DNA of 64,000 nucleotides, taken from Candidatus Peribacteria bacterium RIFOXYB1_FULL_54_35 (GTDB lineage: Bacteria; Patescibacteriota; Gracilibacteria; Peribacterales; Peribacteraceae). This document shows positions 1 to 64,000 of this stretch, one piece after another. The notes beneath the pieces are model-generated. The model did not search any database, was not told where the DNA came from, and saw nothing but the letters and a program-made list of their open reading frames with translations. Within the stretch, counting starts at the first letter, position 1, and each line of letters starts with the position of its first letter. A program made the position numbers and the translations under genes. The stretch covers positions 152,169 through 216,168 of the forward strand of contig MFYJ01000012.1 in the NCBI GenBank assembly GCA_001787755.1, written 5' to 3'.

Positions 1-36
1 ATCCAAATCCCTAATGAAGCTAATGCAGTTAACAAG

Positions 37-1392
37 CTAATCCTCTTCTCTGTCGTACTGCTCGCCCTGTGCGCGTTCCGAATATTCCTGCTGACGCTGT
101 TCCTCCACTGCACGCATGCGCAGACGCTTGGGACTTATTTGGTCATTCACGCGCACGCCGCGCTCGCGGTCGGCGAGAGGGCAGATGCCTTTCCGGCTCA
201 GGAAGAGGTACTCGAGCGAATCCGGAGAGCCTGTGCAGGGGACATCTTCTCTCGGTTCCTGCTGGCGGCTTGTTCTGCGAGGTTCCCAGACTTCCTCTCC
301 CGTTTCCTCGTCCACTTCCTCTTCCCACCAGTCGCTCCCGCTCTCCCAAGTATCCCATGTGTCTTCCCCGGGCAGAACTTCTTCCTCCGGCCACTCCAGG
401 AATTCCTCTCCCGGGAATCCGCTCTCGAGCAGCTCGAGTTCCTCGAATTGGGACAGGATGTTCTCCCCATCAAGGTATTCGAGGAATTCTTCCAGTGTCA
501 TGGTGTGTGCTTCCGAAGGCACTTCCACGTACACGGGTGTCATCTTCCGTTGCACTTCCCCCTGTGTGATGAAGGAGAACCCGGGGAGTGCGGGAGACTG
601 CGCTGCGAGGTAGAATTTGGCGAACAGGAAATCCTGATCTTCATTCGTGTTGATTTTGATGTGGAGATTCACTGCATCGCGGATCATCGCTTCTGTTTCC
701 TGTGCGCTCGGATCGTTCACGAGGTCTCCGAGTTCCAGATCCTTGCCATCTATCGCCGTGAAGAATTCATTGAGCACGAGAAGTGTTTCAGAGAGGAATC
801 TTTCCTTCAGCCGGAGAGAATATGCATGTCCTCCCGAAAACTGCGTGTACTCCAGGGAGAGGAGGGCGTCCACAAGGCCGTCCAGGAGCTTCTCTACCTG
901 CTCTTTCTCTACGTAGATGCCTTCGAGAGCCAGCCCGTCAATAAATCCTGTAATAAACGCATCCCTGCCCTCCATCTGTGCCTGTTCCATTTCCAGCGGT
1001 ATGGAGATCCATTTCTTCTGGAGTACGGCAAGAGAAGCCTGGAGCACAGCATCTTCCATATTGGCATTGAACTCATTGATCCGGACGTACGCCACCTGTT
1101 GGTGGAGTATCAGATCCACCTTCACGCGCATCCGCATGTCTGCTTCTGCCACATCAACTGTAGCGTGCCATTTGCCTTTCATAGTGTCTACGGTACGACC
1201 TTCTCCCTCGCCGAACATCCAGAGTGAAGCGTAGGTGTCTTCCATGCGCGCGTGCGCTTCCATGGTGAAGTTTCGCGGTCTTCCGTCGAATTCTACTGCT
1301 TTCAGAAGGGCGCTTGGCTGTGAGAAGTATGCCAAAGCTGCAAAGGGGGTCACCAAGGAAAGGGTCAGACCCAGTAGAAAAGGGCGGCGCAT
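37..1392 (-). CDS. hypothetical secreted/membrane-anchored protein, acidic C-terminal part
   Basis: 451 aa ORF with N-terminal hydrophobic signal (MRRPFLLGLTLSLVTPFAALAYF); no recognised family. Confidence 0.75.
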   Translation of the reverse strand: MRRPFLLGLTLSLVTPFAALAYFSQPSALLKAVEFDGRPRNFTMEAHARMEDTYASLWMFGEGEGRTVDTMKGKWHATVDVAEADMRMRVKVDLILHQQVAYVRINEFNANMEDAVLQASLAVLQKKWISIPLEMEQAQMEGRDAFITGFIDGLALEGIYVEKEQVEKLLDGLVDALLSLEYTQFSGGHAYSLRLKERFLSETLLVLNEFFTAIDGKDLELGDLVNDPSAQETEAMIRDAVNLHIKINTNEDQDFLFAKFYLAAQSPALPGFSFITQGEVQRKMTPVYVEVPSEAHTMTLEEFLEYLDGENILSQFEELELLESGFPGEEFLEWPEEEVLPGEDTWDTWESGSDWWEEEVDEETGEEVWEPRRTSRQQEPREDVPCTGSPDSLEYLFLSRKGICPLADRERGVRVNDQISPKRLRMRAVEEQRQQEYSERAQGEQYDREED

Positions 1393-1523
1393 GAAAAGAA
1401 AAGGGAAGGTTGATGCCTATCGTATAAGTTTCTGCCGTCTCTATGCAACTGCTGCATACCAAAACCCCCTGCGTCTAGATGATCGCGGGGGGCTCTTGAG
1501 GTACTCCGGACGCTCGTGGAGTC

Positions 1524-1952
1524 TTACTTAAGGGTCACTTTGGCGCCGGCTGCCTCCAGCTTCTTCTTCATCTCCTCTGCCTCTGCTTTCGGCACACCTT
1601 CCTTGATCATCTTCGGCGCGCCGTCGACGGTTGCCTTTGCTTCGCCGAGGGCGAGACCGGTGATCTCACGCACTACTTTGATCACGGCGATTTTCTGGGC
1701 GCCGGAATCAGAGAGTTCGACGTTGTACATGCTCTTCTCCTCTGCTTCGCCTCCTGCGCCGCCGGCAGCAGGAGCGCCTGCTGCTGCGACAGCTACGGGA
1801 GCAGCTGCGGAGATGCCGTATTCAGATTCCATGAACTTTACGACATTGTTGAGTTGCACGACGTTCAGCTTCTCGAGTGCATCGATCACGGCTTTCTCCT
1901 CTTTCGAGAGTTTCACCGTCTTCGCCTCTGCGGTTGCTGTATCATCGGACAT
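1524..1952 (-). CDS. rplL: 50S ribosomal protein L7/L12
   Basis: [42 protein letters not shown]...[58 protein letters not shown]; start trimmed from the listed ORF. Confidence 0.97.
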
Positions 1953-1986
1953 GGGAATAAATGGGTAAGGAATAAATAAAAGGAAT

Positions 1987-2559
1987 TTACGATGCTGGTT
2001 GCTCAGGAGTGGGAGCACCTGCTCCTCCGGGGTGTACCCCGCCCTTCTCCGCAAGTTGCTTCAGTCCGCGTGCAAAGCCCGAGAGCGGGGAATTGCACAT
2101 ACTGGCGAAATTGATGAGTGGTGAGCGGATCATGCCGACAAACAGAGCGAGCAGCGCCTCACGGCTCGGCATCTCTGCGAGTTCCAGGGCTTCTTCTCTC
2201 GAGAGAATTTTGCCGTCGTAGAGTCCGCCAAGAATGTGCACTTTGTCGTGATCTTTACTGAATTTGAAGGCGACCTGTGCTCCTGAGAGGGGATCGCCAA
2301 AGCTGAAGATCATCGATACTGGCCCTTCCATGGCATCTTTCCCGAATTCCGGAAGACCTGCTTCCTTGGATGCAATCTTCATCAGTGTCTTCTTTGCGAC
2401 TTTCATTTCTGCGTTGCTCTTTCGGAGCTTGGTTCTGAGTTCACTCACCTCGGCCACACTCAGACCGATGTAGTGAGCGAGTATGATGGACTGCGCGGAG
2501 CCTATTTTCTCCGTGAGTTCTTTCACTTGTGCCTGTTTTCTGTCCCTTGAGAGTGCCAT
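1987..2559 (-). CDS. rplJ: 50S ribosomal protein L10
   Basis: [46 protein letters not shown]; immediately upstream of rplL. Confidence 0.96.
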
Positions 2560-2564
2560 GAGAT

Positions 2565-2800
2565 GAGAAAGTGAGGAGTAACCCTTCGGTCCCGCCGCTG
2601 TATGCAGCGAGCGGGAAGCTCAGGGTTCTTTCTGCGTTTTAGCACAGAAAGAAAAAAGGTCTCCATCCGGGAGACCAGCGAGGCACACGACACGACGCAC
2701 CAAGCGTAAGCCGAGCGAGCGATGCTGTATGCCTCGGAGGGGCTTACTTTCGGCCATCAGCCTAATGCCCTCGGTCTTCGGACGGTAAGAGGAAGTTTAC
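2565..2800 (-). promoter_or_regulatory. ribosomal L10-type leader with transcription attenuator
   Basis: On minus strand: ACCGTCCGAAGACCGAGGGC motif, several hairpins, then GGTCTCC-CGGAT-GGAGACC-TTTTTT directly upstream of rplJ. Confidence 0.7.
2651..2677 (-). terminator. intrinsic terminator/attenuator in rplJ leader
   Basis: GGTCTCCCGGATGGAGACCTTTTTT: 7-bp perfect stem plus T-run. Confidence 0.75.
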
Positions 2801-3021
2801 TTATGTGTGAAAAAGTGTCAAGAAATCATGACTGTATTTATCTGTTAAAACGGTATTGGATGATGACTTTTTTAATAAATGTTATCTAATTCTATAATTA
2901 GAGATTCTTTTAAGAGAAAAGCAATAAAAGAGAGGAGTCAGAGGGGAGAGAGAAAAGAGAAGGAAGGTTCTTCCCCGGTCGTCTGTTTCTTCTCTTTCCT
3001 CAGAAACGCTACTATCTGCGC

Positions 3022-3462
3022 ATGCGCATTGTCTTGCAGCGAGTGTCGGAGGCATCGGTGAGCACAGGAGGCACTCTGTGCAGCTCCATAGGACGTGGCT
3101 ATATGCTGCTTTTGGGCGTCATGACCGGTGATACAGAAGAACAGGCGGCATGGCTTGCCGAGAAGATACTCAAGCTCCGTCTCTTCGATGGTGCCGATGG
3201 GAAGATCAACGACCGGAGCATCACAGACATCGGCGGGGGCATCCTCGTTGTCTCCCAGTTCACACTTGCCGGGAATCTCGAGAAGGGGAACCGTCCTGAT
3301 TTTCTTCGGGCAGCGCCTCCCGATGAAGCCAGGAAACTCTATGCGTTCTTTGTGGAGCGTCTTCGCGGAAGCGGGCTCACTGTCGAGATCGGAGCGTTCG
3401 GAGAAATGATGCAGGTTTCTCTTGTGAATGAAGGGCCCTGTACCATCCTGCTGGAACACTGA
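3022..3462 (+). CDS. dtd: D-aminoacyl-tRNA deacylase
   Basis: MRIVLQRVSEASVSTGG...GGILVVSQFTLAGNLEKGNRPDF...VSLVNEGPCTILLE typical DTD motifs. Confidence 0.95.
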   Translation: MRIVLQRVSEASVSTGGTLCSSIGRGYMLLLGVMTGDTEEQAAWLAEKILKLRLFDGADGKINDRSITDIGGGILVVSQFTLAGNLEKGNRPDFLRAAPPDEARKLYAFFVERLRGSGLTVEIGAFGEMMQVSLVNEGPCTILLEH

Positions 3463-3531
3463 GTGCTTCTCTCTCTATTCAGGGTTCCGGTGTTGTGGTA
3501 GAATTTTGAGTCCACATTCTTTTCTATTCTA

Positions 3532-5448
3532 ATGGGTGTTCTGAAAGTCCAAACGTACGATTCTCTTGTGGAGCGGATGCAGTCTGCGGAGGTTACGTAC
3601 GATGCCAAACGCCTCTTTCAGGTGTGGAAGACGGCACAGGAAGCATACAAGGACGAGCAGCACTGGACAGGTCTTCCACTCATGGAACACACGATGGGGG
3701 TGTTCGAAGTGCTCCTCCCATACAAGCCCGATGAAGATACGGTGGTTGCGTGCATTCTCCACCATCTCCTGCAATGCAAAGGTTGGACACTCACAGATAT
3801 AGAAGAGTGTTTCGGCGAGAATATCCGCGAGCTTGTGAGCGGCCTGCATCTCCTCTCCCATGTGACGCTCCGTGACCGGCGGCGGTCTGTAGAGGATCTG
3901 CGCCTCATGCTGCTTACCGTCTCGGATGACATACGAACAGTGCTGCTTGTACTCTGTGACCGCTCGTTTCTCCTTGAATGCCTCCCCCGGTTTTCCGAGG
4001 AAGACAGGAAACAGGTGGCGCAGGATGTATTGCAGCTTTTTGCTCCGGTCGCTGCGAGGCTCGGTATGTACAAACTGAGGTACGAGCTTGAATTGCGGGC
4101 ATTTCCCGTGGTGTATCCCCATGATGCTGAACGCATTTCTGAGCAGCTTGCACAGGTAGAGAAGCAGTATGGCCGCTCCCTCGCGGATGCGACGAAGAAA
4201 CTTGAGAAATATCTGGAGAATGAAGGGGTGCATGTTTCTCTTGAGATGAGGCAGAAGAAGCCCTACAGCATTTTCCGCAAGATGCAGCAGAAGAGCCTCA
4301 CCCAGGTGAAGCAGCTGTATGATCTCTTCGCCGTGCGTGTAGTCGTGCAGACGGACGCGGAGTGCTACCAGGTGCTGGGGTTGCTGCACAAAGTTGGACG
4401 GCCGGTGGCCAACCGATTCAAGGACTACATTGCGTTCCCGAAGCCAAATGGATACCAGAGCCTCCACACCACGCTTGCTCTGTTGCCGGGGATGGAAGAC
4501 GAATCTCTCTTCGTAGAGGTGCAGGTGCGCACTGTGCAGATGCACCACGATGCGCAGTATGGTGTCGCTGCCCACTGGATGTATAAGGAGCACGGTTCAG
4601 CAGTCCGCGCATTGCAGAAGGTGCAGCTCCAGAGTGTGCTCTCTTCCCAGCAGTCGCTCGAAGGAGAGGAGGAAACGAACGCTCTCGCTGACCATATTTT
4701 TGTGCTCACCCCTAGTGGGGAAGTTGTGGAACTTCCCGAGGGCGCAACACCGCTGGATTTTGCTTTCCAGTTGCACACGGATCTCGGTCTCTCTTTCCGA
4801 AGTGCGACTGTGAACGGCAGCATTGTTCCGCTCGATTACCGCCTGGAGAATGGCGATATTGTTGAGGTGCTCAAGCGCAAAACACCCCAACCCTCTTCGC
4901 AGTGGATGCAGCTCCTCAAAATGGCTTCATCCCGCTCCAAGCTCAAGCGCTTCCTCTACGCGCAGGATCGCCCCCGCCTGGTTGCCGAGGGACGCGAGCT
5001 CGTGAACATAGAACTTCGAAAGTACAAGTTGCCACTGCTCGATGCCGATCTCTCCATTCTGCGCATCTGCGATGGCATGGTACTCACCATGAGCCAGCGG
5101 GAAGATCTCCTCATGAAAATCGGCCAGGGGTCTGAGCGTGCGCTCCCGCTTCTGTACCGTCTCAAGGCTCTCGAGGGCATGCTGCCGGTGAAAGCATCGT
5201 CCAAGCGTTCGCAGGATGGACAGAGAATACAGGGGAAGAAAAACGGTGCTCAGTTTGAGATAGAGGGTGATGTGCCCTTGCCTACGCGCTGCGCGAAGTG
5301 CTGCAAGCCGGCAGAGTGGCCCCATGGCCTGCTGATGGGTGTGATAGGACGCAATGGAGTAGTTGTTGTGCACCGCAGAGAGTGCGGGATGCTCAGACAT
5401 GCCAATACTGAACGGACCGTGCGGGTGTGGTGGCCGAACAATGGCTAG
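3532..5448 (+). CDS. RelA/SpoT family (p)ppGpp synthetase/hydrolase (HD + synthetase + TGS)
   Basis: 638 aa; HHLLQ HD-like segment, RMQQKSLTQVKQLYDLFAVRVVV, KPNGYQSLHTT, VFVLTPSGEVVELPEGATPLDFAF TGS. Confidence 0.93.
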   Translation: MGVLKVQTYDSLVERMQSAEVTYDAKRLFQVWKTAQEAYKDEQHWTGLPLMEHTMGVFEVLLPYKPDEDTVVACILHHLLQCKGWTLTDIEECFGENIRELVSGLHLLSHVTLRDRRRSVEDLRLMLLTVSDDIRTVLLVLCDRSFLLECLPRFSEEDRKQVAQDVLQLFAPVAARLGMYKLRYELELRAFPVVYPHDAERISEQLAQVEKQYGRSLADATKKLEKYLENEGVHVSLEMRQKKPYSIFRKMQQKSLTQVKQLYDLFAVRVVVQTDAECYQVLGLLHKVGRPVANRFKDYIAFPKPNGYQSLHTTLALLPGMEDESLFVEVQVRTVQMHHDAQYGVAAHWMYKEHGSAVRALQKVQLQSVLSSQQSLEGEEETNALADHIFVLTPSGEVVELPEGATPLDFAFQLHTDLGLSFRSATVNGSIVPLDYRLENGDIVEVLKRKTPQPSSQWMQLLKMASSRSKLKRFLYAQDRPRLVAEGRELVNIELRKYKLPLLDADLSILRICDGMVLTMSQREDLLMKIGQGSERALPLLYRLKALEGMLPVKASSKRSQDGQRIQGKKNGAQFEIEGDVPLPTRCAKCCKPAEWPHGLLMGVIGRNGVVVVHRRECGMLRHANTERTVRVWWPNNG

Positions 5449-5453
5449 CAAAT

Positions 5454-5533
5454 GAGCTTGTAGATTGTAGCTTGTAGCAGTCTAACCTTTGGTTCTTTGG
5501 ATTTCCTACAAGCTACTTACTACAAGCTACAAG
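5454..5533. repeat. intergenic inverted repeat, TTGTAGN-type arms
   Basis: AGCTTGTAGATTGTAGCTTGTAG...TTTGGATTTCCTACAAGCTACTTACTACAAGCTACAAG between convergent relA and tig. Confidence 0.85.
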
Positions 5534-5544
5534 CCGATAGCTGG

Positions 5545-6825
5545 TTATTCCTGAATAATCTCTTCCAGAAGCTTGTCCACCTTCATTTGCCACTTGAGTT
5601 GTTCGTACGCTTTTTCCCCCTTGGCGTAAGCGGGCGCGATGTTGAGGCGTTCTTCCACTGAGAGAGGGGAGAGCAGAGTATCCATGCCTTTCTTCATCTC
5701 CTCATCCGATATATCGATTGTTTTCTCTTCGATGAGTGTCGAGATCCCCAGACGGAGTGTGAGGCGCTTCTCTGCCTGCCTGCTGAGTTCCTCTTCCATC
5801 TGTTCCAATGTTTTTCCTGTGCGTTTCATCCACTCCTCCAAGTCCATATTCTGCCTCTTCAGCTGTTCTGCAAGATCGTCGAGGAGCGTCTCTTTCTCGT
5901 CAGCCACTAATTCGGGCACCAGTTCCACCATTGTTGCCTCACGGATTCTTTCGAATGCCTTTTCTTCTGCCTTCCTCCTCTGCAGTTGCTCTTCCTGTTG
6001 CTCCATCGGTTCCCTCACCCGCTTCTTCAGTTCTGCCACAGATTCGACATGCAGGTGCTCTTTCGCAAATGCATCTGTGAGTTCTGGCATGGAGATTGCT
6101 TCCACTTTCTGCACAGTCACATGGAAAGTGACTGGCTTGCCCCGGAGTGCTTCTGCCTGATGTTTCTCCGGGAACGTCAGTGTGAAGTTCTTCGTGTTTC
6201 CTTTCTGCATCCCGATCAGTGCATCCTCGAATCCTGGCAGGAGCACCTTACTCCCGATGACAACCTGGTGGCCGGTGGTGCGGATATTCGCCACCTCCTT
6301 CCCGTCCTGCGTCTCTCCCCAGAAGTCCATTGTCACGCGGTCCCCCCCCTTTGCAGCACGGAGCACCTCTTCGGTTTTCTGGTGTTGTCTCAAGATGTAA
6401 TCGATCATCTTCTGAACGTCTTCTTCCCCCACTACGGCTTTCTGAACCTGTACGGAGAGCTTTGCAGCTTTCTTTACCTTTACGGGCGGCCGTTCCACAA
6501 ATGTCACCTTCACGGTCACGGGCGTGTTGTTCGTCATCTCCACTTTCGGAGGAATGATGGGGTGAATGCTGTGTTCCTGCACCAGAGCAGTGAATGTGTC
6601 CGGCAGGAGTTCCCGTACCGTTTCCTCAAACAATTTGCTTGTATCGATTTTCTCTCTGAGAAGAGCGATGGGGGCAGTTCCGTCACGGAATCCATCGATG
6701 CGTATGGAAGAGCCTATTCTCCGGAGGGCTTTCTCTTCGGAGACGGCGGTTTCTTCTGCTGTAAAAGCAACGGTGCAAATGACTCTCCCGTTCTTCTGTC
6801 GTTCGATGGTTGGGGGGATGCTCAT
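5545..6825 (-). CDS. tig: trigger factor
   Basis: 426 aa; FKBP-like central region (GDRVTMDFWGETQDGKEV...LLPGFEDALIGMQKG), trigger factor N- and C-domains. Confidence 0.92.
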   Translation of the reverse strand: MSIPPTIERQKNGRVICTVAFTAEETAVSEEKALRRIGSSIRIDGFRDGTAPIALLREKIDTSKLFEETVRELLPDTFTALVQEHSIHPIIPPKVEMTNNTPVTVKVTFVERPPVKVKKAAKLSVQVQKAVVGEEDVQKMIDYILRQHQKTEEVLRAAKGGDRVTMDFWGETQDGKEVANIRTTGHQVVIGSKVLLPGFEDALIGMQKGNTKNFTLTFPEKHQAEALRGKPVTFHVTVQKVEAISMPELTDAFAKEHLHVESVAELKKRVREPMEQQEEQLQRRKAEEKAFERIREATMVELVPELVADEKETLLDDLAEQLKRQNMDLEEWMKRTGKTLEQMEEELSRQAEKRLTLRLGISTLIEEKTIDISDEEMKKGMDTLLSPLSVEERLNIAPAYAKGEKAYEQLKWQMKVDKLLEEIIQE

Positions 6826-6841
6826 GGAGAGAATATGGATG

Positions 6842-7744
6842 CTAGCGCCGTGTTCTGTTCCTCCAGTAGACGAGAATCGGAGTGGCGACGAAGAAGGAGG
6901 AGTAGGTTCCGATCACCGTGCCGATAATCAGGGCGAGGATGAACCAGCGGATACTCTCTGCCGCAAAGAAGAAGAGCACGAAGAGCATGATGAGCGCGCC
7001 AGTACCGGTGTTCAGTGTGCGCGACACTGTTTCCTTGAGGCTGCGGTCCGCGAGCACCGCGAAGTTCTCCCCCCGGTTTCCTCCCTCGTACAGGTTGCTG
7101 CGGATGCGGTCGAAGATGACGATCGTATCGTTTACGGAGTATCCCATAATACTGAGGAGTGCTGTGACGAAGAGCGTATCCAGCTGAAAACTTGTTGTGT
7201 GGCTGAGGATCGTGAAAATTCCCAGAGTGAGGAGTGTGTCGTGGAGGAGCGCCAGAATGGCGGTGATTCCGAAGCTCCAGGGGCTGAGTCTTCCCGGTAC
7301 CCTCCGGAAGACCATTGCCAGATAGAGGATGATTGCAATGGTGGCTATGAGCAGCGCCCAGATCGAACGCTGTTTCAGGCTTGCGCCCACAGTGGGTCCG
7401 ATTGTCGTGAACTGGCGTTCCGTTATGTTCCCGAGTTCGCGTTCGAGGTGCCCGAAGAGAGCGAGGTGCTCTTCGTTGCTGAGGTCGCGCATACGCATGA
7501 GGTAACTTCCGTCTTTTGTGCGGGAAACAGCGACGTTACCGAGTGGTGTCTCTCCGGGGAATGTCCCAAGGACAGCGGAGAGTGCGTCTTTGGTGATTTC
7601 TTCGGGGGTCGAGACTTCCACGAGCGTTCCTCCAGTGAAATCAATGCTCAGCACCGGGCCCGGGACAAACAGGAGCACCACACTCACGAGGACGAGAGTG
7701 GTGGAGATCGTCAGGAAGTATTTTGCAGGTCGTAAGAGAGACAT
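6842..7744 (-). CDS. secF: protein translocase subunit SecF
   Basis: IDFTGGTLVEVS...GPTVGASLKQRSIWALLIATIAIILYLAMVFR...GYSVNDTIVIFDRIR. Confidence 0.95.
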   Translation of the reverse strand: MSLLRPAKYFLTISTTLVLVSVVLLFVPGPVLSIDFTGGTLVEVSTPEEITKDALSAVLGTFPGETPLGNVAVSRTKDGSYLMRMRDLSNEEHLALFGHLERELGNITERQFTTIGPTVGASLKQRSIWALLIATIAIILYLAMVFRRVPGRLSPWSFGITAILALLHDTLLTLGIFTILSHTTSFQLDTLFVTALLSIMGYSVNDTIVIFDRIRSNLYEGGNRGENFAVLADRSLKETVSRTLNTGTGALIMLFVLFFFAAESIRWFILALIIGTVIGTYSSFFVATPILVYWRNRTRR

Positions 7745-7799
7745 CGGTGCAAGAGGGTAACGGGTTTTCTGAGGGGAAGCCAGTAGAGAGTGGCTTTTT

Positions 7800-7893
7800 T
7801 AGCTTGTAGGTTGTAGGGAGTAGCTTGTAGGAAATCCAAAGAATCAAGGATCGTATTGCTACAATCTACAAGCTACAAACTACAAGCTACAAG
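7800..7893. repeat. intergenic inverted repeat, TTGTAGN-type arms
   Basis: AGCTTGTAGGTTGTAGGGAGTAGCTTGTAGGAAATCCAAAG...CTACAATCTACAAGCTACAAACTACAAGCTACAAG. Confidence 0.85.
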
Positions 7894-9287
7894 TTCACGG
7901 CCGGTTGCAGCATGATTGTCGTAAGGGGACCTCTGCGGTCTGTGGACCACAGGATGACAGGGGGAAGGTCTGGGAGGAGGGGGGGGTTGATCTTGCCAAC
8001 AAACAGTGGGAGATGTGTTTCCATGAGGGAGAGCACTGTGGCCTTGGACAGCCATCCGCTGCCCTGTCTTGTGCTGAGAAGCAGGTTTCTGTTGAGGGGG
8101 ACGGCGCCCTCTTCCTGCACTTCCGGGGAATCGAGAGAGGAGAGCAGCTCCTCTGCGTTCGTGATGGTAAATTCACCTTTCCGAGTGGCTGTGAAGAGAC
8201 CTATAGGGCTTCCGATGGCCTGTGTGCTCCGAATCTGCCAGTCGCCCCGCATCGAGAGTTCCTCCTTCAGTTCGGAGGAATCTCTCCGGATGTTCCGCGT
8301 GAAGAACTTATTATCAAAGGAGTAGTTCTTCACTGTTGCCATTGGAAGGTGCAGGCGCATTCCTCTGTGCAGACGTTCTATGATGAGAGCGAGATGATCC
8401 CTGTTGTCCATTTCCCCCTTAGCCATAAAAAGAAGTGTTCCCGACTCGCTGCGGGTGAGGGAGAGCAAGCAGTACTTTTCAGTGAGGGGGAGCACATCGT
8501 ACTGCAGGCTCACGGCTTCCCCGAATCCGCGTTGTACCAAATGTTCCACAGTTCCTCTGACAATAATTTGGTGTTCCTCGCTCATGCTCTCCATCGTCTG
8601 TTGCCAGATTTCCTGCCCCTGCCGGATGGTCATTGCCAGAATATCGCCTGTGTGGTTTTTGGGGAGAGGGGGTATGCCTGTCTCGGGTGCATACTCTTTT
8701 CCCAATTCCAAGAGAGTGATGATGAGTGTAGTTCCTTCTCTTGCGGTTGCGAGTGCGGTGGATCTTTGGAAGAGCAAAGCTTCAAGAAGTTGTTGGGGCA
8801 GATTCTGTGCGCCTGGCAGTACCTGCCGCCTCAGAAATGTCCACGATGAAGACCGTTCCCGTCCATCACTCAGTTGTCTGTAGGCTGCGTCTTCGGAGAG
8901 AGGAGTAGTCGCACCCGCTGCGAGGAGTTTCAGTGCTTCCTCTGAGGGGGAAGTTACGATGTACGCGCCGAGATCGAGGGAATATTCGGCCTGAGGGTCC
9001 GCTGCCCGCCGGAAGAATACTGGCACTTGCTCTGTATCAGAGAGCGCAAGCAGCGCTGCCGCTTCCACGCGCATCATGTCACGCAGCTCCGGGATGAGGT
9101 CATTTTCTTCTCTCGGAGGATTGTGCAGCAGCGCAAGCGTGGTCTCTGCAGGGAGGAACGACGCTGCTGATTTGTCGAACATCGTGAGCATGTTTGTGAC
9201 GGTGGAAAGCAGAAGCACAAACACGGTGCTGCCTCCTATTGCTAGGAGAACGATACAGAAGCCGTGGAGGAGCTTTCTCACCTTCAT
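7887..9287 (-). CDS. hypothetical single-TM exported protein
   Basis: 466 aa, N-terminal TM; ...ETTLALLHNPP...; no confident family. Confidence 0.7.
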   Translation of the reverse strand: MKVRKLLHGFCIVLLAIGGSTVFVLLLSTVTNMLTMFDKSAASFLPAETTLALLHNPPREENDLIPELRDMMRVEAAALLALSDTEQVPVFFRRAADPQAEYSLDLGAYIVTSPSEEALKLLAAGATTPLSEDAAYRQLSDGRERSSSWTFLRRQVLPGAQNLPQQLLEALLFQRSTALATAREGTTLIITLLELGKEYAPETGIPPLPKNHTGDILAMTIRQGQEIWQQTMESMSEEHQIIVRGTVEHLVQRGFGEAVSLQYDVLPLTEKYCLLSLTRSESGTLLFMAKGEMDNRDHLALIIERLHRGMRLHLPMATVKNYSFDNKFFTRNIRRDSSELKEELSMRGDWQIRSTQAIGSPIGLFTATRKGEFTITNAEELLSSLDSPEVQEEGAVPLNRNLLLSTRQGSGWLSKATVLSLMETHLPLFVGKINPPLLPDLPPVILWSTDRRGPLTTIMLQPAVNL

Positions 9288-9373
9288 TTTGTGCGTATTG
9301 TAGCGTGTTCCTTGCAGTTGGCACCCATGGATTTCATCTTGTTCAGAAAGCGAAAAACGAGTACAATATTCTG

Positions 9374-9800
9374 ATTTGTCCAGAGTACTTCTTCAACAGA
9401 CACACTCTGAGCAAATCGCCTTTCCGCTCTCACACACAAACGAAGAACTGCCGCAACAATGTAGCGAGGAGGATGCGCATCCTTTCTCAAGTGCTCATGC
9501 TTCTCTCTGCTCTGTGATGTCGTGTTGTACATGGGAGGTTGCTGTACAACATGCCCATCCCTCTTCCCCAGTGTTCACTGACCGCGCTCATGGCGAAGTT
9601 TAAACGAACCGGTACGGGGACCTCGCCGGGTTGCGAGGAAAAACAAGAAACCTCAACAAGGCAGAGAGCCGAGGACACCTCTCCTCAGTCATTCTCCGTT
9701 ACACGGCTCAGCAGCGTCACTTTGTATCGTTGTTGATAGCCGAGGAGGATAGACAATACACATACAAAGAAGACCAGAGGTTATTTCTGGTCTTCTTTGT
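9374..9800 (+). ncRNA. candidate structured ncRNA, copy A of a two-copy family
   Basis: Promoter TTGTTC(9339)-17 bp-TACAAT(9362); multiple hairpins; strong terminator 9766-9798; shares ordered conserved blocks with 41986-42336 (-). Confidence 0.6.
9766..9798 (+). terminator. intrinsic terminator
   Basis: AAAGAAGACCAGA-ggttatt-TCTGGTCTTCTTT, 13-bp perfect stem. Confidence 0.8.
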
Positions 9801-9802
9801 TA

Positions 9803-9923
9803 TAGGAAAGAGAGTAAGAGGGAAGAGAATAAGAGGAATACAAAAAGCAGGAAAATCCTCAGGATTCCAAAGGTTCAAACCCTCTTATTCTCATACCTCT
9901 TATTCTCTTATCTCTTCTCTATA
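9803..9923. repeat. intergenic inverted repeat, AATAAGAG-type arms
   Basis: GAGAGTAAGAGGGAAGAGAATAAGAGGAATA...GGATTCCAAAGG...CCTCTTATTCTCATACCTCTTATTCTCTTATCTC. Confidence 0.8.
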
Positions 9924-11223
9924 ACTGCTTCATCCTCTCCTTCGCACTCGTGAGGTACGGGTTTATGTCCAGGGCCTTCGTGAGTGCCTGCGCCGCTTCG
10001 TCCTTCCTGCCCGATTCCAGTGCTGCCCAGCCGAGCAGATCATGGGAGATGGCGTCCTCCGGCCAGCGCTTCACTGCTTCCTGCGCCATGAAGTACGCTT
10101 CTTCTGCACGTCCGAGCGCGATGCTTGCGGTCACGTACCCTTCGTAAGGTTCTATCGTGGATTCGGGATCTTTGGTCAGTGCGTCGTACTGCTGCAGTGC
10201 CAGATCTGCGTTCCCACTCTGCAGTGCCGAGTTTGCAAGCTGCCGTCGCACTTCGGACTGTGGTTGGAAGCCATTTTGCAGTGCGTACTCAAAGAATGTC
10301 ATGGCGTTCTTATGATCGTTCAGTGCGGCGTAACTCCGTGCGAGGAAGTACTGGATCTCCGGTTTCTGCGGGTCGAGATTGTAGGCCTGTTCCAGAGAGG
10401 AGAGCGCTTGTTCGGGCCGCTCCGTTGTCAGTTCGCAGAATCCCTGCACTATCCACGCATCACGGTAGTCATCTTTTGCCTGTGTGACCTGCACGAGGAG
10501 CGGGAGGGCGAGCTCGCATTCCTGCACCTGTGCCAGCGCCCGCGCGAGCAGTGTGATGAGGTGGATGTTCAGGCTCTCTTCAAAGAGGGCGAATTCCTGG
10601 TAGGCGGCCATGATGGTGCGGGCATTCGAGCGCAGCACCGGTTCCCACCCATTGATCACTTCCTGCAATTCTATCTGCGCTTGTTCATGATTACCCTCGA
10701 TAATGGAGAGCAGGGCGAGGCCATAGTGTTTCTGCGGCGAATCTTCAGCGTTCTGCAGGAGCCTGCGTGTTTCGAGGAGTTCGCCTGTACGCAGGGCTAC
10801 GATGCTCTCAAGCAGCAGGAGGTCTTCTGTTTTTGCTCCCGCTTTCTTCAGCTGTCTCAGGGTGGAGTGCACACCGTTCATATCCCGGCGCTGCAGTTGT
10901 GCCTGTGCAAGTTTGCGGAGAGCCGGGAGTCCTCCGTTCGCATCTACAGCTTTCTCGTATTCCTCCTGTGCTTCTGCCCATTGCCCGCGCAGTGCAAGCA
11001 GATCTCCCTGTCGCAGGTGGAAGAGTGCCTGGTCTCGCGGATCCACTGCGGCACTCACTGCAGTTGTTGTCTGCGGAATGACGGGGGTTTCCACTGTTTC
11101 CGTTGTCGCCCTCCGGAGGATTTCGGTTGACTGTGCCAATTGCCACCACAGGAAGGCCACCAGTGCTGCGGCGCAGAGGAGGGCACACACAATGGGGGCG
11201 GTGATGCGCGCGGGGATGCTCAT
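9919..11223 (-). CDS. tetratricopeptide repeat protein, N-terminal membrane anchor
   Basis: 434 aa with repeated TPR-like helices (AWIVQGFCELTTERPEQALSSLEQAYNLDPQKPEIQYFLARSYAALND). Confidence 0.88.
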   Translation of the reverse strand: MSIPARITAPIVCALLCAAALVAFLWWQLAQSTEILRRATTETVETPVIPQTTTAVSAAVDPRDQALFHLRQGDLLALRGQWAEAQEEYEKAVDANGGLPALRKLAQAQLQRRDMNGVHSTLRQLKKAGAKTEDLLLLESIVALRTGELLETRRLLQNAEDSPQKHYGLALLSIIEGNHEQAQIELQEVINGWEPVLRSNARTIMAAYQEFALFEESLNIHLITLLARALAQVQECELALPLLVQVTQAKDDYRDAWIVQGFCELTTERPEQALSSLEQAYNLDPQKPEIQYFLARSYAALNDHKNAMTFFEYALQNGFQPQSEVRRQLANSALQSGNADLALQQYDALTKDPESTIEPYEGYVTASIALGRAEEAYFMAQEAVKRWPEDAISHDLLGWAALESGRKDEAAQALTKALDINPYLTSAKERMKQL

Positions 11224-11239
11224 GCGTAAGGAGGGATGC

Positions 11240-11860
11240 TTACTCTTCGTGAACGGCGGGGCTCAGTTCTCCATCTGCTCCTTCTACCGCTGCGTTCCCG
11301 ACAGATCTGCGTGCTGCTGCTTCGGCAAGTTGTTTCGGAATGACGGCTTCTATCGCTCCCCATTTTGCGTCTTCTCCTTCCGGGAGAAGAATGGTGATCT
11401 GGTCGCCAACTTCTGCACGGTAGAATGTGACTGAAGCGAGGAGCACACGGTAGACCTTGCCTCCAACCAGCACTTTGTACTGGCCGTCCTCCTGAATGAG
11501 GACGCCTACTATAGTGTGTCTCTTCACAGGTGCGATCTGCTTGTAGATGAACTTTCCCTCATCGGTAATCGTGAGTTTCATACCGTCTCCTTCCACGAGC
11601 TTGCTCTTGCTGGCGTAGTTGGCGGGAACCGGATACGTCTGCCCGTTCGCGTCCACCATGTTCTGCCCGTCGAAGATGCCTTCCACCACTTTCCCGCTCA
11701 CCGAGGAAGAGACATGCATTGCCCCTGCTCTTTCCGAGTGTCTTTCCAGACTTGTGTCTGTTACTCCTGTGATCGAACGCAGGAGGGCTTGTGCGGTTCT
11801 GAGTGACGATTCCGCTGATTCTATCAGTTCCTGAATGTGGAGGAGTGTGTCTTCGGACAT
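11240..11860 (-). CDS. hypothetical protein
   Basis: ORF from MSEDTLLHIQELIESAESSLRTAQALLRS; start trimmed. Confidence 0.7.
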   Translation of the reverse strand: MSEDTLLHIQELIESAESSLRTAQALLRSITGVTDTSLERHSERAGAMHVSSSVSGKVVEGIFDGQNMVDANGQTYPVPANYASKSKLVEGDGMKLTITDEGKFIYKQIAPVKRHTIVGVLIQEDGQYKVLVGGKVYRVLLASVTFYRAEVGDQITILLPEGEDAKWGAIEAVIPKQLAEAAARRSVGNAAVEGADGELSPAVHEE

Positions 11861-11886
11861 GGTGTTTGAAAGGAAAGGGGCGAGAG

Positions 11887-12882
11887 CTACAGAGGTTGAA
11901 CGTCCACGTCGAGTTTTGTCTCTTTGAGCCTGCGTTGCATCTCGGTATCTGTGAGGAGTCCCGCCTGGGCGCCAATGGTCCCTACGACACTCGCAGCATT
12001 TATGGTACCCGCGCGCAGCGCTTCTGACAAGGGAAGGCCGCTCAGGAGAGCCCATGTCATGCCTGTACCGAATGCGTCCCCGGCACCCGTGGTATCGAGT
12101 ACTTTATTGTCTTCTACCACAGGGCAGTGGTAGAGGTTCTTTCCGTCGGATGCGTCAGTCCCATTCTTTCCGTCGGTGACGACGACGTTTTTCACTCCTT
12201 TCTTCAGGAGTGCTTTGATGGCTTCTTTCACCGTTTCTCTCTTTGAGAACTTCAGGGCTTCTCCTTTGTTCAGTTGCAGCAGAGTTGTCCGTGCCAGCAG
12301 CGCGGAATTATTCGCTGCTTCCATGCCTGCTTCTATCTGGCATCCTCCAGGGTTCCATGTGAGGCGTGGGCCGTCCTTCTGCGCGAGCATGCCGATGATG
12401 TCATCCTCGATGACACAACTCTGTTCCTGGATGTGGTTGAGATACAGCCAGTCTGTTTTCCCCGCGCGTTCCCGGTCGAATGTTGCATCGTGGAGATGTT
12501 CATTTGTGCCCGGGTCGTAGAGAATGACACGTTCTCCCGAGCTTGCTGAGAGGATGATAGAAAAACTGGAAACCTCTCCTTCCACGACGGTGAGGCAGCC
12601 TGTGTCTACCCCCTCACGTTCGAGATTGAGCCGCAGCTTCTCCCCCCACTGGTCGTCTCCAATGATTCCGCAGAATCCCGCACTGCAACCAAGACGGGCG
12701 AGTCCGACTGCCGTATTAGAGGCGCCCCCGCCGCAGGTTTCTATGACTTCCTGCACGCGGATTTTGTCGCCGAGTGGCAGCTTGAGAGCATGTTCGCCGC
12801 TATAGGCTTCTACGGTGCTGCGGTCGAGCCGCACAAAGACATCGTAGGTGGCTCCACCGATGGAGATGGTTCGCAGAGACAT
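11887..12882 (-). CDS. PfkB-family carbohydrate/nucleoside kinase
   Basis: GGGASNTAVGLARLG and C-terminal DTTGAGDAFGTGM signature. Confidence 0.95.
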   Translation of the reverse strand: MSLRTISIGGATYDVFVRLDRSTVEAYSGEHALKLPLGDKIRVQEVIETCGGGASNTAVGLARLGCSAGFCGIIGDDQWGEKLRLNLEREGVDTGCLTVVEGEVSSFSIILSASSGERVILYDPGTNEHLHDATFDRERAGKTDWLYLNHIQEQSCVIEDDIIGMLAQKDGPRLTWNPGGCQIEAGMEAANNSALLARTTLLQLNKGEALKFSKRETVKEAIKALLKKGVKNVVVTDGKNGTDASDGKNLYHCPVVEDNKVLDTTGAGDAFGTGMTWALLSGLPLSEALRAGTINAASVVGTIGAQAGLLTDTEMQRRLKETKLDVDVQPL

Positions 12883-12888
12883 GGTTTC

Positions 12889-15351
12889 TTATGTTCGTTT
12901 ATAGTGGGATTCCATCGCCTGCAGGAAGGCTGCAGTTGCGTGCAGCTTGCGGCGGCGATTCCAGTAGAACATCAGGCCTGCGGCTGCGCTTCCTGCGAGT
13001 GCCCACCACGCGACTGTGGGTAGGCCTGTTGCTGCGGTGTGCGGAGCGCTCCGGTGCACATCCGGCGGGGCAACGGTTGCTGTCGTTGTGCGTGTGATTG
13101 TTCGTATGGTCGTGTCGAACGGCACTTCGTCTCCTGGAGTGATGCTGAATCCTTGTCCGTTGGGAGTGCCTTCAGCGGTTGCTGAGAGATCTTCTATGAT
13201 CTGTCCTGTCACATCCACTGGCGTGAGCTTCAGGTAGTACTTCACATCATTGATGAGGTTTCTGAGGGTGTAGTTCCTCAGTTCGCTGTTGAGGAATCTC
13301 TTCTCGGTGAACTTCTCCGGCTCCGCCCCGTATTCAAGGATGAAGGAAGAGAGGGGAGCCTCCGTTGCCAGTGTGGACCAGTCGATGAGCAGGCTGGCAT
13401 CCTGCGGGGTCACGGCGAGACGAATCCCTTTCACCATGGCGGAGACGATATCGAACTCAGCGCTCTCCCGGTTGGTTTCCAGCGCAGTGACAGAGAAGAA
13501 GTACTCTGTTCCAGGCCGCAGGCCGGCTACCTGTGCTGCGGTAGTGAGCATCTCTGTATCGAGGCTGAAGTCGAATTGCATTGGTGATTCTCCCACATAG
13601 ATGCGGTAGGCATCGATCTTCTCGCTCACGATGGGATCCCACTGGAGTGTTACAGCATTGATCTCCGAGAGTGCTTGTAGGTTTTGCACTTTGGGCAGCC
13701 CTTTTTGGTCTACTTCCAGAGACATCGTATGCTGGGCGGAGTTCCCCGCGCTGTCCGCCACAGATACCAGCACTTGGTGGATGCCTGCGGCGGGAGCAGT
13801 GAAGAGGTGTTGGTAGGTGCCTGGCTGATCGGGGACTGATTCCAGGGGAGTGGGGGCCCCTGCGAATTGTGCTGCGATCTCGGCAATGTTCTCTTCCGTA
13901 TGCACGACGAGGAGCACATTCGTATTCTCTACAGGTTTTTCGGGCGAGAATGTTGCGTCGATGATTGCCGGTGGCTGGTTGTCGAGATAGATGGTGAATT
14001 CTCCCGAATCCAGTCTGCCGAGTCCATCCTTGTCTTTCACCCGGAGAACGTGCTCCGTCTGATCTGTACGGAGCGGCACCGGGATGGAGAAAGCGCCATT
14101 GATGTCCGTATCGCCTTCTGCATCTCCTCTTCCTCCTGTGACAATGAGGTTCACGAATGGCTCGGATGTCCCGGCCACTGTTACCTGTGGGATGTTGACC
14201 GTACTTCCTGCTGTTGGTGAGCTGATCAGAATTTTCTTCGCACCACTTGTATTGCTGTCTCCTCCTGTGACCGTGACGTACGCTTGTCCGTTGATGTCTG
14301 AATTCTGGCTGTCTTCTGCATAGAGGATATGTTCGTCCGCGGTGCGGAAGCGCAGGCCCAGCGTGAGAACTTTCTCCCCGAGGTTCCTTGGTTCGAACGG
14401 CACCTCCCCGCTCACGGGCAGGAATGCAAGAGGGTCTGTGGAGGAGAGGTTGACGGTGCCGGTGTAGTCCTCGACGCGGTTGCCATTTCTGTCCACTGCG
14501 GTGATGCGGATCGTGGCATCTTCGTTCACCTCCAGCTCTGCCGGAGCGACGATTTCAAAATGGTCCACGAGGCCAAATTGCGTAGTGACCTGACCGTAGA
14601 GGTTCCGGCCAAGCACATTCGCGGCAACGTTGCTGCCATTCTGTGCTCCGTAGAGCTGCCGGTTTCCTGCGGTTGCAGACTGTGGACCGCCAACAGCTCT
14701 TCCCAACGTACCGGCGTACACCACTGCTTCAGCGTCGATGAGTGTGCCGCTGAGCAAATCTATCGCTCTCAGGAAGATAGTTCCTTCCTCTTTGGTGGAG
14801 AGGGAAAAATTCTGCATCCCCCCCTCGTCCGTTTCACTCTGCGGTGAAGAAATCCGGTCACCTGCACGACTGGAAATGAGCTTCAGTGGCCTGCTGGGCA
14901 GGGGATTTCCAAACTGATCGCGGAGGATGACGACAATATCCACTGTGTCTGTTCCTGTTGGCATCAGCACGTCGCTGCTGAGCTGGATACTGCTCGTGAG
15001 AGGGCTGATGCTGTCAGGCAGCACTTCGAATGTGGTGGATGTTCCCAGGTCGGTGCCTTTCTGCTCCAGGCTCGCCCGGTACAGGCCGGCAATCTCGGTG
15101 TCTCTTCCCTTCAGTTGAAGAGCGGCGTTCCCCTCATCGTCTGTCTGTACCGGGAAGGTCATCTCCGCGCCGAGTGGGGGAGTGACTACTATGGTGAGTT
15201 CTGTCCGCTGTTCTGCCCCGACAATGGCGATGTCTGTTCCGAGTCCCGCAACGGAGTCATCCGCACGAATGCTTGCCGCTGCGTACGCGATGTGTGGCAG
15301 CAACATCGTCAGCACAACGATGGCAGAGAGCTGTCTTTGCATAAAAATCAT
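12889..15351 (-). CDS. exported multidomain Ig-like/fibronectin-III protein, C-terminal TM anchor
   Basis: 820 aa; signal peptide, FN3-like LQALSEINAVTLQWDPIVSEKIDAYRIYVGE, C-terminal TM followed by WNRRRKLH. Confidence 0.8.
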   Translation of the reverse strand: MIFMQRQLSAIVVLTMLLPHIAYAAASIRADDSVAGLGTDIAIVGAEQRTELTIVVTPPLGAEMTFPVQTDDEGNAALQLKGRDTEIAGLYRASLEQKGTDLGTSTTFEVLPDSISPLTSSIQLSSDVLMPTGTDTVDIVVILRDQFGNPLPSRPLKLISSRAGDRISSPQSETDEGGMQNFSLSTKEEGTIFLRAIDLLSGTLIDAEAVVYAGTLGRAVGGPQSATAGNRQLYGAQNGSNVAANVLGRNLYGQVTTQFGLVDHFEIVAPAELEVNEDATIRITAVDRNGNRVEDYTGTVNLSSTDPLAFLPVSGEVPFEPRNLGEKVLTLGLRFRTADEHILYAEDSQNSDINGQAYVTVTGGDSNTSGAKKILISSPTAGSTVNIPQVTVAGTSEPFVNLIVTGGRGDAEGDTDINGAFSIPVPLRTDQTEHVLRVKDKDGLGRLDSGEFTIYLDNQPPAIIDATFSPEKPVENTNVLLVVHTEENIAEIAAQFAGAPTPLESVPDQPGTYQHLFTAPAAGIHQVLVSVADSAGNSAQHTMSLEVDQKGLPKVQNLQALSEINAVTLQWDPIVSEKIDAYRIYVGESPMQFDFSLDTEMLTTAAQVAGLRPGTEYFFSVTALETNRESAEFDIVSAMVKGIRLAVTPQDASLLIDWSTLATEAPLSSFILEYGAEPEKFTEKRFLNSELRNYTLRNLINDVKYYLKLTPVDVTGQIIEDLSATAEGTPNGQGFSITPGDEVPFDTTIRTITRTTTATVAPPDVHRSAPHTAATGLPTVAWWALAGSAAAGLMFYWNRRRKLHATAAFLQAMESHYKRT

Positions 15352-15495
15352 ATTATTGTACCAGTTTGAGCCATTTTCCTCAATCCACGAATAGAATTTC
15401 TACAACCTTTTCAATATCTGTCTATCACGTTTGTACCGTGTCTGAGAGTGCCAGACCTTCTCATCTGTTCCTGAGACGCGTAGGATACTGTCCAT

Positions 15496-16068
15496 ATGAA
15501 AAATCGCGTGTTTGCTCTCACAATGACGGTTGTCGTTCTCACTGCCTGCAGCGGCAGAGACAGCGACGGCACTGCCTGCAAGGAAGATTACTGGAATGGT
15601 GTGTTCGGGACGTGCCTCCCAAGTGACTGGGTTGTGATAGACGCAGAGACGCTCCGGCAGCGTGGTGTGCCGCAGGACACCATTGTGGCGTTCCAGAGCA
15701 CGATTCCTCTCTCCGGTCAGTTCCCGACGGTCACGGTGACACGGGAGGTCCTTGCAAATGTCGTGTCTCCTCAGGTGTACAGCGAGGCGAGTGTGCGTGC
15801 TGTCACAGTGCTCCCCGGCTATGAGGAACTCGACACGCGGGATCTCCGTGTGGCGGAGGAGAAAGTAAAATTGCATGTGTTCAAAGCGCAGCCCACCGCA
15901 GATGAACCGCTTCGCCGGTTCTACCAGGTGAGTACGGTGTCGGATGGAATGGGGTACAGCATCACCGCGACCACGCCTGTCTCTGTGGAAGCCGATCTCG
16001 AGAACCAGGTGCTGCTCATTCTGCGGGAGTCTGTGTTTGCAGAGAAAGCTGCAGCGCAGAAAGAGTAA
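15496..16068 (+). CDS. putative lipoprotein
   Basis: MKNRVFALTMTVVVLTACSGR lipobox. Confidence 0.8.
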   Translation: MKNRVFALTMTVVVLTACSGRDSDGTACKEDYWNGVFGTCLPSDWVVIDAETLRQRGVPQDTIVAFQSTIPLSGQFPTVTVTREVLANVVSPQVYSEASVRAVTVLPGYEELDTRDLRVAEEKVKLHVFKAQPTADEPLRRFYQVSTVSDGMGYSITATTPVSVEADLENQVLLILRESVFAEKAAAQKE

Positions 16069-16170
16069 GAGGGATAAGAGTAATAGAATACTAGGGATGA
16101 GGGCTCCTGTTCGTCCCACTTCGCTTTCCTAGTATTCTCGTTCCTAATACTCTCGTCTCTCTTTCCTCAT
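16066..16170. repeat. intergenic inverted repeat, purine/pyrimidine arms
   Basis: GTAAGAGGGATAAGAGTAATAGAATACTAGG...CCTAGTATTCTCGTTCCTAATACTCTCGTCTCTC. Confidence 0.75.
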
Positions 16171-16202
16171 TTTCTCTCTTGTTCTATTCTCACCACACTC
16201 GT

Positions 16203-16277
16203 GGTGCCGTAGCCAAGTAGTAAGGCAGGGGTCTGCAAAACCCCCATACGTGGGTGCAATTCCCACCGGCACCTCCA
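16203..16277 (+). tRNA. tRNA-Cys (GCA), CCA encoded
   Basis: GGTGCCG...CGGCACC acceptor; anticodon loop TCTGCAAA; GGTGCAATTC T-arm. Confidence 0.93.
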
Positions 16278-16515
16278 CAGTTGAATTGCAGACGAACAAG
16301 GATCCTGAGCTTGTCGAAGGAGACGCAGAGAGTCGCAAGATACTGTGTGCTGAGCGAATCCGCGAAGCGGATGAGCGCAGTACTGCACAGAGCAGGATGT
16401 TATGGATGAAAAAGCAAAGATACTTTGTGCCCCGAAGCCCCGGCTATTGAATTTTTGCGTCATTTGTGCTTAAATATGTCTGTAAACAAAACTAAACATC
16501 CTTCCCATTTTTCCC

Positions 16516-17106
16516 ATGGCACACCACCGCGAAGTGAGTATTGCTGTCTGCGGCATTGTCGTTGGCACCATGCTCGGTGCAGGCTCTCTCATACTCGGGC
16601 GTGATGTCACGGCGAGTGTGGGCGATGAGGACGCACAGTTTACCACCTACCGTCAGGGTATCATTTTCGACAACCAGTACCGCAAGCGCGCTATTTCGGA
16701 GGAAGACCGTCGCACACGGCCACGCGCGGAGGTGCAGCAGTTCAATGAGAGTGAAGCAGCTCCTGATGTTGGGCAGGGCACAGTAGTGGACACCGAGGAG
16801 TGCAGACAGAGGGTGCGGTATGCAGAGGAAATCCGGGCTTTCGTCATTCCACTCATCCCCGGCCGTGCCATCGATCAGCTCGTGCGTTCTTCCATGCAGG
16901 ATGCATTCGACAACTACATTGCAGATTGTCTGCCGTATGTTGAGGAGGAGGCACAGGAATCCGAAGCGGACGCAGATATCGAAGTGCAGCCGAATGTTCT
17001 GTTCGACAGTGATGATGAGTACTGTTACCAGTACACCGGTTCACGCCGCAGCCGCTGCATCGTTGAACAGCGCGAGAATGCAACCCGCTATCAGGATCAC
17101 CGGTAG
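16516..17106 (+). CDS. hypothetical protein, N-terminal TM
   Basis: 196 aa ORF MAHHREVSIAVCGIVVGTMLGAGSLILG. Confidence 0.75.
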   Translation: MAHHREVSIAVCGIVVGTMLGAGSLILGRDVTASVGDEDAQFTTYRQGIIFDNQYRKRAISEEDRRTRPRAEVQQFNESEAAPDVGQGTVVDTEECRQRVRYAEEIRAFVIPLIPGRAIDQLVRSSMQDAFDNYIADCLPYVEEEAQESEADADIEVQPNVLFDSDDEYCYQYTGSRRSRCIVEQRENATRYQDHR

Positions 17107-17110
17107 GACA

Positions 17111-17190
17111 AGTTTGTAGGTTGTAGTTTGTAGATAGTAGGAAATCCAAATTCTGGACCTACAAGCTACAACCTACAAACTACAAGCTCC
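17111..17190. repeat. intergenic inverted repeat, TTGTAGN-type arms
   Basis: GTTTGTAGGTTGTAGTTTGTAGATAGTAGGAAATCCAAATTCTGGACCTACAAGCTACAACCTACAAACTACAAGC. Confidence 0.88.
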
Positions 17191-17194
17191 AAAG

Positions 17195-18445
17195 TTATTG
17201 GAAGGTCAACACTTCCGGTGCGAAGACCAGCAGCAACCCCAATCCGTACATCAGACATCCTCCGAAGATCAGCGTGAACCTCCGGTATTTTGCTGTGAGT
17301 CCTGTGGCCTGCAGTGTGTACACCGCAATAGCGAAGATGATGATGTCATCGACCATGTAAAGCAAAATGTAGAGTGCCATGTAGCCGTAACGGGCAATGT
17401 GCGATACTTCGTTGAATGCGAGAATCTGCGTGAAGATTGCAGGGAGCCCTGCCGTGCAGACGAGTTCAATGCTGTTCACTGACACTGCGAGAATGGCAAC
17501 ACCCAGAATCATCGCCGGCCAGGCGGAGACCTCCAGGATATGCTTCATCTTTACAACGGTTCTCTGCCGCTGCTTCATGTTCGTCACTTTGCATTCGTTG
17601 GGATTTTTTCCGAAAGCTTCGTACAGGTAGAAGGCGCCGCCGCAGACAGCTACGAGTCCTATGATTTTCTGCACGATGAGGTTGAGGCCGATGAGGAGGA
17701 ACACGTTGAGCCATGCTGCAATGAAGAGGTAGTAGATTGCACCGCTCACAAAGAGAAATGTCCCGCCAATCACCCATACCTTCCGCATATCGCTTGTGCT
17801 GATGAGCAGGGTGAGCAGCGTGATGAGCACCCACATGGCGCACGGATTAAATCCATCCAGGAATCCGAGGAGAATGGAGAGAACAGGGAGGGAGAGCAGC
17901 GTAAGATCCACTTCCCCGATGAACCAGAGATCAAACACGTATTTCTCCAGCGGTGAGTCACATCCTTCCGTGCAGGTTCCCTCTGCGGCACTCTCCAGTT
18001 CGGCGACAGCGTCACTCGCGATGAAATCCTCGTACGGGAGGCAACCTGCCGCATCCTCCCGGCATGCGTCCACTATCTCCTTTAACTTCTGCCCGGTGGT
18101 CGCATCTGCCTTGTATCCCTGGAGGACGTGGCCGTTCACGACGAATGTAGGCACACCCTGGTTCAGGGCAGGTACATGCTTCTGCACATCTTTGAACATG
18201 TACTGGCTCTTCACTTGTGTGATCTCGCGGTAGTCGACTTTCCATCCCTGCTCCTGTGCGAAGGCGTGGAATTCCGCGCAGTGTGGGCAGTCCTCCTGCA
18301 CGAATGCGACAATGTCTGCTCCCGGATTTGGCTGGTACTTGCCTCCGATGTTTCCTCTCCCGTCCAGAAACCGGTTAGGGTAGAGGAACGCAAGAACGAC
18401 AACAGGTATCAGGGCGATGCCGAAGGCGAGGGAGAGACGTTTCAT
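17195..18445 (-). CDS. thioredoxin/glutaredoxin-like domain fused to CcdA/DsbD-like polytopic membrane domain
   Basis: FVQEDCPHCAEFHAFAQEQGWKV (CxxC) followed by several TMs starting with GFLDGFNPCAMWVLITLLTLL. Confidence 0.8.
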   Translation of the reverse strand: MKRLSLAFGIALIPVVVLAFLYPNRFLDGRGNIGGKYQPNPGADIVAFVQEDCPHCAEFHAFAQEQGWKVDYREITQVKSQYMFKDVQKHVPALNQGVPTFVVNGHVLQGYKADATTGQKLKEIVDACREDAAGCLPYEDFIASDAVAELESAAEGTCTEGCDSPLEKYVFDLWFIGEVDLTLLSLPVLSILLGFLDGFNPCAMWVLITLLTLLISTSDMRKVWVIGGTFLFVSGAIYYLFIAAWLNVFLLIGLNLIVQKIIGLVAVCGGAFYLYEAFGKNPNECKVTNMKQRQRTVVKMKHILEVSAWPAMILGVAILAVSVNSIELVCTAGLPAIFTQILAFNEVSHIARYGYMALYILLYMVDDIIIFAIAVYTLQATGLTAKYRRFTLIFGGCLMYGLGLLLVFAPEVLTFQ

Positions 18446-18630
18446 CGGGAAAAATGGTGCAGGAAAGTATAGCATTTCCTCTGGTGTTGCCAGGAAGAAA
18501 AAGGAGAAAAGGTGCAAACATCCGTTCCCGGAGATTGCAGATTTTTGGCTTATTGGAGCGGAAAATAAATCATATGAGATGTGGTCAATTCTCTTGAAAG
18601 CGGAAAATAATCAGCGTAGCATCGCGCACT

Positions 18631-19314
18631 ATGGGCATGCGTCATCTCGACGGGACGGAAGTTCATTCTGATGAGTTGGGGGGACGGATACTGGCAGGTG
18701 AACTCGTCTGGATGGAAAGACTACTGCATTACTCCGGTGCTGAGCCGGAAGCCGGACGCGTCCTCACTGTGACGGAAGATGCGTTGCGGCCTGGCCCTAT
18801 GCGGAGACCGTACTGGCAGGCGGTAGCGGATTTTGAGGCGAGACATTGTGCAGAACTCGAAGCTATTCTGAGTCTGGATGTTGCAAGGCCTCTCATCTTA
18901 AGTTTCCGTGCGCGTTTTGCGTATTTGTTCGCCCTTGCCAAAGAGTTGGATACGTCAGAGCCGATCGAGGAATTCGATGAAGAGTTCCAGAGGTACCTGG
19001 ATGAAATTGCAGCAATGATTCATGAGCTCAAATATCTTGTCTCAGAGAGAAAGCCGGAAGGCATGACTCTGCAGCGGGCTCAGGAACTGGCAGAGAGCCA
19101 TGTTATTGCCCGTGTGTGGGACTCTCGCCGCCAGCTTGCTCTGGTGAAGCAGGGGACTACTCTTCCGATTGTGGAAACCGATGGCACCCTTGGGGAGGGA
19201 AGATCCCGTCCCGCGATATTGGAGGTGGGGAAGGTGGGGGATATAGAGGCATCCACAGGGGGGCGAGCCCGTGGGTTCTGGTTCCTGCCGGGGTATCTGC
19301 GACCTGCGGCGTGA
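18631..19314 (+). CDS. hypothetical protein
   Basis: 227 aa ORF with long helices. Confidence 0.6.
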   Translation: MGMRHLDGTEVHSDELGGRILAGELVWMERLLHYSGAEPEAGRVLTVTEDALRPGPMRRPYWQAVADFEARHCAELEAILSLDVARPLILSFRARFAYLFALAKELDTSEPIEEFDEEFQRYLDEIAAMIHELKYLVSERKPEGMTLQRAQELAESHVIARVWDSRRQLALVKQGTTLPIVETDGTLGEGRSRPAILEVGKVGDIEASTGGRARGFWFLPGYLRPAA

Positions 19315-19402
19315 GATTTCGCTCCTCGGATTCTGCCGTGTTTGCACGGTTCTTTTGCAAATCCTGTGTGGCGATCTGCCTTGAGGCACAGAAAAGAATA
19401 AC

Positions 19403-19431
19403 TTGCCTGATAGTGGAAAAAGGTGTACATT
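19403..19431 (+). promoter_or_regulatory. sigma-70-like promoter for purP-like gene
   Basis: TTGCCT-17 bp-TACATT, 12 nt before ATG at 19444. Confidence 0.6.
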
Positions 19432-19443
19432 TGCTTAAATCCC

Positions 19444-20496
19444 ATGAGCAGGACCAAGCCCATTCTGCCGGCTTCCACTAACCCCCGTGACTTTGTCATC
19501 GCGACCCTCGGCAGCCACAGCGCGCTCCAGATCCTCAAAGGTGCGCAGGATGAGGGTATGAGGAGTCTTGTCATCTGCAAGAAGGGATCGGAGAAACCCT
19601 ATGAGAGTTTCGGCGTTGCCGATGAAATTCTCTCTGTGGATGACTGGACGGAATGGGACGAGAAGATCGAGGAAGAGCTCATCCGCCGCAATGCCATCAT
19701 CATTCCTCATGGTTCTTTCATCGCGTACATCGGGCATGATCGTGTGAAGGAGATGCAGGTGATGTACTACGGGACGAAAGAAATACTCCAGTGGGAATCC
19801 GACAGGAGAATGGAGAGGCAATGGCTGGAGAAGGCGGGGCTCAAGCTCCCCCGCGTCTTTGAGAGGCCGGAAGACATAGAGAAGCCGGTGATCGTGAAGT
19901 TCCACGGAGCAGGCGGAGGGTTTGGGTACTTCATTGCCAAAACGCCCGAACAGTTCTACGAGGTGAAGAACCGCAAGTACCCCAAAGAGAACGATTACGC
20001 CATCCAGGAGTACATCGTCGGCGTGCCGCTCTACGCGCACTACTTCTACTCGCCCCTCACGAAGGAGCTCGAACTTATGAGTTTCGACAAGCGGTACGAG
20101 AGCAATGCAGACTCCATCGGCCGTATCAAAGCAGAGGACCAGCTCGCGGCGAATATCCACACGAGTTACACCATTGTCGGGAACATCCCGCTGGTTGTGC
20201 GCGAGTCGCTCCTCCCGCAGTTCTTTGAGATGGGTGAACGTGTGGTGCAGGTGAGCAAGGATCTCTGTGGCAAAGGTTTGTTTGGTCCGTTCTGCCTCGA
20301 ATGCATTGTCACCAGGAAGCTGGAGATCTTTGTGTTTGAAATCAGCGCACGCATCGTCGCAGGCACCAATCCCTTCATAGAGGGATCGCCCTACACTGCA
20401 CTGAAGTACAAGGAACCCATGAGCACCGGCCGTCGCATTGCCAGGGATATTAAGCAAGCCATTACCCAGGGAAAACTTGAGCAGGTGTTGGGTTAG
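19444..20496 (+). CDS. PurP-like formate-dependent ATP-grasp ligase (FAICAR synthetase family)
   Basis: IATLGSHSALQILKGAQDEG; VKFHGAGGGFGYFIA; QEYIVGVPLYAHYFYSPLTKELELMSFDKRYESN; GKGLFGPFCLE; FEISARIVAGTNPF. Confidence 0.88.
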   Translation: MSRTKPILPASTNPRDFVIATLGSHSALQILKGAQDEGMRSLVICKKGSEKPYESFGVADEILSVDDWTEWDEKIEEELIRRNAIIIPHGSFIAYIGHDRVKEMQVMYYGTKEILQWESDRRMERQWLEKAGLKLPRVFERPEDIEKPVIVKFHGAGGGFGYFIAKTPEQFYEVKNRKYPKENDYAIQEYIVGVPLYAHYFYSPLTKELELMSFDKRYESNADSIGRIKAEDQLAANIHTSYTIVGNIPLVVRESLLPQFFEMGERVVQVSKDLCGKGLFGPFCLECIVTRKLEIFVFEISARIVAGTNPFIEGSPYTALKYKEPMSTGRRIARDIKQAITQGKLEQVLG

Positions 20497-20589
20497 CAAT
20501 GGCTATGGCCGGCAAGACGGCTGCGTCGCATTGCACGGGACATCAAGCAGGCGATAGAGCAAGGGAGGCTGGAGGAGGTGTTGGGTTAA
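20497..20589 (+). pseudogene. C-terminal remnant of a further PurP-like gene
   Basis: RLRRIARDIKQAIEQGRLEEVLG* directly after intact gene ending RRIARDIKQAITQGKLEQVLG*. Confidence 0.75.
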
Positions 20590-20616
20590 TCCGCAATCCG
20601 ATCTACACTACCCACC

Positions 20617-21753
20617 ATGGATACTTCCACACTCCTCGACGGCTATGATTTCCAGAACATCACCGTCGGGATGCTCGGGGGACACAGCGCACTCGATGTA
20701 GCCCATGGCGCGAAGAAATATGGGTTCAAAACTGTCTGCGTCGCGCGGGAGGGGCGCGAGAAAACATTCACCAAGTACTATAAGACGCGTGACGGGCGCG
20801 GGTGCATAGATGAAGTCATCGTCCGTCCGCGGTTTTCGGATGTGCTGAATCCGGACGTCCAGAAGCAACTGCGCGCGATGAATACCGTGTTCGTCCATAA
20901 CCGGTACTTCTGGGTGTACTTCGATGATTACTCCAAAATAGAGAATGATTTCAATGTTCCCATCTTCGGCTCACGCCATCTCGTGAAGGTGGAAGAGCGC
21001 GATCAGCCCTTCAACCAGTACCATCTCCTCCAGTTCGCGGGCATCCGCACGCCGCGCATCTTCGCATCTCCGGATGATATGGATGGCCGGCTCTGCATCA
21101 TCAAGGCCAGCGAAGCCCGCCGCGGGTATGAGCGCGCGTTCTTCCTTGCAGATAGCAAGTCCTCCTGGGAGAAGGAGGGGCGCCGTCTGGAGAAAGAGGG
21201 GCTTGTTGGCCCCGGCTGGCGGACTGCAACCATCGAAGAATTTGTGGTCGGTGCCCCGGTGAATTTCAACTTCTTCTACTCCCCGCTCACGGAAGAACTG
21301 GAACTGCTCGGCACAGATACCCGCAGGCAGACGAACCTGGATGGCTTCCTTAGGCTCGCAGCGTGGGAGCAGGAGAAAGTGCGCAAACACATCGATCTGA
21401 AGATGATTGAAACGGGGCATCTTGCCTGTACGGTCAAAGAGTCCATCCTTGAGAAGGCGTACGATCTCGGGGAGAGGTTCGTAGCAGAAACGAAGAAAAT
21501 TTCTCCGGAGGTCGATCCTGCCGGGAAAGGCATCATCGGACCGTTCGCACTCCAGGGCGCAGTGACAGCGGAAGAGGGGAAAGAGGACATTGTCATCTTT
21601 GACGTCTCGCTGCGCATCCCCGGCTCACCCGGCATCCGTGCCACGCCGTACTCGGGGTACCTCCACGGCGAATCGATGAGTGTTGGTGAGCGCATCGGGC
21701 TGGAGCTGAAGAACGCGGTTGCTGCGAATGCTCTGCATAAGGTTGTGACGTAA
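20617..21753 (+). CDS. PurP-like ATP-grasp ligase, second paralog
   Basis: VGMLGGHSALDVAHGAKKYGFKTVCVAREGRE; EEFVVGAPVNFNFFYSPLTEELELLGTDTRRQTN; GKGIIGPFALQGAV; FDVSLRIPGSPG. Confidence 0.88.
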   Translation: MDTSTLLDGYDFQNITVGMLGGHSALDVAHGAKKYGFKTVCVAREGREKTFTKYYKTRDGRGCIDEVIVRPRFSDVLNPDVQKQLRAMNTVFVHNRYFWVYFDDYSKIENDFNVPIFGSRHLVKVEERDQPFNQYHLLQFAGIRTPRIFASPDDMDGRLCIIKASEARRGYERAFFLADSKSSWEKEGRRLEKEGLVGPGWRTATIEEFVVGAPVNFNFFYSPLTEELELLGTDTRRQTNLDGFLRLAAWEQEKVRKHIDLKMIETGHLACTVKESILEKAYDLGERFVAETKKISPEVDPAGKGIIGPFALQGAVTAEEGKEDIVIFDVSLRIPGSPGIRATPYSGYLHGESMSVGERIGLELKNAVAANALHKVVT

Positions 21754-22313
21754 TGATGGAGGAACATGTGCACTGCAGAAAGGCGGTTCCCGGAGATGAG
21801 CACGCCGTTTCTGCTCTTGCAAAGCGGCTCGAAATTCACGAAGGGGACGATCCTTCCCTCGCGATGCACCGGGGATTCCTGTTCTACGCCAAACCAGAGG
21901 AGGTCTACCGTCAGCGTTTCTCCATTTCACAATACTGCTTCATAGCCGAGCAGGAGGGGGAGATTGTGGGGGCTCTCGTCGCGCATGATCGGGGAGAACT
22001 CGAGGAACTCGGTGCATCTCTCAAATATCCCAGAGCTCTCGTGGAATACCTCTTCAGTCTCCAGTATCCGCACTGGATTTACATCGATGAACTCGCCGTG
22101 CATCCCGGCCACCAGCACCACGGCATCGGGCAGCACCTGTACGATTTTGCGTTCGGCAATGTGCCGGGGAGCGTGCTCCTCGCGGGGATTTCGCACGATC
22201 CTATCCCCAACGAAGCATCGCTCCACTTCTTCACGAAGAACGGACATACGTTGCTCACCGAGCTGCAGGAAGGGGAGTGGCTGTGCGGGATATATGGGAG
22301 AACGATTACATAG
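21753..22313 (+). CDS. GNAT-family acetyltransferase
   Basis: IYIDELAVHPGHQHHGIGQHLYDFAF acetyl-CoA-binding motif. Confidence 0.85.
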   Translation: MMEEHVHCRKAVPGDEHAVSALAKRLEIHEGDDPSLAMHRGFLFYAKPEEVYRQRFSISQYCFIAEQEGEIVGALVAHDRGELEELGASLKYPRALVEYLFSLQYPHWIYIDELAVHPGHQHHGIGQHLYDFAFGNVPGSVLLAGISHDPIPNEASLHFFTKNGHTLLTELQEGEWLCGIYGRTIT

Positions 22314-22475
22314 AACCAGTGGAGGGATTGGACTGTCATACCCCTTCGCGTTTAATGAGTTATCAATGGATTGCAGATACGTGGCAGGAGTTCTTGGCTC
22401 TGGTAAACGCTACGGGGTACGAGAGGAGGAAGTATCTGGTTCTCTGAATAGTTGCCTTTTAATTGCAGCTTGGTA

Positions 22476-23396
22476 TCAGAGGTCTTCACTTGCCTGCGCT
22501 GCGATGTTGCATTGTTCTACTGGCTGCCTGGAAGGACGGTCACCGGGAACAGCAGGAGGCTCCAGGTAAAACTGCTTCAGCGGGTGGTTGCTCTGTTTCC
22601 GTGATCCACCCAATACTTTCCCGATGCGCGTCCTCGTGTGGAGCGCATCCCACATTGCCCTGCCATCCGGGAAGACATCTGTTGCCACTCCCGTCCGCAG
22701 GAGGTCTTGTTCTCCAAGGACGAATTCTATTCTGTGATTCGTGGGATCCATTTCTGCCGCTCGGATGATGCTCCCGATGTGTGCCTGCTGCCCGTTGCCG
22801 TTCGTGATCTTCCTGAACTGGGGCTGGTAGATCTGTTCAATGTCATGCACAGCCCTCCCGCGAAGCTGCCTCTCATTGTCACCGTTCATGCTTCTCCCGT
22901 GGATGAGCACGCTGGAACCTTTCTCCATCCAGCGTTCGTTCCCAAAGAGGTACATCCCTCCCGCCGCACTGCATGCCTGGCCCCGCACGGCGGCTATTAC
23001 ATCCCCCCCGAACGTATCGATGTCATCCATGGCTTCGATGACAGTTTCCATGGTCGTGATGCTCCCTCCTCTCGAGGAGAGCTGATTCACGAAGTTGGCA
23101 TCTCCGGCTTCTATAGCCTCCATAGCCCGGCGGGTTGCCCTCTTCCTTCTGCTCGTATCTTTGAGCTTTTGCATGGTGTCATACTGCTTGGCTGCTTCTG
23201 CCAATCTATTCTGCTGCTGGGCGATCACGGACCGGTGCAATGCAGCTGCGAACTCCACCGCAAGCCAGCTGATTCTGTCTATGCAGTGCTTCTGTGGCTC
23301 GGCGAAAAAGACCATCTGGTCGGCAGGTTTGCTCCCCACAGATCCTGAGAATACTGTAAAAATAGTGGTATCCCGTTGCTTGTTCCGCCGTTCCAT
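22476..23396 (-). CDS. divergent ClpP-fold serine protease-like protein
   Basis: SSRGGSITTMETVIEAMDD...IAAVRGQACSAAGGMYLFGNERWMEKGSSVLIHG resembles ClpP SPGGSV / GQAASMGA / MIHQP motifs. Confidence 0.7.
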   Translation of the reverse strand: MERRNKQRDTTIFTVFSGSVGSKPADQMVFFAEPQKHCIDRISWLAVEFAAALHRSVIAQQQNRLAEAAKQYDTMQKLKDTSRRKRATRRAMEAIEAGDANFVNQLSSRGGSITTMETVIEAMDDIDTFGGDVIAAVRGQACSAAGGMYLFGNERWMEKGSSVLIHGRSMNGDNERQLRGRAVHDIEQIYQPQFRKITNGNGQQAHIGSIIRAAEMDPTNHRIEFVLGEQDLLRTGVATDVFPDGRAMWDALHTRTRIGKVLGGSRKQSNHPLKQFYLEPPAVPGDRPSRQPVEQCNIAAQASEDL

Positions 23397-23480
23397 TGGC
23401 TGCGCAATGTAGCACGTGAATGTTCTCTGTCAACGCGGGGGAGAAGGTTGTTGCATTCCCACGGTTTGATCAGCTAAAAG

Positions 23481-23509
23481 TTGACATGGTGGAGTTCTGG
23501 TACTAAAAA
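23481..23509 (+). promoter_or_regulatory. sigma-70-like promoter
   Basis: TTGACA-17 bp-TAAAAA, 10 nt before ATG 23520. Confidence 0.55.
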
Positions 23510-23519
23510 TATCTTTCCT

Positions 23520-24191
23520 ATGGCTACACCAGATGGTGAACCCCGGCTTGGAGAAAAAGAACTTCCGCTCGATGATCCCGCTGCGCTCGCACTGTTCCAG
23601 GAAAAGCTCGGAGGACGTCTTGCTGCACATGCCAGTCTCTCTGCGAGAGATCAGGCGACGCTTGCGAACATCGTATTCGAGGTTGGTCGCTCCGGTCTTT
23701 CGCAGGGAACAGAAGAAGATGCGTTTGCACAGATGGCGATGATCGCAGATCTTGCTGTGGCGGCGCTCGTGGCAGGATCTACGGCGGATATCCAGGGTGT
23801 TTTGAGGCAGAAACAGGGTGGGGCCGGTACAGATAGATCTGTTATACAGGCTGCCGTTGCGCAGGCCACTCAGCAGTTTGGGGCTCAGATGCTTGCTGTA
23901 GATAAACAGCATGGAGGACGGCTGGGGCTTCATATGCAGAAAGTGTTTGCTCAGGGAGGTGCTGCATCACCGGCGGAAACGGAACAAAAATTCCTCCCCG
24001 ATATAGATCCGGAGGCGACGGAGCGGGTTGTGCACGCCATGCGGGGGTTGTTGATGACGGCGCTTGTGCAGCCCACGCTGAGTGAGGGCTCCGCCGCCAT
24101 GCGCGATCTTGCCGGGGCATTCTCGAGGAGCGATCTCCAGCAGAGGAAGATTCTCATTCTGGGTGCCTGCAGCCCGTCGGATGAGCATTGA
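23520..24191 (+). CDS. hypothetical protein
   Basis: ORF from MATPDGEPRLGEKELPLDDPAALALFQEKLGG; supported by promoter position. Confidence 0.6.
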   Translation: MATPDGEPRLGEKELPLDDPAALALFQEKLGGRLAAHASLSARDQATLANIVFEVGRSGLSQGTEEDAFAQMAMIADLAVAALVAGSTADIQGVLRQKQGGAGTDRSVIQAAVAQATQQFGAQMLAVDKQHGGRLGLHMQKVFAQGGAASPAETEQKFLPDIDPEATERVVHAMRGLLMTALVQPTLSEGSAAMRDLAGAFSRSDLQQRKILILGACSPSDEH

Positions 24192-24532
24192 GGTGCTGCA
24201 CGATCATCGTGCCCTCTTTCATGACGGAGAGCATCACATGCTTCACAGCCCATGTTTGCGGCAGGGTGCAAGCGGAGGTAATAGCGCGGAGGTCGTTGCG
24301 GATCGTGTTGTGGAGGAAGGTGGACCGGGCTATGGCAGCGGAGGAAAAACAGCTAAAAATCCGCCGAGATGGTGTGTCGCACGTATTTTTGTCAATGGTT
24401 TCTCGTCAATTTTGAATTGCCACTTTACGGCTTCATGGAGCGATGCTCTTAGGATTCAACCATGAAAAACTGGGTGTTTTTAGGATCTGTGGCATTGACA
24501 GAGCTGAAAAGTTTTCTTAGCGTGCACTCCCT

Positions 24533-24847
24533 ATGATGGCAGAACGCGCGCCCCAGGATGTCAGTGCTACTGACGTAGAGATCGAATGCCTCCAGGAACA
24601 TCTGCGAGCAGTCTATGGTGATAGCGAGCGGGGAGGACCTGTGCTTGCCAGGCTCGGTGATGCGCTGTGCCAAGCTGGCCGCTTGCAGGAAGCGCTCGGA
24701 AGGTACGAAGCCGCTGCAGGGCATCTGAGAACAACCAACCAAATGCATGAGCATGACGACGTGTTACGAAGGATCAGTGAAGTACGGGAATTGCTACGGA
24801 AACGGCAATCGACACCTGGGCAGACCATAGAAGAGGGTGCTGAGTAG
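24533..24847 (+). CDS. small TPR-like hypothetical protein
   Basis: LARLGDALCQAGRLQEALGRYEAAAGHL; promoter TTGACA-17-TAGCGT at 24495-24523. Confidence 0.55.
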   Translation: MMAERAPQDVSATDVEIECLQEHLRAVYGDSERGGPVLARLGDALCQAGRLQEALGRYEAAAGHLRTTNQMHEHDDVLRRISEVRELLRKRQSTPGQTIEEGAE

Positions 24848-24881
24848 ATGGTGTTCACATATTCGTTTTTTTCTCATATAC

Positions 24882-24960
24882 AAGCGATGTCACCCTGAGC
24901 CCTGACGAAGGGTGACATCGCTTGCCATGGTTCGTGGTTCGGCAGAGCTCACCATGACAT
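24882..24960. repeat. REP-like hairpins (two units)
   Basis: AAGCGATGTCACCCTGAGCCCTGACGAAGGGTGACATCGCTT followed by CATGGTTCG...GAGCTCACCATG. Confidence 0.8.
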
Positions 24961-25155
24961 CTTTGGGCTCACCATGACACACATTTTGTTTTACTATGGG
25001 ATGTCGATGAGAGTGAATATGTGAACACTACCTAGTGTTTTCCGCTGGAATCGCCGGATTTTTTCGTTTTGTGTTCGCGCATCTTTCGGTAGTATTTCTC
25101 TGTTCCGGGGCTTGTGCCTGTTCTCTGCGTCTTTCATACTGTATCTGCTCGTACA

Positions 25156-25186
25156 GTCCACCTTCGCCCTTCGGGCTTCGGTGGAC
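25156..25186. repeat. hairpin repeat of TTCG.../TACGG type
   Basis: GTCCACC-TTCGCCCTTCGGGCTTC-GGTGGAC. Confidence 0.6.
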
Positions 25187-25269
25187 AAAGTATGGTTCAC
25201 CAGAGTTCACCACAAGTCTTACGGTTCGTTACGTCGCTTCGCTCCTTACTCACCTGCAATTCAACTTTG

Positions 25270-25346
25270 GGGCTGTAGCTCAGCTGGCTAGAGCGCCTGC
25301 TTTGCAAGCAGGAGGTCAGGAGTTCAATTCTCCTCAGCTCCACCAA
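25270..25346 (+). tRNA. tRNA-Ala (TGC), CCA encoded
   Basis: GGGGCTG/CAGCTCC acceptor with G3:U70, anticodon loop TTTGCAA, GTTCAATTC T-arm. Confidence 0.96.
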
Positions 25347-25566
25347 TCGTCTCTTCGTTTCTCATGGCAAGCCCCGTCGCACATGTGCGACTGATGATTT
25401 GCATTGTCGTAATCAAACAAGGCGCGAAGGCGGGCGAGTTTATCCTAAGCCTGTCGAAGGGCCCGCCTGGAGCGCTCCCTCTGAGGGAAAGGATGGTTCA
25501 TGGAAGGAAAACCGGCTTGTCGGCCATAGCCTTTGGCGACGGCCGAAGGTTTGCCTTCCATGCCTC

Positions 25567-25824
25567 CTAAAATGTAGGCGCCGGAGCCTCGATCGTCTTC
25601 GGGAACACGCTGTAGATCGGCGCCATGAGGATTTTTGTCGTGCCTGTCATCCTCGCAAGGCCGAAGAAGAACATGAGCACGCCTATGATGACGACGAACA
25701 TATAGATGCCGCCGACGTAGCGCATCCAGTACGCTTCCCCGAACATATCGGCTATCCGCTCGCGGAATTTTATGAGCAGGAATCCTCCGATGACGAGGAG
25801 CATGTTGATGATGAATCTTCCCAT
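25567..25824 (-). CDS. small hypothetical membrane protein (two TM)
   Basis: 85 aa: MGRFIINMLLVIGGFLLIKF...YMFVVIIGVLMFFFGLAR. Confidence 0.65.
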   Translation of the reverse strand: MGRFIINMLLVIGGFLLIKFRERIADMFGEAYWMRYVGGIYMFVVIIGVLMFFFGLARMTGTTKILMAPIYSVFPKTIEAPAPTF

Positions 25825-25843
25825 AGCGCGGGGAGGAAAATAC

Positions 25844-26161
25844 TTACGCGGCGGTATCGAGAACTTTTTTTACATCCTCTTTCGATTTTGCTCCGACGAA
25901 GCTGTTCACAGGTTCGCCTCCTTTAAAGAGAATGAACGTGGGAATGCTCATGACGTTGAACTTCCCCGGAGCCTCGGTGTTTTCGTCTACGTTCACCTTC
26001 ACGATCTTCACTTTGCCTTTGTACTCCTCAGAGAGCTCCTCGATAATCGGGAGCATCATTTTGCAGGGGCCGCACCATGGGGCCCAGAAGTCGACGAGAA
26101 CGGGAATCTCTGCTTTGAGCACTTCTGCATCGAAATCTGCGTCAGCAATCGCTTGTGCCAT
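25844..26161 (-). CDS. trxA: thioredoxin
   Basis: VLVDFWAPWCGPCKMMLPIIEELSEEY...MSIPTFILFKGGEPV. Confidence 0.96.
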   Translation of the reverse strand: MAQAIADADFDAEVLKAEIPVLVDFWAPWCGPCKMMLPIIEELSEEYKGKVKIVKVNVDENTEAPGKFNVMSIPTFILFKGGEPVNSFVGAKSKEDVKKVLDTAA

Positions 26162-26213
26162 GCGGAGGAGAGGGGAAGGGGTACGGGGGAAGTATAGGGG
26201 ATGATGGGAGGAA

Positions 26214-26314
26214 GAGGGAAGAGAATAAGAGAGTAAGAGGAATGAGGGAGGCAGAAAAATCTCAAGGATCAAAGGTGGCAGATCCTCTTATTCTCTTACT
26301 CTCTTATTCTTATT
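26214..26314. repeat. intergenic inverted repeat, AATAAGAG-type arms
   Basis: GAAGAGAATAAGAGAGTAAGAGGAAT...GATCCTCTTATTCTCTTACTCTCTTATTCTTATTCTTC. Confidence 0.85.
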
Positions 26315-27587
26315 CTTCACCCCCCAGGAGCTTCTTCGTAATCTTCTTTCCCACTTCCACAGCAGGTTGCCCGTACGGATCTATGCGGTAGAGCTTCCCG
26401 AGCAGCACGACTTCTATGAGGAAGAACTCAAAGAGCTGGCCGAGATGGTATGCATCCAGTGTCGGCATACTGATGGTGGCGTGCGGGCGCTTGGCGGAGG
26501 TGAGTGCCTGGCTCGTCCCCTGGTAGCAGGCATCCTGTAATTGCCCGAACGACTTGCCGATGAGGTACTCGAACACGGGTTCCACTTCGTCTGGCACCGT
26601 GACCAGAGTGGTTTCTTCCTCCCGGATGAAGAGGTGCCACATCTGGCGGGGACCGGCCATCCATTGCTGGAGCAGCGAGTGCTGATCCTGTGTTCCGATG
26701 GCAGAGAGGGGGATGGGGTTATGGAGCTCTGTCTTCCCCAGGCTCTCGGCGAGGAGCTGCTGCTCCCACCGGGCAATGGATTCCAGGCGCTGCGAGTAGG
26801 GCATGATCACCCGGATGGGGTAGCCGCGCTTCGTATCCAGCAGGAACTGGATGCAGGCGAGGAGAGCGGCGGGGTTATCATCCACGCTGGTGTTCTGGCA
26901 GACGGTATCTATCTCCTTGGCGCCGCGGACAAACTGCTCGACGTCTGCGTCCAGCAGAGCGAGAGGGAGCAACCCCACGGGGGTGAAGATGGAGAACCGG
27001 CCGCCGACATCCGTCGGGATGGGCAGCATGGAGATTCCCCGTTGCAGACAGAAGCTGCGCAGGTGTCCGCTGTCGGGATCTGTAAGCGCAACGACGCGGT
27101 CTGCCGCTTTGTCCCCCTTCGCTTTTTTGAGCTGTGACCAGCAGAGGAAGAACACGCTCATCGGCTCCAGGGTGCCGCCGGATTTGCTGGCGACCACCAC
27201 CAGTGTCTGCTTCCAGTCAATGATGTGGAGGTACAGGTCCAGGATTGCGGGATCGATGGTATCCAGCAGGATAAACTCCATCGTGTCCGGCCCTTCGAAT
27301 ACTTCCTGTATCACCTTCGGCCCCAGGCCGGAACCTCCGATGCCAATCCACACCACTGTGCGGATTTTCTCTGCTTTGGCGCGCGCGGCAACTTCCTGTA
27401 CTTGCTGCAGGACATTCTTGTCGTAGGGATTCATGGACCACGAGTGCTCTCCTTTCTCCCGCTCCTTCAAAAAATCTTCAATGTAACGTCTCATCATCGT
27501 ATTGAGACCGGTGAGCTCCTGATCGGGAATGCCTTTGGATGCTGTGATGGCCTTCGCGAGGGTGCCGGAGATATCGAGATGGATCAT
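26310..27587 (-). CDS. pgi: glucose-6-phosphate isomerase
   Basis: VVWIGIGGSGLGPKVIQEVFEG; VVASKSGGTLEPMSVF; GRFSIFTPVGLLPLAL. Confidence 0.93.
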   Translation of the reverse strand: MIHLDISGTLAKAITASKGIPDQELTGLNTMMRRYIEDFLKEREKGEHSWSMNPYDKNVLQQVQEVAARAKAEKIRTVVWIGIGGSGLGPKVIQEVFEGPDTMEFILLDTIDPAILDLYLHIIDWKQTLVVVASKSGGTLEPMSVFFLCWSQLKKAKGDKAADRVVALTDPDSGHLRSFCLQRGISMLPIPTDVGGRFSIFTPVGLLPLALLDADVEQFVRGAKEIDTVCQNTSVDDNPAALLACIQFLLDTKRGYPIRVIMPYSQRLESIARWEQQLLAESLGKTELHNPIPLSAIGTQDQHSLLQQWMAGPRQMWHLFIREEETTLVTVPDEVEPVFEYLIGKSFGQLQDACYQGTSQALTSAKRPHATISMPTLDAYHLGQLFEFFLIEVVLLGKLYRIDPYGQPAVEVGKKITKKLLGGEE

Positions 27588-27613
27588 GGCAGGAGAGGGA
27601 AAATCAGTGAAAA

Positions 27614-28198
27614 TCACGAGAGGGCCTGCAGGGCGGCTTTCACGCGCTGCTCGGTGGATACGAGATCTTTTGGCACGTTCTTGAGCACGCTGATGCTGGT
27701 TGCCTGGTCGTAGCCGAGCGACGTGAGGGCGGCGATGGCATCCTGATCGAACGCAGCAGCGACTCCCTCCATTGCCGCGGCAGCGGCAAAGAGCGCGGGA
27801 TGGTTCTCCAGCAGGGACTTAAGGTCCACGAGCATCTTCTCGGCGCGCTTCTTCCCGATGCCCTTGATACTCGTGAGAATGCCCGGGTCTTCCCCATGGA
27901 TGGCCTGCAGCAGTATGTTGCGCGGGACGCTGCAGATCTCCATTGCGAGGCTCGGTCCCACTCCGGACATTTTCATACTCTCCAGGAAGAGCGCCCTGTC
28001 GCCGGCATCCGCAAATCCGAAGAGATCCAGCCGGTCCTCCCGGACGTACGTTGCTATGTGCAGCCGTGCCGCTTCGTTCTCCTTCAGGTCGTCCCACACA
28101 AAGAGGGGAACGGTGACCAGGTACCCCACGCCGTGGACATCCAGGGTGAGGGAGCCGGGTATGAGCCTGTGCACGGTTCCGGTGAGGTGAGCGATCAT
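27614..28198 (-). CDS. ruvA: Holliday junction helicase subunit RuvA
   Basis: MIAHLTGTVHRLIPGSLTLDVHGVGYLVTVPL...TSIKGIGKKRAEKMLVDLK. Confidence 0.95.
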   Translation of the reverse strand: MIAHLTGTVHRLIPGSLTLDVHGVGYLVTVPLFVWDDLKENEAARLHIATYVREDRLDLFGFADAGDRALFLESMKMSGVGPSLAMEICSVPRNILLQAIHGEDPGILTSIKGIGKKRAEKMLVDLKSLLENHPALFAAAAAMEGVAAAFDQDAIAALTSLGYDQATSISVLKNVPKDLVSTEQRVKAALQALS

Positions 28199-28222
28199 TG
28201 GAGGCGAGTATACCAGAGGGGG

Positions 28223-28304
28223 TAGTTTGTAGCTTGTAGGTTGTAGAAAGTACCAAATGAACCCAAACCCCAAGGCCTCCTACTCACTACAAGCTACCAG
28301 CTGT
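28223..28304. repeat. intergenic inverted repeat, TTGTAGN-type arms
   Basis: GTAGTTTGTAGCTTGTAGGTTGTAGAAAGTACCAAA...CTACTCACTACAAGCTACCAGCTG. Confidence 0.75.
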
Positions 28305-28364
28305 GTTTTCTTCGTACTCTCCAATACTTCCCAATTATAGAAAAATATGGTATAATGATATGAA

Positions 28365-29618
28365 ATGCGCATCCTGAACCGTCTCGTCGTCGTGCTGGTG
28401 CTTGCCATCGCAGCTCTCCCGCTCGTGGCTGCGCAGGCGCTCGTGGCTGTGAACGAACGGTACCAGAAGGAGGAGGAACTGCATCAGGCTCTGGAGAGCG
28501 CTGTATCGCACTACCAGTCTGGTTTGCACTACTCCTCCGCCCTCCGCCGCAGTGAGAGGGAGATCGAGGAAACAGAGGAGCGGCTTCCTGTGCTGGCACG
28601 GAGGAAGCGCGAAACGCGTCTGCAGCTTTCAGCCGTGCGCGAGACGCTTCAGGCGATCAAGGCAGAGCACGGGATCGATCCGGCCGACGAAGAGTACATG
28701 CGGGAACTCCTTGCGGACGGGGAGAAACAACTGCAAACCTTTATCCGGTTCCTGCATATCCGCAACGTCACGGATGGCGGCGAGGGGGGCAGCGCACTCC
28801 TGCGCCAGTATCTGCTGCTCTCGCTCGGGGAGCGGACAGAGCAGGATATGCGCAACAGAGCAATGCTGCGTGCGCGTGCGCGGTTTCTCAACATCATCGC
28901 CACGGCACAGCAGTTCCAGGAACTCGAGCACACCCTGCGGGGGGAGTACGAGGAACTCGCGGGGGAGTACCTTGCGCTCCTCGAGCGCAACGAGCTTGCG
29001 TACCAGCGCCTGCACGCGAGCGCGAGCAACCAGGCAGAGATCCAGCGCATCGTCGCGGAGGTGCAGGGGGAGATCATGAAGATGCAGTCGGAACTTGCGC
29101 GCATCGATGCGCGCATCCGGCGCCAGTCCGAGAGGGACCTCATAGAGAAAGGCATCATCGAAACGAAGGAAGGCGCATACAACGATGGCGCCATCGTCGG
29201 TGATCCCGCGGGCCTCAGCTGGCCGGCAGTCGGCCGCATTTCCGCAGGATTCCTGGATGCAGCGTATCGCAGCTTCTTCGGCGTACCGCACAAGGGGATC
29301 GACATCGCCGTCCCCCAGGGCACGCCCATCCGGTGCGCGGCCGACGGCGTGGTCTTCCTCGCACGGGACGGCGGGCAAACGGGCTACTCCTACATCCTCG
29401 TCGGACACCGCGGCGGCACGGCGACGCTCTACGGGCACGTCTCGCAGATCGGCGTGACCACGGGGCAGGATGTCTCCCGCGGGCAGGTCTTGGGCTTAAG
29501 CGGCGGCACCCCCGGTACCTACGGAGCCGGTCCCATGACCACCGGTGCACACGTGCACCTCGAAGTCATCCAGAACGGCGGACACATCGATCCGCTGCTG
29601 GTGCTGCCGGCACGGTAG
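28365..29618 (+). CDS. M23-family peptidase (coiled coil plus LytM domain; EnvC-like)
   Basis: C-terminal FFGVPHKGIDIAVPQGTPIRCAADGVVFLARDGGQTGYSYILVGHRGGTATLYGHVSQIGVTTGQDVSRGQVLGLSGGT...HVHLEV. Confidence 0.92.
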   Translation: MRILNRLVVVLVLAIAALPLVAAQALVAVNERYQKEEELHQALESAVSHYQSGLHYSSALRRSEREIEETEERLPVLARRKRETRLQLSAVRETLQAIKAEHGIDPADEEYMRELLADGEKQLQTFIRFLHIRNVTDGGEGGSALLRQYLLLSLGERTEQDMRNRAMLRARARFLNIIATAQQFQELEHTLRGEYEELAGEYLALLERNELAYQRLHASASNQAEIQRIVAEVQGEIMKMQSELARIDARIRRQSERDLIEKGIIETKEGAYNDGAIVGDPAGLSWPAVGRISAGFLDAAYRSFFGVPHKGIDIAVPQGTPIRCAADGVVFLARDGGQTGYSYILVGHRGGTATLYGHVSQIGVTTGQDVSRGQVLGLSGGTPGTYGAGPMTTGAHVHLEVIQNGGHIDPLLVLPAR

Positions 29619-29623
29619 TGCAT

Positions 29624-29729
29624 TGAATGTTGTATATCGTATGTGGAATGTGGGGAGTATTCCTTAGTGTCTTTTCATCTTTGTATATTTTGTTTCCCGA
29701 CATACGACATACCACATACGACATTCCAA
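29624..29729. repeat. intergenic inverted repeat, CGTATGTGGAATGT-type arms
   Basis: GAATGTTGTATATCGTATGTGGAATGTGG...CGACATACGACATACCACATACGACATTCCAAA. Confidence 0.8.
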
Positions 29730-29730
29730 A

Positions 29731-30405
29731 TTATTGTTTTGGTCCAATCACCACGACAAACTCCCCCTTCTTCGTCACGTTCTTCGCGGCTTCCGGCAAA
29801 TCTTTCACGGTGGTGGAGATCACTTCCTCATGCAGCTTCGTGAGCTCCCGGGCAATCACCACTCTGCGTTCCGGCTGGCTCTCTAACTGTGCGGCGAGCT
29901 CCTGCAGTGTCCGCTCTATTCTGTGCACCGATTCGTAGAAGACGATTGTCCGTTCCTCATTTTTGAGCGACTGAAGCAGTGTCTGTCTCCCTTTTTTCAA
30001 GGGGAGGAATCCGAGATACAGGAACTGGTTGATGGGGAGGCCGCTTATGCTCAGCGCGGCGAGGAAGGCGGAGGGGCCGGGGACCACTTCTATCTTTATT
30101 CCTGCTGCGCGTGCGCGGGAGACAAGGGCATACCCGGGGTCCGAAATCCCCGGAGTTCCCGCGTCCGAAGCCAGCGCAAGATGCTCCCCGTTCCTCAGGC
30201 GCGTCACGAGGAAGTCCGCCTTCTCCGGTTTGCTGTACCCGTGCAGGGAGATAAGTTCCTTCTTGGGGATAGCGAGTTGCTTGAGGAGATTCCCGGTCAC
30301 TCTGGTGTCTTCGCAGACGATGGCATCCGCGCGCGTGAGAACCTCGATTGCGCGGCGGGTGATGTCTCCGAGGTTTCCGATGGGGGTTGCGACTATCGAG
30401 AGCAT
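29731..30405 (-). CDS. rsmI: 16S rRNA (cytidine1402-2'-O)-methyltransferase
   Basis: MLSIVATPIGNLGDITRRAIEVLTRADAIVCEDTRVTGNLLK...ASDAGTPGISDPG. Confidence 0.95.
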   Translation of the reverse strand: MLSIVATPIGNLGDITRRAIEVLTRADAIVCEDTRVTGNLLKQLAIPKKELISLHGYSKPEKADFLVTRLRNGEHLALASDAGTPGISDPGYALVSRARAAGIKIEVVPGPSAFLAALSISGLPINQFLYLGFLPLKKGRQTLLQSLKNEERTIVFYESVHRIERTLQELAAQLESQPERRVVIARELTKLHEEVISTTVKDLPEAAKNVTKKGEFVVVIGPKQ

Positions 30406-30512
30406 TTCCTCTTTATTCTGATCTATTCTCCTGTGTTTGCGTAGCATCTTATCAGGGATTTTTTCTATCCCGGTACACGCAAAAATACAGACGTGTCATG
30501 GTTGGCTTCATT

Positions 30513-30658
30513 ACGTCATGGTGAGCGGAGCCGAACCATGACGTCACCCTTCGACCGTGCTCAGGGTGACGTATGTGTCAGCCATGACATGATCCGTGGC
30601 GGCGGATCCGAACCATGACAGTGCACGTCGTCCCTCGGCTCCGCTCGGGATGACGTGC
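30513..30658. repeat. cluster of REP-like hairpins
   Basis: ACGTCATGGTGAGCGGAGCCGAACCATGACGT; ACGTCACCCTTCGACCGTGCTCAGGGTGACGT; GCACGTCGTCCCTCGGCTCCGCTCGGGATGACGTGC. Confidence 0.85.
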
Positions 30659-30834
30659 TTTTCTCCGCTCGGGATGATGTGGTGGTGCTCATTATAATAT
30701 AGGGGGTTCACCCTCTCCCAAGGGGAGAGGGAACACTGTTTTGTAGGGTTTTTCATACATTGAGATACCTCATTTTTCGATCATTTCCCCCTTTCCACAC
30801 TCGCGATTTTCGGTAAGATCTGTGGGTACCACTC

Positions 30835-33870
<3,036 letters not shown>

Positions 33871-33998
33871 GGGGTTGGGGTTAGGGATAGGATTTGAAGC
33901 GTATGGTTTTGCTTTCTGGAACTCAGACATAACAAGGTTTTCGTTATTCTCCTAACCCTAGCCCTAGCCCTAACCCTATCCCTACCCTGTAAATCCAA
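33871..33998. repeat. intergenic inverted repeat, GGGTTAG-type arms
   Basis: GGGGTTGGGGTTAGGGATAGG...CCTAACCCTAGCCCTAGCCCTAACCCTATCCCTACCCTGTAAATCCAAAGG. Confidence 0.8.
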
Positions 33999-34058
33999 AG
34001 GAACGAAAACCACAAAATTTCTTGCATTGCCTTTATCCCTATGTACACTTTCGACGCT

Positions 34059-34283
34059 ATGAAAGCAGGGATTCACCCCGAAATGCACCCAAAGGCTAAG
34101 ACCAACTGCTCCACCTGCGGTGCTGTCTTTGAAATCCCCAGCGTTGTTACAGCACAGACTGTAGAAAGCTGCCGCCTGTGCCACCCTATCTACACTGGCA
34201 AGCAACAGAAAGAAGCAAAGGGAGGGCGCATTGAGCGCTTCCGGAAGAGGATGGCAGCAGGAAAGAAAGCGGAGAAGAAGTAA
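34059..34283 (+). CDS. rpmE: 50S ribosomal protein L31
   Basis: MKAGIHPEMHPKAKTNCSTCGAVFEIPS...CRLCHPIYTGKQ; zinc-type Cys; promoter TTGCAT-16-TACACT favours the internal ATG. Confidence 0.9.
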   Translation: MKAGIHPEMHPKAKTNCSTCGAVFEIPSVVTAQTVESCRLCHPIYTGKQQKEAKGGRIERFRKRMAAGKKAEKK

Positions 34284-34296
34284 GTGTTTGAGGTAC

Positions 34297-34800
34297 TCAA
34301 TGGGTCGTAAATGTATTGAATCTGCAAGTACCGAATTGCATCGCGCAAAACACTTCAAACAGGTAAAGCTCTACGGGATCATTGATTTCAATGACTGCTA
34401 CGTCCATTGATTGGATTTCCATTTTTGCCCGGTTGAATTCTTTTTGAAATTGCATGTCCTGCATTGCAAATGTGCGCCGCAATGTATGCGGTCTCTGTTC
34501 GCATGCCATACGATAGGCAAGAGAGGCAGCAAAATGCGTCTTCCCTTTTACATGTTGAGTCAGACGCTTTATGACAGATCTGGAGATACCAACATAGAAG
34601 GGTTTACGATTTTTCAGAAGTACATAACAACCCGAGAAGTCCCTTTCCCTCTTCAGCTGCTTCAATGTCATCTTCTTCCCGGCCATAAGGACTTTCATGT
34701 TTATCGGCTTTGCCATCGCTTTTTTCATCTTTGCCATATGGGTAGGCAAAATTGAATATGTAAGTTCCTGAAAGGTATGAGTGCATTTGTCGATAGTCAT
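34297..34800 (-). CDS. GIY-YIG nuclease-like protein
   Basis: SGCYVLLKNRKPFYVGISRSVIKRLTQHVKGKTHFAASLAYRMA. Confidence 0.75.
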   Translation of the reverse strand: MTIDKCTHTFQELTYSILPTHMAKMKKAMAKPINMKVLMAGKKMTLKQLKRERDFSGCYVLLKNRKPFYVGISRSVIKRLTQHVKGKTHFAASLAYRMACEQRPHTLRRTFAMQDMQFQKEFNRAKMEIQSMDVAVIEINDPVELYLFEVFCAMQFGTCRFNTFTTH

Positions 34801-34813
34801 GGCAGTAGTATAA

Positions 34814-34936
34814 CGTTCTCATTCCTTCGTTGCTCTTTCTGCAGAGAGTATCTACAAGGTGGCTGTGGCCAAAGATGCGAAGAAAGCGAAGAAGTATGCG
34901 GAGTATCTTCGATCGTTGGAGTGCTATGTGCGATAG
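34814..34936 (+). pseudogene. possible C-terminal remnant of a protein gene
   Basis: RSHSFVALSAESIYKVAVAKDAKKAKKYAEYLRSLECYVR* open in one frame without a start. Confidence 0.35.
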
Positions 34937-35029
34937 AGTGTACATTCGTACACCACAATACTTTGCAGGATGTGCATTATCAAAACCTAGCGTAGGTATA
35001 TAGATTCGTTTATTCTTTCAAAAAGAAAG

Positions 35030-36037
35030 ATGTTTAGATTTATTGATCTCTTCGCAGGCATTGGTGGCATTCGCCTTGGGTTTGAACGGGATGGTGGTAA
35101 GTGCGTTTTTTCTTCGGAATGGGATAAGTATGCGTGTCAGACATATCAGATGAATTTCGGAGAAATGCCGAGAGGTGACATCAGAAAAATTGAAGCCAGC
35201 GATATCCCAGAGTTCGATGTGCTTTGTGCAGGTTTCCCGTGTCAGCCCTTTTCAATTGCGGGAGTTTCAAAGAAAAAGAGTCTCGGCAGGAAACATGGTT
35301 TTGATGATGAAGAGCAGGGAAATCTCTTTTTTGAGATTGTGCGTATTCTGAAATATCACAAGCCCCCGCTTGTTTTTCTTGAGAACGTTAAGAATCTTAT
35401 GTCCCATGATGGTGGTAATACATTCAGGGTTATTAGGAAATCACTTGAAGATTTAGGTTACTACGTCGATGCAGGTATTTTTGATGCTGCCCATTTTGTT
35501 CCTCAGCACAGAGAAAGAACTATTATTGTTGGGTGTCTGACTCACAGGGTCAATCTCCCGGGTACTTTGCCAAATCGTGGCATGAAAATGAAAGATATAC
35601 TTGAAAAGAAGATTGATACAAAATATACGCTTTCAGATAAGCTCTGGAATTATCTTCAGAATTACGCAAAAAAACACCGTGAAAAAGGCAATGGTTTCGG
35701 CTTTGGTCTGATCAGCACCAATGGAATAGCAAGAACTTTATCAGCTCGCTATTACAAGGACGGGAGCGAAATTTTGATACCTCAGAAAGGGAAAAACCCA
35801 CGACGTCTGACGCCTAGGGAATGCGCAAGGCTGCAGGGCTACCCTGACAGTTTTTTTATTCCTGTTTCAGATACACAGGCTTACAAACAATTCGGGAATT
35901 CGGTTTGCGTTCCTCTTATGAAGTTTATGGCAGAGCATGTTCTTAGGAAATCTTGGATTCTTCAGAGTACTTCTTCTGAGAAGGTTTATAGGCCTGCATT
36001 TCAAGTAAGTGATGTGCCGGATTTTGTTCCTGCATAA
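35030..36037 (+). CDS. C5-cytosine DNA methyltransferase (Dcm/M.EcoRII-like)
   Basis: FRFIDLFAGIGGIRLGFE; LCAGFPCQPFSIAG; ENVKNL; RLTPRECARLQGYPDSF; QFGNSVCVPLM. Confidence 0.97.
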   Translation: MFRFIDLFAGIGGIRLGFERDGGKCVFSSEWDKYACQTYQMNFGEMPRGDIRKIEASDIPEFDVLCAGFPCQPFSIAGVSKKKSLGRKHGFDDEEQGNLFFEIVRILKYHKPPLVFLENVKNLMSHDGGNTFRVIRKSLEDLGYYVDAGIFDAAHFVPQHRERTIIVGCLTHRVNLPGTLPNRGMKMKDILEKKIDTKYTLSDKLWNYLQNYAKKHREKGNGFGFGLISTNGIARTLSARYYKDGSEILIPQKGKNPRRLTPRECARLQGYPDSFFIPVSDTQAYKQFGNSVCVPLMKFMAEHVLRKSWILQSTSSEKVYRPAFQVSDVPDFVPA

Positions 36038-36054
36038 TTTTTTCATTTCTTACC

Positions 36055-37260
36055 ATGAAACAGGGTTATCTCTCTCAGCATTTTGAAGGAGTGGCTGCTA
36101 AACGGCTGAGTGCTGTTGAGTCCGATCCGGGAACATCGAATCAGCACGAACTGAATGGTGTCAGTGGACTGAAGAAAATATTTGGTGAGAGGAAAACCTC
36201 ATTCTCGACACGTTTTCTGTATTTTGAAGATGAGCAGGAGATAGTTGTGGCAGATGAAGGTACTGTTACATGGTATGACTCGCGTGAGAGCCATCCGACG
36301 AGATCGGAATTCAGACTCTATTTCTCATCGTCAGATGTATCTGCCAAATTTGCTGAAGGAGATCTTATTGTAATTGGCAAGAAGACTGACGGCAGTGTTC
36401 TTGTCGCGACTGCAAAAAGAAACAGTACCGCTGAAAAGCAGCTGATATGGCTCTTTGGCTTGTCTGATCAGGCACTGTTGAGGGGGGTTGAAATGCGCGA
36501 TTATGAAAAGAAAGATTCTGAACTCGATTATGCTGCGAAGTACATTCTTGAGGAACTGGGTATTGAGGCTGTGCAGCCAGCTGATAATTTACTTGGTGAA
36601 ATTCTGGCAAAATTTGGAGGTGTATTTCCTCCCACAAAAGATTTTTCAGCGTATGCCAGATCTATAGCTGAGGCTGTTCCGATTCGTGACGAGCCAGACA
36701 AGGCATTGATCACTTGGATCCAGAGGGAGGAGGAGCTTTTCAGGGCACTCGAAAGGCACATAGTGCGTGACAGAATATCTAAGGGTTTTGGTGCTGATGT
36801 TGATTCATTTATCAGTTTTTCCCTGAGTGTCCAGAATAGGAGGAAGGCGAGAATGGGCCAATCACTTGAAAATCATTTAGCTCACTTATTCACCGAGAGC
36901 GGTATTCGCTATTCCAAAAATAAGAACACAGAAGGGAAGAAGAAACCAGATTTCCTTTTTCCGGGAGTAGAACAATATCATGATCCGAAGTTTCCTGCAG
37001 AAAGTCTGACGATGCTCGGTGCAAAATCATCATGCAAGGAGCGGTGGAGGCAGGTTCTGTCTGAGGCTGGGAGGATCACAGAGAAACACCTCATAACACT
37101 TGAGCCAGGTATCAGTGTTGATCAGACAAAAGAAATGCAGGAAAGCAGTCTGCAGCTTGTGGTACCTGATTCTATCCACAAAACGTATTCTGACAGACAG
37201 AGAGACTGGCTTATGAGTGTAAAGGAATTCATCTCTTTCGTGCGCAAAAGGCAGTCATAG
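36055..37260 (+). CDS. EcoRII-like type II restriction endonuclease
   Basis: C-terminal KKPDFLFPGVEQYHDPKFPAESLTMLGAKSSCKERWRQVLSEAGRITEKHLITLEPGIS matches EcoRII-C style motif; adjacent to methylase. Confidence 0.85.
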   Translation: MKQGYLSQHFEGVAAKRLSAVESDPGTSNQHELNGVSGLKKIFGERKTSFSTRFLYFEDEQEIVVADEGTVTWYDSRESHPTRSEFRLYFSSSDVSAKFAEGDLIVIGKKTDGSVLVATAKRNSTAEKQLIWLFGLSDQALLRGVEMRDYEKKDSELDYAAKYILEELGIEAVQPADNLLGEILAKFGGVFPPTKDFSAYARSIAEAVPIRDEPDKALITWIQREEELFRALERHIVRDRISKGFGADVDSFISFSLSVQNRRKARMGQSLENHLAHLFTESGIRYSKNKNTEGKKKPDFLFPGVEQYHDPKFPAESLTMLGAKSSCKERWRQVLSEAGRITEKHLITLEPGISVDQTKEMQESSLQLVVPDSIHKTYSDRQRDWLMSVKEFISFVRKRQS

Positions 37261-37662
37261 CTGATTCAGTCTCTTTATTAATTCGCGGGAGCATGATTGC
37301 ACATTTCTTCGTATTTCATGCTCCCATATTCGCAAAACTATAATCCCATTTTTTCTTAGTATGGTGTCGACTTTTCTATCGTGCTCAACATTGTTTCCGA
37401 TTTTCTTTCTCCAAAACTGACTGTTGCTTGCTGGCTTTACAAAGCATTTAGAGCATTTATGCCAGAAGCATCCATCAATGAAAACTGCTAGTTTCTTTGC
37501 TGGAAAGAACAAGTCTGGTTTACCAGGCATTTTTGCATGCTTGCGGTATCCGCGAATACCCTGTGACCAGAGGTATTTTCTGAATGTGCATTCACATGTC
37601 GTGTCTCTGCTTTTAATCTGAGACATATTGAAGCTCCGTTGCTTTTTCGTGTGTACATCCAT
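37255..37662 (-). CDS. vsr: very short patch repair endonuclease
   Basis: RSFNMSQIKSRDTTCECTFRKYLWSQGIRGYRKHAKMPGKPDLFFPAKKLAVFIDGCFWHKC. Confidence 0.96.
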   Translation of the reverse strand: MDVHTKKQRSFNMSQIKSRDTTCECTFRKYLWSQGIRGYRKHAKMPGKPDLFFPAKKLAVFIDGCFWHKCSKCFVKPASNSQFWRKKIGNNVEHDRKVDTILRKNGIIVLRIWEHEIRRNVQSCSRELIKRLNQL

Positions 37663-37768
37663 GAGAATACAGAAATATCATACACAAACACCTGTACGGG
37701 AGGACTTCGAAAACAAAAACAAACGGCTAATACTGGCACTCTAGGCCTCAGAATGCTAAAATAGATGT

Positions 37769-38482
37769 ATGAATGAGCGACAGAGCAAGCTCCTCGCGGC
37801 AATCATTGACCAATTCATAGATACAGCAGCACCGGTGGGCTCCCGTAAGCTCCTGGAGGCGGGCTACTTCAACTGCAGCTCCGCAACCATCCGCAGCGAA
37901 ATGCTGCTCCTCGAGGATGAAGGCTTTTTGCAGCAGCCGCATGTCTCTGCCGGGCGCATCCCCACGGCCAAAGGCTACCGTTCGTACGTGCAGAAGCACA
38001 TGCAGCCCTCTAAACATGAGAAGGTGGTGCGCAAGCGGTTTGATTCGCTCCGGGAGATGTACCTGCAGCACAAAGACCAGGAGCGTGCCTACGAGGCAGT
38101 CGCCCTCCTTGCACACATGATTCCCAATGTGGCGTTCGTTGCCGTTCCTCATAAGAAGCAGGTGTACTACCTGGGGCTGGCAAACGCGCTCAGGCAGCCG
38201 GAGTTTCTGGCAGACCCGCGGCTGGCAAGCGGTGTGGCCGAAGTGCTGGAGGAGCATCTGTACGCTGTGCTGGATACGGTGGAGGTGGACGGCCAGATCC
38301 GCTACTACATAGGAGACAACCACATTCTTCCGCAAATTCAGAGCTGCAGCCTGATGGTGACGGAGTACAGAGTGCGTGACCAGCGCGGTGCCATCGGCAT
38401 CCTTGGCCCCATGCGCATGGACTACGCCTACAACACCGTTGCACTCGATATGGCGGCAGATCTGCTGCGCTCCAACACCTAA
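37769..38482 (+). CDS. hrcA: heat-inducible transcription repressor HrcA-like
   Basis: AIIDQFIDTAAPVGSRKLLEAGYFNCSSATIRSEMLLLEDEGFLQQPHVSAGRIPTAKGYRSYV. Confidence 0.9.
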   Translation: MNERQSKLLAAIIDQFIDTAAPVGSRKLLEAGYFNCSSATIRSEMLLLEDEGFLQQPHVSAGRIPTAKGYRSYVQKHMQPSKHEKVVRKRFDSLREMYLQHKDQERAYEAVALLAHMIPNVAFVAVPHKKQVYYLGLANALRQPEFLADPRLASGVAEVLEEHLYAVLDTVEVDGQIRYYIGDNHILPQIQSCSLMVTEYRVRDQRGAIGILGPMRMDYAYNTVALDMAADLLRSNT

Positions 38483-38489
38483 GTCCTCC

Positions 38490-41183
38490 ATGGCATCTAC
38501 TCTTCTTCGCATTCGGGCCGGCCAGGAGAACGAGCGTGGCCCGCTCTACATGGAGCCGGCGATCTCCGCTCTGCATTCCTTAAGAGGCAAGGATCAGCAG
38601 GTGAATCTGGAGATCGGGAACGCGGAGGGGAAGATCGCCCTCTTCGTCCGTGCGAGCGAGAGTGCGGCACAGTTGGCGGAGAGCCAGCTCTACGCGCAGT
38701 ACCCGGATGTGGATATAGAGCGTGCGCGGGTGGATCCCCTCACTGTCGGGGAGGGAGACGAGGTGGTATCCCTCGATCTGGTCCTCTCCGATCCGGAGGT
38801 GTTTCCCATCAAGCGGCATCCCCAGTTCGATGACATGCTCTCCCGCGTGAACGTGGACCCCATTGCGGGCATTTCGTCTACTCTCGCGCGGTTTAATGTA
38901 CCCGGCATGCGCGGGCATGTGCAGGTGGTCATGAAGCCCGTGGTGGGCTCGTGGTTCCGGCGCCGCGCCATCCGGTCCCTGCCGCTTCTTTCGCAGGGCA
39001 TTTCTTCCCTCTCCGAGACCTACCAGAACTTCTTCGCCCGCATGCAGCTTGCGCGGGGATGGAAGAAGTTCCTGTACATGCCGCTTGCGACCGCCATGGG
39101 CGGGTTCCGCGCGTGGCCGGGATTCAATAAGTTCTTCAAGGTTGTTGCCTCTGCCTCCTCCGGCGGTTATGAGAGTTCCTCCGATCCGGACGAGGAGGAA
39201 GCCCGGAGCATGCGCTCGCACGACAGGGAGGATTCCGTCGCTGCAGCGCTGGATAAGGTGAACCGCCTGCTCTTTCTGTGCAATGTGCGTGTAACGGTCA
39301 TCTACCCCAAAGGGCAGAAGGTGGAGGGGCTCAGGAAGCTTTCTGAGATGGCGGGAAGTTTCCAGCAGTTCTCCCTCCCGCAGTGCAATGCCTTCGAGAC
39401 CGGGAAAATAGTTGAGCAGCAGGAGACGCACTCGGGGTTCCGTATCACCCCTTACATCCTCTCCACGGAGGAAATCGCCACGCTCTGGCACCTGCCGACC
39501 ATTCTGGTGCAGACGCCGAACATCGACTGGGTGCTCTCCCGCAAGCTGGAGCCGCCCATCAATCTCCCCGTCCCGGGGTATTCGGATGCGGAGAAGGATC
39601 TCACGATCCTCGGAGAGGCCGTGTTCCGCGGTGCACGCGTGCGGTTCGGCGTCCGGGATGACGACCGCAGGCGCCACATCTACAGCATTGGGAAAACGGG
39701 CATGGGAAAATCCACTCTCCTGGAGAATATGGTTTTTTCCGACATCCACGCGGGGCGCGGTGTGGGGGTCATTGACCCGCACGGGGACCTGATCGACGCC
39801 ATTGTACAATCCATCCCCAAGAGCCGCAGCAACGATGTGGTGCTCTTCGATCCTGCGGACCGTGACTACCCCATCTCCTTCAATATTCTGGAGTGTGCGA
39901 ACAGGGACCAGCGGGTGCTCGTGGCTTCCGGCATCATGAGCGTGTTCACCAAGCTGTGGCCGGACGTGTGGAGCGGACGCATGGAGCACATCCTGCGAAA
40001 TACTTTATTGGCGCTTTTGGAGAACGAAGCGACTTCCATGCTCGGCATCATGCGGATGTATTCGGATAACGCGTACCGCAAGAAGGTCGTGTCCCGGGTG
40101 GGCGATCCGCTCGTGAAGAGCTTCTGGCTGGACGAGTACGAGTCCTGGAGCGAGAAGTACCGCACAGAGGCGCTCGCTGCCATCCAGAACAAAGTGGGCC
40201 AGCTGCTCTCCACGCCACTCATAAGAAACATTGTGGGACAGGTGAAGAGCACCATCGATCTGCGCCATGCCATGGATACCGGCAAGATCGTTCTCGTGAA
40301 CCTGAGCAAGGGGAAACTGGGAGAAGATGCTTCCGCCTTCATCGGTTCCATGCTCGTGACCAAATTCCAGATCGATGCCATGAGCCGGGCGGATATTCCG
40401 GAGAAAGACCGCAAAGATTTCTACCTCTACGTGGATGAGTTCCAGAACTTCGCCACCGAGTCCTTTGCCACCATCCTCTCCGAGGCGCGCAAGTACCGCC
40501 TGAGTCTGACCATGGCGAACCAGTACGTGGGACAGTTGCTCATTAACGAGCGCAATACGATGCTGCGTGATGCCGTGTTCGGCAACGTCGGGACAACCAT
40601 CTGCTTCCAGGTCGGCTCCGATGATGCGGAGATCTTCAGCCTGCAGTTCGAGGAGACGGTGCTTCCCAAAGACATCCTGAGCCTTCCGAAGTACCACGCG
40701 TACGGGCGGCTGATGATCGACGGCATGCCGAGCAAGCCGTTCTCCATCCAGACACTTCCTCCCCCTGTGTATGAGCAGGACGCTACCCGTGTCGATGTCA
40801 TCCGGCGGCTCTCACGGGAGCGCTACAGCGAGAAGCGCGAAGTGGTGGAGGAGAAGATTGCCAAGTGGGCTGCTTCTGCCGCAGAGGCACGCCACCATGC
40901 GGTTTCAGAGGTAAAAGCGAAGGAGAAGGAGGAAGAGGAGGTCCAGAAGGCGCGCAAGAAGGGCATGAAGCTCGAGGAGTACCGTGCCTGGAGGGACAGG
41001 GAGATGTGGACCAATGATTTCAACGCGCTGCGCAAGAAAGAACTGACAGGAGAAGCGCTGACGGATGATGAAAAGAAGAAGATGAAAGATCTTGAGCAGA
41101 AGCTCGAGAAGAGCGGGGGAGTGCCGCCCCTGAGCAAAGCCATGCAGGAGCTTGCGGAGAAAGCGAAGAAGAAAGAGCAATAG
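38490..41183 (+). CDS. VirD4/TraD-TraG-like (HerA/FtsK superfamily) ATPase
   Basis: YSIGKTGMGKSTLLENMVFSDIHAGRGVGVIDPHGDLIDAIVQSIP; DFYLYVDEFQNFATESFATILSEARKYRLSLTMANQYVGQL. Confidence 0.88.
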   Translation: MASTLLRIRAGQENERGPLYMEPAISALHSLRGKDQQVNLEIGNAEGKIALFVRASESAAQLAESQLYAQYPDVDIERARVDPLTVGEGDEVVSLDLVLSDPEVFPIKRHPQFDDMLSRVNVDPIAGISSTLARFNVPGMRGHVQVVMKPVVGSWFRRRAIRSLPLLSQGISSLSETYQNFFARMQLARGWKKFLYMPLATAMGGFRAWPGFNKFFKVVASASSGGYESSSDPDEEEARSMRSHDREDSVAAALDKVNRLLFLCNVRVTVIYPKGQKVEGLRKLSEMAGSFQQFSLPQCNAFETGKIVEQQETHSGFRITPYILSTEEIATLWHLPTILVQTPNIDWVLSRKLEPPINLPVPGYSDAEKDLTILGEAVFRGARVRFGVRDDDRRRHIYSIGKTGMGKSTLLENMVFSDIHAGRGVGVIDPHGDLIDAIVQSIPKSRSNDVVLFDPADRDYPISFNILECANRDQRVLVASGIMSVFTKLWPDVWSGRMEHILRNTLLALLENEATSMLGIMRMYSDNAYRKKVVSRVGDPLVKSFWLDEYESWSEKYRTEALAAIQNKVGQLLSTPLIRNIVGQVKSTIDLRHAMDTGKIVLVNLSKGKLGEDASAFIGSMLVTKFQIDAMSRADIPEKDRKDFYLYVDEFQNFATESFATILSEARKYRLSLTMANQYVGQLLINERNTMLRDAVFGNVGTTICFQVGSDDAEIFSLQFEETVLPKDILSLPKYHAYGRLMIDGMPSKPFSIQTLPPPVYEQDATRVDVIRRLSRERYSEKREVVEEKIAKWAASAAEARHHAVSEVKAKEKEEEEVQKARKKGMKLEEYRAWRDREMWTNDFNALRKKELTGEALTDDEKKKMKDLEQKLEKSGGVPPLSKAMQELAEKAKKKEQ

Positions 41184-41252
41184 ATGTCATGGTGAGCCTG
41201 CCTGCCGGGCGTAGCCCGAAGGGCGAAGACTGGACGAACCATGACAACTCAG
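41184..41252. repeat. REP-like hairpin with nested inner hairpin
   Basis: TGTCATGGTGAGCC...GCCGGGCGTAGCCCGAAGGGCGAAGAC...GAACCATGACA. Confidence 0.75.
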
Positions 41253-41381
41253 AGTACACCTCATATCAGCTTTCTTCTCTTCCATGTTTTCCACCTTTTT
41301 TTCTGCGAAAAAAGAATAGATATTCTCCTTCTTTCTTTTGCCGGCCGCACAAAAGAAGAGAACGGTAAAAACTCGAAGTCA

Positions 41382-41487
41382 TGTCATGGTGAGCATGTAA
41401 AAAAGCACGTCATCCCGAGCACGGTCGAGGGACGACGTGCGTTGACTGGGAAACTACGTCATGGTTCGACCGTGCTCACCATGACGT
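41382..41487. repeat. REP-like hairpin cluster
   Basis: GCACGTCATCCCGAGCACGGTCGAGGGACGACGTGC and ACGTCATGGTTCGACCGTGCTCACCATGACGT. Confidence 0.8.
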
Positions 41488-41508
41488 CATTGGATGGCAT
41501 CTTGTTTT

Positions 41509-41763
41509 CTAGACCAACTGGTAACTCCTGTTCGTCACTCTGCACCCCAGAGCCTGGAGCGAATTTTGGAGTTTTCTTCCTGTGGAATGGTGCCGGCCGG
41601 AGCCGAGGTACACGTGGACGCCTCGCTTATTCGGGTACGTGGAGATCCACTCGATCAGCCGGTCGATGTTGGTGGAAGTGCCAGAAGAGAGCGCCTGAGA
41701 CCAGTCCACGACAATCTCCGTTTCCTCATCTGTAAGCCGTTTTCTGGCATCGGTTAGCGTCAT
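41509..41763 (-). CDS. small hypothetical protein
   Basis: ORF from MTLTDARKRLTDEETEIVVDWSQALSSG. Confidence 0.45.
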   Translation of the reverse strand: MTLTDARKRLTDEETEIVVDWSQALSSGTSTNIDRLIEWISTYPNKRGVHVYLGSGRHHSTGRKLQNSLQALGCRVTNRSYQLV

Positions 41764-41879
41764 GGAGGGCAGTGTACACTTGTACACCTGAGGATGCAAG
41801 AGGTCATCTGCTCTTTCCTCTTTACATTCCGTCTGCATCGCAGTGGTGTTCTATCTTTTTCCTTTCTTCATCGTAGGGA

Positions 41880-41946
41880 GCTGTCATGGTGAGCTCTGAC
41901 GAACCATGACAGCAGTGTCATCCTTCGTCAGAGCTCAGGATGACAC
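41880..41946. repeat. REP-like hairpin pair with same inner hexamer
   Basis: CTGTCATGGTGAGCTCTGACGAACCATGACAG then GTGTCATCCTTCGTCAGAGCTCAGGATGACAC. Confidence 0.85.
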
Positions 41947-41985
41947 TTGCGTTTACTATTCACCGGGGAATCATCATCATCTTTT

Positions 41986-42336
41986 ACAAAAAGACCGGAC
42001 GAGTCCGGCCTGTTTGTCTTGGTGTCTTCGAGGCTACCAAAGTGCGTAGTGGCACAGAGAGCCTGCGGAGAGGATGAGGGGAGGAGCCCTCGTTCCTTCT
42101 GCCCTGCTTCGGTCGCTTGTTTCTCCTCGTGACCGGGCGAGGTTTCCTTGGCGGCCCTTTGAAACTGCGCAGTGCGCAGAGGGCCAGGAAAGAAAGATGG
42201 TGCATTCCACCGAGCATCCTCGGCATCGGTGGGACGGCGTTGCAGAGCTCAGAACCAGTCGCTTGCTCCGGTTCGGAGCAAGCAGAGAGGATGATGACCA
42301 CGTAGAGCAATCACGTTGCCTGTGCTCAGAGTATGT
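41986..42336 (-). ncRNA. candidate structured ncRNA, copy B
   Basis: Blocks shared with 9374-9800 in same order; hairpin CCACCGA-tgccgaggatgc-TCGGTGG; terminator at 41988-42012. Confidence 0.6.
41988..42012 (-). terminator. intrinsic terminator
   Basis: Minus strand GGCCGGACTCGTCCGGTCTTTTT. Confidence 0.8.
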
Positions 42337-42535
42337 ACATAAATGTAGATATGTGTGGCTGAGAGGAACGAGTGCATCCGCCTTTGCCCGCGTTTCGCGG
42401 GGCTACGGCAGATAAACATGATCATCACTCTCTCTGCTTAAGTTTCGGTGGTGGAAGGAACGGGAGAGGGGGGGGGTGTCTCCGGGGCCACAGGGCCCCG
42501 GAAACTGTTTGTTTTTGTGTAACCCTCCGAAAGCA

Positions 42536-42793
42536 TTGAGGCTGACCTGTCGGCCGAAGCCGTGGTAGTCCGTCGTCAGAGCGAGGGAAGAGAAGGATCG
42601 GGGGTGTCCTCTCTGATAGAGGGCGAAGGCTGACTCGTCGGCCGTAGTCGTCATTGTTCGGAGTCAGCACAGGAAGGTTCGGGGGTGTCCTCTCTGATAG
42701 AGGGCGAAGGCTGACTCGTCGGCCGTAGTCGTCATTGTTCGGAGTCAGCACAGGAAGGTTCGAGGGCGCCCTCTCTATAGAGGGCGAAGGCTG
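42536..42793. repeat. 81-bp tandem repeat array, about 3 copies, each with two hairpins
   Basis: Units beginning ~42595, 42676 and 42757 (GGWTCGRGGGYGYCCTCTCT...AGAGGGCGAAGGCTGA); preceding degenerate unit. Confidence 0.9.
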
Positions 42794-42989
42794 ATGGCGT
42801 CGATTTGTTTTTCACAAATCGGAGAATCATATAGTGCTACAATTTTTAAGCAACTTTCTCGTCTGGCGCTTCTGTAAAATCATTTTGTGGATACATTTTT
42901 TGTTCGAGGTCTGCCTCTCCGTACAGTGGTTCCAACTCTTCAATTCATGCAAAATACGTGGTATAATACCATATGTATACAAAGCCTTT

Positions 42990-43418
42990 ATGCCTGTCAT
43001 TTTTTACTTGACCGGAGACGAACAGAAGCTTTTCTCAAGGATCGGTTCGTCGCTTCGTGAAGAATGCAATGTTGTTCCTGAGACCGGGAAATTTAAGGAC
43101 ACGCCTGAGGCGCGCGCGATGCGTTTCCGGCTTACCCGGGTGCACGATCCTGAGCTCAAGAATGCTGTCTCCAAATTTTCAGATATCAGGACCGAGGATG
43201 AATTCAATCAGGCATTGCAGGGTGTGGATTTGGGCAAGATCAATGAACGTGATTTTATTCAGCTCGCATTTGCCATTGGTCCTGATGGAATCGGTTTGAT
43301 ACTCACGGAGGTGCTGAACAATGCAAAGAACGAGGATCATATGATTCTTGCCGCGTCGCTCTCCGAGCTGCGGCATGAGCTGCTTGAATCTTTGTCTGCT
43401 TCCCCATCAAGCGCATGA
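42990..43418 (+). CDS. hypothetical cytosolic protein
   Basis: ORF from MPVIFYLTGDEQKLFSRIGSSLREECNVVPETGKF; upstream TATAAT. Confidence 0.65.
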   Translation: MPVIFYLTGDEQKLFSRIGSSLREECNVVPETGKFKDTPEARAMRFRLTRVHDPELKNAVSKFSDIRTEDEFNQALQGVDLGKINERDFIQLAFAIGPDGIGLILTEVLNNAKNEDHMILAASLSELRHELLESLSASPSSA

Positions 43419-43996
43419 CACCGATGCCCGAGAATGAAAGCGAGGGGAAGAACCAGACACAGCTCACGCTGAAAGATCTTAGGGAAGCGCTCTCAAGCAG
43501 CGAGGCCACTCAGTATGATGATATCGATGTGCTGCGCGAGATGGCTTTGAATAAGGATGAATTACTGAGGAAAATAGAGAAGAACCCGGAACTTTCAAAG
43601 AAAGCTGGAGGCGAAGAAGCATTGAGACAGCAATTTGAAGATCTTCATGCGCAGTACAGCCAGGAAGTCCGGACTTTGAGCGAAGCCAGGGATTTCCAGG
43701 AACGGGTGGAGAAAAAGGGCATCGTGCGGCGCATTCTCGGCAAGATCGGCTCCTTTGCCAGAGAGCACTACATTGTCACCACTTTGCTTGTGCTTGCGGC
43801 GATAGCCGCGGGAGTGGGGGCGGGTTTCTATCTCACCGGCAACTGGGAGCTATTGATGGCTGGCATCAGTTCGGCTAAAAAACAAGTGTTGGCAACGGTA
43901 TCGAAATATCTGCCGGTATTGGATCCTAAGACACCGCCGCTTTCCGGAGGCGGAGCTGGCGGAGTGCCTGGAGGAACGGACTATTTTAAAATGTAA
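43415..43996 (+). CDS. hypothetical single-TM protein
   Basis: 193 aa; HYIVTTLLVLAAIAAGVGAGFYLTG TM; overlaps preceding stop. Confidence 0.65.
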   Translation: MTPMPENESEGKNQTQLTLKDLREALSSSEATQYDDIDVLREMALNKDELLRKIEKNPELSKKAGGEEALRQQFEDLHAQYSQEVRTLSEARDFQERVEKKGIVRRILGKIGSFAREHYIVTTLLVLAAIAAGVGAGFYLTGNWELLMAGISSAKKQVLATVSKYLPVLDPKTPPLSGGGAGGVPGGTDYFKM

Positions 43997-44031
43997 TTTC
44001 GCTCTCGCAGGGCACTTTCAAACAAACATCT

Positions 44032-47000
44032 ATGGCTGAACAACTTCCCACATCGATGGAGAAAGCACCCGTAAACCGGGAGTGGGCGCAGGAGCTGAAT
44101 GCGCTGCACTCGATTCTCGGTGGGCCGGCAGAACAGCTGCCCGGTGATATTCGCCGCAACGATCAGGGGAATTTTGAGTTCGTGGGTGGAGAAATGAACG
44201 AACAATTGCTTGTCCAACGTATGGCTGCGGCCATGAAGGATCGCCAGATCTCCACTTACAGTGAATTGTCGGAGTCCCTGCACGCGAGATCTCTGATGCG
44301 TTCGCTTCAGATTACCAATGAGTTGAAGGATGAAAGAGATGAGTCGAAGAGGGCGATACTTGCGTGGGAACTTGTACTTGCAAACCAGGCGGCAACATAT
44401 CATGAGTATTTGCCGGAAGTGGTCAGGCAAGTAGAAGATCTCTATGCGAATTACCAGGCACTGCGCGAACTCGGACAGAAGTTGCATCTTCCCCTTCCTC
44501 CGGATTTCGACGAGAGCGAGCGGCAGGCAGGGCAATTCCTGAAGTTGCTCAGGCAGGCGCTGGAGCAGCGCGTACGCTTCGCGAACGCGGTGAGCCTCCG
44601 TGACCAGCTCAAGATTCAGCAGGGAATCCCGGAATTCAAGCGGACGATTGAGTCGCTTCGTGCTCTGCCGCAGCGCACACCCGATCAGGACCGCGACCTG
44701 AAACGCGCGCAGTTCAACTTGGCGCTTGCACAGGAGCTTGAACTGGGAACCGTTCCCCCCGCCACCCTGCAGGCGGAATACGAGAAAGCGCTTCAGGCTC
44801 TGGAGCAAACCGATCGGCAGGTGATCCAGGGTGGCAACGAACAGGCGGTGGCCGTGCGCACCAATGGCCTCAATCAGCGGATTATCGACATCCTTTCCGG
44901 CAGCAAGGAAGCGCTGGGATTCAAAGAAGATTTTGTCCCGCAGATCGCGTACATCGAATTATGGCAGCAGTACGATCAGGATCTGCTCAATCTGCAGCGG
45001 GAACTTGAACGATCTGTAAACCGCGAAGAGCCGGGGAAATTTGCGGAGCGCCAGCAGTATCTCCAGAATATCCGCAGTGCCATGAGCGGGGACATGGTGG
45101 CGTTCACAAACGATCTCGGACAGTACCAGATGCAGCTCGATGAACTTGCGCGGGTGCAGAACCAGGTAGGTCATGCCATGGGTTTTTCAGGAACGACCCC
45201 TGCACTTCCGAATATTTCACCAAAAGAAGCGGAAGAACTGGGCGGATGGCTCGAGCAGCGCGCGCAGTACCGCCAGCAGGCGCTCAAGACCGCGCTCGAA
45301 GAGGCCGAGAAGATGCTTCAACCCGGCCCACTCGATCGGATCGAAGATGCCTGGACGAAGCAGGGAGAGCTCATGGTTATGGACACTGCCATGCGCCTTT
45401 CAAAGATTGCAGCAGGCTGGTTGCCGAGCGAGGCGAACGGGTCCGGAGTGTTGGAGAAAACCTACCGGTGGGCGGCAAAATTGTCAGGTTTGCCCGAAAG
45501 CCGAGAGCAGACCATGGAGGGCCTTGCTGGTCCTATGCGTGAGGTGATGGGATGGCCGAAGGACAAAACATGGTCACAGATGTCGGCTATGGAAAAGCAG
45601 GAGGTAATCAAACGCGCAAAATCTGTTGCCGATGCCCTGAAATCGTTCGATAAAACCAAGATCACGAACCTGCAGCGGACGATGGCGGCGATTGAAGAAA
45701 TCCATGCCAAGTATCCTCCATCCTCGTTTGCCAACGAGCCTGTGGACCAGGAAGTGCTGGCGGCGTACGAAAACCAGCGGGTGGAGAGCGATCTCACAGG
45801 CCGGCAAGCTGGCGGGAAAACCATCAACCGCGCCACTGCGTACATCCTTCTGCTCCGCCAGCGCCGGAAGGACTGGGGAGATCCGGAGGCCAAAACCGGT
45901 TTCATCGGCGAGTATGCGAAGTTGTTGGATGCGTTGGACGAGAACGTGAAACGTCACTTGGACATCGCTGGTGCACTCTTCAAAATGCAGCGTGCCTGGT
46001 TCGACTATGCCACAGATCTTGTGAAACTGGCCGGAGCCGGATTGCTTGCCCCATGGGTGTTCTGGGCGATCTTCGGTGTGGCAACCGCCGTGCTTCCCAC
46101 AGCGTGGAAGGTAACGCGTTACACCGGGGGGAAGATGTATCAGGGTGGGCGATACATGCTGGGCAAAGGAGCATCGCTGCTTCGCGGACTGCCGGAATTT
46201 TCCGAAACTACTGGTGCCACCGGCGAAGCGCTGAAGAAAATGCGTTACCTGGCACGGGAAAGGCAGATTGTTCAGTGGCTTGAGGGAACACGGGCGGGAA
46301 AATGGCTGTCGAGGCTTAAGCCGGTTGCAGATAACAAGGTTGTGCGAGGCGGAGGGCGGGTGCTCAAGTACGGCGCCGCCGCGCTTATTCCGGCTATCGC
46401 GGCCTACGAAAGCTGGAACAACCGCCAGCGCATCAAGGGGGCTGAGGGCAACGAGGCTTTGCAGGCGGAATACCGCGACAACTATTCCACCATCGGGCTG
46501 GAAGCCGGCGGTCTCGCCGTCACCATGCCGCTTTCGATTGGTCCTCAAATAGTGCTGGCTGCGCCGGTGATATGGGCTGCCGAGTATGACAAAGCCCGTA
46601 CGGAAGTGCGTGCTGGATGGGCGAGGCAGCCGGTGAACTGGGCGATGGAGTTCGACAGCTCAAGTCTTCTGACTCAGCTCAGGCAGACCACGCTTACCAA
46701 TGCGGTTGAGGCGGGCGGGGGTGGGGCGCTCAAACCGCGCATTATGTTTCCGAGCAGACAGGACCAGCTGGATGCAGCTGATTCCATTGGCCGGTCGCAG
46801 ACCGTTGCGCGCAAAAACATCATGGAGGGTTATTTCATGCGTAACTTACTTATTCCCAAGGACGCCGGTCAGGAAGGCGTGGAGAACATGCTCCGTTGGA
46901 AGATGGAATACATGCGCGCTGTTACCGGAGGCAGCTACGGGGAGACGTTTTCCTATTTCTTTGCTGAGGCTGATCTTTACGCGGAACTTCGCTTGCGGAT

Positions 47001-47646
47001 GGAGCAAATGGAAAAGTCCGGCGAGCCGCTTCTGATGTCGTATTTTGGCGAAGACGGCGAGCGTTGCTGGCTCGATCTGTCCAAGCTCAAGCCGGGACCG
47101 GGTACAACCGATAGTGAAATGGCAAGAATTGTCCAACAATATCGTATTTTCATCCGTCCTGCCGAGGAAACGAACCTTTATGCTGCTTTGGGTAGAATCG
47201 CACGTGAAGAAAGGGGGACAAAGTGGGCCGAAACCGAAGTCGCAACCCGGCGCATGATCGGCCAGAAACTCAGCCACATGATGTACAAAGTCGACAGCAG
47301 GATTGCGGAAGTGGACTGGCCGGGAGTGAACTTTTTGGGAATGACCTCCGGCAATACGTATGCGCAGAACGTTGTGCGGTCATACCTTGGTGCGAAGGTT
47401 AAGGAGAAAATCGACTGGCTTGTGCCGAATCTTCTCGAAGGCAATCTGAAACCAGAGCAATACAGCGAAGCCATCCGCGAATGCGAGAGTATCTTGAGCT
47501 CGCTCATCACCGCAGTCGAAGATGGGAAAGCGGATCAATTTTATGCCAAAGCGGCAGAGTTTTTCGGCGGAGACCTATCTTCTGCGCGCAGCCCTGCTAC
47601 AAATCCGCTTGTTGACCTGATCGGGCTTCCGCCGGTGCAGGAATAG
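44032..47646 (+). CDS. very large hypothetical protein with internal hydrophobic segments
   Basis: 1204 aa ORF; LLAPWVFWAIFGVATAVLPTAWKV and GGLAVTMPLSIGPQIVLAAPVIWAAEY. Confidence 0.75.
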   Translation: MAEQLPTSMEKAPVNREWAQELNALHSILGGPAEQLPGDIRRNDQGNFEFVGGEMNEQLLVQRMAAAMKDRQISTYSELSESLHARSLMRSLQITNELKDERDESKRAILAWELVLANQAATYHEYLPEVVRQVEDLYANYQALRELGQKLHLPLPPDFDESERQAGQFLKLLRQALEQRVRFANAVSLRDQLKIQQGIPEFKRTIESLRALPQRTPDQDRDLKRAQFNLALAQELELGTVPPATLQAEYEKALQALEQTDRQVIQGGNEQAVAVRTNGLNQRIIDILSGSKEALGFKEDFVPQIAYIELWQQYDQDLLNLQRELERSVNREEPGKFAERQQYLQNIRSAMSGDMVAFTNDLGQYQMQLDELARVQNQVGHAMGFSGTTPALPNISPKEAEELGGWLEQRAQYRQQALKTALEEAEKMLQPGPLDRIEDAWTKQGELMVMDTAMRLSKIAAGWLPSEANGSGVLEKTYRWAAKLSGLPESREQTMEGLAGPMREVMGWPKDKTWSQMSAMEKQEVIKRAKSVADALKSFDKTKITNLQRTMAAIEEIHAKYPPSSFANEPVDQEVLAAYENQRVESDLTGRQAGGKTINRATAYILLLRQRRKDWGDPEAKTGFIGEYAKLLDALDENVKRHLDIAGALFKMQRAWFDYATDLVKLAGAGLLAPWVFWAIFGVATAVLPTAWKVTRYTGGKMYQGGRYMLGKGASLLRGLPEFSETTGATGEALKKMRYLARERQIVQWLEGTRAGKWLSRLKPVADNKVVRGGGRVLKYGAAALIPAIAAYESWNNRQRIKGAEGNEALQAEYRDNYSTIGLEAGGLAVTMPLSIGPQIVLAAPVIWAAEYDKARTEVRAGWARQPVNWAMEFDSSSLLTQLRQTTLTNAVEAGGGGALKPRIMFPSRQDQLDAADSIGRSQTVARKNIMEGYFMRNLLIPKDAGQEGVENMLRWKMEYMRAVTGGSYGETFSYFFAEADLYAELRLRMEQMEKSGEPLLMSYFGEDGERCWLDLSKLKPGPGTTDSEMARIVQQYRIFIRPAEETNLYAALGRIAREERGTKWAETEVATRRMIGQKLSHMMYKVDSRIAEVDWPGVNFLGMTSGNTYAQNVVRSYLGAKVKEKIDWLVPNLLEGNLKPEQYSEAIRECESILSSLITAVEDGKADQFYAKAAEFFGGDLSSARSPATNPLVDLIGLPPVQE

Positions 47647-47743
47647 GCCGGTAACGCCTGGGGATTGGAGTTCCTTGCCCAAAAAGCAGCAATCACGGTG
47701 ATGGATTCTTTTTGAGCTCTCTCTGGGGTATACTGCTCCTCCT

Positions 47744-48328
47744 ATGCGCAGATTCCTCCTGTCCCTCATTCTCCTCTTGCCATTCCTGCTTGCCGGTACT
47801 CCTGTCTCTGCGCAGCAGTATCAGATGGGGCTCATTCTTCCCGCCCCCTCCTACGTGCCGGGGTACGGGAGACTTGTGCATGATGATTCCTTCGTCACTG
47901 TCTACGACAACACGGGCCAGTACAGCACCTCCACGGCGAAGTACCGCGCGAGGAGGAGGACTCCGTCTCTCTCCTCTGCCACAAGTTGTGCCCGGAGACA
48001 GTACGAGGACAGGGAGCGCTGCGGCCTCTGGACGGAGACGACAGACACGCCCAAGTGCTACGTGTACGACAACTGCACGTACGAGGAGCTCTACGGCGAA
48101 GGCTACGTTCCGCAGTGCGATTTCTCCGACCGCAAGGATGTCCGGTACAACCGGCGGGCAAGCGACCGCCGCCTGCCTCTCACCGTGGGGCCCCTGAACC
48201 GCAGCCGGAACTATCCGCTCGGGACGAGGGATAACTATCAGTATCAGAACTCCTACAATCATTACGACTCCTACTGGGAAGATGAGGAGTACGGGGAAGA
48301 CAACACGTATGAGTGGTATGACTACTGA
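47744..48328 (+). CDS. hypothetical secreted Cys/Tyr-rich protein
   Basis: Signal peptide MRRFLLSLILLLPFLLAGTPVSA; Tyr-rich tail. Confidence 0.7.
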   Translation: MRRFLLSLILLLPFLLAGTPVSAQQYQMGLILPAPSYVPGYGRLVHDDSFVTVYDNTGQYSTSTAKYRARRRTPSLSSATSCARRQYEDRERCGLWTETTDTPKCYVYDNCTYEELYGEGYVPQCDFSDRKDVRYNRRASDRRLPLTVGPLNRSRNYPLGTRDNYQYQNSYNHYDSYWEDEEYGEDNTYEWYDY

Positions 48329-48332
48329 TACC

Positions 48333-48490
48333 AGCTTGTAGGTAGTAGTTTGTAGCTTGTAGGAAGGTTGTAATTCTTAAGTATGTAGGATTGAAATTTT
48401 CTAAGTATTCAAGCCTTAAGCATCTTAAGAACTTTAGAACCTCAGTATTTGGATTTCCTACAAGCTACAACCTACAACCTACCTACTACA
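48333..48490. repeat. intergenic inverted repeat, TTGTAGN-type arms
   Basis: AGCTTGTAGGTAGTAGTTTGTAGCTTGTAGGAAGG...TTTGGATTTCCTACAAGCTACAACCTACAACCTACCTACTAC. Confidence 0.85.
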
Positions 48491-48728
48491 AAAAACCGCC
48501 GACCCAGGTGAATAGGTGACGATTTTTTGTTTGATGCCACTGGATGAAAGGAAGCAAGCTTCGAGTCAACCGGTGACAGCATCAGTATAGCAAAGTTTAC
48601 ATCTTCTGGCTATCCCTTTCCTCGTTACCAAGGAGTCCATTCCTTGCTATAAGCCTGAATTTTGCACCCTTGGCGCAATCTGTTGCGATAGAGAGAGTAG
48701 TTGACAGAAATATCATACTTCTGACTTC

Positions 48729-49994
48729 TCATTTATCGATCCCCGGGACCGGGTACCTGAGGCAGAACTCCTTCACTTCTTCGTGGAGTTTTCTGAGTGC
48801 GGTTTCATCTGCCCGTATTTCAATGGCCTTGAGCATGAAGCCGGCGAGCTTCTCCATTTCCGGTTCCTTCATCCCACGCGTAGTGATGGCGGGGGTTCCC
48901 AGGCGGACGCCTGAGGGATCCATAGGTTTGCGGGGATCATCGGCGATCATGTTCTTATTCAGGGTGATGCCGATGCTGTCGAAGAGGTGTTCCACTTCTT
49001 TACCGCTCATGTTCCACGACGTGATGCAGTCGATGAGCATCATGTGGTTATCCGTCCCGTTGGTGATGAGCTTGACTCCGTGATCCATGAAGTACTGGGC
49101 CATGTGCTTGGCATTTTTGATGATCTGGTGCGCGTACACCTTGAACTCAGGTTTCATCGCTTCACCGAATGCCACCGCCTTGGCAGCGACCATCTGCATG
49201 ATGGGACCGCCCTGGAAACCGGGGAACACCTGCTTATCGATTTTCTTCCCCAGCTCCTCCTCCCGTGTGAGGATCATCCCTCCCCGCGGGCCGCGGAGCG
49301 TCTTGTGGGTGGTGGTGAGGCAGAGGTCAAATCCGTCATCAAAGGGGTTCCTCAGCGCGCCGCCCGCAATAAGCCCGGCGATGTGCGCCATGTCCATGAT
49401 GCTCACCGCTCCCACTTCTTTCGCGATGGCCTGCATCTTCGCGTAGTTGAGTTCCCGCGGGTACGCGGAGAAGCCGCCCATGAGTACCTTGGGCTTCTCC
49501 CTCCGGGCGATTTCGCGCATTTCGTCGTAGTCGATTTCTCCCGTTTCCACATCCTTCATCTTGTACCGCACGAACTTGAAGATCTTCGTGATGTAGGTGA
49601 CGGGGTGCCCGTGCGTGAGGTGTCCGCCGTGCGAGAGATCCATTCCCATGATCGTGTCCCCCGGTTCCATGAGGGCAAAGTACGTGGCGATGTTCGCCGG
49701 TGCGCCGGCATGCGGCTGCACGTTTGCATGGCCTGCTTTAAAGAGCTTCTTCGCCCTTTCAATGGCAAGACTCTCCACGATGTCCGTGAACTGCTGCCCG
49801 CCGTAGTAGCGCTTGGAGGGGTACCCTTCTGAGTACTTGTTGTTGAACACCGTTCCCATTGTCTCCAGCACGGCACAGGAGATGTAGTTCTCCGATGCGA
49901 TGAGTTCCACTCCTTCTCTCTGTCTCTGCATTTCACCCATGAGTGCGTTGTACACATCCGGATCGGCGGCCTGGAGTGCGGTGTAGATCGGCAT
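48729..49994 (-). CDS. glyA: serine hydroxymethyltransferase
   Basis: RQREGVELIASENYISCAVLETMGTVFNNKYSEGYPSKRYYGG; TTTHKTLRGPRGGMIL. Confidence 0.97.
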   Translation of the reverse strand: MPIYTALQAADPDVYNALMGEMQRQREGVELIASENYISCAVLETMGTVFNNKYSEGYPSKRYYGGQQFTDIVESLAIERAKKLFKAGHANVQPHAGAPANIATYFALMEPGDTIMGMDLSHGGHLTHGHPVTYITKIFKFVRYKMKDVETGEIDYDEMREIARREKPKVLMGGFSAYPRELNYAKMQAIAKEVGAVSIMDMAHIAGLIAGGALRNPFDDGFDLCLTTTHKTLRGPRGGMILTREEELGKKIDKQVFPGFQGGPIMQMVAAKAVAFGEAMKPEFKVYAHQIIKNAKHMAQYFMDHGVKLITNGTDNHMMLIDCITSWNMSGKEVEHLFDSIGITLNKNMIADDPRKPMDPSGVRLGTPAITTRGMKEPEMEKLAGFMLKAIEIRADETALRKLHEEVKEFCLRYPVPGIDK

Positions 49995-50195
49995 GGCGGG
50001 AGGGGGGAGAGAGGTAGAACGGGGAAGAGGCTTCCGCGTGGAGCCTCGTGCAGCAGTCACTGTGGGCGTGCTCGTCATATTTGCACTTCCAGAGTAGCAC
50101 AGAGAATGAGCCTGCATAGACCCGCTGAACACAATGATTGCACTTACGATCAATCGACGTGGCAAGTTTTGAACAACCTGGCGGTGGGATTCCTC

Positions 50196-50771
50196 TTATT
50201 TTGTTGCCTCCACAAGTCCGCGGGCAGTCACGACGGCATCCACCGGTTCGTCATATGCATCCATAGGCACGATATCGACCAGCTGGCATTCCAGGGAGAC
50301 TCCGATGAAGCGTATGCCCGGGTGCTCCTTTCTCTGCTTCCGTATCCACCGGTCGTACCCTCCATTTCCACGTCCCATGCGGTTCCCCTTCCTGTCAAAG
50401 GCCCGGCCCGGGACAAGAACAATGTCAGGCTTCTCTACGAGTTCCGGTGCGTGCTTCTGCGGTTCCATAACGCCGAGCATTCCTTTGCGGACGTGCTCGT
50501 GGTTTTCAAATTTTCTGAAGACGAGTGTGCCGTTCTCGAAGCATGGGAGGTACACGCGGTCCCTGCGGTGCAGGAGTTCTTCCAACAGTGGCCGGATATC
50601 CGCTTCTGAATTCATGGGGTAGTAGGCACACACCAGCGATCCTGCGGGGATGTGGGGGAGGAGCTGGTGGCAGAGCGAGCGGCTCTCTGCGTCTTTCTCC
50701 CGTACGGAGAGGTGCGTTAAACGCTCCTCAATAGAGTGGCGTAGAAATGATTTTTCGTCTGATGCGTGCAT
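50196..50771 (-). CDS. 5-formyltetrahydrofolate cyclo-ligase
   Basis: DIVLVPGRAFDRKGNRMGRGNGGYDRWI signature. Confidence 0.92.
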   Translation of the reverse strand: MHASDEKSFLRHSIEERLTHLSVREKDAESRSLCHQLLPHIPAGSLVCAYYPMNSEADIRPLLEELLHRRDRVYLPCFENGTLVFRKFENHEHVRKGMLGVMEPQKHAPELVEKPDIVLVPGRAFDRKGNRMGRGNGGYDRWIRKQRKEHPGIRFIGVSLECQLVDIVPMDAYDEPVDAVVTARGLVEATK

Positions 50772-50775
50772 AGTG

Positions 50776-52305
50776 CTAAAAGATTTCTGCTGCGGCTTCT
50801 GCGAGGTTCACCGTGTGCTCTTCCGTGCCGTTCTCTTCGTCATTCTGCCCCTGATCCAGAACACATTCCACGCGAAGGTGCCGCTTGAACAGGCGCTCCA
50901 TCACTTCTTCCACTGTATGGCTCGCTTCAGCTTTTGCGACTGTATCCCGGTGGAATGACGAGGAGAACGCAATCGTCACCTTCGTACCCATGACGGCTGC
51001 CAGGCGCCCGTTCTTCAATGACATTTTCACCGATGGAGGATGCGTATCGTCCACGATGTCTCCCCATACTTCCTGCATATTTTCGAGCGAGACTTCCCGT
51101 GCTTCCACAATGGCATCGGGCTTGACGGTTTCCTCTGGTTCTGCGGCAGAGGGGGTCTCTTCTTTCTTCTCTTCTTCTGCGCTCTCTCCTTTCTTCTTCT
51201 CCGCTTTCTTCTTCTCTTTCTCCGTGGGTTTCTTCGCGCTCGTCTCTTCTTTCTTCTTCTTCTCCTCTACGGCAAAGAGCTCTTCATCCTGTTCCGCCTT
51301 CTCGTCGCGGTTGCAGATGGAAAGCAGAGCTGATTCAAGCACGAGGGCCGGCACGGGGGAAATGCGCAAATCGCGCAATGCGTCGAGCAGGATATCCAGC
51401 ACCTTCACAATCTCTTTTATCGGTTTCTTATTCTCCACCGCCTCATGCAGGCGTTTGCGGATAACGGCGAGCAGCAGCCTGAGAAAATTCTCCGTTGGGA
51501 CACCGTTCTCCTCCAATTTGCTCACAGTTTGCAGCAGTGCTTCCGTGTCTTTTTTCAGGAGAGCCGCAAAAACTTCATCGATGTATTCGTGCCCCACGCC
51601 GCCAATGCGCTCCTGCACTTCGGCGAGGGAGATTTTCTTCAGCGAACGCATCTGGTCCAGCAGAGAGATGGCATCGCGCAGACCGCCTTCCACGTGGTGT
51701 GCGATGGACCGCAGCGCATCACGATCGATGGCGATGCCTTCCTGATCCGCAATGAACTGGAGCCGCTGGATGATGTCCTCCTCCCGGATGGCACGGAAGG
51801 GGAAGCACTGACAGCGCGATTGGATGGTGCTGGGGATTTTATTGAGCTCGGTTGTTGCCAGGATGAAGTACGCGTAGGGGGGAGGTTCCTCCAGCGTTTT
51901 CAGCAGCGCGTTGAATGCTTCCTTTGTGAGCATGTGCACCTCGTCGATGATGTACACCTTCGCATTCGTCACAACCGGAGAGAATTGGATTTTCTCCACC
52001 AGGCTGCGGATATCATCTATCCCGCGGTTGCTCGCGGCATCTATTTCAAGCAGATCCACGATGTTGCCTTCCTCCACTCCCCGGACGATCTGCTTCTGCA
52101 GCGTTTCATCCTCTATCCCTCTGATCATCAGGATTTTTGCCAGAATGCGGGCAACGGAAGTTTTGCCTGTTCCCCGGCTTCCTGCGAAGAGATACGCATG
52201 TGCGAGCTTGTCCTGCTCAGCCGCCTGCTGCAGAGTCGTGACGATGTGATCCTGTCCGACGACATCATTGAAGCTCTGAGGCCGGTACTTTCTGTAGAGT
52301 GCCAT
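50776..52305 (-). CDS. dnaX: DNA polymerase III subunit gamma/tau
   Basis: ALYRKYRPQSFNDVVGQDHIVTTLQQA...GSRGTGKTSVARILAK...DEVHMLTKEAFNALLKTLEEPP. Confidence 0.96.
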   Translation of the reverse strand: MALYRKYRPQSFNDVVGQDHIVTTLQQAAEQDKLAHAYLFAGSRGTGKTSVARILAKILMIRGIEDETLQKQIVRGVEEGNIVDLLEIDAASNRGIDDIRSLVEKIQFSPVVTNAKVYIIDEVHMLTKEAFNALLKTLEEPPPYAYFILATTELNKIPSTIQSRCQCFPFRAIREEDIIQRLQFIADQEGIAIDRDALRSIAHHVEGGLRDAISLLDQMRSLKKISLAEVQERIGGVGHEYIDEVFAALLKKDTEALLQTVSKLEENGVPTENFLRLLLAVIRKRLHEAVENKKPIKEIVKVLDILLDALRDLRISPVPALVLESALLSICNRDEKAEQDEELFAVEEKKKKEETSAKKPTEKEKKKAEKKKGESAEEEKKEETPSAAEPEETVKPDAIVEAREVSLENMQEVWGDIVDDTHPPSVKMSLKNGRLAAVMGTKVTIAFSSSFHRDTVAKAEASHTVEEVMERLFKRHLRVECVLDQGQNDEENGTEEHTVNLAEAAAEIF

Positions 52306-52365
52306 GGAGGGAGCATAGCATACCCTGCCTCAATTTCTCGCGCATGTGGTATTTCCCCTTTTGTT

Positions 52366-52475
52366 CCTTTCCAGAGGGAATAGAGGAAACAGAAGAAACA
52401 GAGGAAGCAGAGGATTGATAACTTTTGATTTCTCCTCTGATTCTTCTGACTCCTCTGTTTCTTCTGCTTCTCCAT
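52366..52475. repeat. intergenic inverted repeat, GAGGAAACAGAA-type arms
   Basis: CCAGAGGGAATAGAGGAAACAGAAGAAACAGAGGAAGCAGAGGA...CCTCTGATTCTTCTGACTCCTCTGTTTCTTCTGCTTCTCC. Confidence 0.75.
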
Positions 52476-52536
52476 CGTGGGCGATTGGATGTTTTATATT
52501 GTTGCTTCCCAAGAGACGAACTGCCATCATAGCTCC

Positions 52537-53118
52537 ATGAAACGCGCGCTCCTCCTCACGGGTTTCCTTGTTTTAGCAGCTTGTTCGAACGGTGCATCTG
52601 GTACGTCCAGCCGCACCCCGCTCGGCGGGCCGAATGCCGCGGTGACGGTGACCGGATTCTCTGACTTTGAGTGCCCGGCTTGCCGGGGGGCGCATTTGGG
52701 CATTCTCAAGCCCCTCATGGAGAAGTACGGCAACCAGATCCGTTACGATCACATGCACTTCCCCCTCCGCCAGATCCATCGGTATTCGCTCGATGCGGCT
52801 GAGGCGAGTGAGTGTGCGGCGGACCAGGGGAAGTTCTGGGAGTATGTTGACATCTTGTTCGAGCGTCAGGAGGACCTGAGCGAGGAGGCGTTCCCCGCGT
52901 GGGCCGAGCAACTCGGTCTGGACACAGATCAGTTCAACAAGTGCATGAAATCGCACCTGAAGCGCTCTGCGGTGCTTGCTGATTACAAGGTCGGGCGGGA
53001 ACTCGGTGTGGGGGGGACCCCCACATTCTTCGTGAACGGCACACAGGTGCAGTCCGGGGTCGATACCATGAGCGCGGCGATAGACGCAGAGCTTGAGAAG
53101 CTGACGCAACGGCTTTAA
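52537..53118 (+). CDS. DsbA-family thioredoxin-like lipoprotein
   Basis: LVLAACSNG lipobox; VTGFSDFECPACRGAHLGILKPLMEKYG; GVGGTPTFFVNG. Confidence 0.88.
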   Translation: MKRALLLTGFLVLAACSNGASGTSSRTPLGGPNAAVTVTGFSDFECPACRGAHLGILKPLMEKYGNQIRYDHMHFPLRQIHRYSLDAAEASECAADQGKFWEYVDILFERQEDLSEEAFPAWAEQLGLDTDQFNKCMKSHLKRSAVLADYKVGRELGVGGTPTFFVNGTQVQSGVDTMSAAIDAELEKLTQRL

Positions 53119-53119
53119 G

Positions 53120-53694
53120 AGTTTGTAGGTTGTAGCTTGTAGGTTGTAGGAGATTGGGGATTTGCAGTTCTCCTGCGGGTAAGAACCGTTTTTTCCTGCA
53201 CAGTTAGCGCTGAGAGCATTTACGGGTATTCTCATTTTGAAGAGCGTTCTCAGAGTTGTTTCTGATTCAATTAGGATAGAAACATGAGCAACATTCGTTC
53301 CCACGAAGATCTTATTGTTTGGCAGAAAGCGATGGAATTGGTGAAGGGCATCTATGAGCTCACATCTCATTTCCCCGATGTAGAGCAGTATTGTCTCACA
53401 CAGCAAATTCGTAGGTCTGCGATCTCTATCCCTTCAAATATTGCTGAGGGAAAAAGACGAGAGTCGAAGAAAGTTCTCCGTAATTTTCTGTTTATGGCAT
53501 TCGGTTCAGGTGCGGAATTGGAAACACAACTCGCAATCGCACGAGCAATGCCATTTTCAAAAAATCTGGATTTCCAGCCAGCGCTCTCACTATTGGATGA
53601 AGTGATGCGCATGCTGAATGTTATGATCAGGAAACTAGCCACCTAGTTCCTCTCTACACTACAAGCCACAATCTACCAGCTACAAGCTACTTGC
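53120..53694. repeat. TTGTAGN-type inverted repeat arms flanking a four-helix-bundle gene
   Basis: Left AGTTTGTAGGTTGTAGCTTGTAGGTTGTAGGAG; right CTACACTACAAGCCACAATCTACCAGCTACAAGCTACTTG. Confidence 0.8.
53284..53646 (+). CDS. four-helix-bundle protein (S23/23S-IVS family, TIGR02436-like)
   Basis: SHEDLIVWQKAMELVKGIYELTSHFPDVEQYCLTQQIRRSAISIPSNIAEGKRRESKKVLRNFLFMAFGSGAELETQL. Confidence 0.93.
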   Translation: MSNIRSHEDLIVWQKAMELVKGIYELTSHFPDVEQYCLTQQIRRSAISIPSNIAEGKRRESKKVLRNFLFMAFGSGAELETQLAIARAMPFSKNLDFQPALSLLDEVMRMLNVMIRKLAT

Positions 53695-54268
53695 TGATCT
53701 GTGCGAAGCCGTAGAGCCGTTCCAGTGCGTTATCCCACAGGACGACGGTGCGGTAGAGCTGCGGATCCTCCACGGGGGGGACGCTGTACTTCTGTGCACC
53801 GTAGGAAGAGCGTAACTGGCCAAGGTCCATGGCGGTCTCGTCCGGGAATTCGGTGTCGCGGGGGTCCACCACGGTCGTCATGTAGAAGTGGAGATCCGGT
53901 CCGGGAGCAACGTCGAATGTGGTGTCTGTGTAGAGGATGTTCTCTCTGTAGAGGAGTTCCCCTTTCGCAGGTTCATTGATGCTGATGAGGAAGCCGGTGA
54001 ATCCCTCGCGCTGCTTTGTGCGTGCATCACGTCCAACTTCCAGCCATTTCTTCCTTGTTTCTTCTATGAGTGCAGCTTTCTGCTTGTCCTCGAGGAGGGG
54101 ATCATTCTGGATCTTGTACTCGACCATACGGTCGACGATCTCCTCCGCGTACCTCTCTGCGTAGAGAGGATTCTCGAGGCGCTGCTCGAGGCTCATTTCA
54201 TTCGGTTCAGCGGAACAACCGGCCAGAAGAAGAGTACTGAGAGTGAGAGTGGAGAGAGACTTTTTCAT
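53687..54268 (-). CDS. putative lipoprotein
   Basis: MKKSLSTLTLSTLLLAGCSAEP lipobox. Confidence 0.8.
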   Translation of the reverse strand: MKKSLSTLTLSTLLLAGCSAEPNEMSLEQRLENPLYAERYAEEIVDRMVEYKIQNDPLLEDKQKAALIEETRKKWLEVGRDARTKQREGFTGFLISINEPAKGELLYRENILYTDTTFDVAPGPDLHFYMTTVVDPRDTEFPDETAMDLGQLRSSYGAQKYSVPPVEDPQLYRTVVLWDNALERLYGFAQISK

Positions 54269-54309
54269 AGGGAGGTCATTGTAAGGGAAGAGAGGCGAGG
54301 GACAAGGAA

Positions 54310-54437
54310 ATACGCAGCTTAATAGTTTGTTAGGTATATAGCTTCGTTAACTGCATTAGCTTCATGAGAAAAGGTACCAAGGTTTCAAATCCAAAATCCA
54401 AATCCCTAATGAAGCTAATGCAGCTATACGACTAGTA
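54310..54437. repeat. intergenic inverted repeat, GCTTCATTAGC-type arms; sibling at window start
   Basis: TATAGCTTCGTTAACTGCATTAGCTTCAT...AAATCCAAAATCCAAATCCCTAATGAAGCTAATGCAGCTATA; bases 1-40 repeat the right half. Confidence 0.85.
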
Positions 54438-54439
54438 TC

Positions 54440-56230
54440 CTAGTTCAGGAAGACTGGGGGTCCGAGGAGTGTGAAGGCAACGCCCGCCTTCTGGAGTTTT
54501 CTCATGCCGCTTTTGATCTTGTGATTGACGTTCTTCACCAGGTAGTACTGCTTCTCGTAGGAGATATTCCGGATTTTGAGTGTGGACCAGTAGTCTCTGG
54601 CGGCGTTTTTACTCTGCAATTCATTGAGGTAGCAGGCGCGCGAGCTCCCGTTGGAGGCATCCATATGGTAGAGCGTGGGAGCCCAGGTCCTGCGGTACGG
54701 GCGCATGGCGTCTGCCTTCTTCTCGTCATCCACTGCGTCGAGGTTGATGTTCTCCAGCCCGTACTGGCGGTGCCCGTGTTCCACAATATCCTCTGTTTCG
54801 TCAAAGGAGGCCTGGTAGAGCATCTCTTCCCTGTGGCCATTCAGGTACCCGTGATCGTGGCACCACACGAGGTTGTACATTTGTGTCGTGAGTGCGGCAA
54901 GGGTGTTGTATCCGCGCTGCGCAGCTTCGTAGTAGAGCTGCTGCACCGAACTTGGAGCTTCGGCAATGGTTTCCCGCATGCTCTCCAGTGTCTGGGAAAT
55001 AGCTTCTGAGGGGGCATTTCTCTCGTTCTCTGCTCCGCGGAACTGCTTGAGATAGTTCTCCATGGACCGAAGCTCGTGGACATCTTCTCCTTCTGCAATG
55101 GTCCATGCTTCGGCCAGGAGCTCCTCAGCGCCTTCCCAGTCCTTCACCTGCAGCTCGTGCCGGATACGCATTTTGAGATGATCAATTGGTTTGTCGCTCG
55201 GCCCCTTGAGGCCGATGTTCATACTGCGTTCTGCCTCTTCCACGTAGCTCTCACGCTGGAAGTAGTCGAGATCCAGGAACTTCTGCTCAGCGAGCCGGTT
55301 GAAACCTTGCGGCACACCCTTCTGATCCATCTCACGCTCGATGCGGTCATAGCGGTACCGGAGCTTTGTCCATGTGCCGATGTAGTCCTTCAGTTTTCCT
55401 TCGAGGAGGTTCTCGATCTCCTTCGGCGTCCGATCCTGACTGAAGAGGGTTTCCATCCACTTCCCGACTTTGTTCTTGCTCATCGCACCGCTCGCAACCG
55501 CCGCTCCCAAGACGCTTTTCGCTTTGCTGTAGAGTACGGGCAATCGCTCTGCGGCTGCGAGAGCGGCTGTAACATTGGCTGTCAGGTTCTCGCGTTCCAG
55601 GTAGTGCATGGAGAGGAATTTCTGCTCATCGAAGAAGCTCGCAATATCCTCCACGAGGGCCGGAGTGACGTTTTTGATGTGCTTGTCTTTGAGGAGAGTT
55701 TTGCGCTTCTCAGCGGTTTTCTCTGCATGGCTCAGGAGGACGGGGAGCTGGAAGTGCACGAATTCTATCTTTGCGCTTGCGCCGACTTCCGCATCTTTGA
55801 AGCGCTGGAGCCAGCGCTTCTTCGACTCATCGCTGATGACGCGGGCGGCAGGCCTGGAAGCTTCTTCCAGCATTTCATTGAGCTTTTTCCAGGCATCTTC
55901 AATCTTCTGGCGCTGACTGCTTATGCCTCCTTCCATTTTCAGCCACTGGTACTGGTTCTCTATCTCCTGTTTCTCCTGTGCCAGTTCCTCTTCTGTGAGT
56001 GCATGTAAGTTGAGGTTGCGGAAATGCTCCACAGTTCCCAGTGCTGAGGCGGCTTCTTCTGACGAGTGCGCACCGAGCTGGTGGAACGTGTAGCGGATGT
56101 AGTCTGTGAGTCCTTCGATGACTGCTTCCTTCTTTGATTCGAGTGCCCCGAGAGAGACATTGGTGCCTGCTCCGACCGTGAAGTCCTTTTCGAGCTGACC
56201 CGCTGCCGATGCCAATGCAGTATCTGGCAT
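54440..56230 (-). CDS. hypothetical large helical protein
   Basis: ORF from MPDTALASAAGQLEKDFTVGAGTNVSLG; no family recognised. Confidence 0.65.
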   Translation of the reverse strand: MPDTALASAAGQLEKDFTVGAGTNVSLGALESKKEAVIEGLTDYIRYTFHQLGAHSSEEAASALGTVEHFRNLNLHALTEEELAQEKQEIENQYQWLKMEGGISSQRQKIEDAWKKLNEMLEEASRPAARVISDESKKRWLQRFKDAEVGASAKIEFVHFQLPVLLSHAEKTAEKRKTLLKDKHIKNVTPALVEDIASFFDEQKFLSMHYLERENLTANVTAALAAAERLPVLYSKAKSVLGAAVASGAMSKNKVGKWMETLFSQDRTPKEIENLLEGKLKDYIGTWTKLRYRYDRIEREMDQKGVPQGFNRLAEQKFLDLDYFQRESYVEEAERSMNIGLKGPSDKPIDHLKMRIRHELQVKDWEGAEELLAEAWTIAEGEDVHELRSMENYLKQFRGAENERNAPSEAISQTLESMRETIAEAPSSVQQLYYEAAQRGYNTLAALTTQMYNLVWCHDHGYLNGHREEMLYQASFDETEDIVEHGHRQYGLENINLDAVDDEKKADAMRPYRRTWAPTLYHMDASNGSSRACYLNELQSKNAARDYWSTLKIRNISYEKQYYLVKNVNHKIKSGMRKLQKAGVAFTLLGPPVFLN

Positions 56231-56380
56231 TGCGTGGATAGTGTAGTGGAAGACACTCTTTTTGCCGCACATTCTTACTGCCTTTTTTTCGTTGTGTGCT
56301 ACGCTTTCTTTCTGATAGAAGGCAGCAGGCAGAAGTCAGAGGTCAGTACTGTCTGCTGTCTTCTGACTTCTCCTTTCTTC

Positions 56381-57004
56381 ATGATTCTTTCTGATCGAGA
56401 TATTCGCAGGGCCATAGAGGAAGGACGCGTACAAATAGAGTCCGCTCACTCCTCAGATCTACTGGCACACATCCACTCAAGCAGTATGGATCTGCGGCTT
56501 GGCAGCACCTTCAAGCTCTACGAACACAGCAAATTTGCAGTGCTGGACCCGAAGCAGCCTGAGACGTTTGCAACCAACATGCGCATCATCACCGTACAGG
56601 ATGGTGAGCCATTCATCGTGCAGCCGGGGGAGTTTGTTCTGGGTGTCACGCAGGAGAAGATCAAAGTCCCGGACGATCTCGTTGTGCGTGTGGAGGGGAG
56701 GAGCAGTCTCGGGAGGCTCGGCATCATCATCCATTCCACCGCGGGGTTCGTAGATCCCGGTTTCGAAGGCACCATCACACTCGAGATCAGCAACCTCAAT
56801 CGTCTGCCCGTTGCGCTGTACCCGGGCATGCGTGTGTGCCAGATTGCTTTCGAGCAGATGACAAGCCCCGCCGAGAGGCCCTACAACAAGAAGCCCTTCA
56901 GCAAGTACCAGGGGCAGATGTTGCCGGAGGAGAGCAGGCTGACATTGGATCCGGAGTTTGCGGGGTCCAAGTCTGCACCCCTTGAGCGTGTGTCAGGTTT
57001 TTGA
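56381..57004 (+). CDS. dcd: dCTP deaminase
   Basis: MILSDRDIRRAIEEGRVQIESAHSSDL...VEGRSSLGRLGIIIHSTAGFVDPGFEGTITLEISN. Confidence 0.95.
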   Translation: MILSDRDIRRAIEEGRVQIESAHSSDLLAHIHSSSMDLRLGSTFKLYEHSKFAVLDPKQPETFATNMRIITVQDGEPFIVQPGEFVLGVTQEKIKVPDDLVVRVEGRSSLGRLGIIIHSTAGFVDPGFEGTITLEISNLNRLPVALYPGMRVCQIAFEQMTSPAERPYNKKPFSKYQGQMLPEESRLTLDPEFAGSKSAPLERVSGF

Positions 57005-57078
57005 AACACTCCTCCGTCTCGGGGGGGGCTGCTGCTGAGCAGGCTTTTCTTTCCATACGGCTTTGGATGATGGGTTCA

Positions 57079-57158
57079 TCCCTTCTGGAAGTTCAGGAGG
57101 GACAGATGTCACCGGAAGAGTGCAAATTGACATTGGACTAGGAATTTGCAGGAGTGTA
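57079..57158 (+). pseudogene. C-terminal remnant of a dcd-like gene
   Basis: GQMSPEECKLTLD*EFAG parallels Dcd tail GQMLPEESRLTLDPEFAG. Confidence 0.75.
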
Positions 57159-57390
57159 GGCGTTTCTCTCTTGGGAGAACCCGCCCCTAGAGGCTTGAAA
57201 TTGTTCTCAATATATGGTATAGCGTTTGTTCCTTCTCTCTGCTCCGCGGGGAGAGGGTGTTCTTTGACATGTTCGGCAGATCTGGAGGTTCCTGTGCAGT
57301 GCGTTCTTGTTGCGTGCTGCTGGGGCAACCTCTTCATTGTACGAAGCGTGGATCATGTCTCACAAAACCCCGAAGAAGGAGGTAACAACA

Positions 57391-58821
57391 ATGAGACATC
57401 TCGTGCCGGTTTTGCTCCTGCTTACAGGCGCGCCCGTGCCGGCAGGAGGACACGGGGCTCATGCGGGAGGCGGTGTGGGGGGTGTCATGGAAGTTATTGG
57501 GCAGCACCAGTGGCTGCTCTGCATTGCGACGGCGGCGTTTGCCGTTGCCGTGCTGCACACCTTCTGCGTGGGGAAGTTCCGGAGCATTGGAGACAGCGCT
57601 CCGGAGGGTTCTATAAAGGAGAACGTCTTCCATCTCCTTGGGGAGGTGGAAGCAGTGTTCCTCCTCTGGAGTGCGGTGGCATTGGCGGCGCTGGCGTGCT
57701 GGCTGGGGTGGGGAAACGCCGTGGCATACGTGGAGTCCAGGAATTACACGGAACCAATGTTCGTGTTTGTCATCATGACGGTTGCGGCAACGCGGCCTGT
57801 CATCGATGCCGTCCAATTCCTCATCCGCGGGTTTTCCCGGGCACTCTTCTTTCTGCCCCGGGAAACGGCGTTCTTCTTCTCGGCACTGTTTGTCGGCCCG
57901 CTGCTCGGCTCATTTGTGACCGAGCCGGCGGCCATGACGGTGACGGCACTTGTCCTGAAGCGGCAGTACTACGACCGTGGCTTAAGCCGCCCGTTCATGT
58001 ACGCCGTTCTGGGGGTGCTCTTTGTGAACGTGTCCATCGGCGGGGTGCTCACACACTTCGCTGCGCCGCCGGTACTCATGGTGGCGGGGACGTGGGGATG
58101 GGACAGCGATCCCACCTTCATGTTCCGCACCTTCGGGTACAAGGCCATGCTCGCAGTTGCCCTGAATACAGCGGCACTCTGCGTGCTCTTCCGGTTACAG
58201 CTTCGCAGCCTTGGCCGGAGGACGGATAGCGATGTCCACAACGGTGACGCAGCCGCAATGGCTGCGCCGCTGTGGGTCATTGCGGCGCACATCGGTTTCC
58301 TGGTGTTCACCGTGGTGCATGTCCACCACAGCAAGATGTTCATGGGCAGCTTTCTGTTCTTCCTCGCGTTCGTTTTTGTGACGCAGGAATTCCAGGAACG
58401 CCTGAAGCTGCGGGAATCACTCCTCGTGGCGGGTTTCCTCGCGGGACTTGTCACGCTGGGTGGTCTGCAGCAGTGGTGGCTGGAGCCAGTGCTCGGTTCG
58501 CTGAACGCGTTCCCGCTCTTCCTCGGTGCCACGGGACTCACGGCGGTTACGGATAACGCGGCTCTCACATACTTAGGGTCGCTCGTTCCCGGTCTCTCGG
58601 CGAGGATGAAGTACGCATTGGTTGCAGGTTCGGTGACCGGCGGCGGCCTCACGGTCATCGCAAACGCGCCGAACCCTGCGGGCTACTCCATCCTCAATCC
58701 TTCTTTCTGTGGTGAGGAGAGGGGAATGACGGGCATAAGTCCGCTTGGGCTTGTCGCTGCCGCGGTTGTACCAACGCTGATTGCGGGGTGCTGCTTCTGG
58801 CTCCTCCCGGCTTTGTGGTGA
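57391..58821 (+). CDS. putative Na+/H+ antiporter (PF07399/DUF1504-like)
   Basis: NYTEPMFVFVIMTVAATRPVID...PLLGSFVTEPAAMTVTALVL...GLTAVTDNAALTYLGSLVP. Confidence 0.8.
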   Translation: MRHLVPVLLLLTGAPVPAGGHGAHAGGGVGGVMEVIGQHQWLLCIATAAFAVAVLHTFCVGKFRSIGDSAPEGSIKENVFHLLGEVEAVFLLWSAVALAALACWLGWGNAVAYVESRNYTEPMFVFVIMTVAATRPVIDAVQFLIRGFSRALFFLPRETAFFFSALFVGPLLGSFVTEPAAMTVTALVLKRQYYDRGLSRPFMYAVLGVLFVNVSIGGVLTHFAAPPVLMVAGTWGWDSDPTFMFRTFGYKAMLAVALNTAALCVLFRLQLRSLGRRTDSDVHNGDAAAMAAPLWVIAAHIGFLVFTVVHVHHSKMFMGSFLFFLAFVFVTQEFQERLKLRESLLVAGFLAGLVTLGGLQQWWLEPVLGSLNAFPLFLGATGLTAVTDNAALTYLGSLVPGLSARMKYALVAGSVTGGGLTVIANAPNPAGYSILNPSFCGEERGMTGISPLGLVAAAVVPTLIAGCCFWLLPALW

Positions 58822-58848
58822 TCTGCCAGTTGTTGTCAGGGAACTTGA

Positions 58849-58879
58849 CCCCAGTCCGGCTTGCCGGGCTGGGGTTTTC
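58849..58879 (+). terminator. intrinsic terminator of antiporter gene
   Basis: CCCCAGtCCGGCTTGCCGGgCTGGGGTTTTCT. Confidence 0.85.
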
Positions 58880-59063
58880 TCTGTATCTGATTGCAAAAGA
58901 GAGTCTGCTTTGCTTTCATGGCTTTGTTTTTCCGGACGATTAGCTTCCCCCTTCGTCCCGCACCGAAAGCTCGTGCTCTGGTGCGGGACTACGGCGGACA
59001 AGCAGCTTCCAGCTTCGCTTCATAAGTCATTGGGAGTCTCAGGTACTCTGTCATTCACATCAC

Positions 59064-59140
59064 GGACGATTAGCTCAGCTGGTTAGAGCGTACGGTTCAC
59101 ATCCGTAAGGTCACTGGTTCGAATCCAGTATCGTCCACCA
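59064..59140 (+). tRNA. tRNA-Val (CAC), CCA encoded
   Basis: GGACGAT/ATCGTCC acceptor; anticodon loop TTCACAT; GGTTCGAATCC T-arm. Confidence 0.95.
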
Positions 59141-59230
59141 TTCGACTCGTCCGCCTCCGGCGGATTCGCTCACCGTTCGACCCCGAGCTCACGGTCGAGG
59201 GGTGGTAAACCACAACCGGATTCCGTGCTT

Positions 59231-60445
59231 TCAGAGAGGCTGCTTCTTCTGCTGTATGTTCGTAGATTCCTCGTACATGAGCAGGAGAGCCAGGCCGAAC
59301 ACCGTGATGACGACACCGAGGTAGTTATCATACAGGAAGCGTGAGAGGAAGAGGACCGGCCACAGGAAAGCTCCGTAGTAGAGGACCATGCGGCCCATGC
59401 CGGGCCTGCGCTTCAGGTCCACGATCAGCACGGCAAGGAGGGGTAGCAGCAGGAGCTGAAGCAGTGCCGAGGGGAAGGGGTTGTGGATGTCGCTGATGAT
59501 CTTCAGGTTCACGAGTGCCATGCTGAGTCCGAGACCGGCAATAGGATAGCTCGTAGGCAGCGTGCCCGCCGGGAAGCCGTAGATATCATCCACAAATGCG
59601 TGCCAGTCCCAGAGGACGAACGGCAGGACGATCGCGCACGCGAGGAGTGCCGAAGGTGCCAGTTTTTTGATCGGGTGTATCTTCAGGTATCCGGTCGCGT
59701 AGAGGTACGTGAGGAAGAATGGCACTATGAACCACGCCATGTGTTTTGAAGTTGCCGAAAGTACCAGGAAAAGGAGTGCTGCTTGGGCGTGGCCATGGCG
59801 CAGCATGGCGAGAGATGCGAAGAGCATGGAGAGGAAGACTACATCGCTCCTGCCAACTTCGAAGAACCTGCTAAAGAGCGGGTTGAAGACGAAGAGCGTG
59901 ATCGCCGCGAGCTTGCGGTCGGGATCCCGAAAGAGAAAGTAGAGCGCCCCAATGCCGATCCAGAATAGCGGGAGCTGGGAAATACGATCGTCGTACCAGC
60001 CGAAGAGACCCTGCCAGAGCAGGAAGAAGGGCACCGATTTCAGGAAGGTAAACGGGAGGGCAATGACGTGATCCAGTGCCGGGTTCCCGCGCCAAAACGG
60101 TTCCATGGGTGTTCCTCTATAGTCCATGGCGTAGGGGTTTTGGCCATGGACAAGGAAGGAAACTGCCTCTTCCATTTGGAGCGAGTGATCATGGACGAAG
60201 AACCCTGGTTTTCTTGCGTGGCGTTGCGAGATGGACTCGACGTTCTGGTGGTAGACGGTGAGCAGGATGATGATGAACAGCAGCGCGCATTTCACCTGGT
60301 GCACGCGGGGACGGGCCGGACGCGCGGCGATGGAGATGCCCATGTAGACGAAGAGGAGCAGACTCGCGATCAGCTGCTCTGTGCCGTTTCCTGTGCGAAC
60401 GAGGTACTGGAAGACGCCGGTGAGCAGCAACACCGCGTCGATCAT
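59231..60445 (-). CDS. polytopic membrane glycosyltransferase-like protein (GT87/DUF2029-like)
   Basis: Multiple TMs; FLLWQGLFGWYDDRISQLPLFWIGIGALYFLF; overlaps stop of upstream GT2. Confidence 0.7.
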   Translation of the reverse strand: MIDAVLLLTGVFQYLVRTGNGTEQLIASLLLFVYMGISIAARPARPRVHQVKCALLFIIILLTVYHQNVESISQRHARKPGFFVHDHSLQMEEAVSFLVHGQNPYAMDYRGTPMEPFWRGNPALDHVIALPFTFLKSVPFFLLWQGLFGWYDDRISQLPLFWIGIGALYFLFRDPDRKLAAITLFVFNPLFSRFFEVGRSDVVFLSMLFASLAMLRHGHAQAALLFLVLSATSKHMAWFIVPFFLTYLYATGYLKIHPIKKLAPSALLACAIVLPFVLWDWHAFVDDIYGFPAGTLPTSYPIAGLGLSMALVNLKIISDIHNPFPSALLQLLLLPLLAVLIVDLKRRPGMGRMVLYYGAFLWPVLFLSRFLYDNYLGVVITVFGLALLLMYEESTNIQQKKQPL

Positions 60446-61152
60446 GGTTCCTGGGGGAAGAGAGTTTTCAGAGTGGCGAGCCCGTAGTGGATCGATTTGC
60501 AGAATGAGATGGAGGACGAATCCGAGGCGTACCGCACGGGGATGGCCACCTCGGCGATCCGCATGCGGCGGCGGGCGACCGCTGCAATCATCTGCGAGTC
60601 GAAACTGAAGTCGTCGGAGAACCGCCGGTAGGGCACTGTCTCCAGCAGCGCGCGGGTATACGCGCGGTAGCCGGAGTGGCACTCCGAAAGGCTGGTTCCG
60701 AGGACAGCGTTCTGGAGGCCCGTGAGGAGCCGGTTGCCGCAGTAGCGCCACCAGTCCATGCCCTCCTGGCGGGGGTCGCCGTCGAGGAACCGTGAACCTA
60801 TGACCATGTCGGCTGTTCCCCCCCGCAGGGGTGCGATCATCTGCGGCACCCTGCTTGGGTCGTACTGGAAATCCGGGTGGATCATCACCACGATGTCTGC
60901 GCTCCGACGAAGCGCTTCGTCGTAGCAGGTCTTCTGGTTGCCGCCGTACCCGTGGTTCTTGGGATGCACGATCACATGCAGCCCGGGGATCGCTGTGGCG
61001 AAGGCGACCGTCTCGTCGCTGCTCGCGTCATCCACGAGGATCATTTCGTGCACCGCATCTTTCGGGATCGCGTCGCACGTTCGGCGAACCGTCGCGGCCG
61101 CGTTGAATGCCGGCAGGACGGCAATGACTTTCGGCGCTGGTTGGCTCATCAT
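60442..61152 (-). CDS. family 2 glycosyltransferase
   Basis: VIAVLPAFNAAATVRRTCDAIP...LVDDASSDETVAFA...VVMIHPDFQYDP. Confidence 0.92.
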   Translation of the reverse strand: MMSQPAPKVIAVLPAFNAAATVRRTCDAIPKDAVHEMILVDDASSDETVAFATAIPGLHVIVHPKNHGYGGNQKTCYDEALRRSADIVVMIHPDFQYDPSRVPQMIAPLRGGTADMVIGSRFLDGDPRQEGMDWWRYCGNRLLTGLQNAVLGTSLSECHSGYRAYTRALLETVPYRRFSDDFSFDSQMIAAVARRRMRIAEVAIPVRYASDSSSISFCKSIHYGLATLKTLFPQEP

Positions 61153-61161
61153 ATTTCATGC

Positions 61162-62046
61162 ATGCTAACACCGTCGTGTCCACTCTGTACAGTGCCCGCG
61201 CTGCTCTACGCAGCGGGGACTGCCGATGGTGGATCGTTTGTGGATTCCCCGTACACCATCGCGGGTGGGTGTGACGGATGCATGCCGCCCATGTACCGCT
61301 GCGGACGGTGCGGGCACGGTTTCGCACCTTCCGCGGGCCCGGACACCTTCGCGTGGTACGCAGCCGCGCCGCCGGACGGGGAGTACCTCGCCGAAGAACG
61401 GGGACGCCGTGTTGCGGCGCGCAGAGTTCTCCGCCGGCTCGCGAAGCACATCCGCCCCCCGGGCAGGCTGCTCGACCTCGGCGCGGGAGCGGGTTTCTTC
61501 GTGGAGGAGGCGGCCGCTGCGGGGTGGTTCTCTGAGGGTCTGGAGGCCGCACGGTGGGCGGTGGAGCGGAGCAGGTCCCGTGGCGGACCCCCCGTATGGC
61601 TCGGTGACGCGCGGGATCTCCGCGCGCTCGAGTGCGGAACATTCGACGTCGTTACCGCGTTCGATGTCATCGAGCACCTCGAAGATCCACTCGTGTTTCT
61701 GCGGGGATGCGCTGCCGCGCTTCGGCCCGGTGGAGTGCTTGTGCTCACGACGCCACGTTTCGACAGCCTTGCGGCGCGCATCTGTGGCGCGCGGTGGCAC
61801 GCACTTCTGCCGGCGCACCTCCACTACTTCTCACGGCGGTCGCTGCGTGCGGCGCTGGAACAGGCGGGATTCCACATTCTCGCCGAACGGAGTCACCGCC
61901 GGTACTTCAGCGCAGCCTACATCGCCTTTCGCCTCTGTGCCACGCCGGTACGCGGGGCATGGATGAGGCGGATTGTCCTGCCGGTGAACATCGGCGACGA
62001 GTTCGAGCTGTATGCGGCACGCATCGGCGCCGACGGGACGGTGTGA
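61162..62046 (+). CDS. class I SAM-dependent methyltransferase with N-terminal Zn-ribbon
   Basis: CPLC...YRCGRCGHGFA; LLDLGAGAGFFVEEAAAAGW; FDVVTAFDVIEHLEDP. Confidence 0.92.
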   Translation: MLTPSCPLCTVPALLYAAGTADGGSFVDSPYTIAGGCDGCMPPMYRCGRCGHGFAPSAGPDTFAWYAAAPPDGEYLAEERGRRVAARRVLRRLAKHIRPPGRLLDLGAGAGFFVEEAAAAGWFSEGLEAARWAVERSRSRGGPPVWLGDARDLRALECGTFDVVTAFDVIEHLEDPLVFLRGCAAALRPGGVLVLTTPRFDSLAARICGARWHALLPAHLHYFSRRSLRAALEQAGFHILAERSHRRYFSAAYIAFRLCATPVRGAWMRRIVLPVNIGDEFELYAARIGADGTV

Positions 62047-62200
62047 GCCTGCCTGCCCGGGTCCTGGCAGACAGAGTGCAGGTCAACCTGTTGCTTAGGA
62101 GATGGCTGCCATTCGGAGGATCGTATTTCTCTTCAATTTCGCCATAAGACGCAACATTTTGCATCAAAACGGTTTATGAATCTGTACAATATATCTTGAA

Positions 62201-62476
62201 TATAATCAAGCACTCAGTGCTCACTACTACATGAACCCTTGAGTTGCAGAGGCACATAGAAACCCCTCTGCGATTTTTTTGTGTATTTGGGCGCGATGTA
62301 TTGACCGCAGCGCTTCTGCGACTGTAGCGTGCACGCGAACGGTTGGGTCTCCCCCTTGCGGCCCGGGCTGTACTCGCGGCCCTAAGGAATTCTGGGTCTC
62401 CTGATGCGGCCGCAAGGTCCCAACCGGTTCGGGGCCAGACGCAAAGATCGTATCGATGCGTTTGGCCCTTTTTCTA
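62201..62476 (+). ncRNA. candidate structured non-coding RNA region with two terminators
   Basis: TATAAT at 62201; GCAGAGG...CCTCTGC-T7; GGTTGGG...CTTGCGGCC...GGCCGCAAGG.CCCAACC; terminal 12-bp terminator stem. Confidence 0.5.
62432..62473 (+). terminator. intrinsic terminator
   Basis: GGGCCAGACGCA-aagatcgtatcga-TGCGTTTGGCCC-TTTTT. Confidence 0.88.
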
Positions 62477-62540
62477 CGCGTGCTAGAGGGTGTTTATCCT
62501 TGACGGGTTCATGGATTTTGCATACCTTTTGCCGTCCACT

Positions 62541-62870
62541 ATGAGTTCGCATCTGGCTTCCGCAGAGGCATCCTGCTCTTCACTTGAGGTAATTTCTCCT
62601 CCTGATCCTCTTGTAGTTTTTCTTGGGCAGATGGCTGATCTCACGGCGGAGCAGGCAGAACGGCTGTTCCGCTCTGTTTTTCGGTGCGAAGATGCGCTGT
62701 GGTGCGCTCTGAGACGCATTCAGGATGCTGCGATCCGTGAGCTTCTTGCTACACGGATATTCGGGGAGAAACTCTCCAGAGACCTGGGGTTTGTTTCCAC
62801 ACAGGGGAATCCCAAAATGGATTTCGGTGAACCCAGGTTCTGTGGCTCCTGGGATCTCGACGAGAAGTGA
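62541..62870 (+). CDS. hypothetical protein
   Basis: ORF from MSSHLASAEASCSSLEV; promoter TTGACG-17-TACCTT 12 nt upstream. Confidence 0.5.
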   Translation: MSSHLASAEASCSSLEVISPPDPLVVFLGQMADLTAEQAERLFRSVFRCEDALWCALRRIQDAAIRELLATRIFGEKLSRDLGFVSTQGNPKMDFGEPRFCGSWDLDEK

Positions 62871-62945
62871 CGATTCAGGACTCACCAGCTTTCGCTGGTG
62901 GTTGTGGCCTCATGCAGAGCGAGGCAGAGACGCTATACTGCTGCT

Positions 62946-63602
62946 ATGCCCATCTCCCGCGACCGCATCCTCTATCAAGACGATCATCTTCTTGCCGTGA
63001 ATAAGCTGAGCGGGGAACTGGTTGTAAAGGGGAAGGGCGAGGTTGGGAAGTTGCCGCTCCTGGATTTCTTAAAGAAGGACTATCCCGGGCTCCGCACGCT
63101 CCATCGTCTGGACTTTGAGACATCGGGGGTCGTCGTCTTCGCACGGACAAAGCAAGTATATGGCAAGGTGATGGAGTCCGGTTTCTCCGGCTGGAAGAAA
63201 GTGTATTGCACGCTTGTGGTGGGGCGGATGGAACGGGAGAGAGGGGAGGTCCGTGCGCCGCTCCCGGCCCGCAGCGGGAAGGGAACGGTAGAGGCGGTGA
63301 CGCGGTACACCGTGCTGGACAGGTTCGCGAACTCCAGTTTCGTGGAAGCCGAGATAGAGACGGGCCGCCATCACCAGATCCGGCGGCATTTCGCTTCCAT
63401 TGGGCATCCTCTCGCTCTCGATCATGTGTATGGGAACGAGAAGTTCAATCGCGTGTTCACGCAGGAATTCAGGTACAGGAAATTCTTCCTCCACGCGGCG
63501 AGGGTCGAACTTCTCCATCCCATCACCGGGGAGCGCATCGTGATCGAAGCACCGCTGCCAAAGACGTTTGAGAAGATGATCAAAACACTCAAATCTCTTT
63601 GA
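62946..63602 (+). CDS. RluA-family pseudouridine synthase
   Basis: ILYQDDHLLAVNKLSGELVVKG; LRTLHRLDFETSGVVVFARTK; IETGRHHQIRRHFASIGHPLALDHVYG. Confidence 0.93.
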   Translation: MPISRDRILYQDDHLLAVNKLSGELVVKGKGEVGKLPLLDFLKKDYPGLRTLHRLDFETSGVVVFARTKQVYGKVMESGFSGWKKVYCTLVVGRMERERGEVRAPLPARSGKGTVEAVTRYTVLDRFANSSFVEAEIETGRHHQIRRHFASIGHPLALDHVYGNEKFNRVFTQEFRYRKFFLHAARVELLHPITGERIVIEAPLPKTFEKMIKTLKSL

Positions 63603-64000
63603 GTGTGGAGCACCCTTGTTCGAAGGTTTTCTATTTTTTCTCTGTTCTTTTTGTAACCAAAAAGAACCAAAAAGTTCCGCTCCGTGATTGCTCGCGGATC
63701 AGCCCACTCCAAGTGCTCCGTTGCAAAAATGACCTCCTCCGTACGCCCACCACATTTTTGCGGGCGCTGCGCACTTGGGGGCTGAAACCACTCACAATCA
63801 AAGTCGCGGTTCTTTCCTTTATCCTTCCTGGCCAAAAATGCTGTCTGAGTCCTTCGACAGGCTCAGGACAGGCTCACAGCGATTTCATTTTTTGCCGATT
63901 TTTGGGCACTTTTTCTAAAGGGTAAAGGAACACTTTGCCACCAGACGTATCTGTCTTTTTGGCTTACACATCCTGAAAGCCGGAGCAGTGTGAGGGAATG

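Follow-up and report, generated by a model that had tools for sequence, protein, structure and literature searches.

A pseudoknotted non-coding RNA without an Rfam match, predicted in paralogous copies in a class of small-genome bacteria

Two loci in the window (the whole 64-kb stretch of bacterial DNA analysed here), copies A and B, are with a probability of about 97% paralogous genes of one non-coding structured RNA with a pseudoknotted core, whose independent transcription is predicted from the conservation of its promoter, start and terminator. The RNA is vertically inherited, near-universal in the source family (f1) and widespread in its class, and has no match in Rfam. A and B are two of three paralogs of this free-standing gene in the source genome; the third lies on another contig (G000:C13:118585-118772).

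Direct reading of copy A on the + strand located the promoter that a first-pass annotation of this DNA had pointed out, with TTGTTC at 9339-9344 followed after 17 bases by TACAAT at 9362-9367, and, at 9765-9799, the terminator hairpin CAAAGAAGACCAG..CTGGTCTTCTTTG. The sequence blocks that the annotation had listed as common to A (+) and B (-) are all present and in order, and the compensating change that it had noticed in the first hairpin is exactly as quoted: P2 reads GTTGTACA-tgggaggttgc-TGTACAAC in copy A (9524-9550) and CCACCGA-tgccgaggatgc-TCGGTGG in copy B (42232-42207). The sibling it had placed at 42 kb is also there, but extends further than the described 5' end near 42.3 kb. We place the 5' end of copy B at about 42820, where the conserved promoter and a GATTTG start are found; the predicted transcript is therefore about 836 nt long and takes in an 81-bp tandem repeat (42592-42794), each unit of which could pair GAGUCAGC with GCUGACUC. 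P1 of B-type copies is a long helix, GCAGAGAG.../...CUCUCUGC.

A single covariance model, R1, built from 42 seed sequences of f1, fits both copies: it matches copy A at 9503-9691 with 170.8 bits and copy B at 42254-42071 with 134.6 bits (both are among its seeds), and it reaches 178 bits in non-seed relatives. Folding z-scores were -5.66 for copy A and -11.38 for copy B. A tree of f1 cores did not cleanly split copies at the A position from those at the B position (best split 67%).

Table 1. Predicted features of copies A and B, in window coordinates
Feature	Position	Strand	Basis
Copy A promoter	9339-9367	+	-35 TTGTTC, -10 TACAAT; same box layout common across homologous loci
Copy A RNA gene, ~430 nt, GATTTG start	9373-9805	+	Conserved start motif; R1 match; folding z
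Copy A 5' hairpin, closed by GAUUUG/CAAAUC	9373-9417	+	MFE fold; GAUUUG..CAAAUC start recurs in relatives
Copy A P1 hairpin, 3' end CUCUCUGC	9460-9510	+	MFE fold
Copy A conserved core; closing helix CUCUGC-UC-UG / CA-AG-GCAGAG, 3' strand 9654-9666	9505-9666	+	Pairing counts
Copy A P2 hairpin; loop GAGGU (9535-9539), one side of PK2	9524-9550	+	Many compensatory changes
Copy A P3 stem-loop; outer helix UUCCCC...CGGGGA, inner GUUC/GAAC	9564-9620	+	Outer helix 98.5% and inner 81.4% paired in f1
Copy A P4 hairpin; loop GGUU (9629-9632) with AACC (9649-9652), forming PK1	9621-9638	+	PK1 97.6% paired in f1
Copy A P5 hairpin; loop ACCUC (9677-9681), second side of PK2	9671-9686	+	Double changes at all 5 stem pairs in f1
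Copy A P6 hairpin with conserved CUCAG...UGAUAG	9704-9742	+	Motif counts over 131 loci
Copy A intrinsic terminator	9765-9805	+	Direct reading; terminator counts over 131 loci
Copy B promoter, TTGCTT (42853-42848) and TATGAT (42831-42826)	42826-42853	-	Direct reading; conserved motif
Copy B RNA gene, ~836 nt; GATTTG start 42820, terminator 42011-41987	41985-42820	-	Start motif, promoter, terminator, R1 match
Copy B structured tandem repeat, 81 bp x 2.5 copies, in variable 5' domain	42592-42794	-	Within predicted transcript
Copy B P1, a long helix of GCAGAGAGAGUGAUGAUCAUG (42437-42417) and CGUGGUCAUCAUCCUCUCUGC (42302-42282)	42282-42437	-	Direct reading; MFE fold
Copy B conserved core; P2 42232-42207, P4 42142-42125, PK1 GGUC/GACC, P5 42091-42076	42071-42254	-	R1 match; direct reading

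As predicted from these sequences, the RNA runs from a 5' hairpin through P1, the core and P6 to the terminator. Within the core, a helix would close P2, P3 and P4, and two contacts would clamp it: a pseudoknot (PK1) between the P4 loop and the strand preceding the closing helix, and a kissing contact (PK2) between the loops of P2 and P5. We scored this structure at 47 pairs, including both pseudoknots, in 42 f1 sequences against 500 shuffles. In these counts, which are inflated by the kinship of the sequences and use structures partly derived from them, 89.8% of cells were paired compared with 80.3% after shuffling, and 30 of 47 pairs carried changes on both sides compared with 17.9; no shuffle reached the observed values, and sliding the structure reduced pairing to 43–52%. 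Under the same inflation, 21 sequences from other families showed 86.3% of cells paired (31–41% when slid) and both-sided changes in 19 of 30 pairs, which again 0 of 500 shuffles matched. Pairing has been kept despite divergence in f1 and beyond, as the first-pass annotation had proposed from the two copies. The closing helix is paired at 92.8% in f1 and 91.0% in the other families, and nucleotides of the core are near-invariant.

Both long-range contacts co-vary. PK1 carries both-sided changes in three of its four pairs in f1, where it takes the forms GGUC/GACC or GGUU/AACC; it appears as UUGGC/GCCAA in family f28 and in related forms elsewhere. PK2 is 82.6% paired in f1, as GAGGU/ACCUC or GAGGA/UCCUC, and outside f1 it reads UGACCAA/UUGGUCA with the covarying variants UGACUAA/UUAGUCA and AGACC/GGUCU. 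Support for PK2 outside f1 is moderate, with 81% of cells paired in a column-wise count compared with 75% in shuffles. An ungapped comparison of own and other complementarity over long segments, in which the loop motifs are common to most sequences, gave observed means that were reached by 982 of 2000 permutations in f1 and 243 of 2000 in the other families.

Two conserved loop-loop or pseudoknot contacts around a near-invariant core are also what an RNA-only machine could display, its core being catalytic or the molecule forming homo-oligomers through loop-loop contacts in the manner of GOLLD, ROOL or OLE, perhaps with PK2 acting between molecules. Ornate RNAs of similar length assemble into homo-oligomers, according to one report (PMC12286853). 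We consider such a machine unlikely, given that the RNA resembles no Rfam ribozyme or ornate RNA and that the PK2 partners lie near each other in one molecule, where pairing in cis is simpler.

A match to a known family had been set beforehand as the test against a new structured RNA. Scanning the whole window with cmscan against Rfam 15 returned three tRNAs only at gathering score, 15 loci from distant relatives likewise returned only tRNAs, and a relaxed search of copies A and B gave chance-level matches only. No SRP family matched in the window, and the OLE, GOLLD and ROOL models had no match at gathering score in the window or the 15 distant loci. The first-pass annotation was right to set aside RNase P RNA and tmRNA, because the source genome has a separate gene for each: the RF00010 match sits on another contig (G000:C11:169490-169976, 123 bits), the RF00023 match at G000:C13:51890-52299 (100.6 bits), and ARAGORN found no tmRNA here. 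The 6S model, RF00013, gave sub-threshold matches only, none of them at these loci. One such candidate, G000:C11:109339-109493 (30 bits, and up to 41 bits in relatives), is possibly a diverged 6S RNA of these bacteria. No account of an RNA of this kind in these bacteria emerged from our search of open-access papers; relative to both Rfam 15 and the searchable open-access papers, the family is new.

Several known RNAs nonetheless offer points of comparison. Like OLE, GOLLD and ROOL, the new RNA is long, free-standing and structured, with conserved unpaired nucleotides, loop-loop contacts and a poorly known function; its lineage and architecture differ from theirs, and the likeness to ornate large RNAs is in general style only. 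It shares with RNase P RNA a pseudoknotted form and similar length, but occurs in two or three copies, and with tmRNA a wealth of pseudoknots in a molecule that in tmRNA measures 350–400 nt. 6S RNA, which has two copies in some bacteria, is a regulatory RNA that is likewise free-standing, but it takes the form of a rod-like hairpin about 185 nt long.

Homologs, whose absence would have counted against a functional RNA, are abundant in the source family and in further families of the class. R1 matched 71 of 74 family genomes, mostly with one or two and usually with two copies each, and 56 of the 57 of good quality; most family members searched with copy B by blastn matched as well. One 100% complete f1 genome, G029, has no copy by R1 or by R2; the RNA may therefore be not strictly essential, or it may have diverged in this genome or lie in an assembly gap. 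In two other families R1 gave weak matches, and reading those sequences revealed the same architecture. Iterated models built from them, R2 and R3, matched over a dozen additional families in the class, including families that contributed no R3 seed (f16, E 1e-13; f9, down to 6e-13; f24, 2e-10). Two copies again occur often in f22, f28 and f29. An exact-pattern scan of the class matched f28 alone, its pattern being too strict. Across 384 genomes of the phylum, searched with strict filters that could miss more distant relatives, matches were confined to the class except for three near-chance matches in two genomes; those in f57 and f90, with E about 1e-3 over the 384 genomes, we take as chance. 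The homologs, the compensatory changes and the lack of an Rfam match together support the first-pass reading of a functional structured RNA.

The presence of several copies per genome could suggest a mobile or phage-borne element such as an intron, retron or array. Chromosomal positions are conserved, however, and the RNA was not found in phage or plasmid records; two exact motif matches in viral contigs fall within genes for phage proteins, lack the core and are put down to chance. We regard a mobile origin as largely excluded. In family f18, a distance of only 2.7 kb separates two copies of the RNA on one strand (G097:C2:49485-52371; G106:C1:90545-93446).

Among the 131 loci with enough flanking sequence, 89 carry TTG-N18-23-TANNNT-N3-7-GATTTG/GAAACG (0 of 131 after shuffling). 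An intrinsic terminator is present at 116 of them (2 after shuffling), and the P6 motif follows downstream at 57 (1 after shuffling). Predicted transcripts are about 360–840 nt long (364–835 nt, median 538). All three sense frames contain stops at 123 of 137 loci, over about 400 nt, and ACAAA linkers are 4.6-fold over-represented in a strand-specific manner. The terminator, the unpaired A-rich stretches and the free-standing gene would suit an antisense sRNA that pairs with mRNAs. That role is very improbable: Hfq (PF17209) is absent from 40 of 40 genomes in which control profiles were detected, and we dropped an Hfq-binding role for the linkers on that account; pairing and core are what is conserved, with no obvious long seed, and the length is far above that of usual sRNAs. 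A regulatory decoy that sequesters a protein in the manner of 6S or CsrB, with paralogs tuned to different conditions, agrees with a probably strongly transcribed, free-standing RNA that has two or three diverged copies, many hairpins and, in one copy, the 81-bp repeat array. We still think this improbable, as the pseudoknotted core is kept across families, unlike that of simple decoys, and the sub-threshold 6S candidate of the genome (G000:C11:109339) is elsewhere.

We tentatively propose a housekeeping role for the RNA: it would be abundant and, working in trans, would scaffold a ribonucleoprotein. A strong constitutive promoter would yield the RNA in quantity; the functional centre would be the rigid pseudoknotted core, which would bind either itself or a conserved protein; and spacing of the remaining hairpins may fall to the A-rich ACAAA linkers together with the variable 5' domain. 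Its action would follow the model of OLE, SRP or 6S RNA, not that of an mRNA-pairing sRNA. A housekeeping scaffold would not usually be present as two or three diverged copies in a genome, and G029, a complete genome, lacks a match. We nevertheless lean slightly towards the structured RNA gene and its scaffold role, taken as a whole, as the best explanation. The near-universal presence of the RNA in a family with reduced genomes points to an important role, and it is probably a basic cellular RNA of these bacteria that has so far gone unrecognised. The chances seem to us about even that it represents a class of large pseudoknotted RNA that had escaped recognition, one that dates back to the ancestor of an entire bacterial class with small genomes, is often present in at least two diverged copies per cell, and has a basic function, as scaffold or catalyst, without counterpart in studied bacteria. 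To our knowledge, RNA classes of such size and spread are rarely found; RNase P RNA, tmRNA, 6S RNA and OLE proved to be basic machinery or remain puzzles. The pseudoknots are defined, the start site is predicted and three covariance models exist, which makes the RNA directly testable.

The genomic setting bears on whether the RNA could instead regulate a neighbouring gene in cis, as a leader or riboswitch. In f1 the copies do keep a fixed position beside the same genes: A-type copies are flanked by a SecF/trigger-factor cluster on one side and a TPR gene on the other in 46 genomes, and B-type copies have a TraG-like ATPase as neighbour in 34 genomes and glyA in 20. A check of downstream neighbours found them mostly on the opposite strand, and because flanking genes are mostly opposite in direction and differ between families, we conclude that the RNA is not the leader of a gene; it also has its own terminator, and a leader role is, like a mobile one, largely excluded. 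In several genera (G000, G015, G021, G030, G033, G079, G081), the two copies are convergent, with 26–33 kb between them. Elsewhere in the window, a C5-cytosine methylase beside an EcoRII-C restriction enzyme (35030-37260) forms a restriction-modification pair, and 19423-21753 holds a tandem pair of paralogs carrying DUF1246/DUF1297 (PurP-like ATP-grasp) domains.
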